Shown: piece by piece, positions 1 through 51,492 of the stretch
Layout of the letters: the number at the start of each line of letters is the position of its first letter
Numbering within the stretch: position 1 is the first letter of the stretch
From: an uncultured marine group I thaumarchaeote
Lineage (GTDB): Archaea; Thermoproteota; Nitrososphaeria; Nitrososphaerales; Nitrosopumilaceae
Reading direction: 5' to 3'
Length of the DNA: 51,492 nt
Assembly: GCA_902514095.1 (NCBI GenBank)
Contig: CABXPS010000002.1
Location: 1-51,492 of the forward strand
Position numbers and translations under genes: made by a program
The notes under the pieces: model-generated
The model's input: only the letters and a program-made list of their open reading frames with translations
What the model was told of the DNA's origin: nothing
Database searches by the model: none

Positions 1-293
1 CTTCTAATGTTCAAACTTCTGAAGAACGTAATGTTATCTTTATTGGAACTAAACCGATAATGAGTTATGTTTCTGCAACTTTAACTCAACTTTCAACCCG
101 ACCTACAATTACTATCAAAGCTCGTGGTAAAAGAATTACACAAGCAGTTGATGTTTCACAAATGATTATAAAAAGAATGGATACTGTTGGATATGTAATT
201 AGTGATGTTCGAATTTCTTCAGACTCACTAACTTCACAAGATGGGAAGCAGCGTAACGTTTCTAATATGGAAATTGATATTACCAAAGAATAA
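1..293 (+). CDS. albA: Alba-family DNA/RNA-binding chromatin protein (5' end outside window)
   Basis: The frame is already open at base 3, and the residues before the internal ATG at 60 (VIFIGTKPIMSYV) form the first beta strand of the Alba fold. The gene therefore starts upstream of this window and the ATG at 60 is not the start. Alba is a small dimeric archaeal chromatin and RNA-binding protein. The body carries the typical IKARGKRITQAVD segment (nucleic-acid-binding Lys/Arg), and the C-terminal half ends with a TSQDGKQRNVSNMEIDI stretch that matches the family closely. Only a few N-terminal residues seem to be missing. I am confident of the family. Confidence 0.93.
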   Translation, partial: SNVQTSEERNVIFIGTKPIMSYVSATLTQLSTRPTITIKARGKRITQAVDVSQMIIKRMDTVGYVISDVRISSDSLTSQDGKQRNVSNMEIDITKE

Positions 294-501
294 TTTATAA
301 AATATATTTTTAATTATTTCTGGAATTTTTATTATCATTCCTATCTTTTTTTTTCATATGATACATTATGTGGTATATAACACATATCAATTTTAAATGA
401 GATGAAAAATCTTTAGATCCTGAATTTTGTGAAATTATTTTTGAAACAATTAATTCTTTTAATGATATCTGTACTTCTATACTTGAAATTTTAGATTGTG
501 G

Positions 502-1122
502 CTAAGATACTACATCCATTAAAAACGTAATTCCAAAATAAATTAATGTCAAACTTAATACTAATATCATTATTTTGTAATTTCTATTTGAAATAATTTT
601 CCTACTTTTTGATGCTAGAAATGCTGTAATCCCTAACCATGCAAAATCCATCCAAATATGAAATACAAAAACAATTAGTATTCCTGCAAATGCCCATATC
701 ATCATTGCATCTGAAATTAATTTGAATCCTATTGTTAGCCACCATACAATAAAAAATGGATTTAATGCACTAAGTAAAATTCCTGTAACTATCGGTCCTT
801 GTTTTGGTTTTATTGAAATATTTTTATTTTTCCCCAATATTGTCTTAATTTGTATTCCTGCAAACACAAAAAGAGTAATTGCACCAAAAATGGATATAAT
901 TGTTCTAAATTCTGGAAAAATTTCTAAAGAAAATACCCCGATTCCTAATAAAATCACCAATGGCAGTTCTACAATTGAATGACCTATGCCAATTTTTATT
1001 CCTGATTTTACCCCTTCTCTTAATCCATATGTGATATTTGCTGCAAATAGTGGACCTGGTGACATTACTCCTGATGCTGAAATTATTATAACTAATATGG
1101 CAAATTCAATTATCTGAATCAT
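502..1122 (-). CDS. LysE/RhtB-family amino-acid exporter
   Basis: A 206-residue, strongly hydrophobic protein with about six predicted membrane helices. The N-terminal part contains the LysE-family signature SPGPLFAANITYGLREG, followed by a GIGHSIVE helix. Family members export amino acids or related small molecules through the cytoplasmic membrane; the substrate cannot be read from the sequence. The length is normal for the family. It lies 35 bases downstream of the PAC2 gene on the same strand, so the two may be co-transcribed, although no functional link is known. Confidence 0.85.
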   Translation of the reverse strand: MIQIIEFAILVIIISASGVMSPGPLFAANITYGLREGVKSGIKIGIGHSIVELPLVILLGIGVFSLEIFPEFRTIISIFGAITLFVFAGIQIKTILGKNKNISIKPKQGPIVTGILLSALNPFFIVWWLTIGFKLISDAMMIWAFAGILIVFVFHIWMDFAWLGITAFLASKSRKIISNRNYKIMILVLSLTLIYFGITFLMDVVS

Positions 1123-1157
1123 CGTTTTTTCATAATTATGTGCACATAATCAAAAAT

Positions 1158-1874
1158 CTATCTGTACATTGAATCTTTTAGATGTGTGGATTCTTCTTGT
1201 GTTTCTTTTATTGTGGCTTCTGCCTTTTCAGCTTCTTTTTGTAATGATGGGATATCACATGATGCACCTGGAATTAATTTTGACATTACCATACATAGTT
1301 CTGCACTTGATTTAAAATCTGGACCTTTTCCAGTTGTTTTGAAAATTATTACAATTACGTCTTGATTTGTAATACTTCCTTCATTTAGTAACCTCCCTGG
1401 AATTCCTGGTATTGTTCCATGATCTAATACCTTCAAACCTATCTCTTCTATTTTTTTTCTAGCTGAATCTGTACTCCCTACTCCCATCATTTGGGAATCT
1501 TCTTTATCTGATTTTACTGCAACACTACTTACAATTAATTTGATTTTATGTTTCTTTGACCACTCTAACATTGATTCTGATACTTGTTTGTGTAACGATT
1601 GATCTAAATTAAGATATGATGAAAATACACCCACTTTCAAATCTTCATTGATAAAAATTCTTGACGGATGATTTGGTTTGCCTTCTTTTATAACACTAAT
1701 TGGGGGAAAATTTTTTGAATCAATTATTCCGCCCAATTCAAATTGTGATGTATGTATCATTGATTCTGTTGCAATTGCACTGGTAAGTCCTACTGATGGA
1801 AATCCATCTATTAGGTAACCTTCTTCTAAATTAAATTCTTTAAACTCTTTAATTATAATTTCTGATGATGTCAT
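1158..1874 (-). CDS. PAC2-family protein (proteasome-assembly-chaperone-like)
   Basis: A 238-residue protein that starts with the PAC2-family segment GYLIDGFPSVGLTSAIATES and contains the later motif HGTIPGIPGRLLNEG seen in archaeal members. Its C-terminus is a charged helix rich in Glu and Lys. The eukaryotic homologue helps assemble the 20S proteasome; the archaeal function is unproven. A proteasome beta gene lies far away at 38.2 kb, so there is no operon support. It is divergent from ino1, with an 88-base shared promoter region. Confidence 0.82.
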   Translation of the reverse strand: MTSSEIIIKEFKEFNLEEGYLIDGFPSVGLTSAIATESMIHTSQFELGGIIDSKNFPPISVIKEGKPNHPSRIFINEDLKVGVFSSYLNLDQSLHKQVSESMLEWSKKHKIKLIVSSVAVKSDKEDSQMMGVGSTDSARKKIEEIGLKVLDHGTIPGIPGRLLNEGSITNQDVIVIIFKTTGKGPDFKSSAELCMVMSKLIPGASCDIPSLQKEAEKAEATIKETQEESTHLKDSMYR

Positions 1875-1932
1875 ACTTTTACTCTGATCTACATTGAATA
1901 ATAGGTTTTTTCATTTATCTAAGTAAGTAAGC

Positions 1933-1938
1933 TTTAAA
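1933..1938 (+). promoter_or_regulatory. TATA-like box of ino1
   Basis: TTTAAA lies 30 bases before the ino1 ATG (1963). With a start about 25 bases downstream of the box, the mRNA would be almost leaderless, the usual arrangement in this group. Assigned by position and composition only. Confidence 0.45.
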
Positions 1939-1962
1939 CCGCCTTATTTTATTAGATTAGAT

Positions 1963-3057
1963 ATGACTGGTAGGATTAAAGTTGGCTTAGTGGGAATTGG
2001 TAATTGTTTTTCTGGTTTAATTCAGGGAATTGAATATTATAAGAAAAACCCTTCTCAGGAAGTTACTGGAATTATTCATGATACATTAGCCGGATATGGT
2101 ATTCATGATATTGATTTTGTTTGTGGTTTTGATGTCGCTGAAAATAAAGTTGGAACCCCTTTGATGAATGCAATTTATGAATCTCCAAATATGGTTAATT
2201 ATGTTGCAAAAGGCGATATGCCAAAAACTGATGCAATGATCTATGAAAGTCCCTTATTGGATGGTGTTGGAATTTGGGTAGAAAATAAAATTAATCCTCT
2301 TACTAGTACTAAAACTATTGAACAACTCACTACTGAAGTAAAACAAATTATTAAAGACACTGGTGTTGAAATTATTGTTTCATATCTTCCTGTAGGCTCT
2401 GATAAAGTAACTGAATTTTGGGCTCAAATTTGTCTTGACACTAACACTGCATTTGTTAATTGTATCCCATCATTTATTGCATCAGATGAAACATGGGCAA
2501 AAAAATTCCAAGAAAAAAATATTCCTTGTATTGGTGATGATATTAAAGGTCAAGTTGGTGCAACTATTGTTCATAGAACTTTAGCTAAATTATGTAGTGA
2601 TAGGGGAACAAAAATTGAGAAAACATATCAAATTAACGTGGGTGGAAACACTGATTTCCTAAATATGAAAGAACAAGATAGACTTGTTTCTAAGAGAATA
2701 TCTAAAACTGAAAGTGTACAAAGTCAATTAAAAGAAAGATTAGATGATGACCAAATCTATGTTGGTCCTTCTGATTTTATTCCATTTTTAGGCAATACAA
2801 AACTAATGTTCATGAGAATTGAAGGTCGTCAATGGGCAAATCAACCATACAATATGGAAGTTCGTTTAGAAGTTGATGACAAAGCTAATTCTGCTGGTAT
2901 TGTAATCGATGCAATTAGATTGGCAAAAATTGCTCTTGACCGAAAAATTGGTGGTCCAATTAAACCTGCTAGTGCATATTTGATGAAACATCCAATAGAG
3001 CAAACTTCTGATGTTAAAGCAAAGGCTGCATGTGAAAAGTTTGTTGCAGATGAATAA
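1963..3057 (+). CDS. ino1: Inositol-1-phosphate synthase (archaeal type)
   Basis: A 364-residue enzyme that converts glucose-6-phosphate to inositol-1-phosphate, the first step toward archaeal inositol phospholipids and soluble inositol compounds. It begins with a Rossmann NAD-binding motif (VGLVGIGNCFSGLIQGI). The catalytic centre is recognisable as PCIGDDIKGQVGATIVHR, with NVGGNTDFLNM and the C-terminal DAIRLAKIALDRKIGG also conserved. The length fits the shorter prokaryotic and archaeal form rather than the eukaryotic one of over 500 residues. It is a single-gene unit with its own TATA-like box. Confidence 0.93.
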   Translation: MTGRIKVGLVGIGNCFSGLIQGIEYYKKNPSQEVTGIIHDTLAGYGIHDIDFVCGFDVAENKVGTPLMNAIYESPNMVNYVAKGDMPKTDAMIYESPLLDGVGIWVENKINPLTSTKTIEQLTTEVKQIIKDTGVEIIVSYLPVGSDKVTEFWAQICLDTNTAFVNCIPSFIASDETWAKKFQEKNIPCIGDDIKGQVGATIVHRTLAKLCSDRGTKIEKTYQINVGGNTDFLNMKEQDRLVSKRISKTESVQSQLKERLDDDQIYVGPSDFIPFLGNTKLMFMRIEGRQWANQPYNMEVRLEVDDKANSAGIVIDAIRLAKIALDRKIGGPIKPASAYLMKHPIEQTSDVKAKAACEKFVADE

Positions 3058-3230
3058 TTCTCTTCTTAGTAATTATATTTAGGCTCATTTTAACCTCGTA
3101 TTTTTTTACAAGTAATCTCATAATTACCTCCACTACGAAAAATTTCATAATGTAACAAGAAAAATTAATCAATAGAGTCAACAAAAATTGTTAAGTATCG
3201 ATTATCCTATCTAATTAAAAATGATCTCTA

Positions 3231-6200
3231 TTGGTACATGTTAAAAAAGTAGAAATCTTTGGTTTCAAATCATTTGGATTTAAAAACACCACTGTTCAGT
3301 TTGAACCTGGACTTGTATCTATCTCAGGTCCAAATGGATCTGGTAAGAGTAACATTTTAGATGCAATAATTTTTGCAATGGGTGAAAATAAGCCAAAAGT
3401 AATGCGAGTTGATAAACTAAGATCTTTAATTCATGATATTGAAGGAGCTCGTCGTGGACCTAAAATGGCACGATCAAGTGTCCACTTTGATAATTCTGAT
3501 AGAAAAATCCCTATTGATACTGATGTAGTTGAGATAACTAGAGAATTAGATGAATCTGGTGATAACACATACTATCTAAATAAAAAGAAAACTCAACGAA
3601 GTCATATTCTTGATTTACTTGACATGGCAAATGCTGGTCTTGGACAACTTAATGCAGTTCAACAAGGAACTGTCACTAGGATATCTGAATTTTCATCTGA
3701 AGAAAAAAGAAAAACAATTGAAGATTTAATTGGTTTGTCTTATTTTGATGAAAAGAAATCTGAATCAATCAAACAACTTGATGAGGCAGATAGACGACTT
3801 GAAATTGCACTTGCTAAAATGGGTGAAATTAAGAAACGAATTGATGAATTGGAAGAAGAAAGAAATCAAAAATTACGTCATGATATTCTGGAACGTGAAT
3901 TAAATAGATACAAAGCAATTGCTGCTGCTAATAAAATGAAGGTAATATCTGGTAAAAAATCAGATAAAGAGACAACATTACATGGGTTGACACAAGAAAT
4001 GACCTCCCTTAACGATGAACGAACTATTTTGAAGAATGAGATTGGTGTATTAGAATCTGAAAAATCAAAATTGATGACTGCTGCTAATGATTATACTCAG
4101 GCAAAATCTGCACTTGACATTGAAATTAGTTCTGCAATGGAACAATATGAAATTGATAATACTGCAATTACTGCATCAGAGAAAAGACTTGATCAAATTG
4201 ATACACGAACCCCCCAAATTAAAATTGAATTAAAAGAGATTGATGATGCTAGAAAAGATATAGACACTCAAATTCAAAAAATTAAAGATTCTATTGAAAC
4301 TACTAATAAACAAAAAAATAAAATTAATGCCGATTTAGAATTAATTGATTTAGACAGAAACAAAATTCTTACAGAACAATCTGAAGCAGCAGCAAAAAAA
4401 TCTGAAGTTGATGATAAACTTAAAATTCTTAATGCCCAACTAAATGCTGTTAAACTAACACTTTCTAAAGTACAAAATGAAAAAAAGGAATCTAAATTAA
4501 AAATAGAATCTAATTCAAATAAATTTACCCAATTAGAAAAAGATATTGGAGAATTAACTAGTTTAGAATCTAAATTATCTTCACTAACTAATAATCACAA
4601 TGCTACAATTTCTGAACTAAAGTCTAGAATTTCAAAATTAAAAACAAGAAAATTAAAAATAGTCCATGACATGGATGAATTAGGATTTATTTTAGAAAAA
4701 TCTGGTAAAGCTGCAAATCAATATGAATCAAAAATTAAAACTGTAAAAGGGTTTATGCATGAGGACTACACTGTTGCAAAATTAAAAGAAGATGCTGCTA
4801 AACTTGGTATTGATGGCTTAGTTTACGAAATGATTTCATGGGATAAAAAATATGAGCGTTCTGTTCTTGCAGTTAGTTCTGATTGGATAAAAGCGTTAGT
4901 TGTAAAAGATTTTGCAACATTACTTGGAATTGCTGAGGTTGCAAGATCTAAAAAACTTCCAAAATTAAAAATTATACCTCTGGATGCTATTCCAAAATTC
5001 AAACTTACTCTACCAAAAGAATCTGGTGTCATTGGTGTGTTATCTGACTTTGTAAAGTCTAAAGATGCCTATTCTGCACTCAAAACCTTCCTATTTGGCA
5101 ATATTGTATTAGTTGAAACTCGTGAATCTGCTTATAATTTGTCTCAATTAGGTTACAAATCTGTGACTCTTGATGGTGAATATTTTGAGGCTAAAGGCGG
5201 TACTGTTGTAATTGACATTAATTCAAAAATTTCTAAACTTACAAAACTAATTTCAATGAGTACTGATATTGATGGATTAATTCAATCTATTAGTTTAATT
5301 AAAAAATACATGTTAAAGAAAAAACATTCATTAAAAAAATTAGATGATTCTATTCAATTATATTCTGAAAGACTTTCTATTTCTGAAAATGCTTTAACAT
5401 CTACCACTGAAAATCATTCTAATCTTAAATCTAGAATTCTTTCTGCTAAACATATGAAAGAAAAATTAACAAAAAGAATTTCTAATTTAACTTCAAGGAA
5501 TAATATTGTTGAATCTGAAGTATCTACTAATGAATCTCATGTTGAATCATTACTTGATCGTATTTCTATTGTTGAACAAAATTATGCTAGTGGAGAGCAA
5601 ACTAGAATTGCAAGTGAGTTATCAAAAATTAATATTAAAAAATCTAATATTGAAAAATTGTATACTACAATTATGAATGAGTATCGTGATAAATCCTCAC
5701 AATTAACTACTATGCAAACTCAAGACAATCGTGAAAAATCTCAAACAAGTAGATTAACTGATGAAGAAACTTCGTTACATTCTGAATCTGAACAAATTAA
5801 AATAAAAATTCAAGAATTAGAAAAACAAAAAGATCCTAAAAGAGCAATTTTAGAAAAATTAAGAGAAAAAGAACAAGATTTAATTTCAACTTCTGGATCT
5901 TCAATTGGTGAAGTACAAGAAATAGATGATAAACTCAAAACTCTATCTGAAAAAGATAGAGATAGTACTAGACAAATTAATAATTTAGAACGTAAATCTG
6001 ACTCATTAACTCGTGATTTACATGATTTAGTTGAAAATGAAGTTAAACTCCAACAAATTCTTTCTACATTTGGATTTGATAAAGACATGGAAACATTTGA
6101 TGTTGAGACTATTGTTCAAGGGTTAAACTCCGAATTATCCTCACTTAATGCATTAAATGCAAAAGCTCCTGAAACATATCTTGAAGTTTCATATGGGTAT

Positions 6201-6755
6201 AGATCCATGTCTGCAAGAAAGAATTCTTTGGAGGAAGAACGAACTTCTATTGTTAAATTTATTGAAGATATTGAAAGAGATAAACGTCAAACATTTTTGG
6301 ATGCATTTGATAAAGTCGATAAAGAAATTAGATTAATTTTTAATAAAATGACTGGTGGTAATGCTTGGTTAGAATTACAAAATGAAGATGATATTTTTAA
6401 TTCTGGAATTTCCTATTTGATTCAATTTCCAAATAAACCTAAAAGAGAATCTACCTCAATTAGTGGTGGTGAAAAAACACTTGCTGCAATTGTATTTGTA
6501 CTTGCATTACAAAAACTCAAACCTTCTCCATTCTATCTATTTGATGAAGTTGATGCACATCTTGATGCACCCAATGCAGAAAGACTTTCAACTATTTTGG
6601 AAGAAAGATCTAAGGAGAGTCAATTCATTATGGTTTCATTGAAGGATTCTGTAATTCAAAAAGCTAAATTGATCTATGGTGTTTTTCCAAAAAATGGTGT
6701 TTCTCATGTTGTCACCTATAAGGATAAACGAATGCCTTCTGTAAAAACTACTTAG
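3231..6755 (+). CDS. smc: Chromosome segregation ATPase SMC
   Basis: A full-length 1174-residue SMC. The N-terminal head has FGFKSFG and Walker A GPNGSGKSN. Two long coiled coils flank a hinge around residues 500-670 containing GYKSVTLDGE and a glycine-rich AKGGT motif. The C-terminal head has signature SISGGEKTLAAIVF and Walker B PFYLFDEVDAHLD. SMC dimers organise and segregate the chromosome. The start is TTG at 3231: the frame is closed by a TGA at 3222 and no other start codon precedes FGFKSF. Its kleisin partner is not in this window. Its stop overlaps by 4 bases that of the convergent ABC gene. Confidence 0.97.
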   Translation: MVHVKKVEIFGFKSFGFKNTTVQFEPGLVSISGPNGSGKSNILDAIIFAMGENKPKVMRVDKLRSLIHDIEGARRGPKMARSSVHFDNSDRKIPIDTDVVEITRELDESGDNTYYLNKKKTQRSHILDLLDMANAGLGQLNAVQQGTVTRISEFSSEEKRKTIEDLIGLSYFDEKKSESIKQLDEADRRLEIALAKMGEIKKRIDELEEERNQKLRHDILERELNRYKAIAAANKMKVISGKKSDKETTLHGLTQEMTSLNDERTILKNEIGVLESEKSKLMTAANDYTQAKSALDIEISSAMEQYEIDNTAITASEKRLDQIDTRTPQIKIELKEIDDARKDIDTQIQKIKDSIETTNKQKNKINADLELIDLDRNKILTEQSEAAAKKSEVDDKLKILNAQLNAVKLTLSKVQNEKKESKLKIESNSNKFTQLEKDIGELTSLESKLSSLTNNHNATISELKSRISKLKTRKLKIVHDMDELGFILEKSGKAANQYESKIKTVKGFMHEDYTVAKLKEDAAKLGIDGLVYEMISWDKKYERSVLAVSSDWIKALVVKDFATLLGIAEVARSKKLPKLKIIPLDAIPKFKLTLPKESGVIGVLSDFVKSKDAYSALKTFLFGNIVLVETRESAYNLSQLGYKSVTLDGEYFEAKGGTVVIDINSKISKLTKLISMSTDIDGLIQSISLIKKYMLKKKHSLKKLDDSIQLYSERLSISENALTSTTENHSNLKSRILSAKHMKEKLTKRISNLTSRNNIVESEVSTNESHVESLLDRISIVEQNYASGEQTRIASELSKINIKKSNIEKLYTTIMNEYRDKSSQLTTMQTQDNREKSQTSRLTDEETSLHSESEQIKIKIQELEKQKDPKRAILEKLREKEQDLISTSGSSIGEVQEIDDKLKTLSEKDRDSTRQINNLERKSDSLTRDLHDLVENEVKLQQILSTFGFDKDMETFDVETIVQGLNSELSSLNALNAKAPETYLEVSYGYRSMSARKNSLEEERTSIVKFIEDIERDKRQTFLDAFDKVDKEIRLIFNKMTGGNAWLELQNEDDIFNSGISYLIQFPNKPKRESTSISGGEKTLAAIVFVLALQKLKPSPFYLFDEVDAHLDAPNAERLSTILEERSKESQFIMVSLKDSVIQKAKLIYGVFPKNGVSHVVTYKDKRMPSVKTT

Positions 6756-7717
6756 TCTAGTTCAATATAACAAGCCGTATAATGTTCATTTGTTATTTTT
6801 TCTAATTTTGGCTCTATGTTACATTTTTCAATTGCATATGGGCATCTATTTTTGAACTTACATCCATCCAAATTTTCTATTACTGTTGTTTCTTTAATTC
6901 TGATCATTCTTTCTTTCTTTAGATTTTCAGGATTTGGTTCTGAAATTGCATCTATTAGTGCTTGTGTGTATGGGTGTTTTGGATTATCTAGTACTTCGTC
7001 AATTTGACCTATCTCTACGATCTTTCCTAAATACAAAATTCCAATTCTTTGACCAAAATATTTGGCTGTTGCTAAATCATGAGTAATGTACAAAAATGAA
7101 ATGTTGTATTTTTTTTGCAATTCTTTCATTAATTCTAGCATTTCGGCTCTAATTGACACATCTAACATTGAAACTGGCTCATCTGCTAAGATTATTTTTG
7201 GTTTTAATGCCAATGCCCTGGCTAATACCACTCTTTGTCTTTGCCCTCCTGATAACATGTGTGGATATTTTTTAATAATTTCTTCAGCTGGTTCTAGTTT
7301 GACTTCATGTAGAACTTCAATCACTCTTCTGTCTCTTTCTTCTTTATTTCCTATGTTGTGGATTTCAAGCGGTTCTAATACGATGTCCTTTACTCTCATT
7401 CTTGGATTGATTGAATCATAAGGATCTTGATGAATCATTTGACAATTCATTCTTATTTTTTCTAAATTTTTCTTTTGATTATCTATTTCTTGTTCTTCAA
7501 AAATAATTTTTCCTGAATCTGCTTTTATTGATTTAAGAATTAATTTTGCAATTGTTGATTTACCTGATCCTGATTCTCCAGCTAATACAAACACTTCTCC
7601 TTTTTTAATTGAAAATGAAACATCATCTACTGCTTTAACAATGGATGATTTTGAAGCAAATATTTTCTTTTTTATATAATATTTTTTTAAATATTGAATT
7701 TTTAATATTTCTGTCAA
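6752..7717 (-). CDS. Oligopeptide/dipeptide-type ABC transporter ATP-binding protein
   Basis: A 321-residue ATPase of the OppF/DppF type. It has Walker A (GESGSGKST), Q-loop (MIHQDPYDSINPRMRV), signature LSGGQRQRVVLARAL, Walker B (PKIILADEPVSMLD), and the C-terminal oligopeptide-ABC extension with spaced cysteines (GCKFKNRCPYAIEKC, then HYTACYIE). The family energises uptake of peptides, nickel or other small solutes. No permease, binding protein or second ATPase lies next to it, so it is an orphan here and its substrate is unknown. It is divergent from egtD, 107 bases away. Confidence 0.88.
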   Translation of the reverse strand: MTEILKIQYLKKYYIKKKIFASKSSIVKAVDDVSFSIKKGEVFVLAGESGSGKSTIAKLILKSIKADSGKIIFEEQEIDNQKKNLEKIRMNCQMIHQDPYDSINPRMRVKDIVLEPLEIHNIGNKEERDRRVIEVLHEVKLEPAEEIIKKYPHMLSGGQRQRVVLARALALKPKIILADEPVSMLDVSIRAEMLELMKELQKKYNISFLYITHDLATAKYFGQRIGILYLGKIVEIGQIDEVLDNPKHPYTQALIDAISEPNPENLKKERMIRIKETTVIENLDGCKFKNRCPYAIEKCNIEPKLEKITNEHYTACYIELD

Positions 7718-7789
7718 TGTTAATCAATAATTTATCAAGTATATCAAGAAATATGTTTTATGCGTAAAAATTATGATAAGAATTTTATG

Positions 7790-7800
7790 TTAAATAAATA
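7790..7800 (+). promoter_or_regulatory. TATA-like box of egtD
   Basis: TTAAATAAATA lies 25-35 bases before the ATG at 7825. This places transcription start close to 7816-7824 and argues for ATG 7825 rather than TTG 7813 as the egtD start. Confidence 0.4.
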
Positions 7801-7824
7801 CGGAATTAATACTTGCGTAATTTT

Positions 7825-8835
7825 ATGAATAAAAAAATTGAATATAAACAATATGTTGTAGATTCCCAACTTCGTTATTTTAAACCTCATGCTACTAAAA
7901 TTGAAAAATCTTTTGCAGAAGAAATATACTATAGTTTAAATCAAAATTCTAAATTTATTAATCCCAAATTTTTTTATGATAAAAAAGGTTCTGAATTATT
8001 TGAATCAATTTGTTTAGTTCCTGAATATTATCCCACTAGAACTGAAATTAGTATTTTAAAAAAATTAAAACATGTTTTACCCTCATATCTTGATGAAAAT
8101 ATTAATTTAGTTGAACTTGGTAGTGGTGCTTCTGTAAAAACTAGATTGATTCTTGATATTTTTACAAAATTACAGCCTAAAACTGAGTATTTCCCTATAG
8201 ATATATCTGAAATTCTTACTGAAAGTTCTGAACAATTGTTAAAAGATTATGATACCTTGCATATTACTGGCATAATTGATACTTATGAAGGTGGCTTGGA
8301 ATTTCTTAAAAGTTATGATGATAAAAAAAATCTAATTCTTTTTCTTGGTTCTAGTTTTGGCAATTTTACTCCTGATGATGGAAAATTATTTCTAGAAAAA
8401 ATATTTTTCACTATGAAATCTGATGATCTATTTTTAATTGGTTTAGATTTAGTTAAGGATAAAAATATTCTAGAGTCTGCGTATGATGACTCTCAAGGCG
8501 TCACTGCTAAATTCAATCTTAATGTTTTATCTCGAATTAATGATGAACTTGATGCTGATTTTGATATTAATAATTTTTTACATTATTCTATATACAATGA
8601 AAATGCTCAACGAATTGAAATGAATCTTAAATCTTTAGTATCTCAATCTGTAATAATTGGCAAATCTAATTTGTCTTTAAATTTGGATAAAGGCGAACTA
8701 ATTCATACCGAATATTCTCATAAATATCGGGTATCTCAAATTAAGAAACTCTTGAGTGACGTTGGATTTGAATTTAAAAATATGTGGTTAGATGACGAAA
8801 AACATTTTTCATTAACTTTGGTTTCAAAAAACTAA
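7825..8835 (+). CDS. egtD: L-histidine N-alpha-methyltransferase EgtD
   Basis: About 336 residues. The SAM-dependent enzyme trimethylates histidine to hercynine, the first step of ergothioneine synthesis. Family features are KFFYDKKGSELFESI near the start, PEYYPTRTE, a SAM-site VELGSGASVKT, FPIDIS, FLGSSFGNF and the C-terminal HTEYSHKYRVSQI that helps bind histidine. The length is typical. The start is ATG 7825; TTG 7813 would add MRNF and cannot be excluded. It is tail-to-tail with egtB (stops overlap by 4 bases), so the pathway partners are adjacent but not in one operon. Confidence 0.93.
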   Translation: MNKKIEYKQYVVDSQLRYFKPHATKIEKSFAEEIYYSLNQNSKFINPKFFYDKKGSELFESICLVPEYYPTRTEISILKKLKHVLPSYLDENINLVELGSGASVKTRLILDIFTKLQPKTEYFPIDISEILTESSEQLLKDYDTLHITGIIDTYEGGLEFLKSYDDKKNLILFLGSSFGNFTPDDGKLFLEKIFFTMKSDDLFLIGLDLVKDKNILESAYDDSQGVTAKFNLNVLSRINDELDADFDINNFLHYSIYNENAQRIEMNLKSLVSQSVIIGKSNLSLNLDKGELIHTEYSHKYRVSQIKKLLSDVGFEFKNMWLDDEKHFSLTLVSKN

Positions 8836-10142
8836 ATGTCCTCTGCACATCTAAATCCTGAAAATAACCATCTTTCATCTAATCTGAAGAAATTTCTATA
8901 ACTTCCTCTAATTGACATTTCTGGAGTTCCAAATGATCCTCCTCTCAAAACTTTTTGATTTGTAAACCATTTATCGTTGTATTCATCAAATCCTGATTTG
9001 AATCCTGGATACCCTACAAACTCTGAAGAAGTCCATTCCCATACATCGCCAATCATTTGCTGACATCCTGATGAACTGCTTCCATTTGGATATGTGCCTA
9101 TTTCTGTACACCCCCAATGATATGATTCTAGCAAATTACATTTCTCATCTGTTGGATGTTCGTTTCCCCATGGAAACAATGTTTTTTGCTGTTTTTCTTC
9201 ATTCCAGCATGCTGCCTTTTCCCATTCTGCTTCTGTAGGTAGTCTTTTTCCTGCCCATTTACAGTATGCATCAGCTTCATAGTAACTTACATGAGATACT
9301 GGTTCATTTGGATTAATTTTTCTAATTCCTAAAAAGTCTCTTACATACCATTCATCATTAATTTTTTCCCAATACATTGGAGACTTCCATTTATTTGATT
9401 TGACTTTTTCCCATCCATCTGATAACCAATGTTTGTAAGTTTCATACCCGCCATCATTCATAAATTCTAAATATTCTTGATTGGTAACTGGAAAAATTCC
9501 TATTTTAAAATTTTCAAAATAAGTTTTATGTTTTGGTAATTCAATATCATAACAATAACTTGTTCCATTATACCCCATGGTGTATAATCCTCCTTTGATC
9601 TCCACAAAGTTTTTTTGTTTTTCTTGTTGTTCTTTGATTTTATTTTTTCTTACTGGTAAATATTGTTCTGCAAGAAGATGTTGTAAATCATATACTAGTA
9701 ATTCTTGATGTTGACATTCATGATGAAATCCAGTCACAATTAATTTTTTTTCCTCCTCATTTAATTCTCGAGATTCAAGAAATTTTTCTACTTTTTGATT
9801 AATTGTATTAAAATATTGAAAAATTTCATCAACAGTTGGTCTGGATGTGATTCCTCTTAATGCCTTATCATGTGGAACTCCAAATTGCTGATAGTATGAA
9901 TTGAGATATTCTGAGAATTCTTTTGAATGAAATTCATAATTTTTATCTAATTTACTCATTATTGCTTCATAAATCCAACTTACATGACCAATATGCCATT
10001 TGGGTGGACTCATATATGCTGCAGTTTGAACTACAAAATCATCTTTTTTTAAATTTTTTACTAATTCTAATGTTCTGTTCCTAGTTTCCTTAAATTGTTC
10101 TAGTAACAAACTATTTTTTTGTAATTCTGGATTAACTGTCAT
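8832..10142 (-). CDS. egtB: Ergothioneine synthase EgtB (hercynine sulfoxide synthase)
   Basis: A 436-residue two-domain protein. The N-terminal DinB-like domain (about 1-170) carries the expected iron ligands: His50 in WHIGH, and His141 and His145 in HHECQHQELL. The C-terminal domain (about 180-436) is of the formylglycine-generating-enzyme type with GEHP-like, PVSHVSYYEADAYCKWAG, RLPTEAEWEKAA, VWEWTSSEF and LRGGSFGTPE motifs, ending FSGFRCAED. EgtB uses O2 to join a thiol donor to hercynine. Whether the donor is cysteine or gamma-glutamylcysteine cannot be read here. No egtA, egtC or egtE is nearby. The separate ovothiol synthase OvoA is usually larger, so EgtB is favoured. Confidence 0.92.
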   Translation of the reverse strand: MTVNPELQKNSLLLEQFKETRNRTLELVKNLKKDDFVVQTAAYMSPPKWHIGHVSWIYEAIMSKLDKNYEFHSKEFSEYLNSYYQQFGVPHDKALRGITSRPTVDEIFQYFNTINQKVEKFLESRELNEEEKKLIVTGFHHECQHQELLVYDLQHLLAEQYLPVRKNKIKEQQEKQKNFVEIKGGLYTMGYNGTSYCYDIELPKHKTYFENFKIGIFPVTNQEYLEFMNDGGYETYKHWLSDGWEKVKSNKWKSPMYWEKINDEWYVRDFLGIRKINPNEPVSHVSYYEADAYCKWAGKRLPTEAEWEKAACWNEEKQQKTLFPWGNEHPTDEKCNLLESYHWGCTEIGTYPNGSSSSGCQQMIGDVWEWTSSEFVGYPGFKSGFDEYNDKWFTNQKVLRGGSFGTPEMSIRGSYRNFFRLDERWLFSGFRCAEDI

Positions 10143-10190
10143 ATTTGGAAAATATTTTTTTTGTATTATTATGTTGCGGCTGAATTGTCT

Positions 10191-11633
10191 CTAGTATCCT
10201 CTTGCAAATATTGGAATTGACACACTTTGTTTTTTACAGTAAATGCATTCCTTAGTAATATTTTCACTGTTAAATGGTATGACTCTAATTTCTGCCCCTG
10301 TTTCTTCTTTGATTTTATTTTCACATTCTACATTTCCACACCATGGGGAATTGAAGAATCCTCCCTTCTCAATTTTGGATTTAAATTCTGAATAATCTGA
10401 AATGTTTTGAGCGTTATTTACTGCCTGTTCTTTGGCTTTTTTTAACATCTCTACTTGAATTTCATCTAAAATTATTACTATTTTTTCAATTTCAGTAAAA
10501 CCCAAATTTATTTTTTCTAGATTGTATCTTTTTGCAACAACTACGTTTTGATTCTCTATGTCCTTAGGTCCTATTTCTATTCGTAAAGGCACTCCCTTTA
10601 ATTCCCAGTCATTAAATTTGTATCCTGGTGATAACTCTTCTCTACCATCGACATGCACTCTGATATCTTTTGATTCTAATTCATTTTGAATCTCTTCTAC
10701 TTTGGATAATACAATATTTTTATCTTCATCATTTCTATAGATTGGTACAATTACTACTTGCATTGGAGCTACTTTTGGTGGTAACACCAAACCTTTGTCA
10801 TCTCCATGAACCATGATCATTGCTCCAATTAATCTCCAAGAAACCCCCCATGATGTTTGCCATGCAAAATGTTCTACGTTATCTTTATCTGCAAATTTGA
10901 CTTCAAATGGTTTTGAAAAGTTTTGTCCCAAGAAATGTGATGTTCCCATTTGTAGTGCTTTTCCATCCGGCATTATTGATTCCATAGTTGTTGTATAGAT
11001 GGCCCCGACGAATTTTTCTTTTTCACTTTTCTTTCCTGTTGTTACTGGAATAGCTAATTCTTCTTCTACTGTATTTTTGTAAATATCTAGAATTTTCATT
11101 ACTTCTATTTCTGCTTCTTCTTTAGTTGAATGCACTGTATGTCCTTCTTGCCATAAGAATTCTGATGTTCTGAGAAATGGTTTTGTCGCTTTAATCTCAG
11201 CCCTTAATGCTGTATTCCAGAAATTAATTTTTAATGGTAAATCTCTCCAACTTTGAATCCATTTTGAATATAATGTGTATGCTAATGTTTCTGAAGTTGG
11301 TCTTAATGCTAATCTATCTCCTATTTCATTTGTACCTGAATGTGTTACCCAGAAAACTTCTGGATTGAACCCTGCAAAATGTTTTTGTTCTTTTCCTAAT
11401 AGTGATTCTGGAATTAATATTGGTAAAAATCCGTTTCTGATTCCATTACGTGCAAATTTTTTATCAAATGTGCTTTTTAGTGATTCCCAAATTGAATATC
11501 CATCTGGTCTAAGCACGATTAATCCTTTAACTGGAGCATAATCTGCAAGTTTTGCTTTTAGTACTACCTGTGTATACCACTCACTAAAATCATCTTTTTT
11601 CCCAATTGTAATCCCTACGTCTTGTTTACCCAA
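10191..11633 (-). CDS. proS: Prolyl-tRNA synthetase, archaeal/eukaryotic type
   Basis: A 480-residue class II synthetase that charges tRNA-Pro. Motif 1 region PVKGLIVLRPDGYSIWE, motif 2 LRPTSETLAYTLYSKW and FLRTSEFLWQEGHTVH, and motif 3 HGDDKGLVLPPKVAP are visible, followed by an anticodon-binding domain. The C-terminal zinc-binding region has cysteines in SPWCGNVECENK and ECIYCKKQ and ends in the characteristic FARGY. The absence of the bacterial editing insertion and the length fit the archaeal class. Confidence 0.97.
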   Translation of the reverse strand: MGKQDVGITIGKKDDFSEWYTQVVLKAKLADYAPVKGLIVLRPDGYSIWESLKSTFDKKFARNGIRNGFLPILIPESLLGKEQKHFAGFNPEVFWVTHSGTNEIGDRLALRPTSETLAYTLYSKWIQSWRDLPLKINFWNTALRAEIKATKPFLRTSEFLWQEGHTVHSTKEEAEIEVMKILDIYKNTVEEELAIPVTTGKKSEKEKFVGAIYTTTMESIMPDGKALQMGTSHFLGQNFSKPFEVKFADKDNVEHFAWQTSWGVSWRLIGAMIMVHGDDKGLVLPPKVAPMQVVIVPIYRNDEDKNIVLSKVEEIQNELESKDIRVHVDGREELSPGYKFNDWELKGVPLRIEIGPKDIENQNVVVAKRYNLEKINLGFTEIEKIVIILDEIQVEMLKKAKEQAVNNAQNISDYSEFKSKIEKGGFFNSPWCGNVECENKIKEETGAEIRVIPFNSENITKECIYCKKQSVSIPIFARGY

Positions 11634-11697
11634 ACTATTACTTTGATAATTAATTTAACTAATGAGCTTTTCGTGGATTTATTTTAAAATTACTGTG

Positions 11698-11994
11698 TTA
11701 TTTGAGCGGGTCGCCTTTGCATAATACTTCTCCCATTACTCTACTTTGAAAATTTGGGCATATGAAACATTGGACAAATTGAATATCTTCTTTTAACACT
11801 GGGCATTCCACAAACTCTTGCTTCATTCTTTTGAGCATTTTTGGACTGACACCTTTGAGTTTTAATTTACCTTTATCATCCATCAAACCTGCATCTTTTA
11901 GTTTTTCTTTTAATTCCTCTGGGAATTTTACCTTATCTTCAGTACTTTGAATTTTTACATCATATTTTCGTTCCAATTCGCCCATGACGATCAT
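11698..11994 (-). CDS. Small conserved-looking protein with four C-terminal cysteines
   Basis: A 98-residue protein of unknown function. The first half is charged and helical (EKLKDAGLMDDKGKLKLKG). The second half has cysteines in EFVECP, FVQCFICPNF and VLCKGDP. A VECP...CFIC...C spacing could bind zinc or an Fe-S cluster; this is inference. The start may be ATG 11994 or the third-codon-later ATG (MGELERKY). It sits 64 bases upstream of proS on the same strand and is probably co-transcribed. Confidence 0.7.
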   Translation of the reverse strand: MIVMGELERKYDVKIQSTEDKVKFPEELKEKLKDAGLMDDKGKLKLKGVSPKMLKRMKQEFVECPVLKEDIQFVQCFICPNFQSRVMGEVLCKGDPLK

Positions 11995-12137
11995 ATGTTA
12001 TTCCGTGATTTATTATTAGCGGTTTTATGATTCTTTTTTTTAAATTTTAATACTGCAGATGAAAAAACCTGGTACTTTTTTAACATAACAGTCACTACTT
12101 TAATATTATTAGAAATTTTTTCTCAATCAGAAATCTA

Positions 12138-12782
12138 TTGTTGGCAATTTTTGACGTTGAAGGTGTTTTGTATGATGAAGAATATCTTCCAATCCTTGCA
12201 GAAAAATTAGATAAAGAAGAAGAAATTTGGGAAATTACAAAACAAGGAATTCAAGGTAAAATTAACTGGGAAGAAGGACTTCGAACTAGAGTTGCTGCAT
12301 TGAAGGGATTAGATCAAAAAGTATGCCAAGAAGTTGCTAATAACTTACCTATTATGACTGGTGCAAAAGAAGCATGTAGAGTTTTAAAAGCTGCAGGTTG
12401 GAAAATTATGGCTGTATCTGGTGGATTTACACTAATGATGGATAGATTACAAAAAGAATTGGATTTAGATTATGTGTATTGTAATGAGTTAATTTTTAAA
12501 GATGGTAAACTTGATGGCGTTAAAATTAATGTTGATTCTGATAAATCAAAATCTGCTAAAATAAAAATTGCTGAATGGGGTGAAAAGAAAGAAGATATTA
12601 TTTGTGTAGTTGATGGTGCTAATGATATTAAATTATTTGATATATGTGGATTGGGAATTGCATACAGAGCACAAGATTTAGTTAAAGATTTAGCTACTAC
12701 AACTTTGGAAGAAAAAGACTTGTCTAAAATTTTAGATATTATTAATAAGCATTTTAAATTAGAATTAGAAACTGCTGTCTAA
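12138..12782 (+). CDS. serB: Phosphoserine-phosphatase-like HAD hydrolase (SerB family)
   Basis: A 214-residue HAD-IB phosphatase, probably making serine from phosphoserine. Motif I reads IFDVEGVL, with nucleophile Asp6 but Glu8 where the family has Asp. Motif II is MAVSGGF, motif III has the Lys region KSKSAK, and motif IV is VVDGANDIKLF, with Val for the usual Gly. It is therefore a divergent SerB and may have a different substrate. The start is one of two consecutive TTG codons (12138 or 12141); there is no nearby ATG. It precedes cofE by 28 bases on the same strand. Confidence 0.8.
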   Translation: MLAIFDVEGVLYDEEYLPILAEKLDKEEEIWEITKQGIQGKINWEEGLRTRVAALKGLDQKVCQEVANNLPIMTGAKEACRVLKAAGWKIMAVSGGFTLMMDRLQKELDLDYVYCNELIFKDGKLDGVKINVDSDKSKSAKIKIAEWGEKKEDIICVVDGANDIKLFDICGLGIAYRAQDLVKDLATTTLEEKDLSKILDIINKHFKLELETAV

Positions 12783-12810
12783 ACAATTTTTTAGTCCTAT
12801 CTATTAGATA

Positions 12811-13542
12811 ATGTACTTGCAAATTATTCCAATTCATATCGAAAAAGAAATTGTTGTAGATGATGATCTATCTCAGCTTATTTTAACTTCTGCTGATATA
12901 CAAGATGGGGATATTCTTGTAATTGCTCAGAAAATTATTTCTAAACAAGAAGGTAGAATTGTTAAACTGTCTACTGTAACCCCTTCATTATTAGCTGAAG
13001 GAATTAGTTCTCAGTATAACAAGGATCCAAATATTGTTGAATTAATTTTATCTGAATCTAAAAGAATTATTCGAATGAAAAATGGTTTGATTATTGTAGA
13101 AACTAATCATGGATTTATTTGTGCAAATGCGGGAATTGATGAAAGTAATGTTATTGATGGATTTGCCACATTACTCCCACTGAATTCTGATAACTCTGCA
13201 GAATTAATTCGAACAAAGATTTTAAATGAAACTGGTAAAAATGTTGCCATAATTATTTCCGATACTTTTGGTAGACCTTTTAGAATGGGTCAAACAAATT
13301 GTGCTATTGGAATTTCTGGATTAAATCCAATTTTAGATTATGCTGGAACTTTGGATTCCTTTAAACGCATTTTACGTGTAACTGCAATTGCTATTGCAGA
13401 TGAACTTTCTTCTGCTGCGGAACTTGTTATGGAAAAAACAAAAAAATGTCCTGCAGCTATAATTCGTGACTACTCTTTTGATGCTGAAGAAAGAACTATT
13501 GTTGATTTGATTCGTCCTGAAAATGAGGATCTTTTTAAATAA
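12811..13542 (+). CDS. cofE: Coenzyme F420-0:L-glutamate ligase
   Basis: A 243-residue enzyme that adds glutamates to F420-0 using GTP, giving mature coenzyme F420. Conserved segments are DGDILVIAQKIISKQEGR, TNHGFICANAGID, the metal/substrate region ISDTFGRPFRMGQTNCAIG, and the C-terminal CPAAIIRDY. It is the single-domain archaeal form, without the nitroreductase-like domain fused in some bacterial FbiB proteins. It is probably co-transcribed with the upstream HAD gene. F420 production fits a thaumarchaeon. Confidence 0.93.
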   Translation: MYLQIIPIHIEKEIVVDDDLSQLILTSADIQDGDILVIAQKIISKQEGRIVKLSTVTPSLLAEGISSQYNKDPNIVELILSESKRIIRMKNGLIIVETNHGFICANAGIDESNVIDGFATLLPLNSDNSAELIRTKILNETGKNVAIIISDTFGRPFRMGQTNCAIGISGLNPILDYAGTLDSFKRILRVTAIAIADELSSAAELVMEKTKKCPAAIIRDYSFDAEERTIVDLIRPENEDLFK

Positions 13543-13679
13543 TTTCCCACTTTAGTGATTTTTGAAATATTTTATTTTTGTGTTTTTTGTTGCTTTTTAA
13601 TTATATCAAAACCTTGTTGAATAATTATTTCTTAATTAGACTTTAATATGACAAATTTTTCTTAATGAATTAGATATCT

Positions 13680-13916
13680 ATGTCTGAATCAAATGATAAA
13701 AAATTAGATGCAACTGGATTGTTTTGTCCTGAACCTGTATTTAGAACTAAAATTGAACTTGAAAGAATGCAAGTTGGTGAAATCATTAGTGTATCTGCAG
13801 ATGATCCTGACGCTGAGGAAGATATATCACGATGGGTTACAAGAAATGGTCATGAATTAATGAATTTGACTAAGGACGGATCTGTAACTACACTTCAAAT
13901 TAAAAAATTAAAATAA
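13680..13916 (+). CDS. TusA/SirA-like sulfur carrier protein
   Basis: A 78-residue protein with the family core LDATGLFCPEPVFRTKIEL, in which the Cys of the CPxP motif carries persulfide sulfur. The rest (EIISVSADDPDAEEDI) matches the two-layer TusA fold. In bacteria it relays sulfur for tRNA thiolation or sulfur metabolism; the partner here is unknown. A 137-base spacer separates it from cofE, so it probably has its own promoter. The nearby rhodanese and sirohaem reductase make a sulfur-transfer role plausible. Confidence 0.88.
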   Translation: MSESNDKKLDATGLFCPEPVFRTKIELERMQVGEIISVSADDPDAEEDISRWVTRNGHELMNLTKDGSVTTLQIKKLK

Positions 13917-13921
13917 TTTTT

Positions 13922-14395
13922 CTACTCTAGTATTTTCTTTATTTCTACATCGTAAAATTTTCTAAAACCCATATTCATATATTTTTCATGCTCTAAACAA
14001 TTAGCATTTACTTTTACAAATTTTTCTTTGATTTTTTTACTCCATTGACTCTGCTGTTTATCTTTTGAATTTATAATTGAAGGCGTTTCTTTAATTTGAT
14101 GCATCATTTTAACTAATTCCGTTCCTAATTGATGAAATTTACTAATTTCCAGTAGAAATATTTGTGCTTTTTCTTTATTGATCAAATTCATCATATTTTG
14201 AACTTGGTTATAATATGCTAAAGATATTTCATTATATTTTGTTAAATCTTCAATCCTTTTTTGCCAATATTCTTTTGATGTTTTTTCTTCAATTTTGTAA
14301 CTAAATTGTTTTTTTGCTAATATTGAGCCTAATTGTGTTAATTTTTTACTATTTTCTTGCATTGTTTTCTTGAGATCATCTGAATATTGATTCAT
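13922..14395 (-). CDS. Unknown helical protein
   Basis: 157 residues, almost all charged or helical (YSDDLKKTMQENSKKLTQL at the N-terminus), with long coiled-coil-like stretches, no cysteine motif and no membrane segment. I do not recognise the family. It is the last of a run of minus-strand genes (trxB, small CxxC protein, this gene) with a 23-base gap to its upstream neighbour, so it may belong to that unit. Confidence 0.65.
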   Translation of the reverse strand: MNQYSDDLKKTMQENSKKLTQLGSILAKKQFSYKIEEKTSKEYWQKRIEDLTKYNEISLAYYNQVQNMMNLINKEKAQIFLLEISKFHQLGTELVKMMHQIKETPSIINSKDKQQSQWSKKIKEKFVKVNANCLEHEKYMNMGFRKFYDVEIKKILE

Positions 14396-14418
14396 TGTTT
14401 ATTGAATTCTTATTCGTA

Positions 14419-14652
14419 TTAAAGAACTTGGCTTTTTTGATTATGCCATGCATCATCTAATTTTTTTGAATATCTCATAATACATTCTTCACAAAATGAA
14501 TCCCATTCATCTATTTGTAATTTTTTGAAAAAACTTAGTGTCCATTTGTATTTGGGTTTTTCTTTATATTGAAATTGTTGTATAGTGTAGATTTCTTTAT
14601 GATCAAATTTATTCAAACATTTCTTGCATTGTGCATTTTTATTTGTCTGCAT
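14419..14652 (-). CDS. Small CxxC/CxxC protein of unknown function
   Basis: 77 residues with two Cys pairs, CKKCLNKF near the N-terminus and FCEECIMRY near the C-terminus, consistent with a zinc-ribbon or treble-clef site. The start overlaps the end of trxB by 14 bases, which suggests translational coupling. No enzymatic motif is visible. Confidence 0.65.
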   Translation of the reverse strand: MQTNKNAQCKKCLNKFDHKEIYTIQQFQYKEKPKYKWTLSFFKKLQIDEWDSFCEECIMRYSKKLDDAWHNQKSQVL

Positions 14653-15637
14653 TTTCTGTTAAGAATTTATCTACATCTATTGCCGCCATACATCCAAATC
14701 CAGCGGCTGTAATTGCTTGTCTATAACTTCTATCGTGTACATCTCCTGCTGCAAAAATTCCTTCCATGTTTGTATGTGTTTTATTTTTTAAGATAATGTA
14801 TCCTTCACCATCTAAATCTATTTGATTTTTGAATAATTCTGTATTTGGTGTATGGCCAATTGCAACAAATAATCCTCCAACTTCTATCGTTTTTTCTTCA
14901 TTTGTTTTTATATTTTTTAATACTGCTTGTTGCATTTTTTGATCACCTTTAATTTGAATAACTTCTGAATTCCAATGGAATTGTATCTTTTGATTATTCA
15001 TTGCTCTTTCTTGCATTACTTTACTTGCACGTAATTCATCTCTTCGATGTACCACGTGAACTCTAGTTGCAAATTTTGTTAGAAATGTTGCTTCTTCAAT
15101 TGCTGAATCCCCTCCTCCTACTACAATTAGTTCTAAATTTTTAAAAAATGGTCCATCACATGTTGCACAATATGATACTCCTTTACCTGAAAATTCTTCT
15201 TCTCCACTTATGCCCATTTTTCTTGGATTTGCTCCTGTTGCAATAATTACTGCTTTTCCTTCGTATTCTTCAGAACCTGTTAGAACCTTGTAAGGTGCAC
15301 GTCTAAAATCCACATCCACTGCAACATCATCAATAATTGTGGTTCCCATTCTTTGAGATTGTTTTCTCATATCTATCATTAAATCTGGACCCATTATGCC
15401 ATTTTCAAATCCTGGATAATTTTCAACTTCTGTTGTATTGACTAGTTGTCCTCCTGGTAATATCCCAGATAAGATTAAAGTATCATAACCTGCTCTTGAG
15501 CAATAAATCCCTGCAGTGTACCCTGCAGGTCCTGCGCCAATAATTATCACATCAAATTTTGTTTTCTTTACATCTGGTATTTTTGGGCCGTCATTATTTG
15601 TTTCTAATATCGCTGCTCCTGCATCGGCTGCCATCAT
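14639..15637 (-). CDS. trxB: Thioredoxin reductase
   Basis: A 332-residue FAD/NADPH flavoprotein that reduces thioredoxin-like proteins. FAD site IIGAGPAGYTAGIYCSRAG, NADPH site VVGGGDSAIEEA, redox-active disulfide YCATCDGPFF and the C-terminal FAD motif GIFAAGDVHDR are all intact. A short N-terminal extension of about 27 residues precedes the Rossmann fold. The start ATG lies only about 35 bases from the next minus-strand gene's stop. Confidence 0.95.
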   Translation of the reverse strand: MMAADAGAAILETNNDGPKIPDVKKTKFDVIIIGAGPAGYTAGIYCSRAGYDTLILSGILPGGQLVNTTEVENYPGFENGIMGPDLMIDMRKQSQRMGTTIIDDVAVDVDFRRAPYKVLTGSEEYEGKAVIIATGANPRKMGISGEEEFSGKGVSYCATCDGPFFKNLELIVVGGGDSAIEEATFLTKFATRVHVVHRRDELRASKVMQERAMNNQKIQFHWNSEVIQIKGDQKMQQAVLKNIKTNEEKTIEVGGLFVAIGHTPNTELFKNQIDLDGEGYIILKNKTHTNMEGIFAAGDVHDRSYRQAITAAGFGCMAAIDVDKFLTENADK

Positions 15638-15682
15638 AGTGTCTAATCTCTTTATTTCAATAATTTAAGTCAATATCTCGTT

Positions 15683-16459
15683 CTAAGAAATATTGGTTTT
15701 CATTTTGGTTAGAATATTTTCATGTTTTTCACACATTTTTTTATTTTTTATTTGTGTGTTGAAAAGATCTTTTTGCCAATGTGCATTAAATAACCTACAT
15801 TGATTATTATCACAAAAAGCATCTCCTGTTTCATAGTAAAATATTGTTTGTAAGAGGTATCCTTCAACAATCTCTGGTAGTCTGATATCTTTGTATTCTA
15901 AAAATTCCCCTTTGTACTTTTTCTTTACTTCTTTAATTGATTCTTTACTAAAATTAGTTATTAGATCTATATAGTATTGTTTAGGTTTTGCAGGGGCTTC
16001 TATTATGCCTGTAGTTGAAATTATTGTGGGGTTTGATCCTACCCATGCTCTTGCATGATATCTGAAATCATTTTCATCAAATGTACATGTTAGCTTATTT
16101 GTAAAAATTATGTTTAATGTATCTTGAGTATTTTCTCGTTTCGGAATTAATTCTGTCATTATTTTATTTAATTCAATTCCATCATACAGTGTCATTTCTT
16201 CTTTATTTGACATATCTCTACTTTCTGATTCAATTAGAATATCTTCTAATGATGGAATGTGTTTTTGAAATGGTTTTTTTAAATTAAAAATTCTAGTACT
16301 GGCAATTTTTTCATATGTTTTTTTATCTAATTTTTTGAAAATATTTCCCCTTATTTGAATTTCAACCTCAAATGTTTCTATCAGAAATTTCTCAGCTTTT
16401 TTAATATTTATTTCTGGAACTAATGGTTCATTGTATAATATTATTTTAGAAATTCTCAT
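15683..16459 (-). CDS. Conserved archaeal-type protein, possibly a putative metallopeptidase-like family
   Basis: 258 residues. The middle has a conserved-looking ARAWVGSNPTIISTTGIIE, and the C-terminus has cysteines and histidines in DAFCDNNQCRLFNAHWQKD followed by MCEKHE. The layout reminds me of an archaeal family described as putative metallopeptidases, but I see no clear HExxH motif, so activity is uncertain. It lies 23 bases downstream of thi4 and may be co-transcribed. Confidence 0.6.
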   Translation of the reverse strand: MRISKIILYNEPLVPEINIKKAEKFLIETFEVEIQIRGNIFKKLDKKTYEKIASTRIFNLKKPFQKHIPSLEDILIESESRDMSNKEEMTLYDGIELNKIMTELIPKRENTQDTLNIIFTNKLTCTFDENDFRYHARAWVGSNPTIISTTGIIEAPAKPKQYYIDLITNFSKESIKEVKKKYKGEFLEYKDIRLPEIVEGYLLQTIFYYETGDAFCDNNQCRLFNAHWQKDLFNTQIKNKKMCEKHENILTKMKTNIS

Positions 16460-16482
16460 TAAGAGAATTATATCTTAATTGT

Positions 16483-17325
16483 TTATCTTTCTAACTCTTT
16501 TATTTTTTCAGATGCAATCTCTGCTGCTCTCTTACCTGAATACAACATTGAACCAAATGTTGGTCCCATTCTTGCTAACCCATGAGTTTCAGTAACAGAC
16601 ATTCCTGCTGCAATTAATCCTGGATATACTTCTCCTGTTTTATGAACTACGTGCTCTTCCCCATCATTAACATACATTGGTTCCATTCCTTTCCATTCTG
16701 CTAGACCTCTATCTACAAGTCTTTTTACTGCTACAGAATCATGTCCTGATGCATCTATGATCACTTTAGCTTCAAATGCTACTGGATCTACACATGTAAT
16801 GTTACGTGGTAATGCTGAAACTGGCATCCAGTTGACAACGATTCCTGCAACTCTTCCATTTTTTAATACTAAATCATCAAATTTTGTTAATTGAAGAAAT
16901 TTGACTCCTGCATCACATGCAGCTCCAATTAATTTTGATACTGCGTGTGGTCCTGGTGTTAAGTATAATCCGTCTTGAACTTTTTTGTATGGAATTCCTA
17001 ATTCATCCCAAATTTTTTGGGCTGGTTCTCTAACTGTAACTGGATTCATCATATATCCTCCTAACCAATAACCTCCGCCAAGATAGTTGTTTTGTTCAAT
17101 AACTAAAACTTTGTAACCTAAGTTTGATAATTCTCTACTTGCTGTTAATCCTGCAGGTCCTGCTCCGATAATTATAACATCTGATTCTGCTCTGTCAATT
17201 AATACATCATGAAATTCATTTGCTATTGCACGTGTAATTTCAACTTCACGTACATCTGTAAATATTTTAGAAGATTGTTCTGCTATTGTTGCTTCTTGCA
17301 TGGCATGGTTATTTTTGTTAAGCAT
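16483..17325 (-). CDS. thi4: Thiamine thiazole synthase Thi4
   Basis: A 280-residue flavoenzyme-fold protein that makes the adenylated thiazole precursor of thiamine from NAD and glycine. The NAD site is DVIIIGAGPAGLTASREL, followed by GGGYWLGGYMM and a C-terminal ARMGPTFGSMLYSGKRAA. Residue 178 (NITCVDP) is a cysteine at the position that aligns by eye with the sulfur-donor Cys of yeast Thi4. Methanogen enzymes have His there and use free sulfide. This suggests a single-turnover enzyme. The start could be ATG 17325 or the ninth codon (MQEATIAEQ). Confidence 0.92.
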   Translation of the reverse strand: MLNKNNHAMQEATIAEQSSKIFTDVREVEITRAIANEFHDVLIDRAESDVIIIGAGPAGLTASRELSNLGYKVLVIEQNNYLGGGYWLGGYMMNPVTVREPAQKIWDELGIPYKKVQDGLYLTPGPHAVSKLIGAACDAGVKFLQLTKFDDLVLKNGRVAGIVVNWMPVSALPRNITCVDPVAFEAKVIIDASGHDSVAVKRLVDRGLAEWKGMEPMYVNDGEEHVVHKTGEVYPGLIAAGMSVTETHGLARMGPTFGSMLYSGKRAAEIASEKIKELER

Positions 17326-17448
17326 TAATACTTTCGCACGTTCAAAAATTAGGTTATACTAATAGATTCTAATTTTAATGAATAAAAAAACAGGAAAATT
17401 CTGTTTATTTCTCAAAATTTTTGTACTAAAACCTCCCAATATCAAAAA

Positions 17449-17455
17449 TTTATAA
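17449..17455 (+). promoter_or_regulatory. TATA box of the nitrite/sulfite reductase operon
   Basis: TTTATAA lies 32 bases before the ATG at 17487, the expected distance for a nearly leaderless mRNA. A start near 17478 would exclude the upstream TTG at 17466 as start codon. Confidence 0.5.
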
Positions 17456-17486
17456 CCAAACTAAATTGAATTTTAATATATTGACT

Positions 17487-19289
17487 ATGTCTGATTTGAC
17501 TAAAACATCTGTTGATTCTGTAACTCCTAAAATTAATTGGGCTAGAGTTGCAGAAGCTGATGATTTTGCTAATACTGTAAAATTATATCGTCAGGGGAAA
17601 TATGATGAAGATAGTTTTAGACGATTCAGACTTCAACATGGTGCATATGGCACTCGAATGACTAGTGATTACGCAATGGTTCGTGTTAAATTACCTGCTG
17701 GTGAAATTTATCCTAAACAATTTGAAAAATTATCTCAACTCAGTGAACAGTATTCTATAGGTAGTGCACATTTTTCAACTCGTGAAAACATTCAACTTCA
17801 TTGGGTAATTCTTGAAGATGTTTCAGAAATATTTAGATCTCTTGCTGAAGTTGGATTAACTTCCAGAGAAGCATGTGGTAATTCTGTACGAAATGTCATG
17901 TGTAGTCCATTATCTGGTGTTTGTTGTGATGAAAAATTTGATTCGACTCCTTATGCTCTTGCAACTGCTAAATTCTTTTTACGAAATCCTATGGCACAAA
18001 GTCTTCCACGTAAATTCAAATTTAATTTTACATGTTGTGAAAAACATGGAATGGTTAGAATGGTTGATGTTGGATTAGTTCCAGAAATTCAACAAATTGA
18101 TGGTTCAGAACAAAAAGGTTTTAAAATTTTTCTTGGTGGTGGATTGGGTAACAAATCTTTTGTTGGACACCAACTAGAAGACTTTACTCCTGAAGATGAC
18201 CTACTTTATACTTCTATTGCTGTGATGAGAATATTTGATAGATTGGGAGATAGAAAAAACCTTGCAAGAAATAGAATGCGTTATCTTGTTAATGATATGG
18301 GTTGGGAAAAATTCCAGAATCTTGTATTGAAAGAAAGAGCAATTGTTCGAGCTACACAATCTGTAGTGACTCGATTAAAAGTTGACACCACTCCGGATCA
18401 AATCAAAAGACCCCTAAAAATTACTGATGAAAGTGGAAATTCTACACCTGATGGTTATGCTCGGTGGCTAAAAACAAACACAGTGAAACAAAAACAACCT
18501 GAATATCATTCTGTGTTTATTACTCTGGAAGCTGGTGATATTACTTCAAATCAACTTAATGCGTTAGCTGAACTTATTCGTGAATTTTCATCAGAAGGTA
18601 AAGCTCGAACAGGATTTGTTCAAAACGTTGCGCTAAGATATGTGCATGAAGATGATTTGATTCCATTATATTCTAAACTTCTTCAATCTGGCTTGGCAAA
18701 ATCTGGAGCATTAACTATGACTACTCCTGTTGGTTGTTCTGGAACTACTTCTTGTAATCTGGCTTTGACTAATTCCCATAGACTTGCAAAAGAAATTCAA
18801 AGAAAATTCCTTGAATTAAAACTTGATGAAGATGATGATTTAACTAATTCTTCAATTAAGATTAGTGGATGTCCTAATTCTTGTGGTCAACATGGAATTG
18901 CTACTATTGGATTTTTTGGTGGCGGTGGACGTGTTGGAAAAGACATGTATCCCAATTATCAAATGTCTCTTGGTGGTCGTTATGATGGAGATACTATGTT
19001 AGGCCAAACTTGTCTTAGAGTTCCTGCTAAAAGAGTAATCCCTGTCATTTTGAAAATAATAGAATTGTTTAAAGAAAATAAAAAATCTGGTGACACTTTG
19101 AAATCTTGGATTCATAGAATTGTTAGTGACAGTGAAGATTCTGATATTAAATCAATTAATGATATTAAAAAAATTCTGGAGCCACTTGTTATTCCTCCAA
19201 CTAAAGATGATGATCCTGATTTCTATCTTGATTATGGTAGCGATACTAGTTATCACACAAAAACTGGTAAGGGTGAATGTGCTGCTTGA
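17487..19289 (+). CDS. Sirohaem-dependent ferredoxin nitrite/sulfite reductase
   Basis: About 600 residues, with the two-fold repeated architecture of sirohaem reductases. The 4Fe-4S/sirohaem ligands are Cys417-x5-Cys423 (GCSGTTSC) and Cys462-x3-Cys466 (SGCPNSCGQHG). N-terminal substrate-side motifs include FSTRENIQLHWV and SREACGNSVRNVMCSPL. The GCPNSCGQ form resembles ferredoxin-nitrite reductases, but sulfite cannot be excluded. The downstream coupled rhodanese makes an assimilatory sulfur role attractive. The start is ATG 17487, chosen from the TATA box; TTG 17466 would add seven residues. It heads a two-gene operon. Confidence 0.88.
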   Translation: MSDLTKTSVDSVTPKINWARVAEADDFANTVKLYRQGKYDEDSFRRFRLQHGAYGTRMTSDYAMVRVKLPAGEIYPKQFEKLSQLSEQYSIGSAHFSTRENIQLHWVILEDVSEIFRSLAEVGLTSREACGNSVRNVMCSPLSGVCCDEKFDSTPYALATAKFFLRNPMAQSLPRKFKFNFTCCEKHGMVRMVDVGLVPEIQQIDGSEQKGFKIFLGGGLGNKSFVGHQLEDFTPEDDLLYTSIAVMRIFDRLGDRKNLARNRMRYLVNDMGWEKFQNLVLKERAIVRATQSVVTRLKVDTTPDQIKRPLKITDESGNSTPDGYARWLKTNTVKQKQPEYHSVFITLEAGDITSNQLNALAELIREFSSEGKARTGFVQNVALRYVHEDDLIPLYSKLLQSGLAKSGALTMTTPVGCSGTTSCNLALTNSHRLAKEIQRKFLELKLDEDDDLTNSSIKISGCPNSCGQHGIATIGFFGGGGRVGKDMYPNYQMSLGGRYDGDTMLGQTCLRVPAKRVIPVILKIIELFKENKKSGDTLKSWIHRIVSDSEDSDIKSINDIKKILEPLVIPPTKDDDPDFYLDYGSDTSYHTKTGKGECAA

Positions 19290-20083
19290 CTCAATCTGTT
19301 AAAATCACTACTGATATTGATTCACTTCGTTCAGAAATTCGAGATAAAAGTGTTAGAGTGATTGATGTTAGACGTGAAGGGGATTACAATCAAGACCATA
19401 TTCCTAATTCTGTAAATTTACCGTTAGCCACTTTATTGTCTGATGATAGCCCTGAACGTGTTTTAAAACTTGTAAATTCTTTGGGCATTGATGATGAAAC
19501 CCCTGTTGTTGTTTATGATGATACTTTTGGTGCTTTGGCATCACGAGTAGCTTGGACACTAGAATGGATTGGACATTCTGATGTTACATTACTAGAAACT
19601 ACTTACAGTAATTGGAAATCACTGGGATTGGAACATGATTCAAATATTCCTGAAATATCTAATAAAGAACATTCTATGAATTTACAATCTGATATTTTGG
19701 CAACTTCTGATTATTTGGAATCTGCAAAAACACGAGATGATGTAATTTTAATTGATAATAGGGAGCGATTAAATTATCTGGAACAACATATTCCTGGCGC
19801 TATTAGTCTTCCTTATCGTACTCTTGCAAGTAATGATAAAATCCTTCGTTCAAAAGAAGATATGGTGCGACTATTAGATAATAGAGGTATTTCTGGGGAT
19901 TCTGAAATAATTACTTACTGTGGTAGTGTGGGCACTTTATCTGGATTGGCATATTATGCTCTTAAATCTGCTGGATTACCTAATGCAAAATTATATGTTC
20001 GTTCATTTAAGGAATGGAAAAATTTGCAGAAACCTACTGTTATGCAAGAAGATGCCCATTATTGGGATTTATCTGCAGAATAA
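19286..20083 (+). CDS. Two-domain rhodanese (sulfurtransferase)
   Basis: About 265 residues with two rhodanese domains. The N-terminal domain has RVIDVRREGDY but reads VVVYDDTFGAL where the active Cys loop would be, so it is probably structural. The C-terminal domain has Cys in IITYCGSVGTLSGL and is likely active in sulfane-sulfur transfer. The likely start is TTG 19286, whose last two bases overlap the TGA stop of the reductase (TTGA), a translational-coupling arrangement. ATG 19277 would add three residues. Coupling implies joint function with the sirohaem reductase. Confidence 0.9.
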   Translation: MTQSVKITTDIDSLRSEIRDKSVRVIDVRREGDYNQDHIPNSVNLPLATLLSDDSPERVLKLVNSLGIDDETPVVVYDDTFGALASRVAWTLEWIGHSDVTLLETTYSNWKSLGLEHDSNIPEISNKEHSMNLQSDILATSDYLESAKTRDDVILIDNRERLNYLEQHIPGAISLPYRTLASNDKILRSKEDMVRLLDNRGISGDSEIITYCGSVGTLSGLAYYALKSAGLPNAKLYVRSFKEWKNLQKPTVMQEDAHYWDLSAE

Positions 20084-20084
20084 T

Positions 20085-21197
20085 TTATGCGATTTCATCT
20101 CTAAGTTTTTTAGTAATTGTAACTTCAATATTTTCTAAAACTTCTAACATTTTATCTTTATTTTCAATCATGTAATCTGCTCCTCTGTCTTTTAGTCTGA
20201 TTTTCCATAATCTTATTTCTCTATGTTCTTCAAAGAAATTTTCAATCATTTGTTCTCCTGATTTTGTTGGATCTATGAATTGGTCAAAAACTTCTATTGC
20301 ATTTTCTACATCTGCTTCCTCAATTGCTTCTTTTGCAGACTGAATTGCTTGACTCATCGCTTTCAAATTTTTAACTGGTTTTGGTAGTTTCTTTTTTGTA
20401 ATTCCAAATAATCCTATTTTTTCTTTACCTACTTTATCTGCAAAGTTATCTGAAAGATCATAAATTGGTATTTTACTTAAACCGTCACGTTTTTCATTTT
20501 GTACAATTAATCCTTTTTCTAATAATTTTCTTAGTGCTGTTTCTGCATCAGCTTTATCTAGAAATGTTGTCCAAACAATTGCACCAATTGTGTGATATCC
20601 TTGTCTAACTGATTCTAAAACTACTACTTCTTCAATTCTTTTGAAACCTTCTTCAATTCTTACATTAACAAAATCTTTGTCTCTAATTGACTTTCTTGCA
20701 TTCTTAACATCAATTTCTATTGCATGTTTTAATGCTTGTAGTGATTCTGGTACTTGATTTAACAATGATAAGAAACATGCTTTGTTGTACCATGCCATTC
20801 CGTATGTCTTGTCTGATTCAATTGCTTTATTGACTGCATCTAATGCTTGTGCATATTTTTTTTGTTCATAATGTACTAATCCTTTGAGATTCCAAGCTTC
20901 TGGATTTGTTACATCCACATCTAAAATTTTGTCATACACTTTTAGTGCATCATTATGATCTTCTAAATGGAATCTAGCATATCCTAATTTCATTAAAACT
21001 TCAATATTATCTGGTTCAATTCGTAATGCTTGTTCAAATATTTCAATTGCATCATCTAATTTTTCATCGGCCATTAAATTGACTCCTTTTTTATATAATT
21101 TTTTAATATTGTAGCTTGGATCTACTAAGCTTCTTTCTTTGGTAACTATTTTCTCTGATTTTACTTCCTCGGTTTTTTTCTTTTTTTTACCAAACAT
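20085..21197 (-). CDS. TPR-repeat protein with a probable winged-helix segment
   Basis: 370 residues. A Lys-rich start (MFGKKKKKTEE) is followed by about four tetratricopeptide repeats (for example DAIEIFEQALRIEPDNIEVL, then ALKVYDKILDVDVTNPEAW), roughly residues 30-170. A middle part (DKADAETALRKLLEKGLIVQ) looks like a winged helix, and a helical C-terminal domain follows. TPRs mediate protein-protein contacts; the partner is unknown. The stop lies one base beyond the rhodanese stop on the other strand. Confidence 0.82.
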   Translation of the reverse strand: MFGKKKKKTEEVKSEKIVTKERSLVDPSYNIKKLYKKGVNLMADEKLDDAIEIFEQALRIEPDNIEVLMKLGYARFHLEDHNDALKVYDKILDVDVTNPEAWNLKGLVHYEQKKYAQALDAVNKAIESDKTYGMAWYNKACFLSLLNQVPESLQALKHAIEIDVKNARKSIRDKDFVNVRIEEGFKRIEEVVVLESVRQGYHTIGAIVWTTFLDKADAETALRKLLEKGLIVQNEKRDGLSKIPIYDLSDNFADKVGKEKIGLFGITKKKLPKPVKNLKAMSQAIQSAKEAIEEADVENAIEVFDQFIDPTKSGEQMIENFFEEHREIRLWKIRLKDRGADYMIENKDKMLEVLENIEVTITKKLRDEIA

Positions 21198-21322
21198 GCT
21201 ATTCGATTTTTGTTTTTATCTAGTTAAATACCATTTTAATCAAGACTATATCCTATAATTTCATATTTTGGTTAGATTAGGCGATCCAAATCCTGAAATA
21301 CTTCAAATATTAACAAACGATT

Positions 21323-22819
21323 GTGTCATCTCAGCCACGAATTGAAATTCAAGGACAGGCACCATTTAAACAATCAGGTGTTTATGAAGCCCAAATTTCA
21401 ATAACCAACACTAAACCATCTGATGATGAAATTAAAACTAAACAATTTTCCCACCTATGGCAAGGTCATTTTCATCTTAGTGTTAAAGATGGTGTTTTTT
21501 CTGAAATAATTGGTGATTCTAAAAACCCTTTGCCTTCATCAATTAATGATGTTGATACTATTTGGGTTATTGTAAATGATTTATTTTCTTCATTATATTC
21601 TATTTTTGATGTTACATTAAGAAAAACTTCTGATGAGAAAAAAAGTACTGTTAAAAAAGAAAAAAATGATGTAATTTCTGAACCACCAAAAACTAAACGT
21701 TCCTCTAAATCTACTTCAAATTCTGGTTCACCTGGGTCTACTGGTGTAAGAGGTGCAACTGGATTACCGGGACCACTTGGTCAACGAGGTCCATCTGGTG
21801 ACAAAGGTCCATCTGGTGCAAAAGGTCCATCTGGTCCATCTGGTGACAAAGGTCCACAAGGAGACAAAGGTCCAACTGGTGTTACTGGTGACAAAGGTGA
21901 TAAGGGTGACAAAGGAGTTACTGGTCTATCTGGTGATAAGGGTGACAAAGGTCCAACTGGTGTTACTGGAGATAAAGGTGCAACTGGATTAAAAGGATCA
22001 ATTGGTTCAACTGGTGACAAAGGCGAAAAAGGTCCAACTGGTGTTACTGGAGATAAAGGTGCAACTGGATTAAAAGGTGCAACTGGTCCAACTGGTGAAA
22101 AAGGACCAACTGGACTTTCTGGCGATAAAGGAATTTCTGGAATCCGCGGAATTCCTGGATTAAAAGGTGACAAAGGTCCACAAGGTGCTATTGGAGATAA
22201 AGGATTAACTGGACCTGTTGGAATTTCTGGCGATAAAGGACCAACTGGTACATCTGGAGTTCAAGGAGAAAAAGGAATTCACGGTGCTACTGGCCCTATA
22301 GGAGAAAAAGGAACTACTGGTCCATCTGGTGACAAAGGTCCACAAGGTCCACAAGGTGTTGCAGGATCTAAAGGATTAACTGGAGTTCCAGGTCCACAAG
22401 GAGAAAAAGGAGAAAAAGGTCTGATTGGCCCTATAGGAGAAAAAGGAACTACTGGTCCACCTGGAATTTCTGGTGACAAAGGCCAACAAGGTCCACAAGG
22501 AACACAAGGTGAACGTGGAACTACTGGTCCATCTGGAGAAAAAGGTCCACAAGGTCCACAAGGAATTCAAGGTCCACAAGGTGAACGTGGTCCAGCTGGC
22601 CCAATTGGTTCTATTGGAGAACCTGGCCCTATTGGAGGACAAGGTCCTGTAGGTCCAGCAGGTCCACGAGGTCCACCTGGTCCGCCTGGAGAAAAAGGTC
22701 CATCTGGTGGTATGTCTCCAGAACAAAAGGCTATTTTCAAAGAACTTTTAGAAATTTTAACAACTAAAGAAATCATTAGTACTGAAGAACAAATTAAATT
22801 GATGAGTTATTTGTATTAA
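21323..22819 (+). CDS. Collagen-like protein (109 uninterrupted Gly-X-Y triplets)
   Basis: 498 residues in three parts. Residues 1-134 form a globular domain (start [16 protein letters not shown]) ending in a charged Lys/Ser linker. Residues 135-461 are 109 perfect Gly-X-Y triplets. Residues 462-498 form a short helical tail ([18 protein letters not shown]). Many triplets are GDK, GEK or GPx; Lys-Gly-Asp/Glu neighbours can stabilise a triple helix without hydroxyproline. No signal peptide or membrane anchor is visible, so its location is unclear. The start is GTG 21323 because an in-frame TAA sits at 21311. I infer a trimer; the function is unknown. Confidence 0.9.
21725..22705 (+). repeat. 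Collagen Gly-X-Y coding repeat with internal perfect DNA duplications
   Basis: Nine-base codon periodicity (GGN-X-Y) throughout. Two longer exact copies stand out: 50 bases at 21947-21996 repeated at 22028-22077 (81-base offset, nine triplets), and 34 bases at 22291-22324 repeated at 22426-22459 (135-base offset). Both offsets keep the triplet frame, which indicates growth by in-frame duplication. Confidence 0.9.
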
Positions 22820-22880
22820 TTTTACTTTTTAATTTTATTTGAACTTAGATAGTTTTCACTCAACACATTAGAAAAATGAA

Positions 22881-22909
22881 AACAATTCGTCGTCTATATG
22901 ACGATTGTT
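22881..22909. terminator. Hairpin between convergent collagen-like and H1-like genes
   Basis: AACAATTCGTC (22881-22891) pairs with GACGATTGTT (22900-22909) with one bulged T and an 8-base loop. It lies between two genes that converge on it, so a bidirectional terminator or mRNA 3'-end structure is plausible. No T-run follows directly on either side. Confidence 0.4.
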
Positions 22910-22924
22910 AATTTACAAACGAGT

Positions 22925-23089
22925 TTATCGTCTTTTTGCTGCTTTTCTCTTTGGAGCTGCTTTGCGTTTTGCTGCTGCCTTTCTCTTTGGAGCTGCTTTT
23001 CTCTTTGGAGCTGCTTTTCTATTTGGAGCTGCTTTGGTAGATGCTTTAGTTGATCTACGTTTAGTTGCAGCTTTTCTTTTTGTAGCCAT
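22925..23089 (-). CDS. Histone H1-tail-like Lys/Ala/Pro-rich basic protein
   Basis: A 54-residue ORF (ATG 23087-23089, TAA 22925-22927) that reads MATKRKAATKRRSTKAS and then repeats of KAAPKR, ending KAAKRR. About half of its residues are Lys or Arg; Ala and Pro fill most of the rest. This is the composition of eukaryotic H1 C-terminal tails and of some bacterial DNA-condensing proteins. I infer nucleic-acid binding or condensation. Hydrophobic (FLFGAA-rich) and Gln-rich frames overlapping it on the two strands are artefacts of the same repeat DNA. The upstream AT-rich region 23090-23150 probably holds its promoter. Confidence 0.85.
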   Translation of the reverse strand: MATKRKAATKRRSTKASTKAAPNRKAAPKRKAAPKRKAAAKRKAAPKRKAAKRR

Positions 23090-23374
23090 GTTAAAATCGA
23101 TATTTTCATTGTTTTTCAGTGGTTAAACTAAAAAAATTTACACAAATTGATTACAATTATTGAAGTAATTTTATCCTACAAAATTCTTTTTGATCGTATT
23201 TTTTTAAAAATTTTAATTTCTTTTTTTAAATTATTTTGTAATTTTTTAAAATACTGCCTATTTTAGAAATTTTTACGCATGTAATTCGTTATTTTGAAAC
23301 AATTATTATGATTTTTTATTTTTTTAATTTAGATTTATTTTGTTTTATTGATCTGTAATCTTTGTTTTACCAAA

Positions 23375-24484
23375 TTAAATTCCTCTTCTTTTGATAATTG
23401 TGAATACATCTTCATCTTGCATAATGTGATTCAAACCAACTCTTTGTCCTCCAAATTTCACACTTTTACCCCAAACTAATCCATATCTGAATTGTCTTTT
23501 TAATCTACGGTGTAATTTGTTACAAATATCTTCAACTGTATCTCCTTCTCTTGCAATAAATGGTTCTTTGAAATCTGTCTCTCCTCCTTTGGGTCGCATG
23601 TATATCCTGATAAATTTTAATTTTTCATATATTTTTTCTTTTAGAACTTCTATATTGATATCTGAGTTTGCTGATACTTCAATTACGTCTGATTTTATTT
23701 TTGTTTTTAGATCTAATAAAAATTTCTTGTCTACCAAATCAATTTTATTTAAAACTGTAATTGCTTTTGAATAACTAATATTTCCTGCAATGTGATCTGC
23801 AATTTGTTCTGATGTAATGTCTTCTCTTACTACAACTCGTGCACTAACTAATCCATAAAGATGAAGAATATCTTTAAGATGTTTTTCTGTAATTTTTGTG
23901 AGCTTAGTTTGTTGTGCAATTGCAATGCCTCCCATTGATGCTTTTTCAATTGTAATATTTGGAGGTAATTGATTTAATCTAATTCCAATATTTCCTAATT
24001 CATTTATTAAAACATCTTCGTGATATGGTTGAAACACATCTAATATCAATAAAACTAAATCTGCTGTTCTTGCAACTGATAAAATTCTTTTACCTAATCC
24101 TTTTCCTGATGATGCTCCTTTGATGATTCCTGGAAGATCTAAAACTTGAATTTTTGCACCTCGATAATCCATCATTCCTGGAACAACTGTTAATGTAGTA
24201 AACTGAAATGCACCTATTGTAGAATTTGCACCTGTCATTTTATTTAGTAATGTTGATTTTCCAACACTTGGTAATCCTATGAATACAACTGTTGCATCTC
24301 CGCTACGCCGAACATCAAACCCATCTTGTTTCATTCCAGATTTTTTGGTAACTTCTGCTTCTTGCTCTCTTTTTAATTTTGCAATTTTTGCTTTTAGTAA
24401 GCCTATGTGATGCTCAGTTGCCTTGTTAATCTGAGTTCTTGCCATCTCATCTTGGATGGATTTAATTTTTTCAGGAATTCCCAA
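23375..24484 (-). CDS. DRG-family GTPase with C-terminal TGS domain
   Basis: A 369-residue GTP-binding protein of the developmentally-regulated (DRG/Obg-related) family. An N-terminal helical region (residues 1-60) is followed by G1 GLPSVGKSTLLNK, G3 DLPGIIKGASSGKGLG, G4 NKID and a TGS domain at the C-terminus (RPKGGETDFKEPFI, then VEDICNKLHRRL). The family is implicated in ribosome-associated translation control in eukaryotes and is universal in archaea. Length and motif order are normal. It is preceded by a 161-base spacer and followed by a long AT-rich spacer. Confidence 0.94.
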   Translation of the reverse strand: MGIPEKIKSIQDEMARTQINKATEHHIGLLKAKIAKLKREQEAEVTKKSGMKQDGFDVRRSGDATVVFIGLPSVGKSTLLNKMTGANSTIGAFQFTTLTVVPGMMDYRGAKIQVLDLPGIIKGASSGKGLGKRILSVARTADLVLLILDVFQPYHEDVLINELGNIGIRLNQLPPNITIEKASMGGIAIAQQTKLTKITEKHLKDILHLYGLVSARVVVREDITSEQIADHIAGNISYSKAITVLNKIDLVDKKFLLDLKTKIKSDVIEVSANSDINIEVLKEKIYEKLKFIRIYMRPKGGETDFKEPFIAREGDTVEDICNKLHRRLKRQFRYGLVWGKSVKFGGQRVGLNHIMQDEDVFTIIKRRGI

Positions 24485-24645
24485 TACTGTTCATTTTTTG
24501 CATTATTCTTTTCCATTAAAACCGTATCACTTTGTTATTTTTTGCTAGGTATGATGACACACTGTTTTATTTATTTTAAAGTAGTTTTTTCTACTAAATT
24601 TGCAAAAAAGATTTTGATCAATTAATTTGTAATTTATTTTGTAAT

Positions 24646-24870
24646 TTAATTGTCATAAGTTTTAGTATTAGTTCTTTTGAAGTTACCTTTGTCACGTTTG
24701 GAATGTTTTGCTTTATAATTTAGTAAAACTATGCCACTAACAAATCCAATACCACTAATTGCCAAAAGTGGCAGTGTCGCCCTTTCAGGTAAACTATCTA
24801 CACCTATGGCAATAATACCAATAATGGCAGAAGCAATTATCAAAGTTAAACCGATATATCGTTTATTCAA
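24646..24870 (-). CDS. Small two-helix membrane protein, unknown
   Basis: 74 residues. Two hydrophobic segments (IGLTLIIASAIIGIIAIGV and LLAISGIGFVSGIVLL) flank a short loop, and the C-terminal tail is basic (KAKHSKRDKGNFKR). Inner-membrane location is predicted with the basic tail in the cytoplasm. No family is recognised. Confidence 0.6.
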   Translation of the reverse strand: MNKRYIGLTLIIASAIIGIIAIGVDSLPERATLPLLAISGIGFVSGIVLLNYKAKHSKRDKGNFKRTNTKTYDN

Positions 24871-24918
24871 TAAATTACTAAATTTTCTATGAACTTAAGC
24901 GTGTTGATGCTTGAAATT

Positions 24919-25149
24919 TTAATGATAGTGTACTTTGTTATCTTTTACCTTGTCTAGAGGTGTAGTAATTGTTCTATCTGAGCCTTTACAATAATTTTTT
25001 CCTTTGTAATGTTTGTGAATTTTAATTTTTGCCATTTTGACACTATCTATTCCGTAGGTTCCGTGATGATCAGATATTTCTTCACTAACAATATGGCAAT
25101 GTATGGACACATTACACCATTTACACATTATTCTCATTTTGTCTTTCAT
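24919..25149 (-). CDS. Small Cys/His-rich protein, unknown
   Basis: 76 residues with CKWCNVSIHCHIV at the N-terminus, HHGTYGID in the middle and a single Cys plus His residues near the end. A metal-binding site is likely from the CxxC and His content; no known family is recognised. The next upstream gene on this strand starts beyond the 382-base gap (25150-25531). Confidence 0.55.
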   Translation of the reverse strand: MKDKMRIMCKWCNVSIHCHIVSEEISDHHGTYGIDSVKMAKIKIHKHYKGKNYCKGSDRTITTPLDKVKDNKVHYH

Positions 25150-25317
25150 GGTATTTCTTTAAAAATTATGGACTTAAGCATATGTATAAAAAACTCAAAG
25201 AAGATGAAATGAAGAAAGGAATGACCTATTTTGATAATTCTAATTTTGACATTTAATTAGAGTTTAAAATCTAATAATTATTAGATAAAAAATAAACAAA
25301 TGATCAGATTTTAAAAA

Positions 25318-25521
25318 TTAACTTTTAATTTCATAATATTCTATGGGATTTGATAGTAAACCGAATAATTCCAAAACATTACACACTAGGTTCTGAAGAA
25401 GCCTTCCACGATATTTTGTGTAATGCTTAGTTGCCTTGGTCTTTGCTTCAGCACGACTAAGTTAGCCATTGAGGATATGAATGGTAATTCCCATGCCGAT
25501 GTGGTATTGGTTTTCTATCAA
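25318..25521 (-). pseudogene. Possible remnant ORF with one in-frame stop (alternative to an RNA)
   Basis: On the minus strand a TTG at 25521 opens a frame (MIENQYHIGMGITIHILNG) interrupted by TAA at 25462-25464, then open for 47 codons (LSRAEAKTKATKHYTKYRG onward, ending YYEIKS) to a TAA at 25318. The composition looks protein-like, so this may be a decayed small gene. The same bases form three abutting hairpins, which is an alternative explanation. Similarity to any family is unknown. Confidence 0.3.
25377..25484. ncRNA. Candidate structured RNA in the 25150-25531 gap
   Basis: Three perfect or near-perfect stems follow each other. Stem A is CATTACACA (25377-25385) with TGTGTAATG (25417-25425). 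Stem B, directly abutting, is CTTAGTTG (25426-25433) with CGACTAAG (25454-25461, one G-U). Stem C is GCCATT (25465-25470) with AATGGT (25480-25485). The segment is clearly richer in G+C than flanking spacer. The strand and RNA class are unknown. The rest of the gap, 25150-25317, is AT-rich with nothing I can identify. Confidence 0.4.
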
Positions 25522-25531
25522 TTAGTTTTCA

Positions 25532-25819
25532 TCAGATCTGATAACCACATTCATTACAACGATTAGCTTTTTTATCAAATCTCATTTGATTACATGCAGG
25601 ACATTGAGTAAAAACCATATCTGATAATTCACTTTGTATCATATCTATTTTTCTGTCTTTTCTTTCTTTTCTTATTACCCAAATTGCACTTACCAATGCA
25701 ACAGATCCAGTAATCAACCAGAAACTTCCCATTGTTTGAAAAAACAAAAGTAGTAACATCATTGCAAGTGAAATTAACCCATAGCCGATTATAATGAAAC
25801 TAAAATTACGCCCTTTCAT
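25532..25819 (-). CDS. Membrane protein with C-terminal zinc ribbon
   Basis: 95 residues: two membrane helices (FIIIGYGLISLAMMLLLLFF and FWLITGSVALVSAIWVI), a charged linker, then a rubredoxin-like CPACNQMRFDKKANRCNECGY at the C-terminus with four Cys for zinc. The small membrane-anchored zinc ribbon fold is common in this group; its function is unknown. Only 59 bases separate it from the next upstream minus-strand gene. Confidence 0.62.
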   Translation of the reverse strand: MKGRNFSFIIIGYGLISLAMMLLLLFFQTMGSFWLITGSVALVSAIWVIRKERKDRKIDMIQSELSDMVFTQCPACNQMRFDKKANRCNECGYQI

Positions 25820-25878
25820 AACTTACAAAAAAAATTATCCTAATTAAAGAAAATTATTATTGAACATTGATGATGTTC

Positions 25879-26157
25879 TCACTCTAAATTTTCTTTCTTA
25901 TCTTTAGATTCTTCTTTTGATGTATCTTCTTCTTCCATTAATTTTGAAATTGTGTAATCTTGGTGATCCTTTTGATTTTTGGCTTTTAATTTTTTGATTT
26001 GTCTTTTTAGATTTACTCCTGCCCCAATCATAGCAATTCCAAAAAAGATAGCTATTCCCGTATAGAAACTTAGACTGTAAACCATGACAAGAACAATTCC
26101 AATCTTTAGGACCGCTATCCCAACTATAATTAGAAGAATCGGGATTTGTTTTATCAT
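25879..26157 (-). CDS. Small membrane protein with acidic C-terminal tail
   Basis: 92 residues. Two hydrophobic helices (IPILLIIVGIAVLKIGIVLV and YTGIAIFFGIAMIGAGV) are followed by a long charged tail rich in Lys and then Glu (MEEEDTSKEESKDKKENLE). It probably lies in one transcription unit with the next gene at 25532. No family is recognised. Confidence 0.58.
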   Translation of the reverse strand: MIKQIPILLIIVGIAVLKIGIVLVMVYSLSFYTGIAIFFGIAMIGAGVNLKRQIKKLKAKNQKDHQDYTISKLMEEEDTSKEESKDKKENLE

Positions 26158-26273
26158 AATTTACAAAGATAATTGGGTTTGATTAACTTTGATTGAACGT
26201 CTAAGTAGGATAAACTGGATCAGTGATGGAATAGACTGAGCATCTTATTATTTAGTAAAAAAAACTGAATTTT

Positions 26274-26969
26274 ATGAAAAAGAAAACTTTTGCAGTCGAT
26301 ATTGATGGAACTATTACTGAAAATGGTGGTGGTCGAATTCATTTGGATGCACTAGAAGCACTTCGAAGGTTGACTAACATGGGTCATGATGTGATCTATG
26401 TTACTGGCAGATCTTCTGTTGAAGCGTATTTACTTTCGGTATTTGGTGGAACTAAAAAAATTGCAGTTGGTGAAAATGGTGGTTGTATTGCTTTGGATGC
26501 TGATGATCATGTTTTATTGGGAAATATTGAGGAATGCAATAGGGCCTTTGAATTAATTAAAAACAATATTGAGGGTGTACAAAAAAAACCTGTATTTCCT
26601 AGATTAACTGAAGTTGTTTTAGAACGAACTTTTGATATAAATGATGCACGAAAAATTCTTTCTCAAAATAATTTTAATGTTGAATTATCTGATAGTCAAT
26701 ATGCTATTCATATTAATTCAAAAGGCATTGACAAGGGAACTGGATTTACAGAACTCATGAAAAAATTCAATATTTTAAAAGATGATGTTATTGCCATTGG
26801 GGACAGTGCCACTGATATTCCATTGTTTAAAGTTGCAAAAACCAGTATTGCTTTGGGTAATGCCTCTGATGCAGTAAGATCTGAGGCTACCATGACTGTA
26901 TCTGGATGTAGTGGTGATGGTGTTCTTGAAGCAATAGATAAGTTAGCACCAAAACTATCTAGGATATAG
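26274..26969 (+). CDS. Phosphoglycolate phosphatase-like HAD hydrolase (archaeal)
   Basis: A 231-residue HAD-IIB phosphatase resembling archaeal phosphoglycolate phosphatases and sucrose-phosphatase-like proteins. Motif I is VDIDGTITENG (both Asp present), motif II VTGRSS, the cap domain lies in the middle, motif III is the Lys of SKGIDKGTGF and motif IV IGDSATDIPLFK. It likely removes phosphate from small metabolites such as 2-phosphoglycolate. It is separated from argS by a single base, so both are in one operon. Confidence 0.88.
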   Translation: MKKKTFAVDIDGTITENGGGRIHLDALEALRRLTNMGHDVIYVTGRSSVEAYLLSVFGGTKKIAVGENGGCIALDADDHVLLGNIEECNRAFELIKNNIEGVQKKPVFPRLTEVVLERTFDINDARKILSQNNFNVELSDSQYAIHINSKGIDKGTGFTELMKKFNILKDDVIAIGDSATDIPLFKVAKTSIALGNASDAVRSEATMTVSGCSGDGVLEAIDKLAPKLSRI

Positions 26970-26970
26970 T

Positions 26971-28857
26971 ATGACATTTCAAGCCATAATTGAAGAAATT
27001 GAAAATAATCTCAAACTGATACTTGTTGATCTTTCGATTTCTGATGTAAGTTTTTCTGTGGAAGTTGCAAAGCCTGGATTTGGTGATGTTAGTTCTAATA
27101 TTGCATTCTTACTTGCAAAGGAACTACAAAAAAGTCCTAAAGATATTACTCAAATGTTATCTGAAAAATATTCGCAATGTACTAGTACACTTGTTTTAAA
27201 AACTGAAGCACATCCGTCTGGTTATCTTAACTTTTTTGCTGATTGGACAAAATTAAGTAAATTGATTCTATCTGAATCATACCTTGATACATTTGGGGAT
27301 GTTGATATTGGAAATAATTCAAACATTATAGTAGAACATACAAGTGTAAATCCTAACAAAGCATTACACATTGGTCATATTAGAAATATTGTAGTTGGTG
27401 ATACTGTTTCTAGAATTTTAAGTAAGGCAAATTACAAAGTTAATGTTCTCAATTACATTGATGATTCTGGTTTACAGGTAGCTGATATTATTGTAGGGTT
27501 CAAACATTTGGGATTTGATGAAGAACCTCCAAATGGAAAAAAGTTTGATCATTATTGTGGTGATGATGTTTATGTTAAAACTACTCAAAAATATGAACTT
27601 GATTCTTCTCTTGAAGAAATTAGAAAAAATACTTTGAAAGAACTTGAAGATGGTAATTCTGAAACTGCTGCATTTGGGGATCTCATTACTCGAAAAGTTC
27701 TAGCAGGTCAATTACAAACATGTTGGAATCTCAATGTCTCCTATGATTGTCTTAATTTTGAATCTCAAATTATTCGTTCAGGATTATGGTCCAAAATATT
27801 TGAAAAACTCAAAGAAATGGGTCTCATAGAGTTTGAGAATGAAGGCAAAAATGCTCAATGTTGGGTTATTCGTGGAGATGGTAAGGAGGAAGACAAGGTA
27901 ATTGTTCGAAGTAATGGAACTGCTACATACATTGCCAAGGATATTCCTTATGCTGCATGGAAATTAGGCTTGTTAGATGACCCATTTCACTATCAAAAAT
28001 ATGATGCCACTCAACCTAATTCTAAAACTCTATGGCAGACATCTTTGAATGATGAGAATACTACTGCTCAAAATTTTACTGCTCAAAAAGTTGTCACTGT
28101 AATTGATTCACGTCAAGAAAGATTACAAAAAATTATCACCGTATTAATAGAAAAATTCAATTCAATTCCTGATAGTTATATTCATCTTGGATATGAGTCT
28201 GTGACATTAAGTTCTGATACTGCAAAAACTCTTGGATTAGATACTGATGGAAAACAAGCTCAGATGTCTGGTAGAAAAGGATTGTATGTTAGTGCTGATT
28301 CTGTATGTGAATTATTAAAACAAAAAATTATTGAAGAAACTAAAAAACGACATCCTGAAATGACTGATTCAGAAATTGAAAAAATTGCTCAATCTGTTTC
28401 AATTGGAACTTTACGTTATGAGATGATTAAACAAGATTTAGATAAAATAATTACATTTGATTTGGCAAAATCCCTTAGTTTAGAAGGTGACACTGCTCCA
28501 TACATTCAATATGCATATGCTAGAGCATCAAGAATTTTAGAAAAATCTGGAATTACGCCCACTACTGATGTTGATTTTTCATTACTTCAAGAAAAATCTG
28601 AACTTGATTTAGTTAAAACAATTGGTCTTTTTAATTTACAAGTTCGTGATGCTGCAAATAATTTTGCACCTAAAGTAATCGCTAGATACTGTCATGATTT
28701 GGCAGTAGCCTTTAATTCATTTTATGAACATGTAAAAGTTTTAGATTCTGACAATGATGCTTTGAAATCCTCTCGTGTATGTTTGGTGAATTCTTTTAAT
28801 TTAACTTTGGAGAAAGCCCTTGATCTACTTGGAATTGATTCTCCTACTAGGATGTAG
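26971..28857 (+). CDS. argS: Arginyl-tRNA synthetase
   Basis: A 628-residue class I synthetase. The N-terminal additional domain is followed by the HIGH signature KALHIGHIRNIVVGD, a Rossmann catalytic core with VLNYIDDSGLQVADI, a KMSK-like MSGRKGLYVSADSV and the C-terminal anticodon-binding domain (APYIQYAYARASRILEKSG). The KMSKS lysine is replaced by the SGRKG form that many ArgRS use. It follows the HAD gene in an operon. A structured spacer of about 255 bases follows before the next coding start. Confidence 0.97.
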   Translation: MTFQAIIEEIENNLKLILVDLSISDVSFSVEVAKPGFGDVSSNIAFLLAKELQKSPKDITQMLSEKYSQCTSTLVLKTEAHPSGYLNFFADWTKLSKLILSESYLDTFGDVDIGNNSNIIVEHTSVNPNKALHIGHIRNIVVGDTVSRILSKANYKVNVLNYIDDSGLQVADIIVGFKHLGFDEEPPNGKKFDHYCGDDVYVKTTQKYELDSSLEEIRKNTLKELEDGNSETAAFGDLITRKVLAGQLQTCWNLNVSYDCLNFESQIIRSGLWSKIFEKLKEMGLIEFENEGKNAQCWVIRGDGKEEDKVIVRSNGTATYIAKDIPYAAWKLGLLDDPFHYQKYDATQPNSKTLWQTSLNDENTTAQNFTAQKVVTVIDSRQERLQKIITVLIEKFNSIPDSYIHLGYESVTLSSDTAKTLGLDTDGKQAQMSGRKGLYVSADSVCELLKQKIIEETKKRHPEMTDSEIEKIAQSVSIGTLRYEMIKQDLDKIITFDLAKSLSLEGDTAPYIQYAYARASRILEKSGITPTTDVDFSLLQEKSELDLVKTIGLFNLQVRDAANNFAPKVIARYCHDLAVAFNSFYEHVKVLDSDNDALKSSRVCLVNSFNLTLEKALDLLGIDSPTRM

Positions 28858-28900
28858 GTTTTTAGAAATTCTAAATTAAATTATTATCAAAAGAATGTCA

Positions 28901-28974
28901 CTGGCAACCGAAGTTGCCAGCGGAGAATTTATTGTTTAACAACCAAAATCATTAAACATACAATACCAATTCTC
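28901..28974. ncRNA. Hairpin-rich spacer, candidate RNA or 3'-end structure
   Basis: Two strong structures lie between argS and the FG-GAP gene. First, CTGGCAAC (28901-28908) with GTTGCCAG (28913-28920), a perfect 8-bp stem capped by CGAA. Second, GAGAATT-TATTGT (28923-28935) with ACAATA-cc-AATTCTC (28960-28974), 13 pairs with a CC bulge and a long AU-rich loop. The local G+C content is above the spacer average. It could be a stable argS mRNA 3' end, the 5' leader of the next gene, or an independent RNA. Confidence 0.4.
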
Positions 28975-29113
28975 GCGGCGTGCAAATTGTAATTTTATGA
29001 ATTTACAAGTTTTACAAAAAGGTTAGTATTTCATTAATTGTATGATTTTGTGCCTAAATTTTGGTCATATTTTTGAAAATTTTACATATCAGCAAAATCT
29101 TGGATCAGATCTT

Positions 29114-31378
29114 ATGCGAATAACATTTTTAGTAATTTTTGCGTTATCAGTAATTATTCCAATTGGAGTGAATGATGCTTTTGGTGCATTTATGCATGAT
29201 AATAACTGTAATTCACTCAAACACATACCAAATAATTCTTGGAAATTATTTTTGTGTTCAACTGTGGAGATTAATGGGGATGTATCTGGTATTACATTAA
29301 CAAACACCGATCATTTTGGTGACTCTGTTGCAAACATAGGTGACCTTGACCTTGACGGTGTTAATGACTTGGCAGTAGGTGCGAAGAGAGATGACGCTGG
29401 TCCTGGTACAGACGCTGGTGCTGTATACATTTTGTTTATGAATGCAGATGGCTCTGTCAAATCAACTGAGAAAATTGATCATACAACTACAAACGGTCCT
29501 ACATTAAGAACTGAAGATCGTTTTGGTGATTCTATTGTAAACATAGGTGATCTTAACGGTGACGGTATCAATGATTTAGCAGTAGGTGCAGTAAATGATG
29601 ATACAAAGTCAAACGGTTCATTCGGTGGTAAAAATTGGAATGCAGGTGCAGTTCATATTTTGTTTCTTAATAGAGATGGCACTCTTGCAAGAGATTCTGA
29701 GGTGATTAACAGTTCTACTGATATGGGTCCTACATTATTAACTGGAGATGCTTTTGGAATGGGAGTTGCAAATATTGGTGACCTTGACAATAATGGTTAT
29801 AATGATTTAGCAGTAGGTGCAATGCTGGATGGTGCTGGTAATCGTGGTGCAATACACATTTTGTTCATGGATGAAAATGGTGGTCTTGCAGAAGAAACTG
29901 AGAAAATTGACGGTTCAACTACAAACGGTCCTACATTAGGAAATGGCTATTGGTTTGGTGGTTCCGTTGCAAACATAGGTGACTTTGACTTTAATGGTGT
30001 CAATGATTTTGCAGTAGGTGCAAACCTTAGCCCTGGTGGCGGTTCAGTAGCAACAGGAGCAGTATACATTTTGTTCATGGATGAAGATCCTGGAAATGGT
30101 CTTGCAAAAGCAACTGTGGTGATTGACGATACAACTACAAACGGTCCTACATTATCAGATGATGATCGTTTTGGCTCTTCTGTTGTAAATATGGGTGACA
30201 TCGATGGTAATGGTGTCAATGATTTAGCAGTAGGTGCTCGTGGTGATGATGAAGGTGGATCATGGAGTGGTGCAGTGCACATTTTTTTTATGAGTGCAGG
30301 GGGTTCTGTTAATTCAACTATAGAGATTAACAGTTCTACTACTCATAAGGGTCCTACAATATCAGCTGGAGATGCTTTTGGTACTGGTCTTGCGCACATA
30401 GGTGACATGAATGGTAGTGGTGTCAATGATTTGGTGGTGGGTGCTAATTTAGATAACGGAGATGGTTCAGATCGTGGTGCAGTTCATATTTTATTTCTGA
30501 CGGATGAAATTGAAAAAGTCAAGAAATCTTCAGATTGCTATGACTGTGAAGCACCAAAACTAACTAAAGTTGAAGTACACATAACGTCTCCAAATTTCGA
30601 CACTCAACGCATATCTACATCTAGTGAAATTTGGAATTTTGATCAAGACACTCCACTACCAATGTTTGGAGATTCTATCACCCCAATTGTAGCAGACCTT
30701 GGGGATGAGGTTGAAATTATTTTAGAATTAACAGACAATAGAACTTTGGAAACAATTGCAGATAGTGGAACGTATACAAATTTCTTAAACAAACCTGATG
30801 ACATGAATAATTTCTATACAAACAATTTTGATGAGTATGGAAAAGTTAGTACCACATTTTATGAATGGTATCAAACAGGTGATGATTTGTTTTATGATTA
30901 TGCAAACACTGTAGAGTGGAGTGATGCAGATGTCACAATACAAGAATCTGGAGAATTTGTAGAAGAAGGATCTGTTGAAAATCTCGATGAATTAGTTGGA
31001 ACATTTACCATTTCATTTAAGATGAAATTTTTGCAACCAATGCAAACAACTGATGTATGGATTCAAGCAACAGATCTTAATGGAAATTTTTTCAAAGTTG
31101 CATTACCGTTAACTTTGGAAATATCAGGTTCTGAACCCCTTGTGTTTGATTCTCCATTACGTCAAAAAGTAGTTAGTTTCTTTGATGAAGAGATGCTTGC
31201 TGAATTAGTTTCTAATTGGGATGGGTCTTCACAAGATGTTGCTGAATTGGAATTATTAATTGGAATTCCTGCTGAATCCATGCCTAAATGGGTCGTAAAT
31301 CTTGCAACATGGGTATCTGAGGATAAAATTACTGCTGGTGATATGATTGTTGCAATTGAACATATTATTAACAATTAA
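29114..31378 (+). CDS. Secreted FG-GAP repeat (integrin-alpha-like beta-propeller) protein
   Basis: About 754 residues. ATG 29114 gives a signal peptide (RITFLVIFALSVIIPIGVND), while ATG 29042 would prepend 24 unfavourable residues. Six FG-GAP repeats of 55-70 residues follow, each with a FG(D/S)S core, IGDLDxDGxND Ca-binding loop and LAVGA, for example DHFGDSVANIGDLDLDGVND. A beta-rich C-terminal domain begins at CYDCEAPKLTKV. The last 40 residues (MPKWVVNLATWVSEDKITAG) resemble the C-terminal motif of thaumarchaeal exported proteins. Cell-surface adhesion or scaffolding is inferred. Its stop overlaps the next minus-strand gene. Confidence 0.88.
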   Translation: MRITFLVIFALSVIIPIGVNDAFGAFMHDNNCNSLKHIPNNSWKLFLCSTVEINGDVSGITLTNTDHFGDSVANIGDLDLDGVNDLAVGAKRDDAGPGTDAGAVYILFMNADGSVKSTEKIDHTTTNGPTLRTEDRFGDSIVNIGDLNGDGINDLAVGAVNDDTKSNGSFGGKNWNAGAVHILFLNRDGTLARDSEVINSSTDMGPTLLTGDAFGMGVANIGDLDNNGYNDLAVGAMLDGAGNRGAIHILFMDENGGLAEETEKIDGSTTNGPTLGNGYWFGGSVANIGDFDFNGVNDFAVGANLSPGGGSVATGAVYILFMDEDPGNGLAKATVVIDDTTTNGPTLSDDDRFGSSVVNMGDIDGNGVNDLAVGARGDDEGGSWSGAVHIFFMSAGGSVNSTIEINSSTTHKGPTISAGDAFGTGLAHIGDMNGSGVNDLVVGANLDNGDGSDRGAVHILFLTDEIEKVKKSSDCYDCEAPKLTKVEVHITSPNFDTQRISTSSEIWNFDQDTPLPMFGDSITPIVADLGDEVEIILELTDNRTLETIADSGTYTNFLNKPDDMNNFYTNNFDEYGKVSTTFYEWYQTGDDLFYDYANTVEWSDADVTIQESGEFVEEGSVENLDELVGTFTISFKMKFLQPMQTTDVWIQATDLNGNFFKVALPLTLEISGSEPLVFDSPLRQKVVSFFDEEMLAELVSNWDGSSQDVAELELLIGIPAESMPKWVVNLATWVSEDKITAGDMIVAIEHIINN

Positions 31379-31680
31379 TTCTTTTTTCTAGGTCTTCGAC
31401 GAGGGTTTAACTCATAAAATCTTTCAATATTATCAATCCATTGTTTAGTTTCAGGTAAACGTGAACGTGCATGTGGTCTTTTTCCATTATTTGATAAAAC
31501 TTCACTATGATCTTTGTAAAACTCATCTATCTCATTTACTAGTACATCTAGAAATTCTGATGCCCCTTTGGCTTCCATACCTTTAGGTTCTCTATGACTA
31601 ATGATTGATTTAGCTAGTGTGTCTACTTTAGCTATTTTTAATTTAAATTCACTTAATACTCTATGTTCAAAAGAAATCAT
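31375..31680 (-). CDS. Unknown basic protein, 101 residues
   Basis: 101 residues, largely helical and very charged (FKLKIAKVDTLAKSIISHRE near the start), with a strongly basic C-terminus (RRRPRKKN). Nucleic-acid binding would fit but is not shown. I recognise no family. Confidence 0.55.
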   Translation of the reverse strand: MISFEHRVLSEFKLKIAKVDTLAKSIISHREPKGMEAKGASEFLDVLVNEIDEFYKDHSEVLSNNGKRPHARSRLPETKQWIDNIERFYELNPRRRPRKKN

Positions 31681-31742
31681 TTCTTTTATTTCTCCTTTAA
31701 CTAGTGTATGTATATTTTGGCATATTTTAAAAATTCAATTTT

Positions 31743-32255
31743 TTATCCATACATGGATTTATCTAGAGTTTCTTCTCCTAAATTATTTTTTGAAGAGAAA
31801 TTACTAAAATTTGAACGTAGGATTTTTTGCGTATGTCCTGATACTCTTGCTACATTGTCCCAAACATTGTGAAATGAAATTCTATCTAAATTCTGTTCAT
31901 CTATATGTGAAAATATTGCTAAACCTGCAATACTTTCTCCATCTTTAATCCATTGATGACCTATATTGCATATTGTGCAAATTTCACTAATTTCCATAAC
32001 TGCTTTTGAAAATGATGGATTTGTCTTAACTAGTAATTTTGAATCTTCTGGAGAGAATCTCATATTTACATTAACATGCACTCTATCTTCTCGGTTTGAA
32101 TTTTTACTAACAATTACATTTGTTCCTACATGGAATTGCCAATCTACCAAATCACTTTTTTCTTTAATTTTTTCAGTTTGATCTTCATATTTGACATTAG
32201 TTATTTTGATAAATCCTTCAACTAATTTTTTCATTTCTAGTGATGTTTTTGTCAT
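31743..32255 (-). CDS. Conserved-looking protein, possibly DUF2299-like
   Basis: 170 residues with a WQFHVGTNVIVSKNS segment and a beta-alpha pattern (DRVHVNVNMRFSPEDSKLL). There is no membrane segment or catalytic motif, only two nearby cysteines (EICTICNIG). The mix of length and VDWQFHVG motif reminds me of archaeal DUF2299, but this is a weak recollection rather than a verified match. Confidence 0.55.
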   Translation of the reverse strand: MTKTSLEMKKLVEGFIKITNVKYEDQTEKIKEKSDLVDWQFHVGTNVIVSKNSNREDRVHVNVNMRFSPEDSKLLVKTNPSFSKAVMEISEICTICNIGHQWIKDGESIAGLAIFSHIDEQNLDRISFHNVWDNVARVSGHTQKILRSNFSNFSSKNNLGEETLDKSMYG

Positions 32256-32303
32256 AGTTTTTCTTTTTTTTGTTAGTTATATTTTTGATTGAAGAAAAAA
32301 GAG

Positions 32304-32441
32304 TTAATGGCTGTGTCCACAACCACAGGAATCATGTCCTTCACTACCTTGAGATTCTTTTCCTGCACATCTAGAACATTTGTCTGATCCCATTGGAGAA
32401 AAGAAGCTAATTCCACATGATACGCATTTCGTATTTGCCAT
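32304..32441 (-). CDS. Tiny zinc-ribbon protein with metal-binding C-terminus
   Basis: 45 residues (ATG at 32439-32441, TAA 32304-32306). CVSCGISFFSPMGSDKCSRC forms a four-Cys zinc ribbon, and the tail HDSCGCGHSH has extra Cys and His. A compact metal-binding protein is clear; the function is unknown. Confidence 0.7.
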   Translation of the reverse strand: MANTKCVSCGISFFSPMGSDKCSRCAGKESQGSEGHDSCGCGHSH

Positions 32442-32509
32442 AATATTGCTAAAAAATTGCGCTATTTATTGAATACGCTTTGATTTAAGAAAAATATGGC
32501 TATTTGTAA

Positions 32510-32830
32510 TTATTCACTTTTTTGAAAAACACGGTATTCTCCAATTATTGAATTACATTGGTGGCATGTATATTGACCTCTCTCTATTAACGTCAATCCA
32601 TCTGCAACTGCTTCGTTTGGTTTTTCTTCAATCTGTATTTGAGTTGGACCATCAAATTCAGAATTACATTGTTTACAAAAATGTTTTATCATTTTTGTTG
32701 TATCTAGTTTTTCAAGTGAAGCCAAAAAATGTTTATCCATATTTGGAATTAGTTTTGATTTTGTAATTTGTTCATCTGTTAGATCTGCATTTACCCATCC
32801 ACCTGAACCTGCTAATTGAATTTCTGTCAA
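32510..32830 (-). CDS. Zinc-binding protein with two CxxC pairs
   Basis: 106 residues. CKQCNSEFDG and CHQCNSIIGEYRVF are placed about 35 residues apart, as expected for a zinc ribbon; the N-terminus (GSGGWVNADLTDEQIT) is polar. It is divergent from the Mrr-like gene. Confidence 0.6.
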   Translation of the reverse strand: MTEIQLAGSGGWVNADLTDEQITKSKLIPNMDKHFLASLEKLDTTKMIKHFCKQCNSEFDGPTQIQIEEKPNEAVADGLTLIERGQYTCHQCNSIIGEYRVFQKSE

Positions 32831-32902
32831 TTTGTATTGCTACTTTTTTTGGTATTAATAAGTCAAAATGAAATTAATAGTCTTGTTGAAATTAAATTTT
32901 TA

Positions 32903-33646
32903 ATGGAGACTTACTATGATTTATCGTTTCTTGATGCTACTTCTGGTCGTGAATTTGAATTATTCGTAATTGAATTATTTGAAAAATTAGGTTACTCTTC
33001 AACTGTTACAAATCGTTCAAAAGATTATGGATGCTCTATAATGTTTCAACAAGGAGATTATAGAATTGCAGTTCAAACTAAACGTTCTGAATCTGAATTA
33101 ACTTTCACATCTGTTCAGAGAGCCTTGGATTCATTGAAAAAATATAATGCCCAATTGGCTATGGTGATTACCAATAACAAATTCATTTCTTCTGCAAAAC
33201 AATTGGCAAAAATTAAGAATATTACTTTAATTGACAGAAAAAAATTATTGGATTTGATTAAATTATCCAATTTACCTGTGAGCCATACCAAGGATTTCAT
33301 CTCCTTTACTGAAAAAATCCGTAAAGATGCTATCAAATATGGAATTGACAAAGAGTCTTTCAAGTTTCTTGGTCTAGATGTTCCTAAGACTGATCACAGT
33401 CTTTTAACCAAGGATGCTTATGGTCGACCTTATCCTCTTAATAATAAAAAAGAAAAATTGATTGATATTTTTAAAGAAATAAGAGGTGATGATGAAATTT
33501 CTGTTCAAAAAGAAGTGTTGCTAAATTCTATGGAAAAATATCCTTTAATGTTTGGTACTCGAAATGACTCTGAAATATTTTTAGACTACATGGTTGAAGA
33601 ATTCATGATTTTTAAATCAAAAACTGATTATTACAATCTACTTTAA
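32903..33646 (+). CDS. Mrr/restriction-endonuclease-like fold protein, probably catalytically altered
   Basis: The Mrr_cat pattern is visible: GREFELFVIELFEKLGY, then NRSKDYGCSIMFQQ, then AVQTKRSESELTFTSV and LIDRKKLLDLI. In active members the loop is typically DxGxD followed by QxK; here the second Asp is Ser (DYGCS), while QTK is retained, so cleavage may be lost. No methylase or specificity partner is nearby. The start is ATG 32903 (247 residues); a TTG- or ATG-initiated longer form from 32816 would add a hydrophobic stretch that is not typical of the family. Confidence 0.7.
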   Translation: METYYDLSFLDATSGREFELFVIELFEKLGYSSTVTNRSKDYGCSIMFQQGDYRIAVQTKRSESELTFTSVQRALDSLKKYNAQLAMVITNNKFISSAKQLAKIKNITLIDRKKLLDLIKLSNLPVSHTKDFISFTEKIRKDAIKYGIDKESFKFLGLDVPKTDHSLLTKDAYGRPYPLNNKKEKLIDIFKEIRGDDEISVQKEVLLNSMEKYPLMFGTRNDSEIFLDYMVEEFMIFKSKTDYYNLL

Positions 33647-33744
33647 TTGTCACTATCATCACCATCTCTGTTAATATTTTCACATTCTGGCATTGATTGG
33701 GATAATTGGTCATCTTGCTTAATCCGATAATCTAATGTGTCCAT
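33643..33744 (-). CDS. Possible 33-residue acidic microprotein
   Basis: ATG 33742-33744 to TAA 33643-33645, reading MDTLDYRIKQDDQLSQSMPE onward and ending GDDSDN. Its stop overlaps the stop of the convergent Mrr-like gene. Acidic and short, it could be real or chance; composition is not decisive. Confidence 0.3.
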   Translation of the reverse strand: MDTLDYRIKQDDQLSQSMPECENINRDGDDSDN

Positions 33745-33856
33745 CAAATAATTATTTTTTTATTCTTTTTATTTTTATCTGGACTGATGTTTGATGGTTT
33801 TGTTCAAATTTTTATCAAAAAAGTTAATCAACCCAATCAATTCATGATATGTTGTA

Positions 33857-34093
33857 ATGAGTTTAGGTGGCAATTTGTTGTTTTTTGGTTCTGTAATTCT
33901 AATTTTAGATGTTTTATTATTTTCAGGATTGTTTCCATCTGAGTCATTAAATGATCCTACTATGCATGAACCCTGGATTCATCTTCCTGTTGTTGGGACC
34001 TTATCCTTTGTAGGAGTTCTTACTTTATTTTTAACAATTTTTGGATCAATAATTTTGCTTAGTGGAATTATTTCCATTAAAAGAAACAGATAA
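33857..34093 (+). CDS. Small membrane protein, unknown
   Basis: 78 residues with two hydrophobic segments (LLFFGSVILILDVLLFSGLF and LSFVGVLTLFLTIFGSIILL) joined by a polar loop containing MHEPWIHLPVV. Very short basic C-terminus (KRNR). No family recognised. Confidence 0.6.
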   Translation: MSLGGNLLFFGSVILILDVLLFSGLFPSESLNDPTMHEPWIHLPVVGTLSFVGVLTLFLTIFGSIILLSGIISIKRNR

Positions 34094-34160
34094 TTTTTCC
34101 CCAATTTGTTGTTGATGCAGTCACATATACTATTATTTTACGTCTCTTCAATCATGTACT

Positions 34161-34307
34161 ATGGGTAAGATTTCTCTAATTATTGGAATAATTATTGGAA
34201 TTATATTTTCAGTGGCATTTCCTGAAGTTGCTCAAACCATTAATGATGCAATAATGCCTACAATCCAATCCATAAGTGAAAAAATGATTAATTGGATAAC
34301 TACATAG
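34161..34307 (+). CDS. 48-residue single-helix membrane protein
   Basis: ATG 34161 to TAG 34305-34307. MGKISLIIGIIIGIIFSVAF gives one hydrophobic helix followed by a polar amphipathic tail (PEVAQTINDAIMPTIQSISE). It ends 55 bases before trmI on the same strand. Supported by open frame and composition only. Confidence 0.55.
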   Translation: MGKISLIIGIIIGIIFSVAFPEVAQTINDAIMPTIQSISEKMINWITT

Positions 34308-34362
34308 TCTATTTTTCTAGTTGTGGACAAAGATTCTTATCTTAAATTTTTAGAAAAATATT

Positions 34363-35286
34363 ATGGCAATAATTAAAAATAAATCTCCTGTTTTATTTTT
34401 CTATAATAATTCTAAAAAATGGTTAATGAATATTTCAAAAAAAGAGTCACTTCATACTCACATTGGTGTCCTTAAACATGCTGATGCCATTGGAAAAGAA
34501 TATGGTTCTCGATTAATGACAAACAAAGACAAGTACGTGTACTTGCTTGAACCCACAATGTATGATTATATTATGAAAATCCAACATGGCACTCAAATTG
34601 TTTATCCAAAAGATCTTGGTTACATCGCTGCCCGTGCAGGAATTCAAGATGGTCAAAAAATACTTGAAATAGGAACTGGAAGTGGCTCAATGACTTCTTT
34701 TGTTGCAAGTATTGTAAAACCCCGTGGACATGTTTACACTTTTGATATAGATGAAAATTTCATGAAAATTGCAGAAAAAAATATTCGTAGATCTGGTGTT
34801 TCTAAATATGTCACTCAACACAATTTAGATCTAAAAACTTCTAAAGACACTCCAGTTACTGATATGGATGTTGCATTAATTGATCTTGGTGACCCTTGGA
34901 TTATTATTCCTAAAGTAAGACAGATGCTAAAAGGTAGTGGATCTATATTTGCAATATGTCCAACTATGAATCAATTAGAAAAATTAACCATGGCATTAGT
35001 TGAAAATGAATTTACTGATATTGAATCAACTGAGCATATTATAAGAACAATTGAGGCCAGAGATGGAAAAACACGACATTCTTTCCAAGGAATTGGACAT
35101 ACTACTTACTTGTGTTTTGCAAGAAAAGCATTCTTTGGAAGGAAAGCAAAAGCAACAACTAAAGCAAAAGCAACAACTAAAGCAAAAACAACAACTAAAG
35201 CAAAAACAACAACTAAAGCAAAAACAACAACTAAAGCAAAAGCAACAACTAAAGCAAAAACAACTAAAAAAAGTACAAAAAATTAG
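34363..35286 (+). CDS. trmI: tRNA (adenine-58-N1)-methyltransferase with basic repeat tail
   Basis: 307 residues. The catalytic body (1-260) has a GSRLMTNKDKYVYLLEPTMY N-terminal region, SAM motif LEIGTGSGSMTSFVAS, DIDENFMKIA and the DLGDPWIIIP motif typical of TrmI, which makes m1A58 (archaea also m1A57) in tRNA. Residues 261-307 form a tail of six KAKxTT units plus a partial one, ending KKSTKN, that other TrmI proteins lack. The basic tail may add RNA affinity (inference). It starts at ATG 34363 with an AT-rich element about 25 bases before. Confidence 0.93.
   Translation: MAIIKNKSPVLFFYNNSKKWLMNISKKESLHTHIGVLKHADAIGKEYGSRLMTNKDKYVYLLEPTMYDYIMKIQHGTQIVYPKDLGYIAARAGIQDGQKILEIGTGSGSMTSFVASIVKPRGHVYTFDIDENFMKIAEKNIRRSGVSKYVTQHNLDLKTSKDTPVTDMDVALIDLGDPWIIIPKVRQMLKGSGSIFAICPTMNQLEKLTMALVENEFTDIESTEHIIRTIEARDGKTRHSFQGIGHTTYLCFARKAFFGRKAKATTKAKATTKAKTTTKAKTTTKAKTTTKAKATTKAKTTKKSTKN
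35143..35265 (+). repeat. 18-base tandem repeat encoding the KAKxTT tail
   Basis: Six complete 18-base copies of AAAGCAAAA(G/A)CAACAACT (35143-35250) and one shortened copy (35251-35265). Each unit is six codons, so copy-number change keeps the frame. The only variable base switches Ala and Thr. Confidence 0.95.
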
Positions 35287-35347
35287 ATTAATTTCCACAT
35301 TTTCTTGAAAACAATATTTATTCATCTAATATCTAGAATGTTGTATA

Positions 35348-36211
35348 TTGGAACTTCAAACACTTTCATCCTCAATCGTTCAAAATTTTATACCTACAAG
35401 AAAATCTACATCTCGAAAAGGTGATAATGGAATTGTACTTGTGGTTGGTGGAAGTTACATTTACCATGGAGCCCCAGTATTATCCTCACTTGCTGCACTT
35501 AGATGTGGTACTGATTTAGTTTATACTTGTGTTCCAAAAATCAATGTAACTCCAACTCGTGCAATTTCCCCAAATCTTATTGTAATTCCTTTAGTTGATC
35601 AAAAATTAACTCTTGGTGCTGTAAAGAAACTTGTTGGTGCTTTGCCTCGTAATCTACATTCTGCAACAATTGGGATGGGTCTTGCAATACAAGAAAAAAA
35701 TTCATTACTGCATCTTGTAAAATCTCTTTTGGATCGAGATGTTAGACTATCTTTAGATGCAAGTGCATTAATCCCAGAAATTTTACCTATTTTAGCTCAC
35801 AAAAATGTTGTAGTAACTCCTCATGCTGGTGAATTCAAAAGATTGTTTGGTGATGTCCCTTCTGATTCCAATCTTGAACGAATAAAATTAGTTGAAGAAA
35901 ATGCTTTAAAACATGGAATAACTATTCTGTTAAAAGGTCCTACTGACATTATATCTGATGGTAAAATTACTTATCTTTGTGAAAAAAATACCCCTGCAAT
36001 GACTGTTGGAGGTACTGGTGATGTGCTATCTGGATTAGTTGCTGGATTATTGTCTACAAATAGAAATACTTTGGAATCTGCAGCAGCAGCTAGCTACATC
36101 TGTGGTTTAGCTGGAAAAGAAGTTCAAGAAAAATTGGGACTTCATATTACTTCCATGGATTTGATTGATTCAATTCCTAGTGTGATGAAACCTTTTGATA
36201 AAATTGTATGA
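35348..36211 (+). CDS. nnrD: ADP/ATP-dependent NAD(P)H-hydrate dehydratase
   Basis: A 287-residue ribokinase-fold enzyme that repairs hydrated NAD(P)H (NADHX). Key motifs are VLVVGGSYIYHGAPVLSSLA near the start, VVTPHAGEFKRL, LLKGPTD and the anion-hole/ATP motif MTVGGTGDVLSGLVAGLLS. There is no fused epimerase domain, unlike the common bacterial Nnr fusion. The start is TTG 35348. The stop overlaps the next gene by ATGA (36208-36211). Confidence 0.9.
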   Translation: MELQTLSSSIVQNFIPTRKSTSRKGDNGIVLVVGGSYIYHGAPVLSSLAALRCGTDLVYTCVPKINVTPTRAISPNLIVIPLVDQKLTLGAVKKLVGALPRNLHSATIGMGLAIQEKNSLLHLVKSLLDRDVRLSLDASALIPEILPILAHKNVVVTPHAGEFKRLFGDVPSDSNLERIKLVEENALKHGITILLKGPTDIISDGKITYLCEKNTPAMTVGGTGDVLSGLVAGLLSTNRNTLESAAAASYICGLAGKEVQEKLGLHITSMDLIDSIPSVMKPFDKIV

Positions 36212-37569
36212 TTAGAATGAATGCATTAAAACATGTAGATACTCATATGGGTGAACTTGTTTCTGATCTTCAAAAACTAATACGACAACCTAGTGTATCT
36301 GCAAAAAATGAGGGTATTGAAGAATGTGCAAAATTAGTTAAAACATTATTGAAATCTTCTGGTCTTAAATCTGAAATTTTGCGATTAAAAAAAGGTGTAG
36401 CACCAATTGTGTTTGCTGAGATAAAATCTAAAAAAAATCCTGGTAAAACATTGATGTTCTATAATCACTATGATGTTCAACCTGCAGAACCTTTTGATTT
36501 GTGGGATGATCCTCCATTTAGTGGAGTGAGAAAAGGAAATAAAATTTTTGGAAGAGGTTCTACTGATGATAAGGGTGAATTAATTACTAGAATTAAAGCC
36601 GTTGAGGCTTGTTTGGTGACAACTAGTGATGTTCCTTGTAACATAAAATTTGTAATTGAGGGTGAAGAAGAAACTGGTAGTGCTCATATTGAAGAATATT
36701 TGAAAAAATACAAAAAGAAATTTTCTAATGATGGTGTGATTTGGGAATTTGGATATGTTGATGCAAAAAATAGACCCATCATTGGGCTTGGAATGAAAGG
36801 ATTGTTGTTTGTTGAACTATCTGTAAAAGAATCTATTCGTGATGCTCATTCTAGTTTAGCTGTGTTAATCAAAAATCCTGCATGGCGATTAATTGAAACT
36901 GTAAAAACACTTAGAGATTCTGATGGAAAAATTCTCATTAAAGATTGGTATAACGAAGTCCTTCCTTTTTCAAAAAAAGATTTAGAATTAATTGAAAAAG
37001 AACCTTTTGATCAAAATGTATTCAAAAAAGAATTTGGAATCCAATCTTTTGTAGGGAATAAAAAAAATCTTGATGCAAAAAAGGCTTTAGTCGGTGATGC
37101 AACATGTAATATTGCAGGATTTGTTTCAGGTTATACTGGCGATGGAGCTAAAACTGTTCTTCCTGGTGAGGCTTTGGTAAAAATTGATTTTAGATTAATT
37201 CCTAAAATGGATCCAAAGAAACAAGTTATTCGATTAAAAAAACATCTAAAATCACATGGGTTCAATGATGTAAAAATTAAAATCTTTCATGGGGAGGCTG
37301 CAGCTAGAACTGACTCTTCACATCCTTTCGTATCTCAAGTAAAAAATGCAGCTGACAAGGCTTTTGGAAAATCAATTTTGAATGTTTCAAATGCTGGCAC
37401 TGGTCCCATGTATCCTTTTGTTGATATTTTAAAATCCCCTTGTATTTCTATAGGAAGTACGTACATGTTTTCAAGAATTCATTCTCCAAATGAATTTGCT
37501 AGAGTTGATTTGTTAAAGAAAACTACTAAATGCATTTGTTTGATTATGGAAAATTTTGGAAAAAATTAG
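36208..37569 (+). CDS. M20-family metallopeptidase (carnosinase/succinyl-DAP-like)
   Basis: 453 residues. Metal site motifs are MFYNHYDVQPAEPFDLWD (first His/Asp), GRGSTDDKGEL and EGEEETGSAHIEEY, with the C-terminal SRIHSPNEFARVD His. The HYDVQP form resembles CNDP-type dipeptidases and DapE/ArgE relatives, so it probably hydrolyses a dipeptide or acyl-amino acid. The 4-base overlap with nnrD suggests translational coupling. Its stop overlaps the convergent DoxX gene. Confidence 0.87.
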   Translation: MIRMNALKHVDTHMGELVSDLQKLIRQPSVSAKNEGIEECAKLVKTLLKSSGLKSEILRLKKGVAPIVFAEIKSKKNPGKTLMFYNHYDVQPAEPFDLWDDPPFSGVRKGNKIFGRGSTDDKGELITRIKAVEACLVTTSDVPCNIKFVIEGEEETGSAHIEEYLKKYKKKFSNDGVIWEFGYVDAKNRPIIGLGMKGLLFVELSVKESIRDAHSSLAVLIKNPAWRLIETVKTLRDSDGKILIKDWYNEVLPFSKKDLELIEKEPFDQNVFKKEFGIQSFVGNKKNLDAKKALVGDATCNIAGFVSGYTGDGAKTVLPGEALVKIDFRLIPKMDPKKQVIRLKKHLKSHGFNDVKIKIFHGEAAARTDSSHPFVSQVKNAADKAFGKSILNVSNAGTGPMYPFVDILKSPCISIGSTYMFSRIHSPNEFARVDLLKKTTKCICLIMENFGKN

Positions 37570-37994
37570 TGAAGACATCTAGGAATTTTTTTAATTAGTT
37601 GTGATAATGATATTCTTCCTGGACCTATAACAATAATCACTAATGCTACTGCAAGTAAGATTAAATCTAATTCAATTCCTTTGTCCCCTGTGATACTTTG
37701 GGCACCTTTAACGTGAAATATTGCTCCCACCATAATTATTGAAATCACTGATGCTGAAATTCTATTCAAAACCCCTATGATTAGTAGTATGCCTGGAATT
37801 ACTTCAGCTAATGCAATAATTATTGCTAATTCTCCTGGAATACCCATTGATGAGATCCAACCAACAAACCCATCATTACCAAATTTACTATATCCATGAA
37901 TAATGAAAATTGTTCCCATCACTAATCTTAATCCAAGAAATACCACATCGTTCAAGATTTTTTCTTTAATTTCACTAGTAGTCAATTTATTCAA
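37566..37994 (-). CDS. DoxX-family membrane protein
   Basis: 142 residues with four hydrophobic segments. The DoxX signature is visible as LRLVMGTIFIIHGYSKFG followed by GELAIIIALAEVIPGILLI. Family members are integral membrane proteins often linked to thiosulfate or quinone redox systems; the specific role here is unknown. Confidence 0.85.
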   Translation of the reverse strand: MNKLTTSEIKEKILNDVVFLGLRLVMGTIFIIHGYSKFGNDGFVGWISSMGIPGELAIIIALAEVIPGILLIIGVLNRISASVISIIMVGAIFHVKGAQSITGDKGIELDLILLAVALVIIVIGPGRISLSQLIKKIPRCLH

Positions 37995-38159
37995 TCTCTT
38001 TTTCTATTATTCTCATAAAAAAGATATGGTTCGTTCTAACTTTGTACTACATAATTCTATTATTTTGTAGTATTAATGATCTATTGTTTTTAAATTTTAG
38101 CCACAAATTTGATCTGTATTGTAGAAAGCCCTTTATTATGTGATAAAATTATTTGAAAT

Positions 38160-38756
38160 ATGTCAATGTATATGCCAGGAGCAACTGCTGTTGGAATTAC
38201 TTTTGATGGTGGTGTAGTTTTTGCCAGTGAAAAAAGGATCGCATTTGGAAATTTCCTTGTAAGTAAAACAACAAAGAAAACTTTCTCTATTACTGATAAA
38301 GTTGGTGCAACTTGTGCTGGCCTTGTTGCTGATATGCAAATTTTAACTTTACAAATTTCAGCTCTTGCAAAGATTAGAAAAATGGATCTAAAGAGAGATG
38401 TTCCTCCTAACACTGTTGCTAAAATGATGTCAAATATGATGTATGAGCGAAGATACTTTCCATTACTTACACAAGTAATTATTGGTGGTGTAGTTGATAA
38501 ACCAATTATGTATACTCTTGATCCTTTGGGTTCAGTACTTCCTGATGAATATGCCGCAGTTGGTACTGGTGCTGAAATGGCATTAGGTGTTTTAGATCCT
38601 CAATTCAAACCAAACATGACTAAGGATGAAGCTGTCTCTTTGGCAAAACATGCAGTTCGTGCAGCCGCCTTGAGAGATTCTGCAAGTGGTGATGGATTGG
38701 ATATACTTGTAATTACTACAGACGGTACAGAAGAATTTACTGAAAGTATTAAATAA
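38160..38756 (+). CDS. psmB: Proteasome subunit beta, predicted catalytically inactive
   Basis: A 198-residue subunit of the 20S core. It aligns by eye with Thermoplasma beta over its whole length, including the YMP region, GATAVGIT, GVVFASEKRIAFGNF, TCAGLVADMQ, LLTQVIIGGVV and RDSASGDGLDILVI. Active beta subunits mature to an N-terminal Thr (GTTTVGI). Here the matching residues are Ala-Thr-Ala, so the nucleophile is absent. The propeptide is short (MSMYMPG). A second, active beta gene is expected elsewhere in the genome. Confidence 0.9.
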   Translation: MSMYMPGATAVGITFDGGVVFASEKRIAFGNFLVSKTTKKTFSITDKVGATCAGLVADMQILTLQISALAKIRKMDLKRDVPPNTVAKMMSNMMYERRYFPLLTQVIIGGVVDKPIMYTLDPLGSVLPDEYAAVGTGAEMALGVLDPQFKPNMTKDEAVSLAKHAVRAAALRDSASGDGLDILVITTDGTEEFTESIK

Positions 38757-38764
38757 TTTTTGAG

Positions 38765-39241
38765 TTAATTGTAAATCGTTTTACCCGTTTCCCAGAATTT
38801 ATCTGAAATATAATGTATGTTTTGTATCACTTCTCCTTTTTCCATTTTTTCTAATTCTGAACTTGACACCATTGCTTTTCCAACTGCTAAAAATTTATGA
38901 TGTGTTTCTTCAACAATGCAGACAAGTTTCCCTTTTTCAAACTCTGTAAATTTTTTAATACCTGGTCTCATTAAATTTGCACCTTTACACATGAATTTGA
39001 CTGCACCCATATCTACTTCTACATTAGGAAATTTTTTTAAAATTTCTGTTTCTGATAAAAATGGCAAGTAGTCTTCATTTATTTTTAATATTTTCAACCC
39101 TTCCCCTGTAATTATTTGAGCATCATTCAAAATTTGATGCACTCTAACGTTTTTCATTTTAGGAAATTCTATCCTCCAATCTTCTGATACTTTTTTTAGT
39201 AATGCTGATGTTTCACTTTTTGAAATTAAGTTAGATTTCAA
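38765..39241 (-). CDS. PUA-domain protein related to MCT-1/Tma20
   Basis: 158 residues. The C-terminal PUA domain (AVKFMCKGANLMRPGIKKF, then LVCIVEETHHKFLAVGKAMV) follows an N-terminal alpha/beta domain with IITGEGLKILKI. Archaeal relatives of MCTS1/Tma20 act in translation or RNA binding. The start overlaps hom by 4 bases, suggesting co-translation, though hom has no known link. Confidence 0.85.
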   Translation of the reverse strand: MKSNLISKSETSALLKKVSEDWRIEFPKMKNVRVHQILNDAQIITGEGLKILKINEDYLPFLSETEILKKFPNVEVDMGAVKFMCKGANLMRPGIKKFTEFEKGKLVCIVEETHHKFLAVGKAMVSSSELEKMEKGEVIQNIHYISDKFWETGKTIYN

Positions 39242-40248
39242 TTCTTTGCAATCTCTTGTCTAATATCTAAAAGATCTCTTAATATTGAACTTGCTGTTTC
39301 AGTCCCTCCTGCACCTTTTCCAATTATTGTTTGAGTTCCAGAATGTTCTGATGTAAATGCAATTGCATTTAATGTTCCATTTACTCCTAATGGGTCATCT
39401 TTTGGTATTTCTTTTGGACTTACCACTAGTTCATTATCACATGATGCAATTAATTTTAGCACTGAATTATTTTTTTCAGCTTTTTTAATATCTTCAATTG
39501 TTACTTTTCTTATTCCGATACATTTTATGTCTGGCATTGTAACTTTCATCCCCATAATCCAATTGGCAAGAATGACTAATTTTGCAGCAGCATCTAACCC
39601 ATCTAGGTCTAATGCTTCATCAGCTTCAACATATCCTTTATCTTTTGCATCTTTTAGTGCTTCATCAAATGATAAACCTGTGGTCATATTTGATAAAATA
39701 TAATTTGTTGTACCGTTTAATATTCCTGCAAACGATGTAATTTTTTCCCCCCTTAAACTATTTTTAGCATAATCTAATATTGGAGTTCCTCCTCCTACTG
39801 TTCCACTAAATTTGAACATCACTTGATTGTATGTTGCTAATTCCATTAATGATGGGAATGCTAATGCTAATGGGCCTTTATTTACTGAAATAACATGCAT
39901 GCCTTTTTTCATTGCAGTTGTTATGTGTGTCATTCCAGGTTCTGCATCTTTGTAATTACTTGCTGTAGTTTCAATTAACACATCTGCTTCTATATTTTTT
40001 AAGATTTCATCACCTGTCATACTATTGTTTTTTTCTGAATAATTTTTTACCGTTCCATATTTTTCCTTTATTTTTATTAATTCATTTAATTTTAATCCTG
40101 ATTGTTCTACTGCACTTCCTTTACTGTCAAAAACTGCTACTAATCTTGGTTTCAACCCATATTTTGCATACAGTTCCTCGTCTCTTGATTCAAATAGTTT
40201 TACTAAACTTTGAGCAACAACCCCAAAACCACATAGTATGATTTTCAT
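39238..40248 (-). CDS. hom: Homoserine dehydrogenase
   Basis: A 336-residue NAD(P)-dependent enzyme reducing aspartate semialdehyde to homoserine. Rossmann motif ILCGFGVVAQSLVKLF, VNKGPLALAFPSLM, and catalytic region GILNGTTNYILSNMTTG with GYVEADEALDLDGLDAAAKL are intact. Length fits the monofunctional form without an ACT domain. It feeds threonine and methionine synthesis. Confidence 0.95.
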   Translation of the reverse strand: MKIILCGFGVVAQSLVKLFESRDEELYAKYGLKPRLVAVFDSKGSAVEQSGLKLNELIKIKEKYGTVKNYSEKNNSMTGDEILKNIEADVLIETTASNYKDAEPGMTHITTAMKKGMHVISVNKGPLALAFPSLMELATYNQVMFKFSGTVGGGTPILDYAKNSLRGEKITSFAGILNGTTNYILSNMTTGLSFDEALKDAKDKGYVEADEALDLDGLDAAAKLVILANWIMGMKVTMPDIKCIGIRKVTIEDIKKAEKNNSVLKLIASCDNELVVSPKEIPKDDPLGVNGTLNAIAFTSEHSGTQTIIGKGAGGTETASSILRDLLDIRQEIAKN

Positions 40249-40387
40249 GTTATTTCATCCTTTTTTGTTATGTAATTATGTTTCATTTTATTTCTCTTTG
40301 ATTCCTTCTCCTTAATTGTGTTTTATTAATAATTTTTTAATATGGATTATTGAATTGAATCTTTGATTTTTACAGTCATGCTTGTAA

Positions 40388-40786
40388 TTATTCATCTTTT
40401 TCATGTTTTAATGAAACTGAATTAATACAATATCTTTGATTTGTTGGCTTTGGTCCGTCATCAAACACATGTCCTAGATGTGAGCCACATTTTTTACAAT
40501 TAACTTCTGTACGCACCATCCCGTAATCTGTATCTGAAACATATTCTATGTTGTCTTCTGATATTGGCTTCCAAAAACTTGGCCAACCAGAACCTGAATC
40601 AAATTTTGTATTTGACGAAAAAAGATTTTCTCCACAACATACACATTTGAAAGAACCTTCTAATTTACTATCGTTATACTTACCTGAAAATGGTGGTTCT
40701 GTCCCGTGATTAATACAAATTTCATATTGTTCTGGTGTTAATTGTTCTTTCCATTCTTTAGGATCTTTTGCAATTCTATCTGTCAT
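40388..40786 (-). CDS. msrB: Peptide-methionine (R)-S-oxide reductase
   Basis: 132 residues. Zinc site CVCCGENLF and CKKCGSHLGHVF, substrate motif SGSGWPSFWKPI, and catalytic Cys in RYCINSVSL. It repairs oxidised methionine, using thioredoxin-type electrons. The gap of 36 bases to the upstream thyX-like gene suggests a shared transcript. Confidence 0.95.
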   Translation of the reverse strand: MTDRIAKDPKEWKEQLTPEQYEICINHGTEPPFSGKYNDSKLEGSFKCVCCGENLFSSNTKFDSGSGWPSFWKPISEDNIEYVSDTDYGMVRTEVNCKKCGSHLGHVFDDGPKPTNQRYCINSVSLKHEKDE

Positions 40787-40822
40787 AGATCATTCTAGAT
40801 TTATTGCTATTAGAATTTTGTT

Positions 40823-42442
40823 CTATTTTTTTATCTTTTTTCTTTTTTCTTCTGTTCTTTTTTCAGATTCAAATCTTTCTAAATCATATTCTTTTAAATC
40901 CACAAATTTCATAATTTTACTTAAGTTTGGATGAACTTTGTTAATTTGTTTGTACATCTCTTGTGCAACACGTCTGTAATCAATATGTCCTTGTGGTATT
41001 GTTCGTAATTCAATTAAATGACATGCTTCTCTTAAATTTAATTTCATAAAATATGGATAATTATATGCAAAATTTACTACATATTGACTTTGTTCAGGAA
41101 ACTTTTTTCTAATTTTTTCAAAAGTTGTTTTTGTATTATTCATACATTCTTTGAAATCTTTTTCTAATCCTAATATTTTAATTTCTTTTGGTAATGTATA
41201 TCCATGATCTGTTGTTAGCAATTGTCTTTCTAATGTAAGTGCTCTATGTCTATGAAAATCTCTAAACATTCCAAAATTATTGCACAGATCAAATGTATAA
41301 TACGTATTTTCAAACGCACGAGATGGTCTATGTCTTCTATTTGTTCTTATTTTTGCAAATTCATTAATAATCTTAATTTTTCTTTTTGCAGATATTTTCT
41401 TAACTTGTTGCATAATGCTATGATATGATGTGCTTGGTGATTGTTCATACATAATGGATGTAATGATTGTGTTAAGTGCTTGTTTTTCTGATTCATAGTC
41501 TGTTAATTTTGTAATTGCTCCTTTTACTGGATTTGATTTTATTTCTTTAAGTGCGATTGATTTTGATTTATTTTTTACATCTTTGAGATATTCTTGAAAT
41601 GCTTTTCCATATTTATCGTCTGCTCTTTTAACAAATGATTTGATTGTCGTCTCTAACTCTTTTTTGATTTTTGAGGCTAATTTTTGTTCTTCATCTAGTT
41701 CAGATGAGCCTAATACTGTCAAAAGATATTCAAATGCTCTTCCATTTCCTGTAATCCCTACATTTGTTAAAGTTGAGGCTGGCAATAATCCTCGTAGAAT
41801 ATCTAATGCTTTTGCTTTAGTTGAACCTTTGTAAATCATATTTGCTGATTTAACATCACTTTGATCTTTTAATTTGCCAAATAATTTTTCTTTTCCATCT
41901 GTCGAATCTTTGAAACTATATTTTTCAATTGGGTATTTTTCTCTAATGTAATTTACCATTGGTTCGATATTTTTAGAATAAATATCAAAAGAAAGATTAC
42001 AACTATCCTCATACATATTTGCAAATTTTGAATTCATAATTTTTTCATCTCTATAGAATCTGTATTTGCCATTTTCTTTTTTATTCCATGTGACGTACCT
42101 TGAAGATTTTTCCAAGTATGATAGTCCAATTCTTCTATCTTCAATTTTTTTTACTGCAATATTTGATAGTCCTTCTATTGCAATTTGAGCTTCACCCAAT
42201 TCTGCAACAGAATCGTCCCCATATTCTAGTAAGACTCTGTCGTAAAATTCCTCTCCTCTGTTTTTATTTTTTAAAAATTCGTCGAGAAATATTCTTCTCA
42301 TACTTTTGTTTGTTCTACTATATCTTGACATCAATGCTCCACGATCAACTTGACGTGGCGTAATAATTGCAAATACACTGTCTTCTGTATTTGAAAAATG
42401 ATCTGATAAAGTTATTTTTTCTTTACTTGAGAATTCTGACAA
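40823..42442 (-). CDS. thyX: Double-length ThyX-like FAD-dependent thymidylate synthase
   Basis: 539 residues, about twice a normal ThyX. The N-terminal half (about 1-260) has [27 protein letters not shown] and [20 protein letters not shown]. The C-terminal half (about 310-500) repeats this plan with [32 protein letters not shown] and [17 protein letters not shown]. Canonical ThyX has RHRxxSxxxxSxR; here the sites are split or altered, so which half binds FAD and dUMP is unclear. A tandem fusion is my inference; a pseudo-dimer would be expected. Confidence 0.85.
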
Positions 42443-42473
42443 TATGGATAAATAATTTCACAATTATAATACT

Positions 42474-42785
42474 CTATTTCTTTTTTCCAATCTGAATTAG
42501 ATCGGGACCTTTTTCTTTATTTTTATCATTCCCTTTAGCTTGCCATCTTAACAACACTTCTTTAAATCCTGCAGCATCAGCTTCGTTTTCTGTATACATT
42601 ATTGTTGTGACCCAAAATCCGCCCTTAGCTGTTTTTCCACCAATTGAATTCATCCAAAAATCATTTGGCAATCCTTCCATTGCTTTGTTATTTGGCTCTT
42701 TTACAGCTGCATCCCATCTACTTGCAACAAAACTAAGAATTTTATCAAGGTCTTCTTTTTGAATCATGTTTTTATTGAAAAACAT
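42474..42785 (-). CDS. Unknown 103-residue protein
   Basis: 103 residues with an alpha/beta composition (WMNSIGGKTAKGGFWVTTIM, then AAGFKEVLLRWQAKGND) and no membrane segment or cysteine motif. It is divergent from cdvA and upstream of the ThyX-like gene on the same strand, gap 31 bases. No family recognised. Confidence 0.6.
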   Translation of the reverse strand: MFFNKNMIQKEDLDKILSFVASRWDAAVKEPNNKAMEGLPNDFWMNSIGGKTAKGGFWVTTIMYTENEADAAGFKEVLLRWQAKGNDKNKEKGPDLIQIGKKK

Positions 42786-42873
42786 CTAAATTTTAAAATT
42801 TCTATTGAGCACAATATTTGAAATTAGTGAATTTAATCTTACTAAAACTAAAAAAATTTCTTACACTTTGTCG

Positions 42874-42880
42874 GTTATAC
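42874..42880 (+). promoter_or_regulatory. TATA-like box of cdvA
   Basis: GTTATAC lies 21-27 bases before ATG 42901, consistent with a leaderless transcript and supporting that ATG over the earlier in-frame one at 42805. Confidence 0.42.
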
Positions 42881-42900
42881 AAATCTCATTAGTAACTACC

Positions 42901-43779
42901 ATGACAAACGACGATATCGAAATAATCGGTAAACACGTCAAAGACATGTACGGAACATTCATGGGTAAAGTCGTAGGAACACTCACTGAAATTGACGGTA
43001 GTATTCAATCCGTTGGTATTGATTGCGGTTCTCAAGGATTACAGCAAATCCAATATGAGCAACTTGTAGTCCAAGGTGAAACTGTAATCTTCATTCCTAA
43101 ATGGAGACTCGACTCTCAAAGACTCATTCGTGAAAAACAACTCACTCTACGTCGTCTAGCAGCATTGATGGATATTGTTTCAGAAAATGATGATATGAAA
43201 GCAGACGCTGAAATCATTCATGAAAAATACAAATCCAAACTTGCATCATTAGATGAAATGGAATGTGAAATCAAATCTAAACTTGAGGAAAGATTGATTG
43301 AGTTAGACACACAAATGAAATCTGCAAAAATGTTATCGTTTGATGCCAAAGTACAATTCAAAAGTAATGAAATCTCTGAGGCAACATTTGAAACTGTGAA
43401 ATCATGCACAACTGAGGTAATTGAACATGTGACACATGAACAATCTGAAATTTCAAATGTAAAGAGTAGAATTACTGACCTTGAATTGGAAGTGCAAAAG
43501 ATAACAACACCTGCAGAAGTGGATATTCAAGAATCTGCCGTTTCATATCTGGAGACAAATGAACCACAACAAGTAGTTCAAACAATACTTCCAGAAGCAC
43601 CAACACAACCAATTGTAACGCCTTCAGAACCAATTGAAGCTCAAGTACCACAAATACCTGAACCTCCAACTGAATCTGAAGTGACTTTTACATTCCCAGA
43701 CCCACCTCAACAGGTGAAATCAGACACATCTAAAGACGACAACGATAATGATTGGTTAGCTAGAATGGAAGCACAATAA
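42901..43779 (+). CDS. cdvA: Cell division protein CdvA
   Basis: About 292 residues. An N-terminal PRC-barrel-like beta domain (GKHVKDMYGTFMGKVVGTL, then GIDCGSQGLQQIQYEQL) leads into a long coiled coil (ADAEIIHEKYKSKLASL), a Pro/Gln/Glu-rich spacer and a short conserved end (NDNDWLARMEAQ). CdvA recruits the ESCRT-III homologue CdvB at mid-cell; the C-terminal peptide is a likely contact point. The start is ATG 42901. cdvB and cdvC are not adjacent, as is usual in thaumarchaea. The N-terminal codons are unusually C-ending. Confidence 0.93.
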   Translation: MTNDDIEIIGKHVKDMYGTFMGKVVGTLTEIDGSIQSVGIDCGSQGLQQIQYEQLVVQGETVIFIPKWRLDSQRLIREKQLTLRRLAALMDIVSENDDMKADAEIIHEKYKSKLASLDEMECEIKSKLEERLIELDTQMKSAKMLSFDAKVQFKSNEISEATFETVKSCTTEVIEHVTHEQSEISNVKSRITDLELEVQKITTPAEVDIQESAVSYLETNEPQQVVQTILPEAPTQPIVTPSEPIEAQVPQIPEPPTESEVTFTFPDPPQQVKSDTSKDDNDNDWLARMEAQ

Positions 43780-43799
43780 TTTTTTTAATTTATTTTTTT
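43780..43799 (+). terminator. T-run terminator of cdvA
   Basis: Two runs of seven T (43780-43786 and 43793-43799) directly after the cdvA stop, typical of archaeal intrinsic termination. No hairpin is needed. Confidence 0.55.
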
Positions 43800-43834
43800 A
43801 ACACTTAGAAAGATCTAACTTTATACACTTTTTG

Positions 43835-45733
43835 ATGTCTGAAAAATATACCATTGGACTTGGTAACAATGATGTAATTTTACGAAAAAAAGCAAATTCT
43901 GATTTTGTCTCTTTTTGGGATGAACAGGCTCATAATTTGAGTTGGTTTTCCCCTTGGGATAGAACTCTTGATTGGACTCCTCCTTTTGCTAAATGGTTTG
44001 TTGGAGGCACAATTAACGCCTCATATAACGCTCTTGATATTCATCAAAATACCAAATCTGACAAACCTGCAATTTTGTGGGAGGGTGAAAATGGTGATTC
44101 TAAAACATATACCTACGGTGATTTATTCATTGAAGTTCAAAAATTTGCTAATGTTTTAAAATCTCTTGGGGTAAAAAAAGGAGATAGAGTAACCATCTAT
44201 CTTCCTATGGTTCCAGAATTACCTATTGCAATGCTAGCATGTGCAAGAATTGGTGCCATCCATACTGTTGTATTTTCTGGATTTAGTGCTGCATCCATTA
44301 AAGATAGAATTGAGGATTCTAAATCTAAAATTGTGATTACTGCTGATGGTGGTTATAGACGAGGAAAAATTATTAAACTTAAAGAGGTAATTGATGATGC
44401 AATTAAGGACTTTGAATTTGTTGAACATGTTATTGTTCTAGAAAGAACAAAAAACAAAATTTATCTTTCTACAAAAGACAAATTATGGAAAGATTTGATG
44501 GAAACTATTTCTGATTCTTGTGATGCTGAAAAATTACCTAGTGATCATCCTCTTTACATTTTATACACTTCTGGAACTACTGGAAAGCCTAAAGGAGTTT
44601 TACATGGAACAGGTGGATATCTGACGCATCTTTATTCTACTTTCAAATGGGCATTTGACATTAAAGATTCAGATGTATTTTTTTGCACTGCTGATATTGG
44701 TTGGGTAACTGGACATAGCTATGTAGTTTATGCTCCTTTACTTCATGGTGCAACTCAAATAATGTATGAAGGTGCCCCTGATTTTCCTGATGTATCGAGA
44801 ATGTGGGATATTTTACAGAAATATCATGTTAGTATTTTCTATACTACTCCAACTGCTCTTCGAATGTTTATGAAATTTGGCGATGATATTCCAAATTCAT
44901 TTGATCTTTCTTCTTTACGTTTACTTGGAACTGTTGGCGAACCAATTAATCCTGAAGTTTGGAAATGGTATTACAAAACTATTGGAAAAGAGAAATGCCC
45001 TATTATTGATACTTGGTGGCAAACAGAAACTGGGGGTATGATGATATCTTCATTACCTGGAGTGGAAACCATTCCTTTGAAGCCTGGTTCTGGGACTTTA
45101 CCCATTCCAGGTACTGCTATTTCTGTAGTTGATGAATTTGGAACTGAAGTTCCTCCTAACACTAAGGGTTATCTAATTATTAAAAATCCTTGGCCCGGTA
45201 TGCTTTTGACATTATGGGGAGATGATGAAAAATACAAAACTGTCTATTGGTCAAAATATCCTAATTGTTACTATCCTGGTGATTATGCTCTAAAGGATGA
45301 TGATGGATATTTATGGTTACTAGGACGTGCTGATGATGTTTTAAAAATTGCAGGTCATAGAATTGGAACTGCTGAACTTGAAAGTTGTATTGTATCTAAT
45401 GATGATGTTGCAGAATCTGCTGTATGTGGAATCCCTGATGACATTAAAGGTGAGGTAATTATAGCATTTGTTGTTTTAAAAGATGGAATTACAACTGATA
45501 AAAATATTTTAGAAAAAAACCTTCATGTTCAAATCCGAAATGATATTGGGGCTATTGCTTCTCCTAAACAAATCTATTTTGTTTCAAAACTTCCAAAAAC
45601 ACGTAGTGGAAAAATCATGCGACGATTATTGAAATCTATTGGTAATGGTGAAAAAATTGGTGATACTAGTACTTTAGATGATGTTTCTGCTGTAACTGAA
45701 ATTCAAAGTATTGTTCAAGAAAAATCTAAATAA
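43835..45733 (+). CDS. acs: Acetyl-CoA synthetase, AMP-forming
   Basis: 632 residues from ATG 43835 (TTG 43832 would add one residue). AMP-forming signature [14 protein letters not shown], acyl-adenylate motifs [19 protein letters not shown] and [12 protein letters not shown], hinge [20 protein letters not shown] and catalytic Lys in [12 protein letters not shown]. The Trp pair in [10 protein letters not shown] fits small acids such as acetate or propionate. The thaumarchaeal carbon cycle uses ADP-forming ligases, so this enzyme is better seen as acetate activation. Acts in the cytoplasm. Confidence 0.93.
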
Positions 45734-45734
45734 T

Positions 45735-46262
45735 TTATTTTAATTGTTTTAAATTTATTTCTAGTAACATTTGAAACATTTCTTTTAATCCATCATATTC
45801 TGATTTTGAATCTTTGTCTAATTGATCGTATTCTTTCTCTTTGATTTTTTCTAATTTTTGATTTGATTCTTTAAAAAATTCTTCATATTTTTTTATATTT
45901 TCATCACTCATCTGTGTTAAATTAAAAATTACTGTATTACTTCCAATCAAATTTTTATTTTCATCATAAAGACTAGTTGCTTGCAGTGATCCTGAAAATG
46001 TACTTTTATCTTGTCTGATGAATGTAATTTTTCTATCTGTTACTTTACCTGTTTCAAACCATATTTTTAGAGAATTATTCATTGATTCCCATGATTCTTT
46101 TGGTACGTGCTCAAAAATTGGTTTGCCTAAAATTTCTGATTTGGCATATCCTAAGTTTGCTGCATATGTGGAATTACAGTCTAAAATTATGCCTATGGAA
46201 TTAATTCTTCTCCACATTATTGGTGCATCTTTTAGTGTTTTTCTTGCTTCAGTTTGAGGCAT
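45735..46262 (-). CDS. Stand-alone PAS-domain protein
   Basis: 175 residues. A PAS fold covers about 15-120 (RINSIGIILDCNSTYAANLG, then IFEHVPKESWESMNNSLKIW, FIRQDKSTFSGSLQAT). The remaining C-terminal part is a helical coiled coil with no histidine kinase or GGDEF output. It may be a partner subunit of a separate signalling protein or a redox/ligand sensor; the cofactor is unknown. It converges with acs with a one-base gap. Confidence 0.85.
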   Translation of the reverse strand: MPQTEARKTLKDAPIMWRRINSIGIILDCNSTYAANLGYAKSEILGKPIFEHVPKESWESMNNSLKIWFETGKVTDRKITFIRQDKSTFSGSLQATSLYDENKNLIGSNTVIFNLTQMSDENIKKYEEFFKESNQKLEKIKEKEYDQLDKDSKSEYDGLKEMFQMLLEINLKQLK

Positions 46263-46302
46263 TTCTCAAATTAAACTAACTAGTTATTAAATTGAAATAT
46301 TA

Positions 46303-47325
46303 TTAAAACCACTGATCTAAATTTTGACTTTTTTTCTCAAGTGCTTTTTTTAATCTGTTTAAGGTTGATTTGATTCTGTCTTCTGAAAAACTTCTTTCTT
46401 TTACCAAGTAATTCATAATTCCATCGTAGTCTACTTCATTAAAGGTAATTTCATCCACATTTGCAACATCTGGATTTAGAAAAATATTTCTAATTTGTTC
46501 AAATTCTATTTCTACTAATTGCTCTTGAATCTGTGGAATATCTTCTAATCTCTTGTGTTGTCTGATTAATTTCATTGCTGTTTTTGGACCGATTCTTTCA
46601 AATCCATTTGGATTGAAATCCGTTCCAATTAAAATTCCTACATCAATTAATTCTTCTCTTGTCATTTTAATTGAATCTAGTGTTTTCTGTGTTTCAATTA
46701 TTTCTGGAAGAACATCGATGTATGTATTTCTATTTGGAATTTTTCTTCTTCCGCTGCTTGTAAAATTCCTTACTAATCTTTTTGCACCACATAGAACTGA
46801 ATCATAATCTTGACTTGCAGATGCATATGCTTGCCCTGTATTTGTTAAATGCGCTGCAGTTGCTTCCCCTTCTGAAGGTGCTTCAATGTATGGTATTCCA
46901 AAATATGTTAAAAATTCTTTTGATTCTTTTACCATTCCATCTTTCATACTAGTTGTCTGTTGTGCATATTTTCTAGCATCCTCCATGTTTCCTTCTGATA
47001 TTGCTTTTTCATATTTCACTGTGGCATCTTTTTTAATTTGTTTTCTACGCTCAATTTCTGCGGTTTTTAGAGATGGTGGCTTTCCATCAAAGACATAAAC
47101 TGGTTTAATGCCTAATGATAAAAAATTAGTATTTCTATAAAGTAGTCCACTAAGGTGACTTGTGATCCTCCCCTCTGCATCTGTTAATTGTAATCCATCT
47201 GGACCCCTTATACTTGCTAGAAATTGATAAATTGCATTGTATGCATCAATTGCAATAACTTTATTTGAAAATGCTTCTAGTGTTGTTTTTTCTCTTACAA
47301 CTAATTCTTTTAGATTTAATCCCAT
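46303..47325 (-). CDS. fen: Flap endonuclease 1
   Basis: 340 residues, the structure-specific nuclease of Okazaki-fragment processing. Active-site acidic residues lie in [34 protein letters not shown] and [10 protein letters not shown], with the helix-hairpin-helix [19 protein letters not shown]. The C-terminus SQNLDQWF is a PCNA-binding (PIP-like) motif. Length normal for archaeal FEN-1. Confidence 0.96.
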
Positions 47326-47464
47326 AGTTAATTGATAATTTTATGGTATTTTGTCTTTATCATTTAAAGTCGATCTAGTTTTTTGTTCTTATTTATCTGA
47401 TAATTTTTATTTCCATTAGTGCAATGAAATTAATTTAATATATCTCCCCTTTCTAATTATTGAC

Positions 47465-47734
47465 TTGAAGATTACTGACATTCCTAATAATGTTAAGGAA
47501 AAAATATTTGAAATAAAACTTCATTCTGATCAATCTGTTTTTAAAATTATTTCCTATTTTCCTTTATCTGACTTTGAACGTCAGACTATTACATCTCTGT
47601 TAAACCAACCTAGTTTTTCTGAATTTCATTCTATTTTTACTGATAATATTACTGATGATGAATGGAGTAAAACTAAAAATCAAATAAAAAAGCGATTTCA
47701 AAATGAACTTTTTGATATTGATTCCAAATTATAG
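47465..47734 (+). CDS. Unknown 89-residue protein
   Basis: 89 residues starting at TTG 47465, helical and charged (IPNNVKEKIFEIKLHSDQSV at the start, DEWSKTKNQIKKRFQN near the end). No motif recognised. It lies just upstream of tRNA-Ser. Confidence 0.55.
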   Translation: MKITDIPNNVKEKIFEIKLHSDQSVFKIISYFPLSDFERQTITSLLNQPSFSEFHSIFTDNITDDEWSKTKNQIKKRFQNELFDIDSKL

Positions 47735-47777
47735 ATAGAGCCATTAGTATTATTATGAAGATTGTTTTAGATCTGAT

Positions 47778-47859
47778 GCCGGGGTAGCCAAGTGGTAAGG
47801 CGGCTGTCTCGAAAACAGCTACGTGAAAGCGTGCAGGGGCTCGAATCCCTTTCCCGGCG
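47778..47859 (+). tRNA. tRNA-Ser (anticodon CGA)
   Basis: An 82-base type II tRNA. Acceptor GCCGGGG (47778-47784) pairs with TCCCGGC (47852-47858), and G47859 is the discriminator base. Anticodon arm GCTGT-ctCGAaa-ACAGC carries CGA at 47810-47812. The long variable arm (about 47820-47834) is typical for Ser. The T arm is AGGGG-CTCGAAT-CCCTT. No intron and no encoded CCA. It reads UCG codons. Confidence 0.96.
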
Positions 47860-47901
47860 TAATATCATTAAGTTTAAACTTGCTTACGATTGATCTTTTT
47901 T

Positions 47902-48087
47902 ATGACCTCTGAAACTGAATCAAAAATTGAACAATCTGATGTCTCTGTTGCTGAATTAATTAGTCATTTTAGAGAAAAATGCAAAATTTGTGGACATCAT
48001 AGAATAATGCATGATAATTTAGGTAAATGCGAGGGGGTAATGAACAAACCTTGTACTTCTGGTTGTGATAAATTCAATGCAGAATAA
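47902..48087 (+). CDS. Small zinc-finger-like protein
   Basis: 61 residues from ATG 47902 (TTG 47890 would add four). Six metal-ligand candidates appear in CKICGHHRIMHDNLGKCEG and PCTSGCDKF. Probably a zinc-binding protein of unknown role. It follows tRNA-Ser by about 42 bases. Confidence 0.62.
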   Translation: MTSETESKIEQSDVSVAELISHFREKCKICGHHRIMHDNLGKCEGVMNKPCTSGCDKFNAE

Positions 48088-48147
48088 TTTTTTAATAATT
48101 CTCTGCACTCTTTAATTCTTTAATAACACTTGAATGTTAATTCACAC

Positions 48148-48798
48148 ATGCGGGATTTTCACCCTGACGATGATTTGATTTCTCCTGAGAATTATACTCC
48201 TCAAGAAACTCCTGGTGATTTTGATCCTGGTATCCCAAATCAATTACTTGATTTTATTTTAAGATCTGAACCTGCTGAAGTAGTTGACACTGATCTATTT
48301 GCAGTAATGAAAAAGAGGCGATCAACCAGAAAATTTTCTGATAAACCTGTTGAAACTGTCAAAATTGATAAAATTATTGCAGCTGCAGATACTGCACCAA
48401 CTGCTGGAAACTTTCAAGGATTTGAAATATTTTACATTAAAAGTCCTGAAAAGAAAAGATTACTAGTTGACGCATGTAATTATCAATCTTATGTTGATGC
48501 CCCTGTGGTGCTAGTTTTCTGTAAAAATCCTTCTAGGGTCAAACTTAATTTTCCTCCCTATATCCTTAGAAAATTTGCCATCCAGGATGCTACTCTTGCA
48601 GCGGGATATTCCCAACTTGCAGCTCAAGCTTTGGGGTTGAGTTCTATCTGGATTGGAATGTTTGATGAACAAAAAGTAATGGATATTCTTCAAACTGATT
48701 TAGTTCCATCGTCTGTATTGTGTATTGGTTATCCCAAACAAACTAAATTCCCAAAATCTAGACGTAATCTTAAAGATTTGGTTCATGTTGTATGGTAG
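48148..48798 (+). CDS. Nitroreductase-family flavoprotein
   Basis: About 216 residues. FMN-binding features KKRRSTRKFSDKPVE, AAADTAPTAGNFQGFEIFY, AGYSQLAAQALGLSSIWIGM and VLCIGYPKQ match the NADH/FMN nitroreductase fold. The substrate is unknown. An N-terminal tail of about 45 residues (DFHPDDDLISPENYTPQETP) is longer than the core family. ATG 48148 is preferred to TTG 48130. Confidence 0.87.
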   Translation: MRDFHPDDDLISPENYTPQETPGDFDPGIPNQLLDFILRSEPAEVVDTDLFAVMKKRRSTRKFSDKPVETVKIDKIIAAADTAPTAGNFQGFEIFYIKSPEKKRLLVDACNYQSYVDAPVVLVFCKNPSRVKLNFPPYILRKFAIQDATLAAGYSQLAAQALGLSSIWIGMFDEQKVMDILQTDLVPSSVLCIGYPKQTKFPKSRRNLKDLVHVVW

Positions 48799-48849
48799 TT
48801 TTGCCTAAGATTCTCGATCTTTAAATAATCATCATTATTTCTCTATTTT

Positions 48850-49083
48850 ATGACTGATGCATACGTGATGTTAAATTGTGAATTGGGTGCTGAAGAGGGT
48901 ATTATTGAACAATTAAAAGAATTAGAGCAGGTTATGGATGTTTTTGAAACAATTGGAACTCACGATATGATGGTTAAGCTTCAAGCTGACAATTTTGAAA
49001 AAATTAGAGAAATTGTATCTTGGAATATTCAAAAACTTGCCAAAGTTCGTTCAACTGCAACTTTAATCAAAAAAGATAATTAA
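48850..49083 (+). CDS. Stand-alone Lrp/AsnC ligand-binding (RAM) domain protein
   Basis: 77 residues forming a single RAM domain: TDAYVMLNCELGAEEGIIEQ, MDVFETIGTHDMMVKLQADN and RSTATLIKKD. There is no helix-turn-helix, so it does not bind DNA alone. It may act with a partner regulator or as an amino-acid sensor. Confidence 0.88.
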   Translation: MTDAYVMLNCELGAEEGIIEQLKELEQVMDVFETIGTHDMMVKLQADNFEKIREIVSWNIQKLAKVRSTATLIKKDN

Positions 49084-49133
49084 GTTAATTGCAAATTCAA
49101 TACGCTTAAGTTTAAAATTATTTATGACTGATT

Positions 49134-49346
49134 ATGGATATTTCGTCAGCTAAACTACCTGCTATTTTGATACTTGTGCTTATTGGGGTTTTGGTCTTGC
49201 AGTTTGTTTCTAATACTAATGATAATTCCCCGATGATTGATTCTGAAACATGTGAACTCTATATTCAAGATTCTCAAATCAATACTAAAAAATATTTGAA
49301 TGAATTTGATCCAAAATGTCTGGATTTCAAAAATCTTAACAAATAA
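49134..49346 (+). CDS. Small exported or anchored protein, unknown
   Basis: 70 residues. One N-terminal hydrophobic helix (LPAILILVLIGVLVLQFVS) with a short polar head, then a polar tail with two cysteines (SETCELYIQD and FDPKCLDFKN), which could form a disulfide outside the cell. No family recognised. Confidence 0.55.
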   Translation: MDISSAKLPAILILVLIGVLVLQFVSNTNDNSPMIDSETCELYIQDSQINTKKYLNEFDPKCLDFKNLNK

Positions 49347-49388
49347 AATTTTTAATATTTAATTAAGATAAAGTTTCAATCTTATGGT

Positions 49389-49565
49389 ATGAATAATGAT
49401 AAAACTGAAATTGATAAACTAATTGATACTATGATTGAAAGTGGAGATGAATTAGTTAAGAATTTAAAAACTGTACTACCTAATTCTCTATCTGAATCAA
49501 TGGTTATGTTTCATGAATCAAATGTTGAAAATTTAAAAAAAATTAAAGAATTCCTTAATGGTTAA
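49389..49565 (+). CDS. 58-residue unknown protein
   Basis: ATG 49389 to TAA 49563-49565. MNNDKTEIDKLIDTMIESGD opens a helical, acidic and lysine-rich protein ending KIKEFLNG. Codon use matches neighbouring genes. No family recognised. Confidence 0.6.
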   Translation: MNNDKTEIDKLIDTMIESGDELVKNLKTVLPNSLSESMVMFHESNVENLKKIKEFLNG

Positions 49566-49630
49566 TCTGTAATTTTTAATTCATATGATTACTACTATAT
49601 CTTTTTTAATGATAATTTGACTTTTTTATT

Positions 49631-50011
49631 GTGATTAGAACTCGAACAATTTCTATGACTGTAAATAAAATGGTAGGCGATACATTTGATGCTATTGTTG
49701 AACTATTTCCTAAAATTATTCCTGATGCAAAAATCAATTCAGATGGTTGGTGGTCTTTTATTGGACCGTATGGTAAATCTAAAGTTAAATTTAATCAAAA
49801 TAAATCCCTGGGAATTCTAGATCATCAATATGTTGATGAAGAATCTTCTTGGAATATCCCGATGCGTATAATCCAAAATGGCAATTTCTCTGAAGTGGTA
49901 ATTATTTTAACAAAACCTGAACAATTATCTGATTTTCAATTTGATCAACGTGTGTCTAAAATCAATCAAGTTGTAATTTCGATGAAAAAAATTCTTGAAT
50001 CTAATACCTAA
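49631..50011 (+). CDS. SRPBCC-like unknown protein
   Basis: 126 residues from GTG 49631 (RTRTISMTVNKMVGDTFDAI). The N-terminal strand-loop-helix and later IIQNGNFSEVVIILTKP resemble small SRPBCC/START-like ligand-binding proteins, weakly. An internal ATG eight codons in (MTVNK) is an alternative start. Confidence 0.55.
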   Translation: MIRTRTISMTVNKMVGDTFDAIVELFPKIIPDAKINSDGWWSFIGPYGKSKVKFNQNKSLGILDHQYVDEESSWNIPMRIIQNGNFSEVVIILTKPEQLSDFQFDQRVSKINQVVISMKKILESNT

Positions 50012-50099
50012 TTTCATTAATACTTGTGATCTATTTTTATCAGGCATTAATTGATTATTGTGCTTAAATCTAAATTTTGTCATGTTAAATTGAAACAAA

Positions 50100-50234
50100 T
50101 TGCCATATGATGAGGTCTGTTATCAAAGATTAGAAGATGATAATTCTAGCCATCAAGAAGAATTGATATCTCTTTCAATGATGTCTGACCCTGATGGTGT
50201 ATTTGAATCAAATAATGACATAAATTCTACATAA
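50100..50234 (+). CDS. Possible 44-residue acidic microprotein
   Basis: TTG 50100 to TAA 50232-50234, reading PYDEVCYQRLEDDNSSHQEE onward and ending NNDINST. Acidic and polar, no motif. It falls in a 243-base spacer (50012-50254) otherwise without genes. Moderate doubt. Confidence 0.35.
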   Translation: MPYDEVCYQRLEDDNSSHQEELISLSMMSDPDGVFESNNDINST

Positions 50235-50254
50235 TCTTAATTTTTTTATCTAAA

Positions 50255-50479
50255 ATGAAATGCAAGTATTGTGAAAAAATTTTATCAGATGATGCTGAAC
50301 TTGTTTTAAATTATTTTCATCATGTTGGAAGTGATCATTATGATTCCCTTGATGCTGAAGATAAAATGATGTATGATATTAGGAAAAAAATGATGCAGTC
50401 AAAAAAGGATTATGAATTAAAAAAGAAAAACGTTGGTGATTCTGATTTAATTTTTAATAGTAAAAATTCTGAAATTTAA
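50255..50479 (+). CDS. Small CxxC protein with His cluster
   Basis: 74 residues. N-terminal CKYCEKILSD followed by LNYFHHVGSDHYDSLD gives a likely single-zinc (Cys2His2-like) finger, then a charged helix. Function unknown. Confidence 0.6.
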   Translation: MKCKYCEKILSDDAELVLNYFHHVGSDHYDSLDAEDKMMYDIRKKMMQSKKDYELKKKNVGDSDLIFNSKNSEI

Positions 50480-50484
50480 TAATA

Positions 50485-50799
50485 TTATTCTTCTTTACCT
50501 GGACCTACTACGTCTTCAGGCTTGATTTTACTATCCCAGTCTCCTTTGACTCCTTTGATTAATGAAATTATTCCAGATATGATAAATGCTAAAACTAATC
50601 CAAAAAATACTGTTTGATCCATTATTTTAAATGAACAATTAATTTTTGCTGGTGGCTTGTCGTCAAAATATTCGTAACATGTACCAAACTCATTTGATTC
50701 GATTGTTGCTGCTTGGTATTCATGACCAAATGCCCCCAAAACTATTATTCCGACAAAAATTAATGCAACTCCTAAAATTATGAATCGCATATCACTCAT
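50485..50799 (-). CDS. Two-helix membrane protein with extracellular Cys pair
   Basis: 104 residues: helix FIILGVALIFVGIIVLGAFG, an outer loop with two cysteines (GTCYEYFDDKPPAKINC), helix VFFGLVLAFIISGIISLI, and a charged C-terminus. The loop Cys could form a disulfide. It converges with the 50255 gene. Confidence 0.6.
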   Translation of the reverse strand: MSDMRFIILGVALIFVGIIVLGAFGHEYQAATIESNEFGTCYEYFDDKPPAKINCSFKIMDQTVFFGLVLAFIISGIISLIKGVKGDWDSKIKPEDVVGPGKEE

Positions 50800-50852
50800 A
50801 ATTTTTTAAATGATTCACAGTATTTAGATTTTAACCCAAAAAATAACTAATG

Positions 50853-51314
50853 TTATTTTTCTAGCATTTTTTTTAAATTTTCTAATGATGCTTCATAGAA
50901 CGAACCCATGAACACTAAGAATTCTAAGAATTGTTTTTCTGACATTTTTTGACTGTTTAGATATGATTGCCATGTTAACTCTGTTTGATCTTTTGTTTTC
51001 TTTTTGATTGAAATTGTTGCAACATATGCTCTTAATGGTAATCCTTCGGTAGCCACATATGTGAAATATTCTTCTTTTTCCCATGCTACAACATGTTCTT
51101 CTATTTCATTTCCATCTCCAAATGTAATCAGTCTAATTGCTCCTACACCTTTTTTTATTTTAGATAGATATTCTGTTTTTTCTACATCCACTAACCATGA
51201 TGATAATCCTACAATATTGCTAATTTTTTTCCAAACTTTGGCTTTTGATGCCTTGATTTTGATTGTTTTTTTGACTGTTCCTGTATGAAATGCTTTTTGA
51301 GGACTTTTTGCCAT
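50853..51314 (-). CDS. SRPBCC-family (polyketide cyclase/START-like) protein
   Basis: 153 residues with the helix-grip pattern: TVKKTIKIKASKAKVWKKIS, then GLSSWLVDVEKTEYLS, IRLITFGDGNEIEEHVVAWE and a long C-terminal helix (FLEFLVFMGSFYEASLENL). It probably binds a small hydrophobic ligand. Start ATG 51314; the upstream 137-base region is divergent from the next plus-strand gene. Confidence 0.78.
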   Translation of the reverse strand: MAKSPQKAFHTGTVKKTIKIKASKAKVWKKISNIVGLSSWLVDVEKTEYLSKIKKGVGAIRLITFGDGNEIEEHVVAWEKEEYFTYVATEGLPLRAYVATISIKKKTKDQTELTWQSYLNSQKMSEKQFLEFLVFMGSFYEASLENLKKMLEK

Positions 51315-51451
51315 GTCTAATTGAAATCATCATTAAATTTTAAGATTAGCAATTTCAAACCGTCGTGTTCCAAGTTGAGCATTTATCGACATTTTATCTA
51401 ATTCTCATATTTTTTAAAATCAAGAGAGTTTTTGAAACCGATAGTTAAATC

Positions 51452-51492
51452 ATGCCTAAAATACAATTTAACAAAAAGTTGACTGACTCTAA
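51452..51492 (+). CDS. 5' end of a gene cut by the window edge
   Basis: ATG 51452 opens MPKIQFNKKLTDS, still open at the last base. The start is plausible but too short to identify a family. Confidence 0.35.
   Translation, partial: MPKIQFNKKLTDS

Follow-up and report, generated by a model that had tools for sequence, protein, structure and literature searches.

The collagen-like protein encoded in the window (the whole stretch of DNA analysed, 51,492 nucleotides) is a near-universal, syntenic and normally single-copy protein of Nitrosopumilaceae, the archaeal family to which the dominant ammonia oxidisers of the sea belong, and it carries a conserved charge barcode as well as a nucleation-like C-terminal end. 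These properties go beyond an earlier note on this DNA, which had recognised a long unbroken collagen-like protein in an archaeon; that recognition itself was borne out by the sole Pfam match of the whole protein (Collagen, PF01391, E = 4.8e-53) and by 53 complete relatives, each with a single unbroken run (6208 triplets together). Our main reading, to which we assign a probability of roughly 45%, is that this core collagen forms a homotrimeric rod in the cytosol, which zips up starting at the C-terminus and acts as a spacer or scaffold.

Gene and protein architecture

The gene lies in a Nitrosopumilus MAG (0.87 Mb, 71% complete; contig C2), starts with GTG (the start codon also in 40 of 53 relatives) and encodes 498 amino acids (Table 1). 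The open frame around it comprises 501 codons, just three of which precede the GTG; thus, the in-frame TAA upstream fixes the N-terminus and excludes a hidden N-terminal signal peptide. The centre of a BRE/TATA-like block conserved in the upstream DNA lies ~26–30 nt before the GTG, a position that fits a leaderless collagen mRNA. An assembly artefact or a frameshift, a concern raised in the earlier note, is ruled out as the source of this ORF, whose frame is intact in the window and in its orthologues. As a separate observation, the locus L129 of a single-contig genome (G041) has head, collagen and tail all present in different frames, a split attributable to a sequencing error, a pseudogene or a programmed shift. 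MAG contigs often stop within the collagen repeat (e.g., at L013, L014, L016, L017 and L026), and short-read annotations of the gene are therefore often truncated or missing.

Table 1. Features of the collagen locus and its flanks (window positions)
Feature	Position	Strand	Basis and remarks
TPR protein, divergent neighbour	20085..21197	-	Pfam, synteny; 370 aa
BRE/TATA-like block, consensus GCGATCTAAATACAGAAATACTTGA	21281..21305	+	upstream DNA alignment, 30 relatives; conserved
Stop TAA	21311..21313	+	sequence; in frame, three codons before GTG
Collagen ORF	21323..22819	+	
N-terminal head	21323..21724	+	alignment A1, AlphaFold2
Collagen region	21725..22714	+	Pfam PF01391; 110 Gly-X-Y triplets, ~94 nm if triple-helical
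GDKGDKGDK cluster	21887..21913	+	sequence; '###' column in charge patterns
Pro-rich collagen end	22661..22696	+	compared in 53 relatives; near-invariant, just before tail
C-terminal tail	22715..22816	+	alignment A3 of 52 tails, AlphaFold2; helical hairpin
GTPase with MMR_HSR1 + TGS domains, downstream neighbour	23375..24484	-	Pfam, synteny; position conserved

The protein consists of a 134-aa head, an unbroken series of Gly-X-Y triplets, with Gly at every third residue as Pfam PF01391 requires over a long stretch, and a 34-aa tail; the 109 triplets and 37-residue tail counted previously are equally right if GGM is assigned to the tail. A series of this length greatly exceeds what chance would produce. 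The same head-collagen-tail order with one unbroken run of 84–163 triplets was found in 53 of 54 complete relatives, an arrangement of homologues on which the earlier note had made its reading depend. The remaining one, L093 of a reduced genome, is a shorter protein with a masked stretch inside. We define the Nitrosopumilaceae core collagen family by a head alignable in A1, an unbroken collagen region of at least 80 triplets and a tail alignable in A3, in this order and once per genome, and the window protein has all of these.

Selection on the repeat is evident at the codon level. Among 64 pairs of relatives (equal length, at least 75% identity), glycine codons display 3277 synonymous and 0 non-synonymous differences vs. 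4229 synonymous and 4133 non-synonymous differences at X and Y codons, counts that express constraint rather than independent events, as the pairs have common ancestry. This selection on glycine supports triple-helix formation, in which case the rod would measure ~94 nm in the window, with a median of 106 nm and a range of 72–140 nm across the family. Of 12 genomes, 10 lack a PF13640 enzyme; hydroxyproline is thus unlikely to be required, and prolyl hydroxylation was accordingly set aside as a requirement. Overall, we hold this anatomy of the core collagen to be well supported, with little room for doubt.

AlphaFold2 predictions cover both flanking domains. The head is a predicted beta domain (residues 7–98, with two short helices; block means 90–96 for residues 11–100) followed by a variable linker (~103–134), and alignment A1 (30 heads) contains 18 invariant columns. 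It matched nothing in Pfam, PHROG or the PDB sequences, and none of its fold hits was significant; the best Foldseek hit in PDB by probability, SgrA of Enterococcus (TM 0.43–0.49, E 0.4), is not significant. A common bacterial beta domain (motif GxFSVxLGxxxPLPxxxF) was considered for the head; a plasmid search with an approximate consensus of this domain returned 0 matches. The tail hairpin is predicted with block means of 92–98 throughout, and on the model it is likely to be a trimerisation or docking element. Neither Pfam nor the PDB sequences gave a match to it, and no fold hit reached significance, so that a SHOCT-like or other known hairpin found no support.

Cellular location, distribution and genomic neighbourhood

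The lack of a signal peptide, as the earlier note had stated, holds for the window protein (given the upstream stop and a polar N-terminus) and for all 53 relatives inspected. Hydrophobic or membrane stretches were absent from the five sequences tested (maximum KD-19 = 1.25), and the window protein has no LPXTG. Two other collagens of Nitrosopumilaceae, L128 and L132, do have signal peptides, as judged by eye from their N-terminal sequences. With no signal, no hydrophobic segment and no LPXTG, and with exported relatives that carry signal peptides, the cytosol is the simplest location, and the missing signal peptide makes residence there probable, at about two chances in three.

The L128 gene (3199–10755, minus strand), from a related genus, encodes 2518 aa with a signal-like N-terminus and 559 unbroken triplets, almost all GLT/GAT/GIQ/GPQ, followed by other domains. 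L132 (minus strand, a 313-aa frame) is a small secreted protein; its signal peptide is accompanied by 15 GPP/GPE triplets, and its C-terminal region resembles, by eye, a phage tail collar domain. A further short repeat in the genome of the window itself (L136, C13:9392–9463) belongs to DnaK, whose C-terminal GADGQQ repeat amounts to 8 Gly-X-Y triplets.

The strongest competing explanation is a protein of the cell surface or matrix that leaves the cell with no Sec/Tat signal and the head or tail of which would dock to the S-layer or pili so as to stiffen the cell or make it stick. Among the bacterial collagens studied to date, most have their function at the surface, and a 2026 study of a relative, Ca. 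Nitrosotenuis chungbukensis, reported 'LPXTG-anchored collagen-like adhesins' that were raised at low salt, with one in the proteome (PMC13037477). However, besides the missing export and anchoring features described above, collagens of the same archaeal family that are destined for export bear signal peptides, and with the streptococcal NCBI model behind the adhesin name, whose cut-off is 325 bits, the core protein scores no more than 185–270 bits vs. 1021 bits for L128. As the giant type passes this cut-off and the core protein falls below it, the published adhesin is more likely an L128-like giant than the core protein, and we consider surface action of the core collagen unlikely, at about one chance in four.

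The distribution of the family was traced with the head searched alone, which kept out spurious matches due to the repeat. The head is present in 206 of 250 Nitrosopumilaceae genomes (122 of 131 good genomes; 22/22 sampled genera), nearly always as a single copy. Within the class, a 30-row head profile matched 187 of 400 genomes and 22 of 82 genera, and these are the 22 genera of Nitrosopumilaceae. A phylum-wide sample likewise gave convincing head matches in Nitrosopumilaceae only, two other genomes being at chance level (E 0.04–0.1), and the tail profile had the same distribution (Nitrosopumilaceae only, once per genome, apart from one extra weak match in one genome). Even the 0.8-Mb genomes of genus g22 keep the gene, with a shorter run and a diverged tail. 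Several absences are assembly breaks: in G130 and G206 the contig stops next to the TPR gene (for G206 the collagen tail was found on another contig), and in G158 it starts inside that gene. In G028, a different gene adjoins the TPR gene where the collagen gene is missing. Two public MAG contigs labelled Phycisphaerae bacterium (L073) and Nitrososphaeraceae (L062) hold a Nitrosopumilus-type collagen locus and are probably misbinned.

The neighbourhood, comprising genes for an NIR/SIR reductase, a rhodanese, the divergent TPR protein, the TGS-domain GTPase, a phosphatase and ArgRS, is kept in most relatives. The TPR protein has a conserved, non-TPR C-terminal half, and its gene adjoins the collagen gene in most relatives (with few rearrangements). 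A functional pairing of the two is weakened by the presence of the TPR gene in several families of the order, including families without the collagen gene. The collagen gene is also adjoined by an ORF (22929–23089, minus strand) for a 53-aa Lys/Ala-rich protein (MATKRKAATKRRSTKASTKAAPNRK...) resembling a histone H1 tail, and similar ORFs occur at the same place in L071, L083, L091 and L094.

This neighbourhood bears on a second alternative, a tail fibre domesticated from a virus or a component of an injection device, comparable to the cytoplasm-made prophage collagens EPclA of E. coli, whose dumbbell plan is alike (an N domain and a C-terminal trimerisation module at the two ends of the collagen; PMC3368898). 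Against such an origin stand the housekeeping neighbours and strict synteny between genera, together with the lack of head relatives in viral contigs or phages, of a PHROG match and of a significant viral fold, which leave it highly improbable.

Charge barcode and Pro-rich end

Charged triplets (Asp/Glu in X, Lys/Arg in Y; GDK/GEK) recur every four triplets, i.e., every 12 residues or 3.4 nm. Family-wide, the lag-4 autocorrelation of charged triplets is 0.477 vs. -0.011 ± 0.013 in shuffles, and the 12-residue period was significant in all 13 sequences tested singly, with the window protein being the weakest (p = 0.022). When sequences are aligned from the C-terminal end, charged positions agree between genera; in equal-length pairs 89% of them are common vs. 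26% expected, and exact triplet identity reaches 74% at charged vs. 51% at uncharged triplets. The period is absent from the unrelated secreted L128 of the same archaeal family, in a search of its 559 triplets.

Adjacent GDK/GEK triplets are mostly confined to one short conserved cluster, GDKGDKGDK, which holds several Lys-Gly-Asp contacts, and the others are spaced four apart. Due to this spacing, Lys-Gly-Asp/Glu contacts are rarer than chance (316 observed family-wide vs. 511 expected from shuffled triplets); the window protein has 4 Lys-Gly-Asp, 2 Lys-Gly-Glu and 12 Lys-Gly-Pro. Such neighbours had been put forward in the earlier note as the stabiliser of the triple helix, and because they are depleted across the family, this proposal does not hold and was rejected as a design principle. 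The idea of a cytosolic organiser of chromatin or another charged polymer, with Lys every 12 residues (3.4 nm) approximating one B-DNA turn, can draw on the conserved period and on a collagen region that, in almost every relative, has a net charge of zero or above, but Asp or Glu beside Lys leaves each band nearly neutral, the 3.4 nm match may be coincidence and no known DNA-binding domain is present, making this the least probable explanation of all.

Fibrillar collagens fold from a Pro-rich C-terminal end beside a trimerisation domain. By analogy, the Pro-rich end of the core collagen is the likely nucleation site of its triple helix.

Proposed role and comparison with known collagens

In the cytosolic rod that we favour, three C-terminal hairpins would bring the chains together, the Pro-rich segment beside the hairpin would start the triple helix, and the helix would then zip towards the N-terminus to give a stiff rod carrying three beta-domain heads. 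The GDK/GEK bands could allow side-by-side packing of rods or docking of partners at set points. Inside the cell, such a rod might be a spacer or scaffold that keeps a partner of the heads ~100 nm away from a partner of the tails, or it might bundle into a filament. We infer the trimer, the folding direction, the cytosolic site and the scaffold role alike. As the protein is near-universal in Nitrosopumilaceae and has no export signal, these cells may use collagen internally as a structural spacer; it would not be a strict ruler, because rod length varies between 84 and 163 triplets. A more far-reaching version, in which the rod-shaped Nitrosopumilaceae have from their ancestor an intracellular collagen that works as a cytoskeletal or spacing element, with the 12-residue barcode setting packing or docking, is speculative and on balance doubtful. 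Nitrosopumilaceae are rod-shaped and Nitrososphaera-type cells coccoid (PMC13037477). This difference in cell shape parallels the distribution of the collagen, and proves nothing.

Collagen is usually regarded as extracellular and animal, and prokaryotic collagens as surface proteins with a patchy occurrence in pathogens, spores and phages. If the core collagen is cytosolic, archaea that rank among the most abundant would have collagen as a core structural protein inside the cell. The gene is also a possible marker for Nitrosopumilaceae, the protein could offer triple-helix engineering a design free of hydroxyproline, and its localisation is directly testable, as cultured species of the family exist. 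The earlier remark that archaeal collagens are poorly described agrees with how scarcely they are treated in the searchable open literature: archaea are unmentioned in a review of prokaryotic collagens (PMC8968730), and a 2015 count listed 14 archaeal entries in the Pfam collagen family (PMC4565658). Our searches of 5.4 million open papers for collagen in Nitrosopumilus, Thaumarchaeota, Nitrososphaerota or archaea found no description of the core collagen, and this family-wide protein is apparently undescribed so far.

Of the known systems, Scl1 and Scl2 of Streptococcus (NF038330, NF038329) share with the core collagen a long unbroken charged Gly-X-Y region and no need for hydroxyproline, and they trimerise by a flanking domain, as is proposed here. 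They are, however, secreted and LPXTG-anchored, whereas the window protein has neither signal peptide nor LPXTG anchor, possesses a different head and reaches only 258 bits (relatives 185–270) vs. the 325-bit cut-off of these models. BclA-type collagens of the Bacillus spore surface resemble the core collagen in having a rod with a beta-rich end and no Sec signal. BclA differs in that its trimeric beta domain lies at the C-terminus and its N-terminus directs the protein to the exosporium; Nitrosopumilaceae, unlike the hosts of BclA, are not known to form spores. EPclA of an E. coli O157 prophage, made in the cytoplasm, is likewise a dumbbell with an N-terminal domain, a rod and a C-terminal trimerisation module (PMC3368898), but it has the phage fibre domains PfN and PfC, whereas the core collagen is without both, matches Collagen only in Pfam, has no PHROG, phage or viral-contig match and is a chromosomal core gene. 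Finally, the giant L128 shares with the core collagen the archaeal family and an unbroken collagen region, and differs from it in its signal peptide, its other flanking domains and a repeat without the charged period.

Follow-up and report, generated by a model that had tools for sequence, protein, structure and literature searches.

Within the window – the whole 51,492-nt stretch of DNA analyzed here, which is contig 2 of a 53-contig, 873-kb, 71% complete assembly whose closest relatives carry the name Nitrosopumilus – a minus-strand open reading frame at 22925-23089 translates to MATKRKAATKRRSTKASTKAAPNRKAAPKRKAAPKRKAAAKRKAAPKRKAAKRR followed by a stop. The 54-residue product, referred to below as family A, consists almost only of Lys, Arg, Ala, and Pro (15 K, 10 R, 17 A, and 4 P), as the original prediction stated. 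It has a predicted pI of ~12 and no acidic or aromatic residue. The predicted resemblance to histone H1-like tails is fair at this level of composition (K/R/A/P, no acidic residue). The gene and the features around it are as follows, with the basis for each in brackets.

21323..22819, plus: collagen-like protein (PF01391), convergent downstream neighbor, common but not obligate (Pfam)
22868..22880, minus: T-rich tract, terminator-like, after the stem-loop (sequence on the gene's strand)
22881..22909, minus: stem-loop AACAATCGTC-loop-GACG-A-ATTGTT, directly 3' of the stop codon (conserved pairing)
22925..23089, minus: K/R/A/P repeat protein (family A), 54 aa, ATG to TAA (ORF translation, kept frame, substitution pattern)
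23102..23151, minus: conserved upstream element, -62 to -13 from the ATG, consensus around TGTaATCAatTTGTGTAAaTTTnTTTAGTTTAACcActGAAAAAcaATGAAAAT (conservation between loci)
23375..24484, minus: Drg-type GTPase (MMR_HSR1 + TGS), upstream neighbor and synteny anchor, no partnership claimed (Pfam)

Conservation and genomic context

Orthologous loci were anchored on the upstream Drg GTPase, and the best 80 of 158 relatives were examined. This small-ORF search in relatives, proposed with the original prediction, identified a family A gene or remnant at 69 of the 80 Drg loci, on the same strand and mostly ~300 nt after the Drg stop. Forty copies are complete, 26 are truncated where the contig stops within the gene (L047, which starts MVTKRK, among them), one contains an N gap, and two are frameshifted (L103 and L104). 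Frame-disrupting differences in relatives had been set beforehand as refuting; just these two frameshifts were found among the 69 loci, and the prediction withstood this check. Among the remaining 11 loci, three contigs end too early to judge (L062, L073, L081), two short contigs have the collagen gene directly after Drg (L038, L106), and six of the 80 have no family A gene at the Drg locus despite ample sequence (L051, L076, L105, L108, L110, and L111, with the L108 record labelled Cenarchaeum and the L110 record Nitrosopelagicus). Its absence from six loci and its broken state at L103 and L104 imply that family A is not essential everywhere.

The degraded copy in L103, a Nitrosarchaeum genome (Baikal), lies after position 5104 and retains an intact MATKRK start with a disrupted remainder. 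The 26 copies interrupted by contig ends represent about a third of the assemblies at these 80 loci, making the gene a recurrent assembly breakpoint that will consequently be missing or truncated in many MAGs.

Family A was found almost only in Nitrosopumilaceae. A class-wide search matched 67 of 400 genomes, 65 of them within this family, and at all six loci fetched from four further Nitrosopumilaceae genera the gene sits beside Drg. The two matches from outside Nitrosopumilaceae (G227 and G236) were not counted, as no ATG-started K/R-rich ORF of at least 24 aa was present at the fetched loci.

The upstream element is more conserved than its surroundings: mean pairwise identity is 0.78 within it, 0.53 for four-fold sites of Drg, and 0.44 between -130 and -82 (68 loci; 1,014 of 2,278 pairs kept, the others having <75% ungapped Drg protein identity or <50 comparable four-fold sites). 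Its 21-base core (≤2 mismatches) occurs in 71 of 95 genus genomes – once per genome, except for two copies in G022 – and a backwards control pattern gave two matches. The stem-loop forms a mean of 9.6 of 10 pairs across 40 loci, compared with 6.5 when its 3' side is shuffled, and includes a few compensating changes (L095, L088, L091). These patterns suggest that the upstream element is probably a gene-specific promoter or leader, and we read the hairpin plus T-rich tract as terminator-like. Having an upstream element and a terminator-like hairpin to itself, the family A gene looks monocistronic. Between the terminator and the convergent gene, the motif AGTGNNAACT (22851-22860, minus) recurs at the same place in relatives and is often hairpin-like (TAGT-GNNA-ACTA or CAGT-GNNA-ACTG).

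The PF01391 match at 21323-22819 confirms that the adjacent gene is collagen-like. Of the 40 complete loci, 34 have ≥700 nt of sequence after the stop; among these, the collagen-like gene is present at 30 and absent at four; it is also found at six of 10 loci without an intact family A copy (Fisher p = 0.06). Its adjacency is thus common synteny, not an obligate association. The window's collagen-like gene starts with GTG and its product ends in a short non-collagen C-terminal stretch; such genes are widely kept beside Drg in Nitrosopumilaceae, including at some loci without the K/R gene.

Coding evidence and the overlapping frames

The gene was predicted to lie between two misleading overlapping frames, and both are present: a Gln-rich frame at 22894-23109 (minus) and a hydrophobic frame at 22905-23126 (plus). 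Consistent with the choice of the K/R/A/P frame, substitutions in frame-blind DNA alignments of 31 disjoint ortholog pairs fell at codon positions 1/2/3 in a ratio of 99/84/182, a third-position excess with a chi-square p of 1e-10 when sites are treated as independent, which repeats strictly are not. The synonymous share in this frame was 47% versus 25% expected (173 synonymous, 192 not). A count guided by the protein sequence gave 219 synonymous and 95 nonsynonymous changes; its alignment introduces a bias, so we relied on the frame-blind figures. Because relatives preserve the frame at the same position and substitutions favor it, the ORF is more than chance; the choice of frame appears right, and we take 22925-23089 to be a real protein-coding gene.

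Four of the other five frames lie near their expected synonymous share. The fifth, the hydrophobic antisense frame, reaches 41% versus 27% expected, a signal it carries because it has its wobble base in common with the sense frame; at sites where the two are discordant, the count is 37 to 15 for sense. The antisense frame lacks internal stops in 39 of 40 orthologs, and automatically so, since a stop would need a sense Tyr, His, or Gln codon and almost none is present. (The frame-openness check used 40 ORFs selected with a narrower pattern, including the frameshifted L104; a wider pattern gave 41 complete ones.) The hydrophobic character of the antisense frame persists in diverged orthologs (eight proteins checked), which made this control uninformative. 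Codon evidence by itself does not separate antisense from sense; the kept ATG and the terminator orientation argue for sense. Taking these together with the discordant sites, we rejected the hydrophobic frame as a product. We also rejected the Gln-rich frame, which has internal stops in 14 of 40 orthologs (13 of 39 without L104), and a structured RNA, for which all four Rfam matches fall far under their cut-offs.

Composition, length, and related proteins

These comparisons support a real gene with a kept frame, its own upstream element and a terminator-like hairpin, and a product whose composition, but not length, is kept. Across 41 complete proteins including that of the window (3,395 aa), residues are 29.5% A, 29.2% K, 18.9% R, 8.3% T, and 6.8% P, and D, E, F, W, and Y are absent from all 41. 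Some repeat units are lineage-specific (AVVRKAVRR in Nitrosarchaeum, TTRRKTTRK in H13 and D6), with K+R still at 0.42-0.53, suggesting that charge, rather than exact sequence, is conserved. The start (MATKRKAATKRRST) and the end (KAAKRR) are conserved in most copies.

Complete copies range from 24 to 170 aa (median 75, n = 41), the shortest being 24-36 aa (L096, L044, L107), and in all 25 pairs with ≥86% Drg identity the two lengths differ. Ten single-contig genomes encode copies of 85-170 aa, implying that length drift is not just an assembly effect:

G001, 110 aa; G003, 159 aa; G006, 126 aa; G007, 99 aa; G008, 85 aa
G010, 113 aa; G036, 144 aa; G092, 170 aa; G093, 109 aa; G094, 89 aa

We presume the 126-aa G006 copy to be the Nitrosopumilus maritimus SCM1 ortholog. 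In the window itself, exact repeats as long as 26 nt occur within the ORF, and the assembly has 53 contigs at 71% completeness; the printed repeat number is therefore uncertain, and a longer array may have been collapsed during assembly.

We observed further proteins with basic tails. Family B proteins open with a ~50-aa Ala/Lys/Arg segment (MAVSKAKRAEAAKKAARTRKRNAAKKAAEALKAA...) and continue through KAAPKR repeats to a KAAKRRR end. The family occupies another conserved place, beside a ~134-aa protein, with copies at:

L123, 737-1120; L126, 487-879; L128, 846-1244
L131, 643-1035; L134, 627-998; L135, 883-1281

A family B query matches 72 of 95 genus genomes, some of these matches being family A. 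Families A and B have exact DNA stretches of 28-41 nt in common in three genomes, which could account for breaks in assembly or indicate gene conversion. Family C (L002 1345-1617, minus; C22 in the window's own genome) has a Lys/Ala-rich N-terminal tail and a short C-terminal segment that is weakly SWIB-like (16 bits, cut-off 25); it resembles NCBIfam topoisomerase/SWI fusions, far below cut-off. In the window, a Trm61/GCD14-type tRNA methyltransferase (PF08704; 34363-35286, plus) ends in an H1-like K-A-T/K repeat tail (KAKATTKAKTTTK...).

The window protein has no Pfam match at E ≤ 10, hence none to linker histone H1 (PF00538) or the histone fold (PF00808). No Pfam or NCBIfam model scored above cut-off for the family A proteins searched, and a PDB sequence search with the 170-aa ortholog returned no match. 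At most, family A would resemble an H1 tail or Hc2 in how it works; on these searches it is not a member of those families. It has much more Arg than the eukaryotic H1 C-terminal domain. That domain is likewise K/A/P-rich and of low complexity (described in PMC9239181), though family A differs from H1 in having no globular domain (no Pfam match).

Among bacterial proteins, chlamydial Hc2 (hctB, PF07382) has Lys-rich H1-like repeats and, like family A, varies in length with repeat number – 165-237 aa as reported in PMC2848022 – a common property rather than homology. Two orthologs score 10.9 and 11.5 bits against PF07382 (cut-off 40) and the window protein has no match. Unlike Hc2, family A is Arg-rich, built of KAAPKR units, archaeal, and mostly shorter, and the likeness is probably convergent. 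The best weak model match is to the Burkholderia histone-H1-like NF038053 (18.3 bits to the longest ortholog, cut-off 80), which does not match the window protein. The C-terminal KPAA regions of Pseudomonas AlgP/PhaF, for which DNA binding is reported (PMC9239181), are also K/P/A-rich, of low complexity, and variable in repeats; the AlgP tail follows a helical N-terminal domain, whereas family A is a tail alone, its whole ORF being low-complexity and basic. In archaea, a Lys-rich candidate nucleoid-associated protein of Methanomassiliicoccales (WP_019177984.1), compared here by its description, is likewise small and basic: it is reported as 74 aa with a pI of 9.64, detected by mass spectrometry and chosen among single-gene operons (PMC7613761). 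Our search of the open-license literature, mostly titles and abstract openings, found no description of family A in Nitrosopumilaceae, which is weak evidence of novelty.

A candidate DNA-condensing polycation

We propose, with a probability of roughly 0.58, that family A condenses DNA together with Alba and histone, as an H1-tail-like polycation lacking any domain. The product would probably be disordered – in effect a free-standing histone H1 tail – and would bind DNA electrostatically, helping to condense or bridge the Nitrosopumilaceae chromosome alongside Alba and the single histone. Selection would preserve both ends of the protein and its basic composition; slippage or recombination would let the count of KAAPKR-type units drift. 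Fixed ends, constant charge, free length, and the lack of a domain are what is expected of a flexible polycation; we infer its disorder, DNA binding, condensation, and abundance. Polycations of like composition are reported to bind DNA in bacteria, namely AlgP repeat peptides (PMC9239181) and Hc2, a Lys-rich H1-like repeat protein (PMC2848022). As the H1-like repeats of both bind DNA and both vary in repeat number, we consider DNA condensation or bridging the most likely role. We also count the two further K/R-tail families (B and C) in genomes of the genus in favor of the originally predicted chromatin role, which is plausible. Counting against it, copies of only 24-36 aa (L096, L044, L107) would condense DNA poorly.

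The predicted Alba gene at the window start is real (3-293), though cut by the window edge. It lies ~23 kb from the family A gene and is not an operon partner. Alba has three matches in the window's own genome. Histone is encoded by 84 of 95 genus genomes and was not found in the own genome's 71% complete assembly.

RNA or ribosomes are equally possible targets for a polycation of this type. Disordered polybasic proteins bind RNA just as well as DNA, and Drg is a translation-linked GTPase. Because composition is blind to DNA versus RNA and Drg is the neighbor, the main rival is an RNA- or ribosome-associated protein that binds rRNA or mRNA in translation or ribosome storage, perhaps with Drg. 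The constancy of the Drg synteny, which extends to all six loci from four other genera, and the K-rich tail of the Trm61-type tRNA methyltransferase in the same window are consistent with this role. However, the gene's own upstream element and terminator-like hairpin, ~300 nt from Drg, mean that the synteny need not reflect shared function, and the window protein has no RNA-binding domain (Pfam); we regard this role as a tentative alternative, a good deal less likely than DNA condensation.

A role in polyphosphate binding or granule organization is suggested by Pseudomonas AlgP, whose H1-like KPAA-repeat tail of variable repeat number is reported to associate with polyphosphate granules (PMC9239181). 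Unlike the Pseudomonas setting, however, the genus has no recognizable polyphosphate kinase (PPK1, PF02503, and PPK2, PF03976, each in 0 of 95 genomes, with control genomes matching), and family A lacks AlgP's 124-aa helical N-terminal domain, making this role quite improbable. An envelope or extracellular polycation acting with the convergent collagen-like protein would fit the 30 of 34 complete loci at which that gene is next, but the MATKRK-like start without a signal-peptide-type hydrophobic stretch (41 proteins), the four complete loci that lack the collagen gene, and the six of 10 that keep it without an intact copy leave it very improbable indeed. That the locus encodes no such protein – but a slipping DNA repeat, a structured RNA, or a product in another frame – is scarcely credible. 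In its favor, repeats occur in every frame, conservation of the upstream element and hairpin is high, and the antisense hydrophobic frame stays open in 39 of 40 orthologs; against it, the synonymous and third-position excesses favor sense, the Gln-rich frame has stops in 14 of 40, antisense openness is automatic, and no Rfam family reaches its cut-off.

If family A does condense DNA, it would bear on DNA compaction in one of Earth's most abundant archaeal lineages, for which this conserved, compositionally extreme basic family is a direct candidate, and would suggest convergent use of H1-like tails in archaea.

A survey that sought new nucleoid proteins reported the N. maritimus histone at <0.06% of the proteome (PMC7613761); as described there, this abundance survey was probably blind to family A. 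In a bolder and rather doubtful extension of the DNA-condensing reading, the Nitrosopumilaceae chromosome would be run mainly by H1-tail-like polycations (families A, B, and C) rather than by histone, a set that would have been overlooked because family A gives almost no tryptic peptides of detectable length. In 37 of the 41 complete orthologs, every fully tryptic peptide is shorter than seven residues, so trypsin-based proteomics would usually miss the family; the longest tryptic peptide of the window protein is five residues.
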